DNA of 32,114 nt from Treponema sp. (GTDB taxonomy: Bacteria > Spirochaetota > Spirochaetia > Treponematales > Breznakiellaceae), in contig JAITHD010000026.1 of NCBI GenBank assembly GCA_031280155.1, positions 1 through 32,114 on the forward strand. Reading direction: 5' to 3'. A program made the translations under genes and the position numbers. The notes beneath the pieces were generated by a model. That model searched no databases and was not told where the DNA came from. It was given only the letters and a program-made list of their open reading frames with translations. Positions 1-32,114 of the stretch are shown piece by piece. How positions within the stretch are numbered: position 1 is the stretch's first letter; the number at the start of each line of letters is the position of its first letter.

Positions 1-94
1 AAAAGACCCTATCCTTCCGGTCCATATTTTAGAAGCCCTTCAGCACCGCCGTATGGGAGACGATCCCTATGACATCCTGACCGTATCGGATTGA
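1..94 (+). CDS. 3' end of an unrecognised gene (partial)
   Basis: The frame beginning at base 2 is open from the window edge to a TGA at 92-94, giving about 30 residues that end in DPYDILTVSD. The composition is ordinary for a soluble protein (LEALQHRRMGDD). I do not recognise the family, and the N-terminal part is outside the window. It converges on the sensor kinase gene that ends at 162. The 67-bp gap holds a small hairpin (GGATA-5 nt-TATCC, 96-110) and a GGGAATTCCC palindrome, but neither has a T-run, so no terminator is called. A chance open frame of this length is possible. Confidence 0.4.
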   Translation, partial: KDPILPVHILEALQHRRMGDDPYDILTVSD

Positions 95-161
95 CGGATA
101 GCGATTATCCCACCGGCGCTGCGGGAATTCCCTGCCCAGAACGCATAACCCTCTGTAGCGG

Positions 162-2411
162 TCATCCGGGATCGGCGTTTATCGGCAGACGGATAATAAA
201 CACCGTGCCTTTCCCTGGTTCGGTCTGTACGTCTATAGACCCAGAGGACTCGCATATCCGATCCTGAACTAGATTTAGCCCAATGCCTCGTCCCGCATGG
301 ATGCCTTCGGTTTCGGCAGTGCTGAAGCCAGGAGAAAACATCGCTTTCAGTAGAATGTCCCGGTTGTCTTCCGCGCCTTTGGGAATAAGATTGAGACCTT
401 CCGCCTTTGCCCGGATTTTGTTAAAATCAATGCCCTGTCCGTCATCGCTCAAACGAATATGAATATCGCCGTCAACCAATTTAATGGAAAGTCTGATGAT
501 TCCAGTCTCATCTTTTCCCGCGGCAGCCCGTTCTTCAGGACTTTCAATACCGTGAACCACTGAATTTCGAATAAGCTGCATGAGAACTTCTTTTATTACC
601 CGCCGAGGACCCTTTTCAAGAGCCTCAACATCAATCTCTTCCGGGACAAACCGCGCTTGTTTCTCCAAATCTGCCGCGACTTTTTCAGCGGTCTTGGATA
701 AGGATTCAAGCAGAATATACTCATACTGATTCCGCCCGTCACCGCCAATCTTAAACGACTTGATCTTATCTATCGTGGTTTTGAAGGTGTCCTTTTCCTG
801 CACGAGTTTTTCAAGGTCTCTCCCTAAATCAGCCATATCCTCAGATGAAACCGGCTCGATTTGAGACCGCAGTTTTTTGATTTTTGACTCAAGTTCATGC
901 ACTTTGCCGCCGAATGTATTAAGCCCTACGGTCACCGCGTTCGATTTTATGGCGTGTACCGACTGATAGAGACCAACCAGCATATCGTCTGGGGACATTT
1001 GGGGATTTTTCAGAATACCCCCAATCTGATCAAACTCATATCCCGCATCTTCAAGAAAATCCCGAAATACCGCCGGATCCACTTGGATAAGTTCAAACAT
1101 AGAACGCATTTCTTCCTGCCGGCGGTTTTCTTCTTCCAAAAGCCGCCGCTGTAATTCTACTTTAGCGGTAATGTCATAGATCGTTACCAGAATGAAAAGC
1201 TCCCCGCGGCTTCGTTCCACTGTGGCGAACCCGCAATGAAATATCTTTTTTGCTCCGGTTTTAATGCTCAAATACTGGAACTCGTCTAGGGGATTAAGGT
1301 CCGCCAGGGTTGAAGGATCAAAAAACCGGTCGAAAATCATAGAAAAATACGCTTGAATCTCGTCAACCTCGTGAGGCGTAAAAGAAGCGGCGAGCATATC
1401 GGGAAACCGCTTGCCCGCCAAGCCGGTTTCGGTCAGTATTTCCTCAAGAAAACGGGAATACTGATCCTGAATAACGTAGTGTTTATCCATGAAAAACAGC
1501 CCGATTTTCAAACTGTCTTTCATAATGGCGATTTCGTTCCGCTCCGCCAAATGGGTCATATCGTGCAGATTGATGAGCCTTCCCTTGGCGTTGCCGGTCA
1601 GTTTGTCCGCCACTACCTTAAAATACCGTTTCTGCCCGTGAAGAGTTACTTCCCAGTCGTCTTCGTAAAACGCGTTCTGCCGCAGCATGGCGCTGATCAG
1701 AAGTTTCATGGTCCGGTCAGGGAACAGATCAATCAGAGGACGTCCTATGGCAAAGTCCGGCTCTCCAATACCCGCAAGCAAGGACAGAGGTTTACTCACA
1801 TAGGTAACCTGGTTCAGCCCATCCACCATAGCGATATAGCTGGGCGTTGTGGAAAGCAGAATTTTGAAGGACTGCTGATCTTGCAGCGCCTTGGTATTCT
1901 TATTTGTGGAAACTCTGGTGAGGATCAGCATAACTATCCCGCTGAAGCAGGAAAGAAGCCATGCAACAATCACAATATGCGCCGGCGTTTCAGGTCCCAT
2001 AATCGGAACCCCTGTCAGGATCATAATACCGACAATGATGTTTTGTCCCAGAATATAGCCCAGTGCGATAGTGAACCTGAGATACAGGCAGCTTAGGGCG
2101 CAGAAACAGAGGCAGGCGATTGGATAATAGGAAAAACGCCATTGGCACAGCCCGGTCAAAGCAGTGGAAAATATGAATAAAATAAGGGGAGTGCAGCAGG
2201 CTAAGTTAGGAAAGGTTTTCGCGGCTTTGGAAACCAGCAGCAACAAGCCTGCCGCAATCACGAGGGACACGCCGGCTAAAACAGCGAGAAAAAGCTCATG
2301 CATCTGTATCAGTTCGTTGACCGAAGCACAGCCCAAAAGCGCAACCCCCGCAAGGGCGCTTATATCAGCGGTTTTATTATATCCTGTACTCTTATTCACC
2401 TTATCCTTCAT
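162..2411 (-). CDS. Membrane sensor histidine kinase with PAS, Hpt and CheA-like ATPase domains
   Basis: A 749-residue protein that probably autophosphorylates a histidine on an Hpt domain, as CheA does, and passes the phosphate to a response regulator. Residues about 17-165 are hydrophobic and make five to six membrane segments. Residues about 180-290 and 300-420 look like two PAS-type sensor domains, followed by a charged coiled stretch (420-440). The Hpt region carries the expected histidine at H486 (SVHAIKSNA). The ATPase has the N box around N616 (RNSVVHG), the G1 box DDGQG at 656-660 and the G2 box GRGIGL at 707-712. The RNSVVHGIE wording is typical of CheA rather than ordinary HisKA kinases, but the CheW-like P5 domain is absent, so it should not sit in a chemoreceptor array in the usual way. 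It is the last gene of the cheY-cheX-lipid kinase operon, 22 bp after the previous stop. The nearby CheY is the obvious candidate partner (inference). Confidence 0.85.
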   Translation of the reverse strand: MKDKVNKSTGYNKTADISALAGVALLGCASVNELIQMHELFLAVLAGVSLVIAAGLLLLVSKAAKTFPNLACCTPLILFIFSTALTGLCQWRFSYYPIACLCFCALSCLYLRFTIALGYILGQNIIVGIMILTGVPIMGPETPAHIVIVAWLLSCFSGIVMLILTRVSTNKNTKALQDQQSFKILLSTTPSYIAMVDGLNQVTYVSKPLSLLAGIGEPDFAIGRPLIDLFPDRTMKLLISAMLRQNAFYEDDWEVTLHGQKRYFKVVADKLTGNAKGRLINLHDMTHLAERNEIAIMKDSLKIGLFFMDKHYVIQDQYSRFLEEILTETGLAGKRFPDMLAASFTPHEVDEIQAYFSMIFDRFFDPSTLADLNPLDEFQYLSIKTGAKKIFHCGFATVERSRGELFILVTIYDITAKVELQRRLLEEENRRQEEMRSMFELIQVDPAVFRDFLEDAGYEFDQIGGILKNPQMSPDDMLVGLYQSVHAIKSNAVTVGLNTFGGKVHELESKIKKLRSQIEPVSSEDMADLGRDLEKLVQEKDTFKTTIDKIKSFKIGGDGRNQYEYILLESLSKTAEKVAADLEKQARFVPEEIDVEALEKGPRRVIKEVLMQLIRNSVVHGIESPEERAAAGKDETGIIRLSIKLVDGDIHIRLSDDGQGIDFNKIRAKAEGLNLIPKGAEDNRDILLKAMFSPGFSTAETEGIHAGRGIGLNLVQDRICESSGSIDVQTEPGKGTVFIIRLPINADPG

Positions 2412-2433
2412 CAGTCTTCCATAACTTTAATTT

Positions 2434-3426
2434 TTATGTTTTAGGTTTTTTGTAGTGTACGCCCTGTACCGCAGCAACTGCCGCGCCGGCCGGAATGATT
2501 TCACAGTCAATATGGGTATCCAGTATAAATTCTCCGTCCATTTGGATCCAAACCGGCTGCTCCGACTGAAGGGTTATTTTTTTCGCCTGCAAAACCACGC
2601 AGTTAGCGGGAATCTTTCCCTGGTTATAAGCGCTCATAGCCCATAACGTAGCGAGAGGTCCGGCTGACTTGAAAAGAGTCACATCCAGCAGTCCATCGTT
2701 GGGCAGCGCATTGAGACCCGCGATTTTGCCGCCCCCATAATACGGACCATTGGCGATAATAACCTGACTGTAAGGTCCGCTGTAATCCTGAGCGTCAATG
2801 GTAATCGCATAGTGCTGGGCAGTAATGGTCCTATCAAAGACCGCTCCCAAGGTACTGAGGAACCTCATAAACTGGTAAAACAGGGAGCCGCTCCGCACTA
2901 CTGCGCCCATTTTCTCATTCAGCGCTTTTGTCCGCACCACCACTGCCGCGGAAAGTCCGGCGGAGCAGACGTTTACCGCATAGTTGATCCCTGCGTCCAT
3001 GATGTCCGTCGGGATTGCGGAAGCCGTAACTATATCCGGTATTTTCTTGAAAGCTTCTATCTTATCAGTCCCAAATGCGCGGATAAAGTCATTGGCGTTT
3101 CCATAGGGAATTGCCGCAAGTTCCGTATTCGGCAGCCCTTTGATACCGTTTAGGCAGTCAAATAACATGCCGTCGCCTCCTACCGCATAGACCCGAAGGA
3201 CTTTTCCTTTTCCGCCGTCGTCAAACTGTTTCTGGATGAGCCCCAGGGCGTCTCTGGGATACCGGGCTATCAGCACGGAAAAATCCGCTTCTTGCTGGGT
3301 TCTGAAATACTGCCCTATACTGTCTATAACCGCGTCCATCTGTAAATTCCCGCGAAACGATCGGGGATTGAATATAAACACATGCTTTATTCTGGGGGGT
3401 TTCCGCTTTTCAATAGTATTGCTCAT
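2434..3426 (-). CDS. Diacylglycerol kinase family lipid kinase
   Basis: About 330 residues of the DAGKc/YegS/DgkB family, which phosphorylate diacylglycerol or a related lipid at the inner membrane face using ATP. The nucleotide-binding motif GGDGM is at residues 83-87, preceded by an opening strand with FNPRS (about 19-23) as in the family. A second conserved stretch is IPYGNANDFIRAFG. I chose the ATG at 3426 because it overlaps the upstream cheX stop as ATGA and has GAAAGGG just before it. A GTG at 3453 would add nine residues but lies deep inside cheX. A lipid kinase between chemotaxis-type genes is unusual. It may adjust membrane lipid signalling, or simply recycle diacylglycerol. The substrate cannot be read from the sequence. 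Confidence 0.85.
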   Translation of the reverse strand: MSNTIEKRKPPRIKHVFIFNPRSFRGNLQMDAVIDSIGQYFRTQQEADFSVLIARYPRDALGLIQKQFDDGGKGKVLRVYAVGGDGMLFDCLNGIKGLPNTELAAIPYGNANDFIRAFGTDKIEAFKKIPDIVTASAIPTDIMDAGINYAVNVCSAGLSAAVVVRTKALNEKMGAVVRSGSLFYQFMRFLSTLGAVFDRTITAQHYAITIDAQDYSGPYSQVIIANGPYYGGGKIAGLNALPNDGLLDVTLFKSAGPLATLWAMSAYNQGKIPANCVVLQAKKITLQSEQPVWIQMDGEFILDTHIDCEIIPAGAAVAAVQGVHYKKPKT

Positions 3427-3899
3427 AGCCCTTTCGCCGTTTCTATTGCCCACAAGAGATGAAAAACCGCGCCGTCAGAAACCGTAAAGGGAATACATAG
3501 CACCTGCACCCGTTTTGCGGACCAGGTAATCGAATGATCCGGTCCTTTGACGACGGTAGGGAGAGAAATCATAATGCGCTCGCCTTCTTGAACTATTCGT
3601 TTGATATTGCCTCCAATAATATTGATGATTTCCCCGACCGCGTCGGTTACGTCTGCGTCCATATCTGTATGAGCGCTTCCAACAATAGTATCGGTCAACT
3701 TGAGGGCTAAATCTTTCTGCATAGCAATAAGCATTGAACCGTTAAATTTTCCGCTTACCCCGATAAGCGCGGAAATATCCCAGGTCATGGTAATCGCCTT
3801 ACTGGAAACAAACGGAACCTGTGGACTGACCTCATGGTTTACAAAGCTTTTAAAGGTTTCGACAGTTACATCTACAAAAGGCTTAACATATTGTTCCAT
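3423..3899 (-). CDS. cheX: CheX-like CheY-phosphate phosphatase
   Basis: 158 residues, the usual size for CheX. CheX and its relatives CheC and FliY dephosphorylate CheY-P through an E-x-x-N pair on a helix. Here E90 and N93 lie in the stretch VGEIINIIGGNIKR, which matches the family helix. The rest alternates strands and helices with no membrane segment. The start codon is 3 bp from the cheY stop, and the stop overlaps the lipid kinase start (ATGA), so the three genes are almost certainly co-translated. Its natural substrate would be the CheY encoded just upstream. The broad CheX/CheC fold also includes non-chemotactic regulators, so a role outside motility is possible given the sensor kinase at the end of the operon. 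Confidence 0.82.
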   Translation of the reverse strand: MEQYVKPFVDVTVETFKSFVNHEVSPQVPFVSSKAITMTWDISALIGVSGKFNGSMLIAMQKDLALKLTDTIVGSAHTDMDADVTDAVGEIINIIGGNIKRIVQEGERIMISLPTVVKGPDHSITWSAKRVQVLCIPFTVSDGAVFHLLWAIETAKGL

Positions 3900-3902
3900 C
3901 GA

Positions 3903-4292
3903 CTATTTTCCGAAGAAAGACAATTTTTGCAGTTTTTCTTTGAATAATTCCGCATTGATCGGTTTTGTGATGTAATCAGAAGCGCCGCTCCGCAATGCTT
4001 CAAGAACATGAAATTTAGTTGATTCACTGGTGACCATAATGACCGGCACATCTTTATATTGATCTATAGCCTTGACCTGTTTCAGGAAATCAATGCCCAG
4101 TAACTTCGGCATATTCCAATCCACCAGCATCAGGTTAATGTGGCACTTCCCCAGATACGCCAGGGCATCTTCCCCGTTATCCGCTTCCAGAAAGCCGCAG
4201 GCAGGACTTATCTCTGTGATAATGCCTTTCAGCTTATTCCGCATAATTCGGGAATCATCTACAAGTAAAACTATTATATCTTCCGCCATCAT
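3903..4292 (-). CDS. Single-domain response regulator (CheY-like)
   Basis: 129 residues comprising a lone receiver domain with no output domain. The acidic pocket is D12 and D13 (VDDS), the phosphoacceptor is D58 (LVDWNMP), the switch threonine is T88 (MVTSES) and the conserved lysine is K110 (ITKP). All canonical residues are intact, so it should be phosphorylatable. Two adjacent ATGs exist (4292 and 4289). AGGAG lies 3 bp before the first and 6 bp before the second, so the second may be the real start. It is first in a four-gene operon with cheX, a lipid kinase and the CheA-like sensor kinase. It could act on the flagellar motor or serve as a diffusible relay between the kinase and another target. 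Confidence 0.9.
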   Translation of the reverse strand: MMAEDIIVLLVDDSRIMRNKLKGIITEISPACGFLEADNGEDALAYLGKCHINLMLVDWNMPKLLGIDFLKQVKAIDQYKDVPVIMVTSESTKFHVLEALRSGASDYITKPINAELFKEKLQKLSFFGK

Positions 4293-4346
4293 CGACTCCT
4301 ATCTGTGAGCATAGATTGATCTCTTCCTTTAATTAATATTGCCCAT

Positions 4347-4375
4347 AGATTACTATATCTCGCGCTTTTAGTCAA
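4347..4375 (-). promoter_or_regulatory. Sigma-70-type promoter for the cheY operon
   Basis: Read on the minus strand, TTGACT (4375-4370) and TAATCT (4352-4347) are separated by 17 bp. The predicted start is near 4340, about 50 nt before the cheY start. A second possible -10, TATAGT, sits closer to the -35 and has poor spacing. Confidence 0.5.
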
Positions 4376-4438
4376 CCCTTATTACTTCACATTCCAGGTT
4401 TTAGGATTTACTTTTGTAGATAGATACAGTACAGTGAA

Positions 4439-5608
4439 TTGGTGAAGACAGAACGTAACGATATACCTAATGTTTCCTTATTCCCTCCGCTTGAACCGGA
4501 TATCCGCCGCAGTCTCGAATCGATCCTTGCACTTATCGATCAGGTATTTCCTATACCTCGGCGCTTCCGTGCGGGGCTGCCCAAGGACATAGCCGAACTT
4601 TCCCGACTCCTCACCAGTAATCAGGGAGACCGAAATGAATCGTATCTCAGCAAACCCTCGTTTCTTTCAGGGTATCTTCGGTATTTCCTTCCTTGGAATC
4701 TTTATCGGCTTTGCCGTCTGCTTCCGCCGCTGTCTCTTAATGTGGAGTCCGGCGGGACTATTACGGATCTCGGATCAGGTCCTCTGACGTTTCCCTTGGC
4801 CCTCTGGATTTCCCGTCCTGATTTGCGAAAGCTCCCGCTGGAATTCCGCTGCATCGATCGTACTGGTTCAGTTTTGGACGCGGGGAAAAAACTGTTTTAC
4901 GCCTTTGCCGGCGGCGACGCTCCTTGGCGTATCAAGACGATTCGAGGTTCTTTAGAGAATGCCGTTAAAGGAACAAAAGCCGATTTGGTTTCAGCGGTCA
5001 ATGTCTTCAATGAGCTGTTTCGGGGTATTCCTCACGCTGATCAGAGGTCCCTTACCGATCTGGCGGGAAAACAAGCCCGCATCCTTTCAAAACTAACCGC
5101 TGAATCTGGTTCTATCCTCGTCGTTGAACCCGGGGTCCCTCAGTCCGGTGAAATCATTACCGCCTTGCGGGGGGATCTCCTACTATATGGCTATGCCCCG
5201 GAGCTGCCTTGTCCTCATAAGGGACTATGCCCTTTTCCAGGAGGCGGAAAGACTAAATGGTGTCATTTTGCCTTTGATACCCGTCAAGCGCCGCCGGCGC
5301 TGCTCAAACTTTCCGCAGCCGCAGGGCTGCCCAAAGAGCGGGCAACCCTCAGTTTTCTTCTAGCCCGGACTATACCAGAATATCCGAAGAAAAACGCCTT
5401 CCCAATACGGATCGTCTCGGATATTTTTCCCATTTCTTCTAAAAAGTTCCGGTATGGACGATACGGCTGTTCTGGTCTGGGCATTATACTCGTGACAGGT
5501 CCCCAAAAAACCCTTGGAAAGCATGAGTCCGGCGGGGTCTTTATGTATACCCCGACAGGTCAAGAGCAACGGGATCCTAAAAGCGGGGCCTTGACGGTTG
5601 TTATATAG
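4439..5608 (+). CDS. Rsm22-family (small ribosomal subunit) methyltransferase-like protein
   Basis: About 389 residues resembling the Rsm22 family, methyltransferase-fold proteins associated with the small ribosomal subunit that carry a cysteine cluster. The SAM-binding motif I region is TDLGSGPLTFPLAL near residues 109-122. The family cysteine signature follows at CPHKGLCP (C258, C264) and WCHF (C275). These cysteines are known to hold an iron-sulphur cluster in characterised relatives. The start is uncertain. TTG at 4439 and GTG at 4442 are adjacent, there is no Shine-Dalgarno sequence, and two overlapping TACAGT -10-like hexamers (4425-4430 and 4430-4435) sit immediately upstream, so the message may be leaderless. 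The gene stands alone, divergent from the cheY operon. The exact rRNA target of bacterial members is not settled. Confidence 0.7.
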   Translation: MVKTERNDIPNVSLFPPLEPDIRRSLESILALIDQVFPIPRRFRAGLPKDIAELSRLLTSNQGDRNESYLSKPSFLSGYLRYFLPWNLYRLCRLLPPLSLNVESGGTITDLGSGPLTFPLALWISRPDLRKLPLEFRCIDRTGSVLDAGKKLFYAFAGGDAPWRIKTIRGSLENAVKGTKADLVSAVNVFNELFRGIPHADQRSLTDLAGKQARILSKLTAESGSILVVEPGVPQSGEIITALRGDLLLYGYAPELPCPHKGLCPFPGGGKTKWCHFAFDTRQAPPALLKLSAAAGLPKERATLSFLLARTIPEYPKKNAFPIRIVSDIFPISSKKFRYGRYGCSGLGIILVTGPQKTLGKHESGGVFMYTPTGQEQRDPKSGALTVVI

Positions 5609-5679
5609 TCAATCCACTTTAAGAAGGTCGAAGCTCAATAGCAGCTTCCTGCCATGGAATAGGCGGAGGCTCAAAAAAA

Positions 5680-5740
5680 TCCACGGATTAACACGGATTT
5701 CAGTTCCCGAGAACCGGTACAATCCGTGAAAATCCGTGGA
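5680..5740. repeat. Hairpin-forming ATCCGTG dispersed repeat
   Basis: Two 20-bp arms (5680-5699 and 5721-5740) are reverse complements at 18 of 20 positions. Each arm is itself two copies of the ATCCGTG word. The 21-nt loop contains a smaller GTTC/GAAC hairpin (5703-5714). A related single arm lies at 28492-28509 (17 of 18 bases equal to 5721-5738). There is no T-run, so it is not an ordinary terminator. It sits between the convergent ends of the Rsm22-like gene and the symporter gene. Confidence 0.75.
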
Positions 5741-5774
5741 CCTCATAGAGGTATCCTTAAAGGAAACAGCTATA

Positions 5775-7067
5775 TTATTTCTTTATAGTCCATTTTGACA
5801 TATCAAGCTGTTTTATACTTTTAGCGACAATAGTAGTACAGGTTAAATCACCAGTAACATTAAGGGCGGTTCGTCCCATGTCAAGAAGCGCATCAATACC
5901 AACAATCAGCGCATAAGCGCCAGCCACTGGGCTGCCTGTAGCAACCGGAAGCCCCACAGAATCGAGAACCAAAAGGAGCATAATAACCCCTGCGCCCGGC
6001 ACCCCGGCAGTCCCGATTGAAGCGAGGGTTGCGGTTACAACGATAGTTCCCATCTGGGCAAGACTGTAGTTATGTCCCAACACCGAAAGCGCAATGAAGG
6101 TAGCGCATACTCCTTGATAAACCGCAGTTCCGTCCATGTTGATGGTTGCCCCTAAAGGCAGAGAGAAAGAATAAATATTCTTAGGCACTCCTAGATTATC
6201 CGCGGCTTCCATAGTTACCGGCAGGGTTCCGTTAGAACTTCTGGTGACCAAGCCTGTGATAAAGGGGTCTTTGGCATCCATAAAATAACGTTTGATGCTC
6301 AAACCAGTATAAAATTTAAGGATCCCGCAATATACAATGATAATATGGAGCGCATAACCGACAAAACACGCTGCCGTAACCACCGCAAGAGCGCCCATTA
6401 CCTTGGGACCATTAGTAGCGATAACGCCTGAAACCAATGCAAGAACCCCGAAAGGCGCATACTGCATGATTCCCTTGATAATGAGCATCATCACTTCCGC
6501 GATACCGTCAAAAAACATATACAGGGTATTCCCCGCGTTTTTGAGGCGTTCCTCCTGAGAAACCCGCAGATATGAAATCCCGATGCCAAAGAGCAGGGCA
6601 AAGAAAATAACCGCGAGAATCGACTCATTGACAATGACCTGAGCTACACTGGTCGGAATCATAGCAAGAATGGTCTGGGCGATTGTGGGAGCTTGGGCTT
6701 CCCTTCCGGCGGTCTGTGCAAAATCTCCAAGCGGAGTTTTGGGCTGAAAAACAGCGCCCATGCCTAAGCCGATAGCCACCGCAAAAGCCGAGGTGAGCAG
6801 GTAAAAAAGAATAACTCGAATACCGACTTTGCCCAGTGTAGCGGGACTTACCGAAGAAGCTCCTACAATAAGGGTAGAAAGAATAATCGGCATCATAATC
6901 ATCTTCAGGAGCCTCACAAAAAGGTCTCCAAAAGGGGCTATCCAGAGTATTTTTTCCTTAAATATAATCCCTAGAATGATTCCTACCCCAAGACCGATAA
7001 GAATTCGGTAGAGTAGATTAAACTCAAAGTACCAACTGTACCAGTTCTTTTTGGAAACGTCCGCCAT
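5775..7067 (-). CDS. Dicarboxylate/amino-acid:cation symporter (SDF family)
   Basis: 430 residues, normal for the DctA/GltP/GltT family of sodium- or proton-coupled carriers of C4-dicarboxylates, glutamate or aspartate in the inner membrane. It has the serine-rich hairpin motif SSNGTLPVTM, the ATINMDGTA motif that forms the cation and substrate site, and the second hairpin TAGVPGAG. The C-terminal stretch DALLDMGRTALNVTGD holds the conserved aspartate and the arginine/asparagine region that contacts substrate. Eight membrane helices plus two re-entrant loops are expected. AAGGAG precedes the ATG at good spacing. The gene is monocistronic with its own promoter. Glutamate is an attractive substrate because the window also encodes glutamate fermentation, but dicarboxylate uptake is equally compatible with the motifs. 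Confidence 0.9.
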   Translation of the reverse strand: MADVSKKNWYSWYFEFNLLYRILIGLGVGIILGIIFKEKILWIAPFGDLFVRLLKMIMMPIILSTLIVGASSVSPATLGKVGIRVILFYLLTSAFAVAIGLGMGAVFQPKTPLGDFAQTAGREAQAPTIAQTILAMIPTSVAQVIVNESILAVIFFALLFGIGISYLRVSQEERLKNAGNTLYMFFDGIAEVMMLIIKGIMQYAPFGVLALVSGVIATNGPKVMGALAVVTAACFVGYALHIIIVYCGILKFYTGLSIKRYFMDAKDPFITGLVTRSSNGTLPVTMEAADNLGVPKNIYSFSLPLGATINMDGTAVYQGVCATFIALSVLGHNYSLAQMGTIVVTATLASIGTAGVPGAGVIMLLLVLDSVGLPVATGSPVAGAYALIVGIDALLDMGRTALNVTGDLTCTTIVAKSIKQLDMSKWTIKK

Positions 7068-7119
7068 GTATACTCCTTACTGTTCGTTTCTGTTCATGCT
7101 GTCCGGGCGAGGCATGAGT

Positions 7120-7148
7120 AATATAGATTATATCTTTGGTAGTGTCAT
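7120..7148 (-). promoter_or_regulatory. Probable promoter of the symporter gene
   Basis: On the minus strand ATGACA (7148-7143) and TATATT (7125-7120) have a 17-bp spacer. The start would be near 7113, leaving a leader of about 46 nt with AAGGAG before the ATG at 7067. A perfect TATAAT lies between the two boxes but lacks a suitably placed -35. Confidence 0.45.
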
Positions 7149-7253
7149 CCGCCCCCGCCTGAAGGTTTTTCTATGCCTTGGGGCTTGGGTCGGCTGCCCG
7201 GCGTGATCCCTAAGATTGCTACTTCCTTCCCGCTTTTTTCTTTTTTCTTTTTT

Positions 7254-7472
7254 CTAAGCAGGTATTTCTACGGCGGTTTCACTCCTGTTTCCAAGAGCCG
7301 GAACCGCCATATCCATAGACGTTACTTCCCAGGCTGCGTGGGTAAGTCTTTCAATACTCTCATTATCATCTAGTCTTTGCCTACATGTCAAATGGGTTTT
7401 CAACCTATTCTTTGCCGCTGTGCCGCCTTATATCCCCAGCCCTCAAGGCAGGAGTTTTACGGCGGTTTCGAT
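7254..7472 (-). pseudogene. Decayed coding remnant in the 7068-7564 gap, possibly an IS605-type transposase end
   Basis: The roughly 490-bp gap between the symporter and the next gene has no intact gene. On the minus strand one frame runs from about 7472 to a TAG at 7256-7254 but is broken by two stops (TGA and TAA around 7429-7447). The readable tail contains LTHAAWEVTSMDM and ends NRSETAVEIPA. The similar phrase ETAVKLLP occurs 190 nt upstream in the same frame, and at the DNA level TACGGCGGTTTC is present at both 7268 and 7458. A small hairpin (GCC-CTCAA-GGC) overlaps the first stop. TnpB genes of IS200/IS605 elements often end next to such a hairpin, so a relic is plausible. This rests on recalled family style, not a match. 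A pyrimidine-rich tract (about 7221-7254) lies beside it. Confidence 0.3.
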
Positions 7473-7518
7473 AAATTCAAGACTTACCTTTGAAAAACGA
7501 TTCTATCAAAACAAGCTA

Positions 7519-7546
7519 TTGATACTGTGTGGACATAATTTAAATA
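7519..7546 (+). promoter_or_regulatory. Possible promoter of the membrane protein / rsmD operon
   Basis: TTGATA (7519-7524) and TAAATA (7541-7546) are spaced by 16 bp in an AT-rich stretch. The predicted start near 7553 lies about 12 nt before the ATG at 7565. Confidence 0.35.
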
Positions 7547-7564
7547 ATATGCTAGGTTTTGACT

Positions 7565-8170
7565 ATGGACGATAAAGAACCGGATTCAAAACCTCAAAAC
7601 GAAACAAGCAGAATTGATCTGAGCGAGGCCTCCCTAGACAGGGAATTAGTCTTTTATTATTCAAGGGAACGCCGCCTCGCGAAAGCTTCGCCGAAATTGC
7701 GGGCTTTTATTGAAGGATGTCCTCAAAAACGTCCACCTGTTTTAGGAGGCTTGACCGCTACCAAAGCTCATACTGTTTTGCTTATCATGATCATAGTGCT
7801 GAGTCTTTTTATTTCGATTGCCTCCATTGTCTCCGGCGGGAATAAGGAAAAAAACGCCGTTAAATTAGAAGGAAACTCTATTTATTTATCCGCCCAGCCG
7901 ATTGAAGAAACCTCGTATCTTACTATCAGAAAGGTTGTTAGAAATGATGAAGCTATATATACCGGTCCGGTGGATGTGGCAATCTCTCTGGAGGCGGCAA
8001 AAAATGGTTCTGCCTCGGAGAACCTTCCTATAGAAACGCATCGGATATTTTTTACTTCAAAACCTGAAGAAGAATTTGGGCTTTCCATTCCGTTTCGAGG
8101 ATCTGTCTTAGTAGTCATTATGCAGACTGAAAATGATAACCAGAAGATTTTCAAGGTAAAGCTGAAATAA
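7565..8170 (+). CDS. Single-pass membrane protein of unknown function
   Basis: 201 residues from the ATG at 7565; a TTG at 7559 would add two residues. The N-terminal 65 residues are charged and probably cytoplasmic. One hydrophobic segment spans about 70-91. The remaining 110 residues look like a beta-rich domain with phrases such as NSIYLSAQPIEETSYLTIRK and LSIPFRGSVLVVIMQ. The lack of a cleavable N-terminal signal suggests a type II orientation with the C-terminal domain outside. I do not recognise the family. It is followed 76 bp later by another small unknown gene and then rsmD. Confidence 0.7.
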   Translation: MDDKEPDSKPQNETSRIDLSEASLDRELVFYYSRERRLAKASPKLRAFIEGCPQKRPPVLGGLTATKAHTVLLIMIIVLSLFISIASIVSGGNKEKNAVKLEGNSIYLSAQPIEETSYLTIRKVVRNDEAIYTGPVDVAISLEAAKNGSASENLPIETHRIFFTSKPEEEFGLSIPFRGSVLVVIMQTENDNQKIFKVKLK

Positions 8171-8246
8171 TAAAAAAAAAATTAAAAAAAAGGTAAAATT
8201 CAGATGAATTTATTCCGAAAATGTGCCGATAATATATAATATAAGT

Positions 8247-8690
8247 ATGAATAAGCATATCAATTTTGAAGATAATATTTTTATTCTCAATGTCAGGGTA
8301 CGGATGATTCAGGACTTACTGCTTCTGGAAGCAGACCCAGAGTTGTTTCTGAAAAAAACCATGGACGATATAGATTTTATTGATGACGCCCTAGGAATGT
8401 TATTGGACGATTTAATTGAAAATATTCATCTTATAGAACGAAACGAATTATTTGATCATTTGTCTGTAATAGAAGAGGAATTTGCCGGTGTGTTAGGTCT
8501 CTTCTTAAACGGCAACGGAACGATCTCGGCGGTTCGATTTCCCGCGCTTCGAGAAAAAATCGTCTTCTTGCGAACCCACAGTCTGACAAGAAAGCAGACG
8601 ATTGATAATTCAAGAAAGCAGACCGAAGGGGTAATTATGGAGCCTCTGGTAAGTTCCGCTGAACTCAATGAACTTCTCAAGGAATATTAA
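8247..8690 (+). CDS. Small acidic protein of unknown function
   Basis: 147 residues from the ATG at 8247. A GTG at 8223 would add eight residues but carries no better signal. The protein is helical and acidic (FLKKTMDDIDFIDDALGMLL, IERNELFDHLSVIEEEFAG) with no membrane segment or cysteine cluster. A TATAAT (8235-8240) sits so close to the ATG that transcription could begin at or next to the start codon, and no Shine-Dalgarno sequence is visible. Its stop is 11 bp before the rsmD start, so the two are likely co-transcribed. Function not recognised. Confidence 0.65.
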   Translation: MNKHINFEDNIFILNVRVRMIQDLLLLEADPELFLKKTMDDIDFIDDALGMLLDDLIENIHLIERNELFDHLSVIEEEFAGVLGLFLNGNGTISAVRFPALREKIVFLRTHSLTRKQTIDNSRKQTEGVIMEPLVSSAELNELLKEY

Positions 8691-8701
8691 TAAGGAAGTA
8701 T

Positions 8702-9232
8702 ATGAGAATTTCCGGCGGTACTTTGCGGGGACGGCGTGTAGCGGTCCCTTCGGGAGTGATACGTCCCGCAATGGATCGTATGAGAGAGTCTGTCTTTGCC
8801 GCCTTGGGGGATCTGACAGGTTATTCTTTTCTTGATATGTTTTCCGGTTCAGGGGTCCTAGCCTTGGAAGCGGCTTCCAGAGGGGCGGCTCCAGTTGAGG
8901 CGGTAGAGGGGGATCCGCTTAAACGGAAAACCCTGCTGGCAAATGTAGGGATTGCGCCGGTTTATATTAGATGTAGGTTTATAGCGGTTGAACTGTACGT
9001 CAAGCGGGCCCAACAGAGTTTTGACATTATCTTCTGCGATCCCCCTTTTCCCTATCAGTTCAAGTGGCAGCTTGCCCGGACAATCGCCGCTTCAGCGCTG
9101 ATGCGCGAAGGTTCAATGCTCCTCATACACCGCCCCCGAGAAGATCCTCCAGACCAGCTAATGGAACCGCTTATGCTCAAAACTTCAAAAGTCTATGGGC
9201 GTTCAGTCGTTGATTTTTTTAAGCTTTCTTAG
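8702..9232 (+). CDS. rsmD: 16S rRNA (guanine-966-N2)-methyltransferase RsmD
   Basis: 176 residues, close to the usual 180-200. The enzyme methylates G966 in helix 31 of 16S rRNA in the small subunit using SAM. The N-terminus MRISGGTLRGRRVAVP and the RPAMDRMRESVFAALGD stretch are diagnostic. The SAM-binding motif I is FLDMFSGSGVLALEA and the catalytic N-methyltransferase motif IV is DPPF (about residue 117). AAGGAAG precedes the ATG at good spacing. It is the last gene of a small operon with two proteins of unknown function. No coaD gene follows, although rsmD and coaD are neighbours in many bacteria. Confidence 0.9.
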   Translation: MRISGGTLRGRRVAVPSGVIRPAMDRMRESVFAALGDLTGYSFLDMFSGSGVLALEAASRGAAPVEAVEGDPLKRKTLLANVGIAPVYIRCRFIAVELYVKRAQQSFDIIFCDPPFPYQFKWQLARTIAASALMREGSMLLIHRPREDPPDQLMEPLMLKTSKVYGRSVVDFFKLS

Positions 9233-9257
9233 ATTGTATAATTTTGTAATCTCCTTA

Positions 9258-9286
9258 TTGAAATCTTATCGAAAATAACAGATAAT
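9258..9286 (+). promoter_or_regulatory. Promoter of the TPR-rlmN operon
   Basis: TTGAAA (9258-9263) and GATAAT (9281-9286) are separated by 17 bp. The start would be near 9293, about 17 nt before the first gene at 9310. Confidence 0.45.
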
Positions 9287-9309
9287 AATAATATAACATT
9301 GGATTTAAG

Positions 9310-9657
9310 ATGGATTATAAAAAAATTTTTGAAAAATTTGAAGGTAATAGTACGTTTATAAAAACCACTAAACCGACTCTTGTTGATGGAGCCCAAAAAG
9401 CAGCTCTTAATCGTAAGGGAAATATACTGTTTAATTCGGGAGATATCGAGGGAGCAAAACGGATTTTTATAACCACCGGCTATTCAGACGGGCTTTCAAG
9501 GATTGGAGACGCCTATAAAGCGCAGAACCGATACATGGATGCGTTGGATATGTATCGAATCGCGCCAAATCCAAAAAAATTTGACGCGATGGTCATGCAA
9601 CTGTCGGCTATAATAAAAAATTTAATACATGAAGAAGGGGATCCTTCCAATGGATGA
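9310..9657 (+). CDS. Small TPR-like protein of unknown function
   Basis: 115 residues, soluble and helical. The middle part (ALNRKGNILFNSGDIEGAKR and GLSRIGDAYKAQNRYMDALD) has the spacing and A/G/Y pattern of two tetratricopeptide-like helical hairpins. It has no signal peptide or catalytic motif. Its stop codon overlaps the first codons of the next gene, which encodes a larger TPR protein, so the two are translationally coupled and probably work together. The Shine-Dalgarno sequence is weak (GGA well upstream). Confidence 0.65.
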   Translation: MDYKKIFEKFEGNSTFIKTTKPTLVDGAQKAALNRKGNILFNSGDIEGAKRIFITTGYSDGLSRIGDAYKAQNRYMDALDMYRIAPNPKKFDAMVMQLSAIIKNLIHEEGDPSNG

Positions 9658-10828
9658 TCTATTAGAACAAAACGATATTCAAAGCAGTCCTCATAAACCG
9701 TCCCATTCTGCGGGTAATCAGAGGTTTGAAGAACTTGCTGATTCTTTTGAGGAAGCCGTACCTGAGATATCCGATCTGTCCAAACGGGGTTATCAATTTT
9801 TAAAAGAAGAGCGAATAACCGAAGCCATTGATTGTTTTAATACCATTCTTTCAGTGGATGATAATAATAATTACGCCTTGGTCGGTATGGGAGATGCGTC
9901 CCGGAAACGAGGTAATTTCAAGGATGCGGTGAATTATTATCAGATGTGTCTAACCTATCATCCGGGAAATAATTACGCCCTTTTTGGATTGGCTGATTGT
10001 TATAAAGCTCTCAACCAATATCATAAGGCTATCGAGATTTGGGAACAGTATCTCCAGCATGATGAAAAAAATGTCACAGTCCTTACCCGAGTCGCCGATG
10101 CATATCGGAAGATACGGGATTTCAAAAATTCCAAGTCTGTCTATCTTGAAGTTTTAGAAATGGAGTCTTGGAATCCTTACGCCATCATTGGGCTTGGACA
10201 TCTGCATTATGATTTCAAGGAATATCGGGACGCTTTATTCTATTGGGAGAAGATGTTTGAGACCTATAAAGATAACGTGGATATCCGGGTCCTTACGTCC
10301 ATAGGAAACTGTCACCGAAAGCTCAAGACCTTTGAAAAAGGCATCGTCTATTTTGAAAAAGCCCTGCAACGGGATCCGTTTAATTTTTACGCCCTTTTCG
10401 GTTTGGCTGACTGCTACCGAGGCTTGAACCAGCAGAGCCATTCCTTAGAATATTGGAATCGTATTCTCGAACAGGACCCCCGCAATAAGGTTATTCTGAC
10501 AAGAGCCGGCGACGCCTATCGGAATCTTGGGGATTACGAGCAGGCGGTAGACTATTACCAGCGGGCTTTGAACATTGAATTTGATACCTATGCGGTGTTA
10601 GGCTTGGCAATGGTGGCTAAGGCATTGTGCAAGTACACTGAAGCCATTGAATCCCTTCAGCGGCTCGTTCAGCAAGACCCTAAAAATCATAGGCTCTATA
10701 TGGAATTAGCGGATTGTTTTTTTCGGAAAGGCGAAAAACATAAAGCTCAGGAAGTTTTAGAGGAATTCCAGAAACAGGGTATTCGGAATACCTATGTTAT
10801 AGAATTTATTGAAAAGTTCAACTCCTGA
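9650..10828 (+). CDS. Tetratricopeptide repeat protein
   Basis: 392 residues of nearly continuous 34-residue TPRs from about residue 40 to the C-terminus, roughly ten repeats. Typical units include NNYALVGMGDASRKRGNFKD, NNYALFGLADCYKALNQYHK and FNFYALFGLADCYRGLNQQS. TPR arrays are scaffolds for protein-protein contacts. No enzyme domain, signal peptide or membrane segment is visible, so it is expected in the cytoplasm. I chose ATG 9650 because AAGGGG lies nine bases upstream; an ATG at 9629 lies inside the preceding gene and lacks a ribosome site. It overlaps the preceding TPR-like gene by 8 bp and is followed 28 bp later by rlmN. The partner proteins are unknown. Confidence 0.85.
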   Translation: MDDLLEQNDIQSSPHKPSHSAGNQRFEELADSFEEAVPEISDLSKRGYQFLKEERITEAIDCFNTILSVDDNNNYALVGMGDASRKRGNFKDAVNYYQMCLTYHPGNNYALFGLADCYKALNQYHKAIEIWEQYLQHDEKNVTVLTRVADAYRKIRDFKNSKSVYLEVLEMESWNPYAIIGLGHLHYDFKEYRDALFYWEKMFETYKDNVDIRVLTSIGNCHRKLKTFEKGIVYFEKALQRDPFNFYALFGLADCYRGLNQQSHSLEYWNRILEQDPRNKVILTRAGDAYRNLGDYEQAVDYYQRALNIEFDTYAVLGLAMVAKALCKYTEAIESLQRLVQQDPKNHRLYMELADCFFRKGEKHKAQEVLEEFQKQGIRNTYVIEFIEKFNS

Positions 10829-10856
10829 AAAGCGGGAAGAATTTAGGCGGGAAACC

Positions 10857-11894
10857 ATGAAAGAAAAGAGCAAACCCGGACTTTCCGGGTTGTCTTTGGA
10901 GGACCTACAGGACGCGCTGGCTCCGTTGCCGGCGTATCGAGGGCAACAGGTGTTTCAATGGCTCGCTCAAGGGGTTCCCTCTTTTCAGGCTATGACTAAT
11001 CTTCCTATTGCTCTGCGGAAATCTCTGGAGGAAGGGTTTTCGCTTTATTCAAGCAGTATTTCCGCCAAACAGGAAGATTCGGACGGTACGGTAAAGTTAC
11101 AGATAACTCTGGAAGATCAAGAACGGATTGAATCGGTACTTCTGATTGACCGAGAGGGACGGCAGACCGCTTGTCTATCCACCCAGGCAGGGTGTCCCAT
11201 GTCCTGTGTGTTCTGCAAAACTGGAACCCGCGGATTTTCTCGTAACCTGACCGCCGGAGAAATCGTTGAGCAATTCTTTCATCTTCGTTCCTTGAAAGGA
11301 CCTATTTCTAATATTGTCGTCATGGGCATGGGGGAGCCTTTGTTAAATCTTGCGGAACTCCGCAAGGCTCTTAGGATTTTGACGGATCCTGAAGGAACCG
11401 GTCTTTCTAAGCGGCGGATTACCTTATCTACCAGCGGTATTGACTATGGTATTCGGGAATTAGCGGATTTTGGACCTGATTGCAGGCTTGCTCTGTCTCT
11501 CACTACTGGGGATAAGGAGCTTCGGGAAAAACTCATGCCGGTAACCAAGACCAATCCGCTTCCCGCCTTAAAAGAAGCGCTTCTTTATTACCAGCGTAAA
11601 CAGCGGCGGCGCGTCACCTTAGAGGCGGTTTTGATCAGGGGTATCAATACGCGAGAAAAAGATGTGCATACTCTCGCTGATTTTGCTCAAGGGCTTGAGA
11701 CAATGGTAAATCTCATCCCTTGGAATCCAATAGCGGGACTGGTCTTTGAAGGCAAGCCTCTTCAGGAACCGACTAAAGAAGAATTTGAAAGATTTGCGGG
11801 AGAACTTGAAAAAAAAGGTCTCAAAGTTACCCGCCGACTCCGGCGAGGCAAGCGTATTGCCGGGGCTTGCGGGCAGCTAGGGGCGGCGGAATAG
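10857..11894 (+). CDS. rlmN: Radical SAM 23S rRNA (adenine-2503-C2)-methyltransferase RlmN
   Basis: 345 residues, normal for RlmN, which methylates C2 of A2503 in 23S rRNA (and A37 in some tRNAs) through a methyl-cysteine intermediate. The radical SAM cluster is C113, C117 and C120 (GCPMSCVFC). The GEPLLN motif (MGMGEPLLN) and the C-terminal catalytic cysteine C338 (ACGQLG) are present, so it should be active. The accessory N-terminal domain is also there (PLPAYRGQQVFQWL). ATG 10857 is preceded by AGGCGGGA; a TTG at 10809 lies inside the TPR gene. It is third in a TPR-like/TPR/rlmN operon. A second family member lies at 28713-29687. This copy looks like the standard housekeeping enzyme. Confidence 0.88.
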   Translation: MKEKSKPGLSGLSLEDLQDALAPLPAYRGQQVFQWLAQGVPSFQAMTNLPIALRKSLEEGFSLYSSSISAKQEDSDGTVKLQITLEDQERIESVLLIDREGRQTACLSTQAGCPMSCVFCKTGTRGFSRNLTAGEIVEQFFHLRSLKGPISNIVVMGMGEPLLNLAELRKALRILTDPEGTGLSKRRITLSTSGIDYGIRELADFGPDCRLALSLTTGDKELREKLMPVTKTNPLPALKEALLYYQRKQRRRVTLEAVLIRGINTREKDVHTLADFAQGLETMVNLIPWNPIAGLVFEGKPLQEPTKEEFERFAGELEKKGLKVTRRLRRGKRIAGACGQLGAAE

Positions 11895-11898
11895 GTTC

Positions 11899-11945
11899 TT
11901 GTCTTTTTTAGAGAATAAGGTATAATAAAATAGTCCTTAAAGGAC
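11899..11945 (+). promoter_or_regulatory. Promoter of the acetate transporter with an inverted repeat at the start site
   Basis: TTGTCT (11899-11904) and TATAAT (11921-11926) are spaced by 16 bp. The predicted start near 11933 coincides with the 13-bp inverted repeat GTCCTT-A-AAGGAC (11933-11945), which could be an operator or a small 5' hairpin. AGGAG follows at 11953-11957. Confidence 0.5.
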
Positions 11946-11966
11946 AATAAAAAGGAGATGGAGGGT

Positions 11967-12533
11967 ATGTCTACTACTTCACATACAAAGAAAACAGCTA
12001 ATCCGGGACCCCTTGGTCTGCTGGGATTTGGCATGACTACGGTATTGTTGAATCTGCACAATGCGGGAATCATCGAACTTTCTATTGTAATCGTTGCTAT
12101 GGGTTTTGCCCTGGGAGGGGCGGCTCAGATTATTGCAGGAGTAACGGAATTACACATAGGCAATACTTTTGGGGGTACCGCGTTTACGGCTTACGGTTTT
12201 TTCTGGTGGTCTCTATGTCTCATCTGGATTAATCCCTTTAAGTCTGTAATTAACGCGGCTGACGAAACTTCAATGGGTTTTTATTTGCTGTTATGGGGAG
12301 TTTTCACGCTGTTTATGTTTTTCGGCACCTTAGCCCATAATCGAATTACCCAAGTTGTGTTCTTATCGTTGGCAGTTCTGTTTTTCCTATTAGCCGTTGG
12401 AGACCTTACTGAAAATCATGAACTAAAAATTATAGCCGGTTATGTTGGAATATTTTGCGGACTTTCAGCGCTCTATTCCGCGGTAGGTCAAATTGTCAAC
12501 GGCGAATTCAACAAGAGCATTTTTCCGTTGTAA
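11967..12533 (+). CDS. Acetate/succinate transporter, GPR1/FUN34/YaaH (SatP) family
   Basis: 188 residues, the expected size. The family signature NPxPLGL appears as ANPGPLGLLGFGMTT near the N-terminus, followed by six hydrophobic segments with the family's asparagine and glycine-rich turns (NLHNAGI, FALGGAAQIIAG, YGFFWWSL). Members move acetate or succinate with protons across the inner membrane. ATG 11967 has AGGAG nine bases upstream; the ATG at 11958 overlaps that site and is rejected. It has its own promoter with an inverted repeat at the start point. Acetate would be an end product of the methylaspartate pathway encoded further right, so export is a reasonable guess, but uptake is also known in the family. 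Confidence 0.88.
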   Translation: MSTTSHTKKTANPGPLGLLGFGMTTVLLNLHNAGIIELSIVIVAMGFALGGAAQIIAGVTELHIGNTFGGTAFTAYGFFWWSLCLIWINPFKSVINAADETSMGFYLLLWGVFTLFMFFGTLAHNRITQVVFLSLAVLFFLLAVGDLTENHELKIIAGYVGIFCGLSALYSAVGQIVNGEFNKSIFPL

Positions 12534-12636
12534 CCAGTAATCAACGGCGAGACAGGATGCGCAAACATTGAGGCATCGAGGCGGATAATCCTCTGGGAAC
12601 GTCCGCCGGTCTAACAAGAAAAATACCCTTTTTTCC

Positions 12637-13725
12637 CTAATGATAACTGGTTTTTAATCTTTTTTCTTTTTCAAAGCGCTGTATCCCAAGTTCAATCAGC
12701 TTGTCAATCAATTCGGTGTAGGAAATGCCGGCGGCTTCCCAGAGTTTAGGATACATACTAATTTTAGTAAACCCGGGCATGGTATTAATCTCATTGACTA
12801 GAATAGTGCCGTCAGGTTTTAGGAAAAAATCAACCCTTGACAGACCTTCAGCCGCTAAGGTCTGAAAGGTTTTAACCGCCATAACCCGCATTGCCTGGGC
12901 GATCTCTTCGGGAATTTTCGCGGGAATATCCAGAACCGCGCCGTTTTCATCAATATATTTTGCATTATATGAATAAAACTCATGAGAGGAAATCACTTCT
13001 CCTGGAATTGATACGATAGGCTCTTCATTGCCCAATACTGAGCATTCCAGTTCTCTGCCCTGAATATACTCTTCTATAATAATCTTCCTATCATAGGTAA
13101 AGGCTTCGGCAATACCCTGTACATACTCTGCTTCATTGCGAACCTTGTTCACCCCTACTGAAGACCCCATATTGGCGGGCTTAATAAAAAGCGGCGCCCC
13201 AAGCTGTGATGCGAGGCTGGTAAAATCTGGAATAGGATCCTGAGATTTGAGGGCAATGAATTTACCAATAGGAATCCCGGCATCCCTAAGAAGCCGCTTC
13301 AGTACATCCTTATCCATCCCGACTGCGGACCCAAGCACTCCAGCGCCCACAAAGGGGATATCCCCCAGTTTCAAGAGTCCCTGCACCGTACCGTCTTCGC
13401 CAAAGGGTCCGTGCAGAAGGGGAAAAATCACATCAACAGCCTGCTGCTGTAAGGTCCGCATATTGGTAAGTCCGCGGCTCTCAGGGATAATCGCTACGGA
13501 TTCACCGGATTCATTCAGCCGAATCCGTTTAGGATCCTCTGCATGGATGAGAACCTGAGAAGCGTCATTGAACAGCCATCTACCGGATTTATCAATGCCA
13601 ATGAGAATCGGCGTATATTTTTCCCTATTGATAGCGTCAAATACGTTTTTTGCGGATTGGAGCGACACTTCATGTTCAGCGGACTTTCCGCCGAATAGAA
13701 TCCCGACTTTGATTTTGTTCGGCAT
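12637..13725 (-). CDS. ddl: D-alanine--D-alanine ligase
   Basis: 362 residues of the ATP-grasp family. The enzyme joins two D-alanines for peptidoglycan precursors in the cytoplasm. The N-terminal domain starts KVGILFGGKSAEHEVSLQSA. The ATP-grasp lid is PANMGSSVGV, and the metal and product site is LVNEINTMPGFT. The omega loop reads SYNAKY, with the tyrosine typical of D-Ala-D-Ala rather than D-Ala-D-lactate ligases, so it does not look like a vancomycin-resistance type. AAGGA precedes the ATG. It follows a gene of unknown function by 11 bp and is probably co-transcribed with it. No other cell-wall genes are nearby. Confidence 0.93.
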   Translation of the reverse strand: MPNKIKVGILFGGKSAEHEVSLQSAKNVFDAINREKYTPILIGIDKSGRWLFNDASQVLIHAEDPKRIRLNESGESVAIIPESRGLTNMRTLQQQAVDVIFPLLHGPFGEDGTVQGLLKLGDIPFVGAGVLGSAVGMDKDVLKRLLRDAGIPIGKFIALKSQDPIPDFTSLASQLGAPLFIKPANMGSSVGVNKVRNEAEYVQGIAEAFTYDRKIIIEEYIQGRELECSVLGNEEPIVSIPGEVISSHEFYSYNAKYIDENGAVLDIPAKIPEEIAQAMRVMAVKTFQTLAAEGLSRVDFFLKPDGTILVNEINTMPGFTKISMYPKLWEAAGISYTELIDKLIELGIQRFEKEKRLKTSYH

Positions 13726-13736
13726 AGGACCAATCC

Positions 13737-14189
13737 TTATTTTTTCTTTTGTATCCGCAAACGTCCGATACGATGTTCGCTAAATTCATCAATATATTTT
13801 TGTATTTCTTTAGAACGGAGTCTCATTACCTCGTCCTGATCCATATCATACAGTTTTTTACCGTGTTTTTCCCAGGCGTCTCGTAATGCCAGGTCTGTGA
13901 TCAGTTCTTCCCAGTAACAATGCTCATTGTAATTACGCATTATTTCAGTTAAAATTTCATTTTTCGCATCGGTTAATGTATACCCGCGCTGTTCGTCATA
14001 ATTGATATCCTCGGCTGCAATATTATAATTTTTCATAATAGCAAGTATGGTCTCAAAAAAACCATCATATTCCTGCTTTTTCTCTATATCATCCGTACAG
14101 TTTACGGTAAAAACCCAATGACCGATGAAAACGTGATCCAGCAGCATCTTCATATTTTTGGGGGATAAAGTAATCGTATATTCAGCCAT
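13737..14189 (-). CDS. Conserved-looking protein of unknown function
   Basis: 150 residues, highly charged and helical with a basic C-terminus (RIGRLRIQKKK). It has no signal, membrane segment or recognised domain. Phrases include LLDHVFIGHWVF and DLALRDAWEKHGKKLYDMDQ. AAGGAG lies at good spacing before the ATG. It is placed 11 bp upstream of ddl on the same strand, so an operon is likely. The 270-bp stretch upstream (14190-14459), shared with the divergent CorC-like gene, holds no further gene and no clear promoter toward this side. Confidence 0.7.
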   Translation of the reverse strand: MAEYTITLSPKNMKMLLDHVFIGHWVFTVNCTDDIEKKQEYDGFFETILAIMKNYNIAAEDINYDEQRGYTLTDAKNEILTEIMRNYNEHCYWEELITDLALRDAWEKHGKKLYDMDQDEVMRLRSKEIQKYIDEFSEHRIGRLRIQKKK

Positions 14190-14459
14190 ATATATCTCCT
14201 TATTGAAGGATATAGGAAAATCAGCGCTTAGGGAAGTAGTCTGACCGTATATTACAGAGAATTTTCAATAGCTCCCCCGGTTGCTTGCTGGGACTGTCAG
14301 GGCAAAAGCCTATAATTTTACCTATCAAAAAAATTGTCGAAAATCAGTAATTCTGAACCCAATCAAATTTTTAAAAGAAGTCCGCAGATCATGGTTACAT
14401 ACAGCAGCCCTGACTGGACTATTTAATAACAAGCCCTTTCTTTGATATACTGAAACACT

Positions 14460-15740
14460 ATGGATTCCTTTAGTGTGGGCATTTTAATTGCCCTTTTTGC
14501 ATTGCTTCTCGGTTCGGCTTTTTTTTCAGCCAGTGAGACTGCTTTTTCTTCATTAAATCGAATTAAATTAAAAAACATGGCTGCTCAAGGAAATAAACGG
14601 GCGGTATTGGCACTGAAACTCGCGGAAAATTATGATAAACTTTTGTCCGCAGTATTAATCGGGAATAATATCATCAATATCTCGTCCTCTGCATTGGCTA
14701 CTATTTTCTTTGTGAGCCTGCTGGGTAACGCCGGGGTGGGCATCGCAACCTTGGTGATGACTATTCTGGTGCTTATTATCGGGGAAATATCCCCTAAAAC
14801 CCTCGCCAAAGAAGCGCCTGAGCAAATAGCAATGTTTTCCGCTCCTTTTCTAAGGGCTTTGATTTTCGCGCTTACGCCGCTTAATCAGCTTTTGTTATTA
14901 TGGAAACGCTGTATTTTAAAGCTCTTCAGGATACAGGGAAAACAGGGCGTTACGGAAGCGGAACTTCTCACCTTTGTCGAAGAGGTGCGGCAGGAAGGGG
15001 GAATCAACGCCGGTGAAGAAGCCATGATCCGCCGAACCATTGCGTTTGATGATCTCACGGCTCAAGATATTTATACTCCTCGGGTTGACGTGGCGGCTGT
15101 ATCCTTACGGGACCCTAAAAAAACAATTGATAAAAAATTTTATGATACCGGCTATTCCCGGCTGCCTGTGTATCAGGATTCAATAGATCATATTGTGGGA
15201 CTGGTACTGCTCAAAGATTTTCACCATGAAGTGATGAGCAAAAAACGCCCGCTGGACTCCATTATAAAACCTGTGGTGTTTATCACAAAATCCATGAAAC
15301 TTTCTAAACTGCTCAAGACCTTGCAAGAAAAAAAAGCCCATTTAGCGGTCCTGGTAGATGAATTCGGCGGAACCATAGGAATTATCACTATAGAAGATAT
15401 TCTTGAAGAACTGGTAGGAGAGATTTGGGACGAACATGACGAGGTTGTAGAACCTATCATCCAGATTGATCAGAAAACATATACGGTACTAGGCAATACC
15501 GATTTAGATGCGCTGTTTAAAGCCTTTTCCATAGATGAAGAAGAATCGAAAACTGATTGCCGCCGGCATACAACGGTGAGTAATTGGATAATAGAACGTT
15601 CCGGCGGGGTTCCCAAAGAAGGAGAGCAATTCCGATTTAATCGTTTATTGATCATCCCCTCAAAGATTCATCGCCATCGAGTGCTGGAAGTTACGGTTAC
15701 GCTGGAAGATGGACTAGAATCCTCTGCTGAAAAAACATAA
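14460..15740 (+). CDS. CNNM/CorC/TlyC-family membrane protein with CBS domains
   Basis: 426 residues in the usual order: a DUF21/CNNM membrane domain (about 1-180, four hydrophobic segments, with FFSASETAFSSLNRIKLKNM), a CBS pair (about 200-325, with DIYTPRVDVAAVSL and VDEFGGTIGIITIEDILEEL), and a CorC_HlyC domain (about 335-415). Members are linked to magnesium or cobalt efflux. The old name haemolysin TlyC comes from a Brachyspira protein and is not good evidence of toxin activity. No Shine-Dalgarno sequence is visible, and a TATACT (14446-14451) sits only 8 bp before the ATG, so the message may start at or near the initiation codon. It appears monocistronic. Confidence 0.9.
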   Translation: MDSFSVGILIALFALLLGSAFFSASETAFSSLNRIKLKNMAAQGNKRAVLALKLAENYDKLLSAVLIGNNIINISSSALATIFFVSLLGNAGVGIATLVMTILVLIIGEISPKTLAKEAPEQIAMFSAPFLRALIFALTPLNQLLLLWKRCILKLFRIQGKQGVTEAELLTFVEEVRQEGGINAGEEAMIRRTIAFDDLTAQDIYTPRVDVAAVSLRDPKKTIDKKFYDTGYSRLPVYQDSIDHIVGLVLLKDFHHEVMSKKRPLDSIIKPVVFITKSMKLSKLLKTLQEKKAHLAVLVDEFGGTIGIITIEDILEELVGEIWDEHDEVVEPIIQIDQKTYTVLGNTDLDALFKAFSIDEEESKTDCRRHTTVSNWIIERSGGVPKEGEQFRFNRLLIIPSKIHRHRVLEVTVTLEDGLESSAEKT

Positions 15741-16029
15741 AACAGGCGGATCCGTTCAAGGAATAAGCAGGTAGGTTCACGCCAAATCGGGGGTTCCCGT
15801 CTGCCGACAGCGGCTTGCAGCACGGCCGCAGACCCCAGCGCCAGGGTGCGGTGGTCTTTCGCCAAGCGCCTTGAAACCTCCGCCTGATCCGATGCCGTAA
15901 ACGGCAGTTATTACCTTCTATCCCTACTGAACTAATTTGTCCGTATCTAAAAATTGCCGTTCCGTTCCTCTTGTACATTCAACTTGACCCAGCAATTATC
16001 AGCGTTGTAAAGTTAAAAAAGAGGACTTT
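15741..16029. other. Noncoding stretch with a GC-rich core and a promoter
   Basis: No convincing gene is seen. The first 160 bp are richer in G and C than the neighbours and can form imperfect hairpins (GTCTGC/GCAGAC arms around 15800 and 15834). Several overlapping minus-strand frames stay open here but have no ribosome site and no recognisable protein, so a decayed mobile or coding relic is possible. The last 50 bp carry the promoter for the SUMF1-fold gene. Confidence 0.35.
15984..16013 (+). promoter_or_regulatory. Probable promoter of the SUMF1-fold gene
   Basis: TTGACC (15984-15989) and TAAAGT (16008-16013) are spaced by 18 bp. The start would be near 16020, and GAGG lies before the ATG at 16030. 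Confidence 0.4.
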
Positions 16030-17730
16030 ATGAAAAAAATAGGCTTACTTGTTTTGGGTCTGATGCTATGCTCAGTGACGCTGTATGGAGAAGGGTCAAA
16101 AGATACTCGAAAAAAAACAACCAATACGCCCCAAGAGCCGGCGCCAGCTCAGACGGAACCGAGGGCGGTACAAAAAGAGCCAGGTCTCAACCAAGAAAAA
16201 AGCGCTGTTCCAAGTACAAGTAAAGCCGAAGAACCGGTTCACACGGCAAAACTTATGGTGCTGCCTTTTACCGGAATCAGTCGCGCTGAAGGAGAAAGCA
16301 TAGCTCTCATTCTGTCTAATATTCGGGAACTGCAGGATGCATATACTATCATACCCGGTTTTTTCGGTACCAATAGACTGAGTCTTGATCAAGAGATAAT
16401 ACGGTCAGGTTTGCTTGATACCGAGACCATAGCCGCAATAGGCAGACAGCAGAAAGCCGATATTGTCGTCACTGGACACATCAAGAGATTAGGAGAGCGT
16501 AACCTTATTATAATGAATATGGTTAAAGTAGAAAACTTTCAGCAAATAGCCGGAACTTACCGAGAATTCCAGCGTATACAGGAGATTCCGCTTCTTTTAT
16601 CAGGAATGGTCAAAAAAATGCTTGAACTCCGTCTAACAACAAGCGAACAGCCCCCAACGCTTGGTATCCTTCCTTTTACGTTGCCGAAGAACAGCGGCGC
16701 CGCTGAAGATATTGAAGTATTAGTACAATTATTGACCATAGAAATAGCGAATACAGGTACATATACGGTAATACCTCGAATATCCGGGGCTGAAGCCGCC
16801 CCATTAATTGCCCCTCAATGGGTGCTGACCGGAAAGGTAATGCAGATCGGAGAAAGCCTCAATTTGGCGCTTGCTCAGATACTCAATCCAGATACTCAGA
16901 GTATGCGTTCTGGAGGGGACCTAGAATACCGAGTCATTACCGACAGCCTCCAATTAATACCAGACCTGACCCGCCAGCTTACCGGCGTATATGCGGCAGC
17001 AAGGGCTATTTCTATACCGGAAAATATGGTATGGATTTCGGGAGGCGGTTTTCAAATGGGAAGCGCCGACGGTGAGACCGATGAATTACCAGTACATACA
17101 GTACAAGTAAGCGGTTTTTTTCTAGGCAAAACGCCGGTTACACAAAAAGAATACGAAGCCCTTATGGGAAGCAATCCAAGCAGACACAAAGGCGAAAATC
17201 TGCCGGTAGAAAATGTGAGCTGGTATGACGCGGTAGAATATTGTAATAAGTTGAGTATACTAGAAGGATTAAGTCCGGCATACAGCGGAAGCAACGATCA
17301 TATTGTCTGTAATTTTACGGTAAACGGATATCGACTGCCGACTGAAGCGGAATGGGAATACGCCGCTCGGGGGGGAAATAGAGATTCCCTGCGTTTTGAT
17401 TACGCCGGCGGAAATAATATAACTCCTTTGGGCTGGTTTAAGGACAACAGCGAAGGGCAAAGCCATGAAGTAGGAACAAAGCTCCCCAACAGTCTAGGTC
17501 TTTATGATATGTCCGGTAATGTTTGGGAGTGGTGTTGGGATTGGTATGGACCCTATCAAGCCGGAAATCAGGAAGATCCTACCGGTCCGGCTTCAGGCGC
17601 GGAACGGGTTAATCGCGGAGGAAGCTGGAACAGCGGAGGAGTACAGGCGCGTTCAACCTATCGGAGTCTTGGAAATCCCCGCAGCCGTTACCGGGATCTA
17701 GGCTTTAGAATTCTTCGTTCTGTTTTTTAG
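16030..17730 (+). CDS. Exported protein with TolB-like domains and a SUMF1 (FGE-fold) domain
   Basis: 566 residues. The first 20 form a signal peptide (MKKIGLLVLGLMLCSVTLYG). The cysteine at 14 lies in a poor lipobox, so a lipoprotein form is uncertain. A Lys/Pro/Gln/Thr-rich linker (about 22-72) follows. Two TolB N-terminal-like alpha/beta segments begin KLMVLPFTGIS and TLGILPFTLPKN. From about 331 to the end is a formylglycine-generating-enzyme fold: MVWISGGGFQMGS, RLPTEAEWEYAARGG, GLYDMSGNVWEWCWDWYG and GGSWNSGG...LGFRILR. The two copper-binding cysteines of true FGE, expected between GGSW and LGFR, are absent (serine, alanine or other residues instead). It is therefore unlikely to make formylglycine and more likely binds a ligand or peptidoglycan-associated partner. 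GAGG precedes the ATG. Confidence 0.85.
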   Translation: MKKIGLLVLGLMLCSVTLYGEGSKDTRKKTTNTPQEPAPAQTEPRAVQKEPGLNQEKSAVPSTSKAEEPVHTAKLMVLPFTGISRAEGESIALILSNIRELQDAYTIIPGFFGTNRLSLDQEIIRSGLLDTETIAAIGRQQKADIVVTGHIKRLGERNLIIMNMVKVENFQQIAGTYREFQRIQEIPLLLSGMVKKMLELRLTTSEQPPTLGILPFTLPKNSGAAEDIEVLVQLLTIEIANTGTYTVIPRISGAEAAPLIAPQWVLTGKVMQIGESLNLALAQILNPDTQSMRSGGDLEYRVITDSLQLIPDLTRQLTGVYAAARAISIPENMVWISGGGFQMGSADGETDELPVHTVQVSGFFLGKTPVTQKEYEALMGSNPSRHKGENLPVENVSWYDAVEYCNKLSILEGLSPAYSGSNDHIVCNFTVNGYRLPTEAEWEYAARGGNRDSLRFDYAGGNNITPLGWFKDNSEGQSHEVGTKLPNSLGLYDMSGNVWEWCWDWYGPYQAGNQEDPTGPASGAERVNRGGSWNSGGVQARSTYRSLGNPRSRYRDLGFRILRSVF

Positions 17731-17758
17731 ATTGATAAGCTGAAAAAAAAATCCTAAC

Positions 17759-17791
17759 TTGACAGGGCATAACTGAATGTGAGAATATAAT
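17759..17791 (+). promoter_or_regulatory. Promoter immediately before gatC
   Basis: TTGACA (17759-17764) is followed by TATAAT (17786-17791) at an over-long 21 bp, or by AGAATA (17782-17787) at 17 bp. Either way transcription would begin at or next to the gatC ATG (17795), consistent with the missing Shine-Dalgarno sequence. Confidence 0.45.
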
Positions 17792-17794
17792 TCC

Positions 17795-18127
17795 ATGAAA
17801 ATCGAAGATTTACAGGAAACCGTTCAGCTCGCTCATCTTACGATGAATGATCAAGAATTGGCTCAGGCTTTTCCTGCTTTTGAGGAGATGCTCGGTTTTT
17901 TTACCGCTATGCAAGCAGCCGACGAGGATGCCGAAGCGTTTCCCCCGGGAAATCTCAATGGAAACCCTATGGACCGGGACTCTCTCGCGGCGCTGACCGT
18001 TACCTCTCGCCATTTCCGTCAGGATAATCCAGATACTGATAATCTTTCCCAGAGCCTGAACGAAAATCTGCTTGATAATGCGGGTGAACGAGACGGCAAT
18101 TTTGTAGTAGTCCCTAATGTTCTGTAA
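17795..18127 (+). CDS. gatC: Asp/Glu-tRNA amidotransferase subunit C
   Basis: 110 residues, the usual small GatC size. GatC wraps around GatA and GatB and stabilises the complex that converts Glu-tRNA(Gln) or Asp-tRNA(Asn) to the amide form. The N-terminal helix MKIEDLQETVQLAHLTMNDQE and the later pattern FTAMQAADEDAE...RDSLAAL match the family, although the LR[x]D motif is altered. Its partner gatA begins 23 bp downstream. No Shine-Dalgarno sequence precedes the ATG, and a promoter ends directly at it. GatB is not encoded in this window. Confidence 0.82.
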   Translation: MKIEDLQETVQLAHLTMNDQELAQAFPAFEEMLGFFTAMQAADEDAEAFPPGNLNGNPMDRDSLAALTVTSRHFRQDNPDTDNLSQSLNENLLDNAGERDGNFVVVPNVL

Positions 18128-18150
18128 GAATATTCTATTAGGAAGGAAAT

Positions 18151-19614
18151 ATGTCGTTTACATTGCCGGAAGGCTTTTTATCGTATTTTACCGCTTGGGA
18201 AGAAAAAATCGGCGCTTTTATTGAGTTCCAAACCGAGCCGGTTTCATTTGTTACGGATACGGACGCGGGTATTTCCGCGGTCAAAGGGCTTCCTTTTGGC
18301 GTGAAAGATAATATCGCGGTCAAAGGTTTTTCTCTAAGCTGCGGTTCAAAACTGCTTGAAGGGTTTCGCACTCCCTATACCGCAACGGCGGTACGGAAAC
18401 TGGAAGCCGCCGGCGCATACGTTGTGGGTAAGACTAATCTTGACGAATTCGGTATGGGATCTTCCACAGATAATTCAGGAATCAAGCGGACGAATAATCC
18501 TTGGGATACGGATCGAGTTGCTGGAGGGTCTTCCGGCGGGTCTGCAGCGGCAGTGGCAGCGGGGTTAGTCCCCTTTGCGCTGGGTTCCGATACAGGCGGA
18601 TCTGTCAGGCAGCCTGCGGCGTTCTGCGGAGTCGTAGGACTTAAACCTACTTACGGCGCGGTTTCCCGGTTCGGCTTGGTTGCGTACGCCTCCAGTCTTG
18701 AAAGTATCGGCGTGCTTGCGGATTCTACCGCTCGATGCCGGCGGGTTTTCTCGATTATTCAGGGCAAAGATCCAATGGATCAAACCTCCCAACACGCGCC
18801 GTCCCTTTACGACCGGACCGATACGGCTGGACCCAAAACTATCGGAGTCTTGTCTGCTGAAACCATAGCCAAAACTATCGGCGGCTCTGGGGGCGCTTTG
18901 GAAACCGCTGTTCAAGCCGCTACGTTAGAGCCGGAAGTGCGGCGAGGCTTTGATTTAGCCAAGAGCCGCCTCGCCGCATTGGGGCATACCTTGATTGATG
19001 TAGAAATTCCAAGCCTGAAATACGGAGTGCCTGCGTACTACACTATTGCCGCTGCGGAAGCCAGTGCGAATCTTGCGCGGTTTGACAGCATCCGTTACGG
19101 CAAGCGTCCGGACTGGGCGGAAAATCATGACGAATTAATTGATAAAGCCAGAGACGCCGGGTTCGGCGCTGAGGTAAAACTCAGGATTCTACTGGGTACT
19201 TTCGTACTTCGTTCAGGGTTTCAGGATCGATTTTATCTGCGGGCCCAACGTATCCGCACAAGCATCCGCCAAAGCTTTGAAGCCCTCTTGGGAACTTCAG
19301 CTTCCAACGCAAAGCCGGTTTGCGACGCTGTTCTTATGCCGGTTTTCCCGACCAGAGCTTTTGGTCGGGGTTCAACCGGGATCTCTCCCTTTGCCCAAAA
19401 AGCCGCAGACCTCTACACCTGCTGCGCTAATCTTGCGGGGCTTCCAGCATTAGCCTTTCCAGTGTGCGTTGAAGAGGGGCTGCCGGTAGGAGTACAGGTA
19501 TTAGGTCCTGCATTTGGGGAAGCTGTTTTGCTGGATATAGTCGAATCTTACGAACAAGCCTATCCATTTCAGCACCCTGGGGAGTATCAATCTTTTTGGA
19601 AGCAGGCGGAATAG
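18151..19614 (+). CDS. gatA: Asp/Glu-tRNA amidotransferase subunit A
   Basis: 487 residues, full length for this amidase-signature enzyme, which releases ammonia from glutamine and channels it to GatB. The Ser-cisSer-Lys triad is intact with family spacing: K52 (GVKDNI), S127 (GGSSGGS) and nucleophile S151 (DTGGSVR). Further typical text is GLKPTYGAVSRFGLVAYASS and the C-terminal NLAGLPALAFPV. AGGAAGG precedes the ATG. It forms a two-gene operon with gatC. The stop is only 8 bp from the stop of the convergent hydratase beta gene, leaving no room for a separate terminator. Separation of gatB from gatCA is seen in many bacteria, so the absence here is not a defect. Confidence 0.94.
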   Translation: MSFTLPEGFLSYFTAWEEKIGAFIEFQTEPVSFVTDTDAGISAVKGLPFGVKDNIAVKGFSLSCGSKLLEGFRTPYTATAVRKLEAAGAYVVGKTNLDEFGMGSSTDNSGIKRTNNPWDTDRVAGGSSGGSAAAVAAGLVPFALGSDTGGSVRQPAAFCGVVGLKPTYGAVSRFGLVAYASSLESIGVLADSTARCRRVFSIIQGKDPMDQTSQHAPSLYDRTDTAGPKTIGVLSAETIAKTIGGSGGALETAVQAATLEPEVRRGFDLAKSRLAALGHTLIDVEIPSLKYGVPAYYTIAAAEASANLARFDSIRYGKRPDWAENHDELIDKARDAGFGAEVKLRILLGTFVLRSGFQDRFYLRAQRIRTSIRQSFEALLGTSASNAKPVCDAVLMPVFPTRAFGRGSTGISPFAQKAADLYTCCANLAGLPALAFPVCVEEGLPVGVQVLGPAFGEAVLLDIVESYEQAYPFQHPGEYQSFWKQAE

Positions 19615-19622
19615 TTCAACCT

Positions 19623-20183
19623 TCATGGCTTGCCTCTTGTCAAATAGTCCTCTCGACCGGTCACATATAGATTGGCGCCGTTACGGTCGATGATCGCTAC
19701 TGTGGGAAAATTCGTCACAGTGAGCCGTCGAACCGCTTCAGTGCCAAGGTCTTCAAAGGCGATGATTTCGGCGGCTTTGATACAGTCCGATAGAAGCGCT
19801 CCGGCGCCGCCGATAGCGCCTAAGTAAATAGCGCCGGCTTGTTTCATAGCCCTTACTACTTCAGCGGAACGTTTTCCCTTGCCAATCATCCCTCGAAGTC
19901 CTGCGTTGAGGAGTTTGGGAGTGTAAGCGTCCATGCGATAACTCGTCGTAGGTCCTGCGGAACCGATAATCTGTCCCGGCGCTGCCGGGGTAGGACCCAC
20001 ATAATACAAAACCGCGTCTTCGACTGGAAACGGCAGGGCTTTGCCTGCGTCCAGTAATTCGACAAGCCGCTTATGAGCGGCGTCTCTGGCGGTGTAGAGA
20101 ACGCCGTTTAGATAAACCGTATCTCCCGCAGCAATAGCCGAGGCTTTTTCCCTCGTTAAGGGCAGCGTAATATGATGTTCCAT
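19623..20183 (-). CDS. Class I fumarase-type hydratase, beta subunit (probable mesaconase subunit)
   Basis: 186 residues, the small C-terminal subunit of two-subunit iron-sulphur hydratases (fumarase, tartrate dehydratase, mesaconase). Conserved parts are TYRM-type substrate loop GPTTSYRMDAYTP, the GMIGKGKRS phosphate/carboxylate-binding turn, and GAIGGAGALLSDCI. Its ATG overlaps the alpha stop as ATGA, so the subunits are made in equal amounts. It is the last gene of the nine-gene methylaspartate operon. Class I fumarases can hydrate mesaconate, and in the methylaspartate route this step gives citramalate, so mesaconate hydratase is the favoured reading. Fumarase in central metabolism is the alternative. 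Confidence 0.87.
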   Translation of the reverse strand: MEHHITLPLTREKASAIAAGDTVYLNGVLYTARDAAHKRLVELLDAGKALPFPVEDAVLYYVGPTPAAPGQIIGSAGPTTSYRMDAYTPKLLNAGLRGMIGKGKRSAEVVRAMKQAGAIYLGAIGGAGALLSDCIKAAEIIAFEDLGTEAVRRLTVTNFPTVAIIDRNGANLYVTGREDYLTRGKP

Positions 20184-21022
20184 CAGAGAATCTCCATAGC
20201 GTGACGGGCAACATGACAGTTAATATTTACCGCGCAGGGAAGTCCCGCAATGTGAGTAGGCATAGTTTCTACCCCAACCCGCAAAGCGGTAATACCGCCG
20301 CCGAAACCTTGAGGACCAATCCCAAGGGCGTTAATGCGATTAAGAAGTTTTTTTTCAAGTTCTTCATAAAAAGGCTTAGGATTCGGCGCATCCAGCGGAC
20401 GCAGAAGCGCTTTTTTGGCAAGAAGCGCAACTTTGTCAAAGGTGCCGCCAATGCCGACGCCAACCACAATAGGCGGACACGGGTTAGGTCCTGCGGCTTC
20501 CACAACTGAAACCACAAAATCCATAACTCCTTCAATACCGTCAGAAGGGCGGAGCATTTTAATCTGACTCATGTTTTCACTGCCAAATCCTTTAGGCGCT
20601 ACTGTGATATGCAGACGGTCTCCTTCAATAAAATCAATATAAACCATAGCCGGCGTGTTATCCCCGGTATTGACCCGATTCAGGGGATCCCCCACTACTG
20701 AGGTACGGAGACAGCCTTCCCGGTAGCCCTGCCTCACGCCTTCGTCGATTGCAGCATAGATATCCCCGGTAATATGGAGGTCCTGACCGATTTCAACAAA
20801 CACACAAGCCATTCCAGTATCCTGACAAATAGGAACGCGCCGGGTTTCTGCAAGCTCAAAATTGGCGATAATCTTATCCAGTACATCTTGCGCTATATGC
20901 CACGTTTCTGTTGTTCGGGCGTTGCGAATACAAGCCTGCACGTCAGAGGGCAGATTCCGGTTCGCCTCGATGCACAGCCGCTTCACCGCATCAATAATGC
21001 GCTCTGTTTCAATGATTCGCAT
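20183..21022 (-). CDS. Class I fumarase-type hydratase, alpha subunit (probable mesaconase subunit)
   Basis: 279 residues, the iron-sulphur subunit. Candidate [4Fe-4S] ligands are C66 (PICQDTG), C182 (GPNPCPP) and C269 (NINCHVARH); C263 is close by. The conserved run PPIVVGVGIGGTFDKVALLAKKA is complete. The product adds water across the double bond of fumarate or, in this operon, most likely mesaconate. GAGGAG lies seven bases before the ATG. A strong hairpin (21041-21083) separates it from the preceding ATPase gene, so it may also be made from a processed transcript. The cluster would be oxygen-sensitive, fitting an anaerobe. Confidence 0.9.
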   Translation of the reverse strand: MRIIETERIIDAVKRLCIEANRNLPSDVQACIRNARTTETWHIAQDVLDKIIANFELAETRRVPICQDTGMACVFVEIGQDLHITGDIYAAIDEGVRQGYREGCLRTSVVGDPLNRVNTGDNTPAMVYIDFIEGDRLHITVAPKGFGSENMSQIKMLRPSDGIEGVMDFVVSVVEAAGPNPCPPIVVGVGIGGTFDKVALLAKKALLRPLDAPNPKPFYEELEKKLLNRINALGIGPQGFGGGITALRVGVETMPTHIAGLPCAVNINCHVARHAMEIL

Positions 21023-21040
21023 TAGCTACTCCTCAACTTG

Positions 21041-21083
21041 ATAACCGATACCGAACAAGTCCCAGCCGTTCAGTATCGGTTAT
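21041..21083 (-). promoter_or_regulatory. Strong intercistronic hairpin without a T-run
   Basis: ATAACCGATAC (21041-21051) and GTATCGGTTAT (21073-21083) are perfect reverse complements. After one mismatch, GAAC/GTTC extends the stem by four pairs over an 11-nt loop. Neither strand has a following T-run. It sits between the ATPase stop and the hydratase alpha ribosome site, suggesting an RNA processing or stability element. Confidence 0.6.
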
Positions 21084-21094
21084 CCCTGTACCTA

Positions 21095-22036
21095 TTATCC
21101 TATCTTGTTCAGATCGCTCAACTTCTGAGACCCTGCTTCTCCAACAGTTCCCACCAAGAGATATCTGCCGGTACTAGGTTCAGTAAGGTATTCTTTATTC
21201 AAGATAAAGTGTTTGATTTCACCGGCGCTGCGGACATGCATCCGGGGACCGTGACAAAGCCAAAGCTCTTCTCCAATACGGATATGCAGTTCATCATGAA
21301 AAGAAATAGAAATATCCGCTTTGATGAGATCATTCACATCCTGCTCTATAACGTCGAGACTTACTGCTAATTCAGGCTTTTTCTGGAAGCTGAAGATAAA
21401 ACCATGACGGACGTCAGAATGTTGGAACCCCTCAGTCAGACCATACTTACGCATCACATATTCGCAGAGGTCTTCAGCGCTGTGTATCATCCGACGGAAA
21501 GGCATGGACTTAAACACAATCTCAGCGATATCCGCCGGCTCAGGTCCAAAGAGGGTAGGTCTGGTGATGATCACTTCTTCGCCAATACCGATGAGAAGAT
21601 CAGCGTTTTGGTTCAGCAAAGGATAGATAAGATCAAAATGCTCTACAATGACCCGCTTGCCCCTAGCAACCGCTTTAAGTATCGCTTCAGCAAGTTCATG
21701 CCTCTGGGTAAAAGCGCCCTCAAAGTGAATATCCAGATGATATGTATGAGCGCTGTAAAAACTCGTGTCTTCCTCGTCTGTATCCAGCACTTCCAGCAAG
21801 GGCAGAGGACGGATATTTACCCCGTCGTCGTCATTTGTCAGCTCCAGTCCGGGAAACATGCCTTTGATCAGCATACTTTTCCCAGAACCGGCTTGTCCTA
21901 TGATGCCGATGAGTTTATCGAAGGGGCTTAAATACTGCTGGGCGATTTGCATCCCCAATTCCGCCATCCGCTCAAAACCCCGAGGAGCAAAAAATACTGA
22001 ATAAAGATGGCTTTTTTGCATCCGGTCTGAAAACAT
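21095..22036 (-). CDS. P-loop ATPase with an AlaRS second-additional-domain-like tail
   Basis: 313 residues. A clear Walker A motif is GQAGSGKS at 47-54 (K53), and the body resembles a small nucleotide-binding domain with REHFDLIYPLL-like strands (VIVEHFDLIYPLL, possible Walker B). The C-terminal third contains CHGPRMHVRSAGEI (261-274), which resembles the zinc-binding tail of the AlaRS second additional domain, where C and H residues bind metal. Proteins annotated this way occur beside methylaspartate genes in other anaerobes, as far as I recall; no function is established. It lies 11 bp after DUF4387 in the same operon. Possible roles are a metallochaperone, an activator, or a cofactor-loading ATPase. 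These are guesses. Confidence 0.7.
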   Translation of the reverse strand: MFSDRMQKSHLYSVFFAPRGFERMAELGMQIAQQYLSPFDKLIGIIGQAGSGKSMLIKGMFPGLELTNDDDGVNIRPLPLLEVLDTDEEDTSFYSAHTYHLDIHFEGAFTQRHELAEAILKAVARGKRVIVEHFDLIYPLLNQNADLLIGIGEEVIITRPTLFGPEPADIAEIVFKSMPFRRMIHSAEDLCEYVMRKYGLTEGFQHSDVRHGFIFSFQKKPELAVSLDVIEQDVNDLIKADISISFHDELHIRIGEELWLCHGPRMHVRSAGEIKHFILNKEYLTEPSTGRYLLVGTVGEAGSQKLSDLNKIG

Positions 22037-22047
22037 AGCCTTAACCC

Positions 22048-22365
22048 TTACAGATCAAAAGCTAAGTCTAGGAACGGACCGTGCTGCTGGGCCCCATATA
22101 CATCGGTTTCTCCCGGATCCCCGGAACAGATAGGGCGCTTGATGGTCACTTTAATAGCCTTAGCCGGATCAAACTCGATAATATTGATTATCTCCGCAGG
22201 GGTGATTTTATACAAATCACATACCAGCTTTTCATTGATCACTTTGGCGGCGCAGACCTTTTTATACCAGTCAAAGCTGGAAAACATAAGATCCACCGTA
22301 AGCTCATAAGGTCCGGAGTTTTTACTTCGGATGATATCGGTAATATCCGCAAGTTTTATTTTCAT
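22048..22365 (-). CDS. DUF4387 domain protein
   Basis: 105 residues, the whole length of a DUF4387 domain. It opens KLADITDIIRSKNSGPYELT and contains TIKRPICSGDPGETDVYGAQ near the C-terminus, wording I associate with this family. It has no membrane segment. The family usually accompanies AtuA/DUF1446 proteins, either as a neighbour or fused, and here it follows the AtuA-like gene by 13 bp. The pairing suggests a two-subunit enzyme. AAGGAG precedes the ATG. No reaction is established. Confidence 0.8.
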   Translation of the reverse strand: MKIKLADITDIIRSKNSGPYELTVDLMFSSFDWYKKVCAAKVINEKLVCDLYKITPAEIINIIEFDPAKAIKVTIKRPICSGDPGETDVYGAQQHGPFLDLAFDL

Positions 22366-22378
22366 ACAGAAAGACTCC

Positions 22379-23746
22379 TTATATCGTAATCATTTCCCTT
22401 GGGAACAGAGCCGCAGGATTCTCAGTTGCCAGAAGATGGTAAACACTGAACACATAGACTTCTCCCGCATGGAAATCGCTGGGAGAGTAAGGGAACGCAA
22501 GGTTTCCCGCAGTGGAACGGCGCCCTTCATAGCCGTAATGAAGCATCGTAGACCGAGCAAAAGCACAGATAGTATCCGCCTGTTTCTGGGTCGGCGCGAT
22601 AGCCTCAATTACAATGCCCAGCTCGTGTACCCCAGCGGTACTGGGATTAGGTTCAAGATTTGCCATTACCCCGTCTCGTCCGTAAATATTAAACCGCAGA
22701 CGGTAATTTTCCAGTTTTCCCTTGAAATTGTCCGCCACCCGTTCTTCCACGCCGCTGGTGATGGAATCAATCTTGGAAATCATAATTGGGTCCCGGCAGC
22801 CGGCAATAGAAACCGTACGGAAACCAATGGGTTTTGCGCCTTCAAGTTTTACGGTATTGACATTTCCGGTCACGAATTTGGTTCCATAAACCTTGACGGT
22901 GTTTTCGCTTTCCTGCTCAAAACGGCAGTTATGAAGATCAAGACTCCCTCCGGGACCAGGCAGAATGTAGGGGTTTGTTTTTTCATAAAGCGTATGAGCC
23001 GCCACCGAAAGGGTTGTGCATTTTCGGATCGGATTGAGGGGTTCTACCCGGAAATAATCCTCCCCGATATAGCCGAACATACAATCCGAACCGCTTCCGG
23101 GAGCCGCGCAAATCGAAGCGCATTCAAGAATCTTTCCCAGATGAAGGGATAAAGCCCGATCATACCCCTGCTTGATAGGAAGAGCCGCAAAACAAACCGG
23201 ATCGTAAGTTCTGCCTGCCAGAATAACGTCAACCCCTTCGTCTAAAGCGGCAATAAAAGGCTCAAGCCCCATTTGGGCGACAATATGGGTACTGGCATCG
23301 ATTTCAGACTCAGTCAAAGGAGGCGCTGGTTCTAGGGGCGTGATCTTTCCCTGATGAAAGGCGTCTTTGATAAAATTCTTATCCAGTTCAGCATGGATCA
23401 CGGACATTTTAAAATGAAGATTATTTTCCCTAGCGATTTCTTGGATTATGTCCTTACACCAAGCTAAATGAGGTTCAGCGCCGGAACCGCCGGCGGTTCC
23501 AATCACGACTGGAATCTTATTGGATATTCCCGCCTTGAGCATAATTTCCAAGTCCCGTTTAACCGCCCCGGGATCGGTAAAGGAAATCCCTGCCCCCAAG
23601 TAGTATGGTCCAGGGTCAGTAGACCCTGCATCCACCGCAATCAGGTGGGGCTTCCGAGCCATGCCTGCTTCAAAAGAAGCCGCCGGAAACCCGTAGCCTA
23701 AAATTGCGGTAGTTGAAAGGATGCGGAATTCTTCTTTGTTTGCCAT
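22379..23746 (-). CDS. AtuA-like (DUF1446) protein, role in glutamate fermentation unknown
   Basis: 455 residues of the acyclic-terpene-utilisation AtuA/DUF1446 family. The N-terminal ILGYGFPAASFEAGM and DAGSTDPGPYYLGAG stretches and the middle GVDVILAGRTYDPVCFAALP are characteristic. The family name comes from a Pseudomonas gene for citronellol/geraniol breakdown, where AtuA's reaction is not defined. Terpene use makes little sense here because the gene lies 11 bp after methylaspartate ammonia-lyase in the glutamate operon. With DUF4387 it may act on mesaconate, citramalate or an activated form of these. GGAG precedes the ATG. No catalytic residues can be assigned. Confidence 0.82.
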   Translation of the reverse strand: MANKEEFRILSTTAILGYGFPAASFEAGMARKPHLIAVDAGSTDPGPYYLGAGISFTDPGAVKRDLEIMLKAGISNKIPVVIGTAGGSGAEPHLAWCKDIIQEIARENNLHFKMSVIHAELDKNFIKDAFHQGKITPLEPAPPLTESEIDASTHIVAQMGLEPFIAALDEGVDVILAGRTYDPVCFAALPIKQGYDRALSLHLGKILECASICAAPGSGSDCMFGYIGEDYFRVEPLNPIRKCTTLSVAAHTLYEKTNPYILPGPGGSLDLHNCRFEQESENTVKVYGTKFVTGNVNTVKLEGAKPIGFRTVSIAGCRDPIMISKIDSITSGVEERVADNFKGKLENYRLRFNIYGRDGVMANLEPNPSTAGVHELGIVIEAIAPTQKQADTICAFARSTMLHYGYEGRRSTAGNLAFPYSPSDFHAGEVYVFSVYHLLATENPAALFPREMITI

Positions 23747-23757
23747 ATTCCTAACTC

Positions 23758-25002
23758 CTATTTTTTTGCTTGTAACAGCGCTATGATCCGCTGCATTTCA
23801 TTATAAACCACCATGAACCCTTCATCAACGCCCATACCGGGTTTGGCGAGGATCTGATCCGGACGAGACGCCATAGCCAGATGGACGCACACTTGGGCAG
23901 ACCTATCGGTTTCGTTACAGGTTCCTCCTTGATAAGCGCCGATGCCTTTTTCTTTGCAGTACAAGACGGATTCTACGATATTACCGATTCCCCCTAAATC
24001 TGGAGTCTTAATCTGTACCATGTGTCCCGCCTTGTTATCGGCGAAATACTTAATGTCCTCCAGGGTGTTGCACCATTCATCGGCTACGATTTCAACCGGA
24101 ATATTCCGCTGGTCCACAAGTTTGGTCAGCGCCGCTAACGCGCTCATCTGTTTTTCCCGATCTTCCACATCCATAGGACCTTCAATCCGCAGTTTGAAAG
24201 GTTTTGCGGCTGCTCCCAAGGAGCTAAGATAATCCGCCATAGCCCCATAATTGTCGTTGCCAAAGACCTGACCAATAGTCCCGTACACATCAATATGCAG
24301 AATCGGGGTATAGGTCTCTTGAAGCCGAAGTTTCCGGATCCGCTGGCTCAACCAAGAAACATATTCCAGCAGCAGTTCTCCCCGCTCTCCCAGCTTAGTC
24401 TTGACATTATTTATCAAACCGTGGGGCAGTACAGCGGCTTCTTTGATGATCATCTTATCTACATTGTCATACCGGGTATCTCCGCTCTGGGTAAAGATAG
24501 GAACTTCCTCGGGTTTCAGTGTAAGCCCATATTCTTCAGCCACTACTTCGCACATGAGCCGATGTTTTGCCTTGGCTGCCCCGTCAAGAATCGCCTGAGA
24601 GACGCCATAGCGGATCGCGGTATGAAGCCGCTTGCCATTGAGCATGATTTCTTCCAGTTCTTTTGCGAGACTGCGGAAACTGTTCAGCTCTTTCCCTACA
24701 AGCCACGGGAAAATATGCTTTTCAATGACCGGAATAAAATCTTTAGCCAGAAAAAGCGGATCCCGCCCGCCTGCGCCGGAATACTGTACTGCCGCGCAGT
24801 CTCCAAAGGCTGTCTGTCCATCTTCCAGAACCAGCATTACCGAAACGGCTTCTCCGGCTTGCCGTACAGCCTGAAAACCGGAAGTTACAGGCTCCCCTGA
24901 ATAACTTGCGCCGTCAGCTTTAGCGCCTTTCTTAATAGCCCGCTGATCGTCAAAAAAGAATCCGGTTCTTCCCGGGGCGCATACTGCTTTAACAATTTTC
25001 AT
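23758..25002 (-). CDS. mal: Methylaspartate ammonia-lyase
   Basis: 414 residues from ATG 25002, next to the 413 of the Clostridium tetanomorphum enzyme. It removes ammonia from (2S,3S)-3-methylaspartate to give mesaconate, in the enolase superfamily. The catalytic bases are H194 (LPHGL) and K332 (VQIKTPD). Metal ligands are D238 (HIDVYG), E274 (RIEGPMD) and D308 (VADEWCN). All match the known enzyme, apart from a one-residue offset after position 238. GGAG lies about six bases before ATG 25002; an ATG at 25014 would add four residues but has no room for a ribosome site after the glmE stop. It directly follows glmE. Confidence 0.96.
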   Translation of the reverse strand: MKIVKAVCAPGRTGFFFDDQRAIKKGAKADGASYSGEPVTSGFQAVRQAGEAVSVMLVLEDGQTAFGDCAAVQYSGAGGRDPLFLAKDFIPVIEKHIFPWLVGKELNSFRSLAKELEEIMLNGKRLHTAIRYGVSQAILDGAAKAKHRLMCEVVAEEYGLTLKPEEVPIFTQSGDTRYDNVDKMIIKEAAVLPHGLINNVKTKLGERGELLLEYVSWLSQRIRKLRLQETYTPILHIDVYGTIGQVFGNDNYGAMADYLSSLGAAAKPFKLRIEGPMDVEDREKQMSALAALTKLVDQRNIPVEIVADEWCNTLEDIKYFADNKAGHMVQIKTPDLGGIGNIVESVLYCKEKGIGAYQGGTCNETDRSAQVCVHLAMASRPDQILAKPGMGVDEGFMVVYNEMQRIIALLQAKK

Positions 25003-25019
25003 ATTTTTCTCCATACATC

Positions 25020-26468
25020 CTAATTGGGTCTTCCTACAAGCCGGCCTTTACTGATGGCGTATACATCATCAATAACCATCTGGAACGAGGGTTCCCGTTT
25101 TTCATGTTTTGCCCGGGACCCCATCTTTTGTTTGTGGAATTCAATTATTTCTCTGGTAAAGGGCAGGGAGCCGGTATCAAAGAAGCGGATCCCCCCCTCG
25201 TTGTCTCTCGCGGGAAGCACCTTGCCGGCGTTGAAACGGCTCGGCGCAAAGGGAACGTCCAATACCCCTGCTTGAAAGGCTCGAACCGCTCCCTTAGCGA
25301 TATCCCCATTGCCCAGTTCAAACACTTTATCCACAATGCACCGAGTCTCAGCCGCGATAATGACCTTTTCATCCATAAGCGAATTCGTATCTACCCGCTG
25401 ATCCCCCAACATAGTGATGATCTGTTTCGTACAGCGCAGTCCCTGAGCATTGGCTTCCATTGTAGGTATGCCCATAGCTTCATGCGGAGTCTTAACGATC
25501 ACCTTAGTAGCATGAGCAAGGGCGGCTACTGTGCTTCCCCAAGAAATCACCCCAAAGGCTTTAGCCTCGTCTTGCGGGAATCCTCCCATCCATTGATGGA
25601 GAACCGTAGTAATCAATACGTCTCCATGTCCCCGTTTCTGAAGGTACTCGTCGGTAAGGCTTTGCAGCGTTTGGAGGGCCGCCACGTCTTGCAGCAAGTT
25701 GCCGCACTGACCGTATCCAACCGTAATATTCCGCACCCCCTGTTCCGCTGCAAGGAGGCTTTCAATAATAGCTACCGCATGAGAGATGCAGGGGGGCATC
25801 AAGGTTCCCGTAAGAGGTCCGAAGGGTTCCCGATTGATAGAAATCCCTGCTTCTTCATAGATTCCGGTAAGCCGATCCACATACTGCCAATCAATAATTG
25901 TTTTGGACAGATCCGCATTCTTTGCGTACGGGATATTATAGGAAATCCCGCCGCCTTCATAGCTGGTAAACCCGCCGGCGTAAGCAATCTCTGTGAGAAG
26001 CCGTGCGTCCGGCGTACCATGCCGCACCTGTACCGGCGTATTCAGGGCATCGATGATTTGACGGCATCCGGCTACGCCGTGATTCACCGCGGGAAACCCG
26101 TTGAGCATGGATTTATTCAGCTTAATCGATTCGGCGATGCCTTCTTCGGCTTTCTGGAAACGGTTTTGCCGGGTATAACTGTCAATAGTAGTGGGAAGCA
26201 GATCCGCCTCGCCTTTATCCTGCAAATATGTGAGGAGTTTGATATGTTCATTTATCAGGGCTACTCCAGCCCGGGGCTGAATCAACGTGGTTTTTGATTC
26301 TTTTGCCTTGAGGAGCTTTTTTGAGAAAATTTTATGCTCCGGAAGGTTTTTGTGATAAGTGAAACTGGCTTCCAGATCCACATCTTTACCGGTGGGCCAC
26401 TGTTCCAGCACGTCTTTACGGATTTTGTAAAATACGTCATCCCTGATGCGTTTATTCTCAAGTTCCAT
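25020..26468 (-). CDS. glmE: Glutamate (methylaspartate) mutase, large subunit E
   Basis: 482 residues, the standard size. With GlmS and adenosylcobalamin it rearranges L-glutamate to 3-methylaspartate by a radical mechanism. The three arginines that grip the substrate in the Clostridium cochlearium enzyme occur at the same numbers: R66 (QPRAGVA), R100 (SYTRQNR) and R149 (VQVRHGT). The TIM-barrel text [12 protein letters not shown] and [20 protein letters not shown] is also typical. The start overlaps the glmL end by 11 bp, with AAGGAG inside glmL about ten bases upstream. All catalytic features seem intact. Confidence 0.96.
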
Positions 26469-27846
26469 ATTTTTGGATCTCCTTCTTCATGATTGATAAC
26501 GCGGCTTTAGGCTGACTTTCCCCAAGCAGCCCCATAGCCGCCAGAATATAAGATTTATCTATATACACTTCCCCGGCAGCGGGACCCAAAGAAGCGGGCT
26601 TTTTCTCGGTATACCGAGCGTAACCCGCGATGTCTCCAGCCCGCTTGTTGTGGATCACCGCGCCGCCGGTGAGAACGAGGCTGGATACCCCTCGAAGGTC
26701 TTTGCCGGTTTGAACAAACACAGGTCCTGTCGGGGTGTATACTTCTTCAATAGTACCGGTATGCCGTTCCATCGCGGTTTCAATCGCCGCCGCGGCCAGC
26801 GCATAATCCAATTTTTCATCTTCCCCAGTTTGGGGCATCTTTTCTGGATGCCCGGTAAGATACGCGATTTTCGCTTCGATTTCTCTAGGGTCTAAACCGG
26901 AAAGCGCCGCAAGCCGTTCTTTGCCTGCTGCTTCAAGTACGCCTCCGGCACTGTACCGCATACCGATATCGCCTTCAACAGTACGCTTAGAAAAAGGCTC
27001 AGGAATTCCCTTGAGAACAACATCTCCTGTTTGGGGCAGCCCGGAGGCTACAGAATATACATCCGTCGTAGCCCCTCCAAGGTCTATTGCCGCCAATTCT
27101 CCGAGGCCTGCTTCCGCCCCAGCCCCTTCTGAAAAAAGCTCTAACCCTTGTTTTACGGCTGATGGAGTAGGCATAAGAATCCCTGAAATTAATTCCTGTT
27201 CCCGGGAAAGTCCCCGGGCATGAATGATCCGTTCCAGAAAAAGCTGGCGGATCTGTTCCTGAGCCGGCTCGATGTTGAGCTTTCCTAACTGGGGAAGCAC
27301 ATTGGCACATCGTATCACCTGCCAGCCTGCAAGGAGCTTCTCGCAGGACCCGGCGGCGGAGCGGTTGCCGGCTATCAGTACCGGAAAAGCTCCTGGGGGG
27401 TTCATAGACCCAAGCATTTTCGCGTTATGCAGGATACATTCTTTATTTCCCCCGTCTACTCCGCCGGTGAGCAAGAAAATATCCGGCTTTAAAGCCTCAA
27501 TCTCAAGGATATCCTCTTCGGTCAGCTCATAAGAATAGAGTCCCACTACCTTAGCGCCAGCCCCAAGCGCCGTAAGCCGGGCGGCTTCGGCGGTGAGGGC
27601 TGGAACCAGACCGCTGGCAACCATCCGCAGTCCTCCGGCAGCGCTGGAACACGCAAAGCGTTTACTGAATGAAAGGGGTCCGGTATCTTTTTGCAGTAAG
27701 TCCAAGGCTTCCGCCAGACCTTCGCCGATATCGGTTTCTACTGTGGTAAACGCAGCGGCTGTTCCTAAGAGCCGTTCTTCCGCAACATCAACTGCGGTAA
27801 CTTTTGTATTGGTACTGCCAAAATCAATCAATAAGACTGCTTCCAT
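26458..27846 (-). CDS. glmL: Glutamate mutase accessory protein GlmL (MutL)
   Basis: 462 residues of the actin/Hsp70-type (ASKHA) ATPase superfamily. The phosphate-1 motif is [14 protein letters not shown] at the N-terminus, and [16 protein letters not shown] is the phosphate-2 motif. GlmL lies between the two mutase subunit genes in clostridia, as here, and is thought to reactivate or protect the B12 enzyme after inactivation, as diol-dehydratase reactivases do. It is not needed for catalysis itself. It begins 17 bp after glmS and overlaps glmE. LTGG motifs ([26 protein letters not shown]) fit the fold. Confidence 0.93.
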
Positions 27847-27863
27847 CCCTGCCGTCCTGGACC

Positions 27864-28277
27864 CTACTGGATATGGAGGTCTTCCCGCAGCGCTTCGATA
27901 GCCGTTTCAGGAGGCGTACCGGGACCAAAGACCCGATCAAACCCCATGTCTTTGAAGCGCTTTTCCACTTCCTCGAAATCCTGCTTTCCTACTACGATAT
28001 TCCCTCCTACATACAAGAGTATCCCTTTGAGTCCTGCCTCGTCGCATTTCTCCCGAAAGCCCCGGCAATCCAGTTCGCCGTGACCATAGAGAGACGATAC
28101 CAGAATCGCGTCCGCCGCGGCTTCGATAGCCGCTTCAATATATTCTTCCTGAGAAACCATAACTCCCAGATTGGTCACCTCAAACCCCGCCGCGGTAAAG
28201 GCGTGGTAGAGGATCTTGTTTCCTACCGCATGAACATCAGCGCCGATAACGCCGATGACCAGCTTTTTCTTCTCCAT
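27864..28277 (-). CDS. glmS: Glutamate (methylaspartate) mutase, B12-binding small subunit S
   Basis: 137 residues, the entire cobalamin-binding fold. The DxHxxG motif is D14-V-H16-A-V-G19 and H16 would replace dimethylbenzimidazole as the lower cobalt ligand. The SLYGHGE and [11 protein letters not shown] segments make the rest of the nucleotide-tail pocket. It pairs with GlmE to form the active site. It is first in the operon, with the promoter 60 bp upstream. It is not the unrelated glucosamine-6-phosphate synthase that shares the symbol. I see no B12 riboswitch: the leader is only about 54 nt. Confidence 0.95.
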
Positions 28278-28320
28278 TGCCTACCCTCTTTCATGCTTAT
28301 TTATGTATGTTTTGCATGAC

Positions 28321-28342
28321 ATAATTGTTATATAACAATTAT
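28321..28342. promoter_or_regulatory. Perfect 22-bp palindromic operator at the glm promoter
   Basis: The half-site ATAATTGTTAT is followed immediately by its exact reverse complement. The site covers most of the -10 box and the predicted start (about 28331). A core of TTGTTAT/ATAACAA resembles sites bound by dimeric winged-helix repressors such as MarR- or GntR-type proteins. No regulator gene is adjacent. Confidence 0.65.
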
Positions 28343-28367
28343 AGGTATTGATATAATTTTTTGTCAA
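28338..28367 (-). promoter_or_regulatory. Promoter of the methylaspartate operon
   Basis: On the minus strand TTGACA (28367-28362) and TATAAT (28343-28338) are both consensus, with an 18-bp spacer. A leader of about 54 nt leads to glmS and contains a weak TCATGC/GCATGA hairpin (28291-28319). Confidence 0.8.
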
Positions 28368-28551
28368 GAAAAAAATATTATTTCTCTGTGATTTACCGTC
28401 CCAGATCAAAGCGTGGAATTTGAGCAATGTTTGCGGCAGGGTTAAACACACATAATCTTTGAAGGATATTCAACAGGGCGTCTTGTTTGGTAATCTGTGA
28501 AAATCCGTGTAATCTGGGGACAAAGCAGTCCGTGTTTGCGGTTCGCCGCGC
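28368..28551. other. Noncoding stretch with an ATCCGTG repeat copy
   Basis: This lies between two divergent promoters and carries no gene I can support. At 28492-28509 it has an arm matching 5721-5738 at 17 of 18 bases (ATCTGTG-AAA-ATCCGTG pattern), here without the opposite arm. A short related word TAATCTGGGG follows. Confidence 0.6.
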
Positions 28552-28580
28552 TTGACAGGCGCCGGGTTCTTGCATATAGT
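28552..28580 (+). promoter_or_regulatory. Promoter of the second RlmN/Cfr-family gene
   Basis: Consensus TTGACA (28552-28557) and TATAGT (28575-28580) are separated by 17 bp. The start near 28587 gives a leader of about 126 nt, which contains short open frames at 28609 (six codons) and 28694. Confidence 0.65.
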
Positions 28581-28693
28581 TTGAAAAATAGGAATAGAAC
28601 GTATTATCATGAAATTTTGTTTTTTATAGTTAGCCGTTAGTATCATCTTTCTCGAAAAGTTCTCGGAGTTTCCGGCTGCGGGAAAGAGGTTTT

Positions 28694-28762
28694 ATGTCTT
28701 TGGAGGTTAATTATGAAAAACATATCTGGGAATATCTCTTCAATTATAGACCTTATCAATGA
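28694..28762 (+). CDS. Possible 22-codon leader peptide overlapping the second methylase start
   Basis: ATG 28694 has AGAGG four to five bases upstream and opens a 22-codon frame beginning MSLEVNYEKH and ending in TGA at 28760-28762. It overlaps the first 50 bases of the methylase gene in another frame. It could be a chance frame. If translated, it would compete with or modulate the methylase start, much as leader peptides control some rRNA methylase genes. Confidence 0.25.
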   Translation: MSLEVNYEKHIWEYLFNYRPYQ

Positions 28763-29687
28763 TCCCTTTGGATTTTCTTATGACGAAATCAGTCCGATTC
28801 TTGGTGAAGATGATGCCAAAGCATTATACGTCCGGCTGTATAGAGGCGGACTGCTGAAAAAACCCCATACAATCTGGGTGCAGAATATAATAAGCGCAAC
28901 AGATGCCAAAAAATATCTGTTTGAACTATCTGACGGCAAACGGATAGAAACAGTTTGTATAAAACGGAAAACCGGCGTAACCGCCTGCGTCAGCGCCCAA
29001 GTGGGCTGTCCGGTACAATGTATTTTCTGTGCCTCCGGCAGACCCGGACATATACGGAATTTAACGGCTTCTGAAATAGTCCAGCAGATTATATTTCTGC
29101 GGGAACCAATAAACAGAATCGTTTTTATGGGCATAGGAGAGCCGTTATATAATTACGATTCCGTGCTGAAGTCGATTCATATCTTGCGGGACCGGAACGG
29201 ATTGGACTTTCCCACCGATGGAATAACCGTTTCAACAGTGGGACCAATAAAACTTTTAAAACAGCTGCGGGAAGAACACCTGAAAATTCAGTTGACTTTA
29301 TCTCTGCACGCCGCAACCCAAGAGGTTAGGAATTATCTTATTCCCGGGATGAAGGGGAATGATATTAATCAAACCGTTGAAGCCGCGCTGGACTATTCAA
29401 GACGGCACAATCGAAAGCTGACGGTTGCGTACTTGGTGCTGCCGGGGATAAACAACGCATATACAGATGCCCGGCAATTAGCCGCATGGTTTGCCCAGGA
29501 AAAGGTCATGATAAATCTATTGGAATACAACCCAACCCCTCAAAGTACGCTTAAAAAACCCGCTAAACAGGAGATTGAAAGGTTTAAAAACCATCTGGAA
29601 CGTTTGGGGCTTGAAACCCATATACGGGTATCTCATGGAAACGCGATACAAGCGGCTTGCGGGCAATTAGCCGGGGCGATCCGGTAG
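28713..29687 (+). CDS. Second RlmN/Cfr-family radical SAM rRNA methyltransferase
   Basis: 324 residues, slightly shorter than RlmN (345 here) or Cfr (about 349). The radical SAM cysteines are C99, C103 and C106 (GCPVQCIFC), the MGIGEPLYN motif follows, and the C-terminal catalytic cysteine is C316 (QAACGQLAG), so the methyl-cysteine chemistry should be possible. The N-terminal accessory domain is reduced. The stretch THIRVSHGNAIQAACGQ is closer in feel to the Cfr-type tail than the first copy's RRGKRIAGACGQ. It may methylate A2503 at C2 or C8, or another RNA. RlmN and Cfr cannot be told apart by eye. GGAGG lies six bases before the ATG, and the gene has its own promoter. Confidence 0.82.
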   Translation: MKNISGNISSIIDLINDPFGFSYDEISPILGEDDAKALYVRLYRGGLLKKPHTIWVQNIISATDAKKYLFELSDGKRIETVCIKRKTGVTACVSAQVGCPVQCIFCASGRPGHIRNLTASEIVQQIIFLREPINRIVFMGIGEPLYNYDSVLKSIHILRDRNGLDFPTDGITVSTVGPIKLLKQLREEHLKIQLTLSLHAATQEVRNYLIPGMKGNDINQTVEAALDYSRRHNRKLTVAYLVLPGINNAYTDARQLAAWFAQEKVMINLLEYNPTPQSTLKKPAKQEIERFKNHLERLGLETHIRVSHGNAIQAACGQLAGAIR

Positions 29688-29976
29688 CGGCGGGACTGTC
29701 CCGGGGCAAATTTTCAAAAGATTGTTTTATGCTCTTGACTGCTCCGGGTCATGTTTGGCATACTGTATCCGATGGTTTTTACAATATGCGTAAAAATAGT
29801 GCAAAAATTATGTTAAAGTTTTTTGATCCGGCGCCGCAAGTCGCAAGTCGCAAGTCGCAAGTCGCAAGTCGCAAGTCGCAAGTCGATTATCAGGGCAGGA
29901 TCGGCTTTGTCAAGTACCTAATCTCTGGATTCAGTTTTTTTCTTTTATATCTTTTCTCAATAATAAGGAGTTTTCT
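29688..29976. other. Leader region with a possible promoter before the surface-protein genes
   Basis: No separate gene is supported. TTGACT (29735-29740) and CATACT (29759-29764, 18-bp spacer) form a possible promoter on the plus strand, placing the heptamer repeat at 29835-29885 in the transcribed leader. AATAAGGAG lies before the ATG at 29977. Confidence 0.4.
29835..29885. repeat. Tandem 7-bp repeat, seven copies
   Basis: Seven exact head-to-tail copies of CGCAAGT plus two further bases, with no mismatch. The unit is not a multiple of three. It lies 91 bp upstream of the exported repeat-protein gene. Perfect short arrays like this usually vary in copy number through replication slippage. 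Confidence 0.95.
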
Positions 29977-31482
29977 ATGAAAACCGTATTTTTTCTCGGT
30001 TTTGCGCTGCTGTGTCTGGGAAGCCTCCAAGCCCAGCAAGCTCAAGCCTTAGACGATGTTATCGCCGAATCCGCTAAAGCGGTAGAAGTGAAATTGACTT
30101 CCGGGTCAAAACTGGCGGTACTGAACTTTTCCTCTGGTTCTGATGTTTTCTCGGATTATGTGATTGAAGAGTTGTCCGGGGTTCTGGTGATGAGCGGGAA
30201 GGTTACGATTGTTGAACGCCGTAGTCTTGATCTTGTCCGTAAGGAAATGGATTTGCAACTCTCTGGAGAAGTGAGCGACGATTCAGCCCAAGCCATTGGG
30301 AAGCAGTTGGGCGCTCAGGCGATTGTATCCGGCTCGCTTACCAATATGGGCAGCGTCTATCGGTTCAGGATTAAGGTAATCAATGTGGAAACCGCCCGTA
30401 TTGAAGCCCAAGTTTCCTATAATCTCCGCAACGACGAACAGGTCGCATTTCTCCTGCACGGGAATCAGCAGAGCGCCCCGCCGGTTGCGTCTGGGACCAA
30501 ACCTGCATCTGCGGAGACTGCCTCTGCCGCCCCGCCCAGTCCGTCTCCATCGCCGGCAGCGTCAACGCCGGCGGCTGTCCCGTCGTCCGCTGTTGAAGCC
30601 CCGGCGCCCGTTCCGTCCAGTACGCCTGCCAGTCCGGGTCTCTATGCGGGCAGTACCTATCAGGGACCCATGAACCTTTATGACGCTCTGGACTGGATCG
30701 CGCTGAACGCCCAGAACAACAGCGTCTATACCATTGTTCTGGGAAGCGATCAAGCCGCCTCAAATATCCGTCTTGATTACAGTACCAAGCGGGTAACTGT
30801 AACGCTTAAAGCATCTGGAGGAGAACGCAAGATACGGTTTGATACTAATAGCCCCTCGTACGCCCTCTTTACAGTTTATCCCGGAGCTACCTTTATCATG
30901 GAAGACGGGGTGTCTCTGACCGGACTAAGCAAAGACAGCGCACCCCTTGTCCGTGTAGAGGGCGGTGCCTTTATTATGAACGGCGGCGCTCTGAGAGATA
31001 ATAAATGCAGTGCATCGAGGTCCGGCGGCGGGGTGTATGTGAACGGCGGTACATTTACCATGACCAGTGGTACTATCAGCGGAAACGCCGCCGGCTATGG
31101 CGGCGGGGTGTATGTGGACAGCGGTACATTTACTATGAACGGCGGTACTATCAGCGGAAACACCGCCTCCCATAGCTATGGCGGTGGGGTGTATGTGAAT
31201 GGCGGTACATTTACCATGAACAACGGTACTATCAGCGGAAACGCCGCCTCCCACTACTATGGAGGCGGCGTGTATGTGGACAGGGGGACATTTATCAAAT
31301 CCAATAAAGGCGGCATCATCTACGGTTCTAACGCGCCGGAAGGACAAGCAAACAAAGCAAGGTCAAGAGGACACGCTGTTTATTGTTACCTTGGTGGTAG
31401 AAGTAGAATACGCGACACCACTGCCCGGGTAACGACGGCTCTGGATTCCAGTAAAAACGGCGCTGATGGGGGCTGGGAATAG
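29977..31482 (+). CDS. Exported CsgG-like/beta-helix repeat protein
   Basis: 501 residues. A signal peptide (MKTVFFLGFALLCLGSLQA, likely cut after A19) is followed by a CsgG/FlgT-like domain (about 40-160; KLAVLNFSSGSDVFSDYVIE, VERRSLDLVRKEMDLQLSGE), then a Pro/Ala/Ser linker (about 165-222). A beta-rich segment (225-345) leads to four GGGVYV-GTFTM-GTISGN repeats of about 26 residues (350-450), which should fold as a right-handed beta-helix like the Chlamydia polymorphic membrane protein repeats. The tail reads GHAVYCYLGG...LDSSKNGADGGWE. The protein is expected in the periplasm or on the cell surface. AAGGAG precedes the ATG. The next gene repeats its signal peptide and beta region. Confidence 0.85.
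   Translation: MKTVFFLGFALLCLGSLQAQQAQALDDVIAESAKAVEVKLTSGSKLAVLNFSSGSDVFSDYVIEELSGVLVMSGKVTIVERRSLDLVRKEMDLQLSGEVSDDSAQAIGKQLGAQAIVSGSLTNMGSVYRFRIKVINVETARIEAQVSYNLRNDEQVAFLLHGNQQSAPPVASGTKPASAETASAAPPSPSPSPAASTPAAVPSSAVEAPAPVPSSTPASPGLYAGSTYQGPMNLYDALDWIALNAQNNSVYTIVLGSDQAASNIRLDYSTKRVTVTLKASGGERKIRFDTNSPSYALFTVYPGATFIMEDGVSLTGLSKDSAPLVRVEGGAFIMNGGALRDNKCSASRSGGGVYVNGGTFTMTSGTISGNAAGYGGGVYVDSGTFTMNGGTISGNTASHSYGGGVYVNGGTFTMNNGTISGNAASHYYGGGVYVDRGTFIKSNKGGIIYGSNAPEGQANKARSRGHAVYCYLGGRSRIRDTTARVTTALDSSKNGADGGWE
31024..31320 (+). repeat. Tandem 75-81 bp coding repeats
   Basis: Units start at 31024 (75 bp), 31099 (81 bp), 31180 (81 bp) and 31261 (degenerate, about 60 bp). Each begins with a GGCGGCGGGGTGTATGTG-like block and includes ACTATCAGCGGAAAC. 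They encode the GGGVYV/GTISGN beta-helix turns. The ACTATCAGCGGAAAC word recurs near 32056 in the next gene. Confidence 0.9.
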
Positions 31483-31602
31483 GGTTGGTTTCCGGGTATA
31501 ATTGTTTCGGCGCTGTAACCTTCAACCAAAGTAAGGATAAAAAAGATGAAAGAAAACGTGCTGAAAATGAGGGAAAAATTCCTGTTGTTTGTGGAGTTTT
31601 CT

Positions 31603-32114
31603 ATGAAAACCGTATTTTTTCTCGGTTTTGCGCTGCTTTGTCTGGGAAGCCTCCAAGCCCAGCAAGCCGAAGCCTTAGACGATGTTATCGCCGAAAAACC
31701 GGGTCTCTATGCGGACAGCGCCTATCAGGGACCAATGAACCTTTCCGACGGGCTGGACTGGATCGCTCTGAACGCCCAGAACAACAGGGTCTATACCATT
31801 GTTCTGGAAAGCGATCAAGCCGCCTCTATTAACAGTCTTGATTACAGCAACAAGCGGGTAACTGTAAGGCTTAAAGCATCTGGAGGTAAATGTACGGTAC
31901 GGGCTGATACTAATACGCTGTTCGAGACCGCCTCTTTTGTGGTTTATCCGGGAGTTACCTTTATGCTTGAAGCCGGGGTGTCCCTGATTGGACTGAGCAG
32001 AAGCCGGCTGCCCCTGGTTGTGGTACAGGGCGGCACCTTTATTATGAACGGCGGTACTATCAGCGGAAACGCCGCTGTTGACGGCGGCGGAGTATCTGTG
32101 AAAAGCGGCGGTAC
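31603..32114 (+). CDS. Exported beta-helix repeat protein, paralogue lacking the CsgG-like domain (partial)
   Basis: The frame is open from ATG 31603 to the window edge (170 codons). The first 31 residues repeat the signal peptide and LDDVIAE of the preceding protein almost exactly. The sequence then jumps straight to PGLYADSAYQGPMNL, equal to residues about 223 onward of the neighbour, so the CsgG-like domain and linker are missing. The rest follows the neighbour closely (DWIALNAQNNRVYTIVLESD) and reaches its first GGTISGN turn at the edge. GTGGAG lies before the ATG, copied from the neighbour's leader. This looks like a tandem duplication with a domain loss, or the ancestral short form. It is probably surface-exposed. 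Confidence 0.85.
   Translation, partial: MKTVFFLGFALLCLGSLQAQQAEALDDVIAEKPGLYADSAYQGPMNLSDGLDWIALNAQNNRVYTIVLESDQAASINSLDYSNKRVTVRLKASGGKCTVRADTNTLFETASFVVYPGVTFMLEAGVSLIGLSRSRLPLVVVQGGTFIMNGGTISGNAAVDGGGVSVKSGG

Follow-up and report, generated by a model that had tools for sequence, protein, structure and literature searches.

Bacterial soluble lipid kinases are known as metabolic enzymes, and DgkB, YegS and BmrU as stand-alone ones. ImcA, a protein of the MASE type, is a diguanylate cyclase. For the chemotaxis kinases, PMC10542144 gives a core of dimerisation, HATPase_c and CheW domains in all the CheA proteins analysed. In the titles and abstract openings of open-licence papers, we found no description of a lipid kinase (DAGK) paired with a sensor kinase or fused to a receiver (REC). 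A DAGK next to a sensor kinase is present in the stretch analysed here (the window), 32,114 nucleotides of Treponema sp. (contig JAITHD010000026.1), where open reading frames and a Pfam scan gave the order cheY-cheX-lipid kinase-kinase on the minus strand, from position 4292 to 162:

3903..4292, minus strand: cheY, single-domain receiver with phospho-acceptor D58 (129 aa; PF00072, E 1.8e-25)
3423..3899, minus strand: cheX, CheY-P phosphatase family (158 aa; PF13690, E 6.1e-23)
2434..3426, minus strand: lipid-kinase-fold protein, DAGK_cat plus YegS_C (PF00781, E 1.9e-13; YegS_C, E 8.4e-14)
162..2411, minus strand: membrane kinase with six-helix region, PAS, unassigned middle region, Hpt and HATPase_c (749 aa)
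1878..2411, minus strand: membrane part of the sensor, residues 1-178, six predicted helices, MASE-like (AlphaFold2 mean pLDDT 83)
1545..1859, minus strand: PAS domain of the sensor, residues 185-289 (PF00989, E 0.0037, under the cut-off; PAS folds matched)
1544..1545, minus strand: approximate join at about residue 289/290, where the sequence matches differ on the two sides
798..1067, minus strand: Hpt domain with H486, residues 449-538 (PF01627, E 6.7e-5, 23.5 bits against a cut-off of 24.6)
180..593, minus strand: CheA-like HATPase_c (PF02518, E 3.9e-15), the protein ending 5 residues further on

The four genes are coupled as the initial annotation had described (gaps of 3-22 bp or an ATGA overlap): cheY and cheX are 3 bp apart, cheX and the lipid kinase gene overlap by ATGA, and a gap of 22 bp precedes the kinase. 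Counted from its ATG, the lipid kinase has 330 aa; the ORF tool gave an alternative GTG start at 3453. Promoter and terminator scans gave no useful signal, with 5 sites each where shuffled sequence averaged 7.5 and 6.3. The arrangement is not due to chance: all 25 loci of this operon type (the window among them) have cheY-cheX-DAGK, and the complete four-gene order is kept throughout; their DAGKs form one clade. An order peculiar to the window is ruled out by the 24 loci added in the family-wide search. The conservation that had been proposed as a check holds in these 24 further loci of the family, but the operon is absent from all five congeneric MAGs (62-79% complete).

The receiver domain of CheY scores 89.7 bits and contains D12/D13, D58 and ITKP, which we take to be the acidic pair, the Asp and the Lys of a receiver. 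Its 14 best matches (58-62% identity) all lie within operons of the same type. CheX, at 81.1 bits against a cut-off of 27, has the ExxN pattern, presumably its catalytic motif. The two residues named at the outset as phosphotransfer partners are both in place, H486 within the HAIKS of the kinase and D58 in CheY, and all 25 operons of this type show the pattern H..K[SGA]. By sequence, the kinase shares with CheA the Hpt (H486) and HATPase_c domains and lacks CheW. No match to CheW, HisKA or REC was found by the Pfam scan, and those to CheA models are partial and far under their cut-offs; the earlier view that this is not a standard array is right. On either side of the join the kinase has different relatives, DAGK-linked kinases on the N-terminal side and kinases of che cassettes on the C-terminal side. 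The membrane part of the sensor gave no Pfam match, and tblastn found none in plasmid and phage collections, so that no such spread was seen. VIA-align gave a single match to ImcA (8wcn), with Z 15.0 and rmsd 2.9 over 168 residues, where unrelated helical models reach about 14; in structure searches with the sensor, PAS folds take nearly all rows. No kinship with MASE6 was seen: against six cassette sensors of the MASE6 type, two of which had been scanned with Pfam, hhalign gave a probability of 0.6%, and the Pfam scan of the window sensor had no PF20966 match.

Kinases of the che type also occur without a lipid kinase. No DAGK was found in the 20 loci examined for them, and three such DAGK-less kinases scanned with Pfam have MASE6 (two, just under the cut-off) or dCache (one). 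The genome of the window itself (L072) carries a DAGK-less cheY-cheX-[Hpt-HATPase kinase] cassette. The congeneric MAGs do contain che cassettes, and absence of the lipid kinase from the locus in close relatives, which had been named as an argument against the original proposal, is formally what they show; but these cassettes look like paralogues, because their kinases have no match to the window sensor.

In the lipid kinase, DAGK_cat (50.5 bits) and YegS_C (52.1 bits) are both above their cut-offs; TIGR00147 reaches 107.9, under its cut-off of 118.65. The AlphaFold2 model (pLDDT 94.8) resembles BmrU, YegS, DgkB and SphK1 (Foldseek E down to 2.7e-23), and since all four match, the lipid preference is not readable from the fold. 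The motifs GGDG (D85), NDF (D113) and DGE (E299) are intact. The three are kept together in 34 of 91 DAGKs of the family, the window's included, so catalysis may matter here, and in 12 of the 25 of the window operon type.

Across relatives, what stays constant beside the DAGK is the sensor. A six-helix plus PAS sensor kinase adjoins 120 of 139 distinct DAGKs (at most 400 bp away; DAGKs with identical last 250 residues counted once), downstream in 115 cases and upstream in five. Eighteen have no sensor within that distance, three of them being fragments. In 195 family genomes, the sensor comes next on the same strand at 118 of 136 listed DAGK places, 115 of them within 261 bp. Two single-contig genomes of the family, L152 and L173, presumably those of the ZAS strains, are among the carriers of a pair. 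Among the matches listed, 25 of 142 sensor places (150 less the eight weakest, the total being at least 150) have no paired DAGK; the DAGK-linked loci were chosen mostly for holding a DAGK, so sensor matches elsewhere are under-sampled. A further 80 of 107 pair regions were taken, the first 40 by rank and 40 hand-picked. The kinase half varies: of 95 DAGK ORFs, 64 are paired with a HisKA hybrid and 25 with the Hpt-HATPase (che) type, counting genes up to 3 kb apart. The lipid kinase is not specific to the chemotaxis-style setting in which it had initially been placed. The DAGK clade is separate from an outgroup of six other DAGKs of the group and reaches five phyla besides Spirochaetota (by NCBI labels, six in all), with many carriers sampled from termite guts. 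The cross-phylum scan lists 80 of 190 relatives and used a pattern that includes GGDG and so misses broken DAGKs, and both DAGK trees are quick ones, without DAGKs shorter than 250 aa, and their stars merit less trust.

The active site is far less constant than the pairing. GGDG is missing in 44 of 91 family-set DAGKs with readable motifs, and all 44 are still paired with the sensor; the broken copies number 44 of 135 in the motif table (four of the 139 DAGK rows have no letters at one of the motif columns) and 45 of 136 in the tree set, as the sets differ by a few incomplete rows. At least six changes of GGDG state are needed on the DAGK tree. We also compared distances between partners in 72 pairs (81 before thinning at 80% identity). 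DAGK distances correlate with those of the sensor (TM r 0.75, PAS 0.80) more than with those of the kinase core (HisKA 0.51, HATPase 0.47) and REC (0.17). In the 49 family-only pairs, the values are 0.80 and 0.84 against 0.61 (HisKA) and 0.66 (HATPase), the gap between sensor and kinase core closing in 3 of 500 bootstraps, a weaker result than with the 72 pairs. Co-variation drops with DNA distance, so linkage alone could cause it.

The recurrence of the pair in relatives and in other phyla, often with a worn-out active site, suggests that the sensor uses the lipid-kinase fold as a functional component, beyond any role in metabolism. On the best reading, the DAGK belongs to the sensor side as a component reserved for signalling and has links to receivers, with lipid phosphorylation optional. 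We lean, with some reserve, towards regarding the operon as a mosaic in which the DAGK and the six-helix/PAS sensory module are inherited together and plugged into varying phosphorelay modules. The link between lipid kinase and phosphorelay is real, and wider than this operon; the membrane-lipid side of the cross-talk that had been suggested fared less well, enzymatic control of lipids not being the common denominator when so many paired copies lack GGDG.

The DAGK could also be the output: a receiver (here CheY) would switch the lipid kinase, and the phosphorelay would in this way tune membrane lipids or make a lipid second messenger. We consider this possible rather than probable. It draws on the REC-DAGK fusions, 5 of the 139 DAGKs, from Spirochaetota, Bacillota and Fibrobacterota (three of the five in one genus), which include HK-REC-DAGK proteins from MAGs of Treponema, Ruminococcus and Fibrimonadales and, in L197, a REC-DAGK protein that has no kinase part. 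The phospho-acceptor Asp is retained in four of the five fused receivers, CheX, REC and HK-REC genes immediately precede 25, 19 and 11 of the 139 DAGKs, and the catalytic motifs of the window protein are intact. However, the gene pair is kept where GGDG has been lost, and among the fusions themselves three Treponema DAGKs have GGEG at the motif, L301 has no DGE match and the receiver of L188 has Asn instead of Asp. A 1292-aa frame of L266 was discarded as a fusion; Pfam finds only a DAGK at its end, and it is probably a long open frame.

A metabolic lipid kinase that merely shares an operon is an improbable account of the DAGK. DAGK_cat proteins are indeed present in 13 of 14 control genomes, and the second DAGK of the window's genome (C8) has no kinase match nearby, but a housekeeping role sits badly with sensor adjacency in both gene orders, with the receiver fusions, with the pairing of every GGDG-broken copy and with a clade apart from the outgroup DAGKs. 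Very unlikely, too, is a cut-down chemotaxis system serving the flagellar motor, with an incidental DAGK. Such a system would account for the cheY and cheX homologues and for a kinase half that shares 53% identity with the closest DAGK-less cassette, but the operon has neither a CheW domain nor a receptor gene and its input is a built-in membrane sensor, and C39 of the same genome separately carries a CheA-like gene, a 449-aa gene and cheX in a row (the gene at the place of the 449-aa one is CheW-CheR in L032).

Under the preferred reading, with the DAGK as a signalling part of the sensor, the window's sensory module would be plugged into cheY, cheX and a CheW-less Hpt-HATPase kinase half. The DAGK-fold protein would bind a membrane lipid on the inner side and, in the window, probably phosphorylate it as well. 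Either the lipid or the DAGK itself, by direct binding, would set the state of the six-helix/PAS sensor, which would in turn control autophosphorylation at H486. Phosphate would then pass to D58 of CheY and be removed by CheX. As the REC-DAGK fusions suggest that a receiver acts on the DAGK, the phosphorylated CheY may act back on it, which would probably make the unit a feedback loop.

More speculatively, and we hold this to be rather doubtful, the lipid-kinase fold may have been recruited in termite-gut bacteria as a standard two-component part, either a receiver-controlled lipid kinase or, once the active site had decayed, a lipid-reading adaptor that sets the six-helix/PAS sensor kinase, the unit being passed between phyla inside the gut. 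If so, it would be a lipid-based sensing system shared by that community and a first branch of two-component signalling devoted to lipid messengers. One branch of lipid kinases is in any case tied to phosphorelays in six phyla by gene order, receiver fusion and sensor exchange. If the preferred reading is right, lipid kinases and pseudo-lipid-kinases become two-component parts, and bacterial lipid phosphates as regulated signals become a directly testable question.

Compared with CheA-CheY-CheX chemotaxis, the window operon has in common CheY, CheX, Hpt and a CheA-like HATPase, and differs in having no CheW (P5) domain or receptor gene and in a sensor built into the kinase. With the DAGK-less cheY-cheX-[MASE6 or dCache]-Hpt-HATPase cassettes it shares cheY, cheX and the kinase half (up to 54% identity), but these have another sensor and no DAGK. 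The six-helix membrane domain may resemble that of ImcA (8wcn), at the level of fold only, with 16% identity. Hybrid histidine kinases (HisKA-HATPase-REC-Hpt) carry the same DAGK-linked sensor for 64 of 95 DAGK ORFs, whereas neither HisKA nor REC is matched by the kinase of the window. Finally, the window DAGK is similar to DgkB, YegS and BmrU (PF00781 and PF19279) in fold, by sequence and predicted structure, and in GGDG, NDF and DGE, but its clade differs from them in standing beside, or being fused to, two-component proteins and in the loss of GGDG in 44 of 91 family-set members.

The four genes lie on the minus strand in the order cheY, cheX, DAGK (encoding a protein of lipid-kinase fold) and membrane kinase, spaced by 3 bp, an ATGA overlap and 22 bp, just as the initial annotation described. 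Each part is backed by Pfam and NCBIfam profiles, the Hpt and PAS domains of the kinase scoring below Pfam cut-offs. The CheW-binding domain said to be missing gave no match in the kinase in either collection, and H486 (kinase) and D58 (CheY) are where they had been placed. The window DAGK has all three catalytic motifs (GGDG, NDF, DGE) intact, and its model (pLDDT 94.8) has a fold like known lipid kinases. The two key genes, followed by side observations from the same window, are:

2434-3426 (-): DAGK (DAGK_cat plus YegS_C)
162-2411 (-): membrane kinase, 749 aa; the sensor (six helices plus PAS) covers residues ca. 1-289
23758-28277 (-): methylaspartate-route glutamate fermentation genes (mutase subunits S and E, GlmL, methylaspartate ammonia-lyase), all above NCBIfam cut-offs
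10809-11894 (+): RlmN-family radical SAM methyltransferase
28713-29687 (+): second RlmN-family protein (249 bits; RlmN cut-off 290), far below Cfr cut-offs
29977-31482 (+): glycine-rich TSGTISGN-type repeat protein, read by eye as a possible surface protein

DAGK and kinase, each used as a query against 39 related genomes, retrieved two different match sets. Residues 1-289 of the kinase had 90 blastp matches among DAGK-holding loci and none in 20 DAGK-less che-type loci, one of which (L088) gave two sensor-type matches by profile. From ca. residue 290 onwards, identity at the top 15 places beyond the window is 46 to 54%. Of these, 14 are accompanied by both cheY and cheX and one (L082) by cheY alone; the window’s own genome contributes two, in tandem. 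Regions around such matches were retrieved at 20 loci, several of which are contig fragments: all 20 have the kinase profile, 15 have cheX and none has DAGK. The sensors of three scanned DAGK-less che-type kinases were MASE6 in two (25.4 and 26.8 bits; cut-off 27.4) and dCache in one, and profile comparison showed no similarity between the window sensor and the MASE6 region. Incidentally, one cheY-cheX precedes two tandem che-type kinases, the first with dCache, in the window’s genome (L072, 5795-10520), a doubling also seen in L076 and L080.

Profile searches of a 195-genome family, which we infer to be Breznakiellaceae, found the sensor in 104 genomes and DAGK in 103. At 118 of 136 listed DAGK places the sensor is next downstream on the same strand (≤261 bp away in 115); 25 of 142 listed sensor places are unpaired, and four lone DAGKs have the sensor ca. 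4 kb off, on the other side. The partner of 95 DAGK ORFs in fetched loci is a HisKA kinase (64), an Hpt-HATPase kinase (25), a cut kinase (2) or none (4), and the scanned DAGK-linked kinases are HisKA-HATPase-REC hybrids, often with Hpt. All 25 Hpt-HATPase loci, the window included, have cheY and cheX immediately upstream of DAGK (L230 with two kinases in tandem). Their DAGKs form one clade (SH-aLRT 98, quick tree), so the DAGK-sensor and che modules probably joined once; the DAGK closest to the window’s (L219, 47% identity) is itself GGDG-broken. Conservation of the four-gene order held in 25/25 loci of this DAGK-holding type, but neither this DAGK group nor the sensor was found by profile in five congeners (62 to 79% complete), which do carry che cassettes. 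This absence may reflect loss, missing contigs or transfer. Among 296 evenly drawn Spirochaetota genomes, six have the sensor, five of them, the window’s included, within the same family. In L032 (5162-16001, one strand), a CheA-like gene, cheW-cheR, cheX, a REC-HD gene and a HAMP protein precede the DAGK-sensor pair; a REC-HD gene also does so in L029. A DAGK gene of this group in L026 (1915-2955) is broken by a stop codon and has no adjoining sensor.

Over 72 pairs, DAGK distances correlated with those of the sensor’s TM (0.75) and PAS (0.80) parts more than with HisKA (0.51), HATPase (0.47) and REC (0.17) of the same protein, the gap to the kinase core closing in 0/500 bootstraps. The family-only set (49 pairs) gave 0.80, 0.84, 0.61, 0.66 and 0.44, respectively, and 3/500. 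This co-variation supports contact between DAGK and sensor and falls short of proof, because a similar trend would be expected from how far apart the regions lie on the DNA. We take the NDF Asp to be the equivalent of S. aureus D97, and the roles of the D of GGDG and the E of DGE in DAGK are likewise our assumption. According to PMC7864038, D97 belongs to the third nucleotide-binding motif and is an Asp in the active site with a Mg/ATP role. Of 91 family DAGKs with readable motifs, 47 keep GGDG, 49 the D of NDF, 76 the E of DGE and 34 all three; the GGDG state requires at least six changes on the tree, and 44/44 GGDG-broken DAGKs still adjoin the sensor. From sequence, DAGK in this family appears to be a decaying enzyme that retains its sensor partner.

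A scan for relatives of GGDG-intact DAGKs (one genome per species, 84,980 species) gave 190. The best 80 of these include MAGs labelled by NCBI as Bacillota, Myxococcota (named Deltaproteobacteria), Pseudomonadota (Azoarcus), Synergistota and Fibrobacterota. Non-spirochaete and spirochaete DAGKs interleave on the tree, which points to transfer between phyla. By our own count, 21 of the best 80 carry one of eight sample codes that PMC11707648 assigns to termites; three more carry Lab288, a code that occurs in termite papers, and the others are linked by naming style alone. Breznakiellaceae are home to most termite-gut spirochaetes, according to PMC13067680. The order is reversed, sensor kinase first, in five loci (four Deltaproteobacteria, one Treponema). 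A Deltaproteobacteria MAG has three tandem DAGK genes (L276, 941-4615) with no sensor match within the locus.

Upstream of 139 DAGKs we found CheX (25), REC (19), HK-REC (11), sensor kinase (6), DAGK (3), other proteins (51) or no close neighbour (24). Eight of the “other” proteins were scanned, and six of these were HAMP proteins with a weak Hpt match under cut-off. Five of the 139 are fused C-terminally to a receiver:

L188, L194, L197: Treponema, a single genus; L289, which shares its contig with L188, has dCache
L301: Ruminococcus; 7TMR-DISM
L310: Fibrimonadales; SBP_bac_3

A six-helix/PAS sensor kinase lies downstream of all five. Four of the receivers retain the phospho-acceptor Asp (Asn in L188), the GGDG column reads GGEG in the three Treponema and GGDG in L301 and L310, and DGE had no match in L301. 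These fusions suggest that receivers and DAGK also function together, making a loop likely; signalling between DAGK, sensor and receiver may run either way. Judged by gene content and sequence, DAGK and the six-helix/PAS sensor seem to be a transferable input module, which in the window would drive the CheY/CheX relay. In structure comparison, the membrane part of the sensor resembles that of ImcA (Z 15.0), a likeness of fold only.
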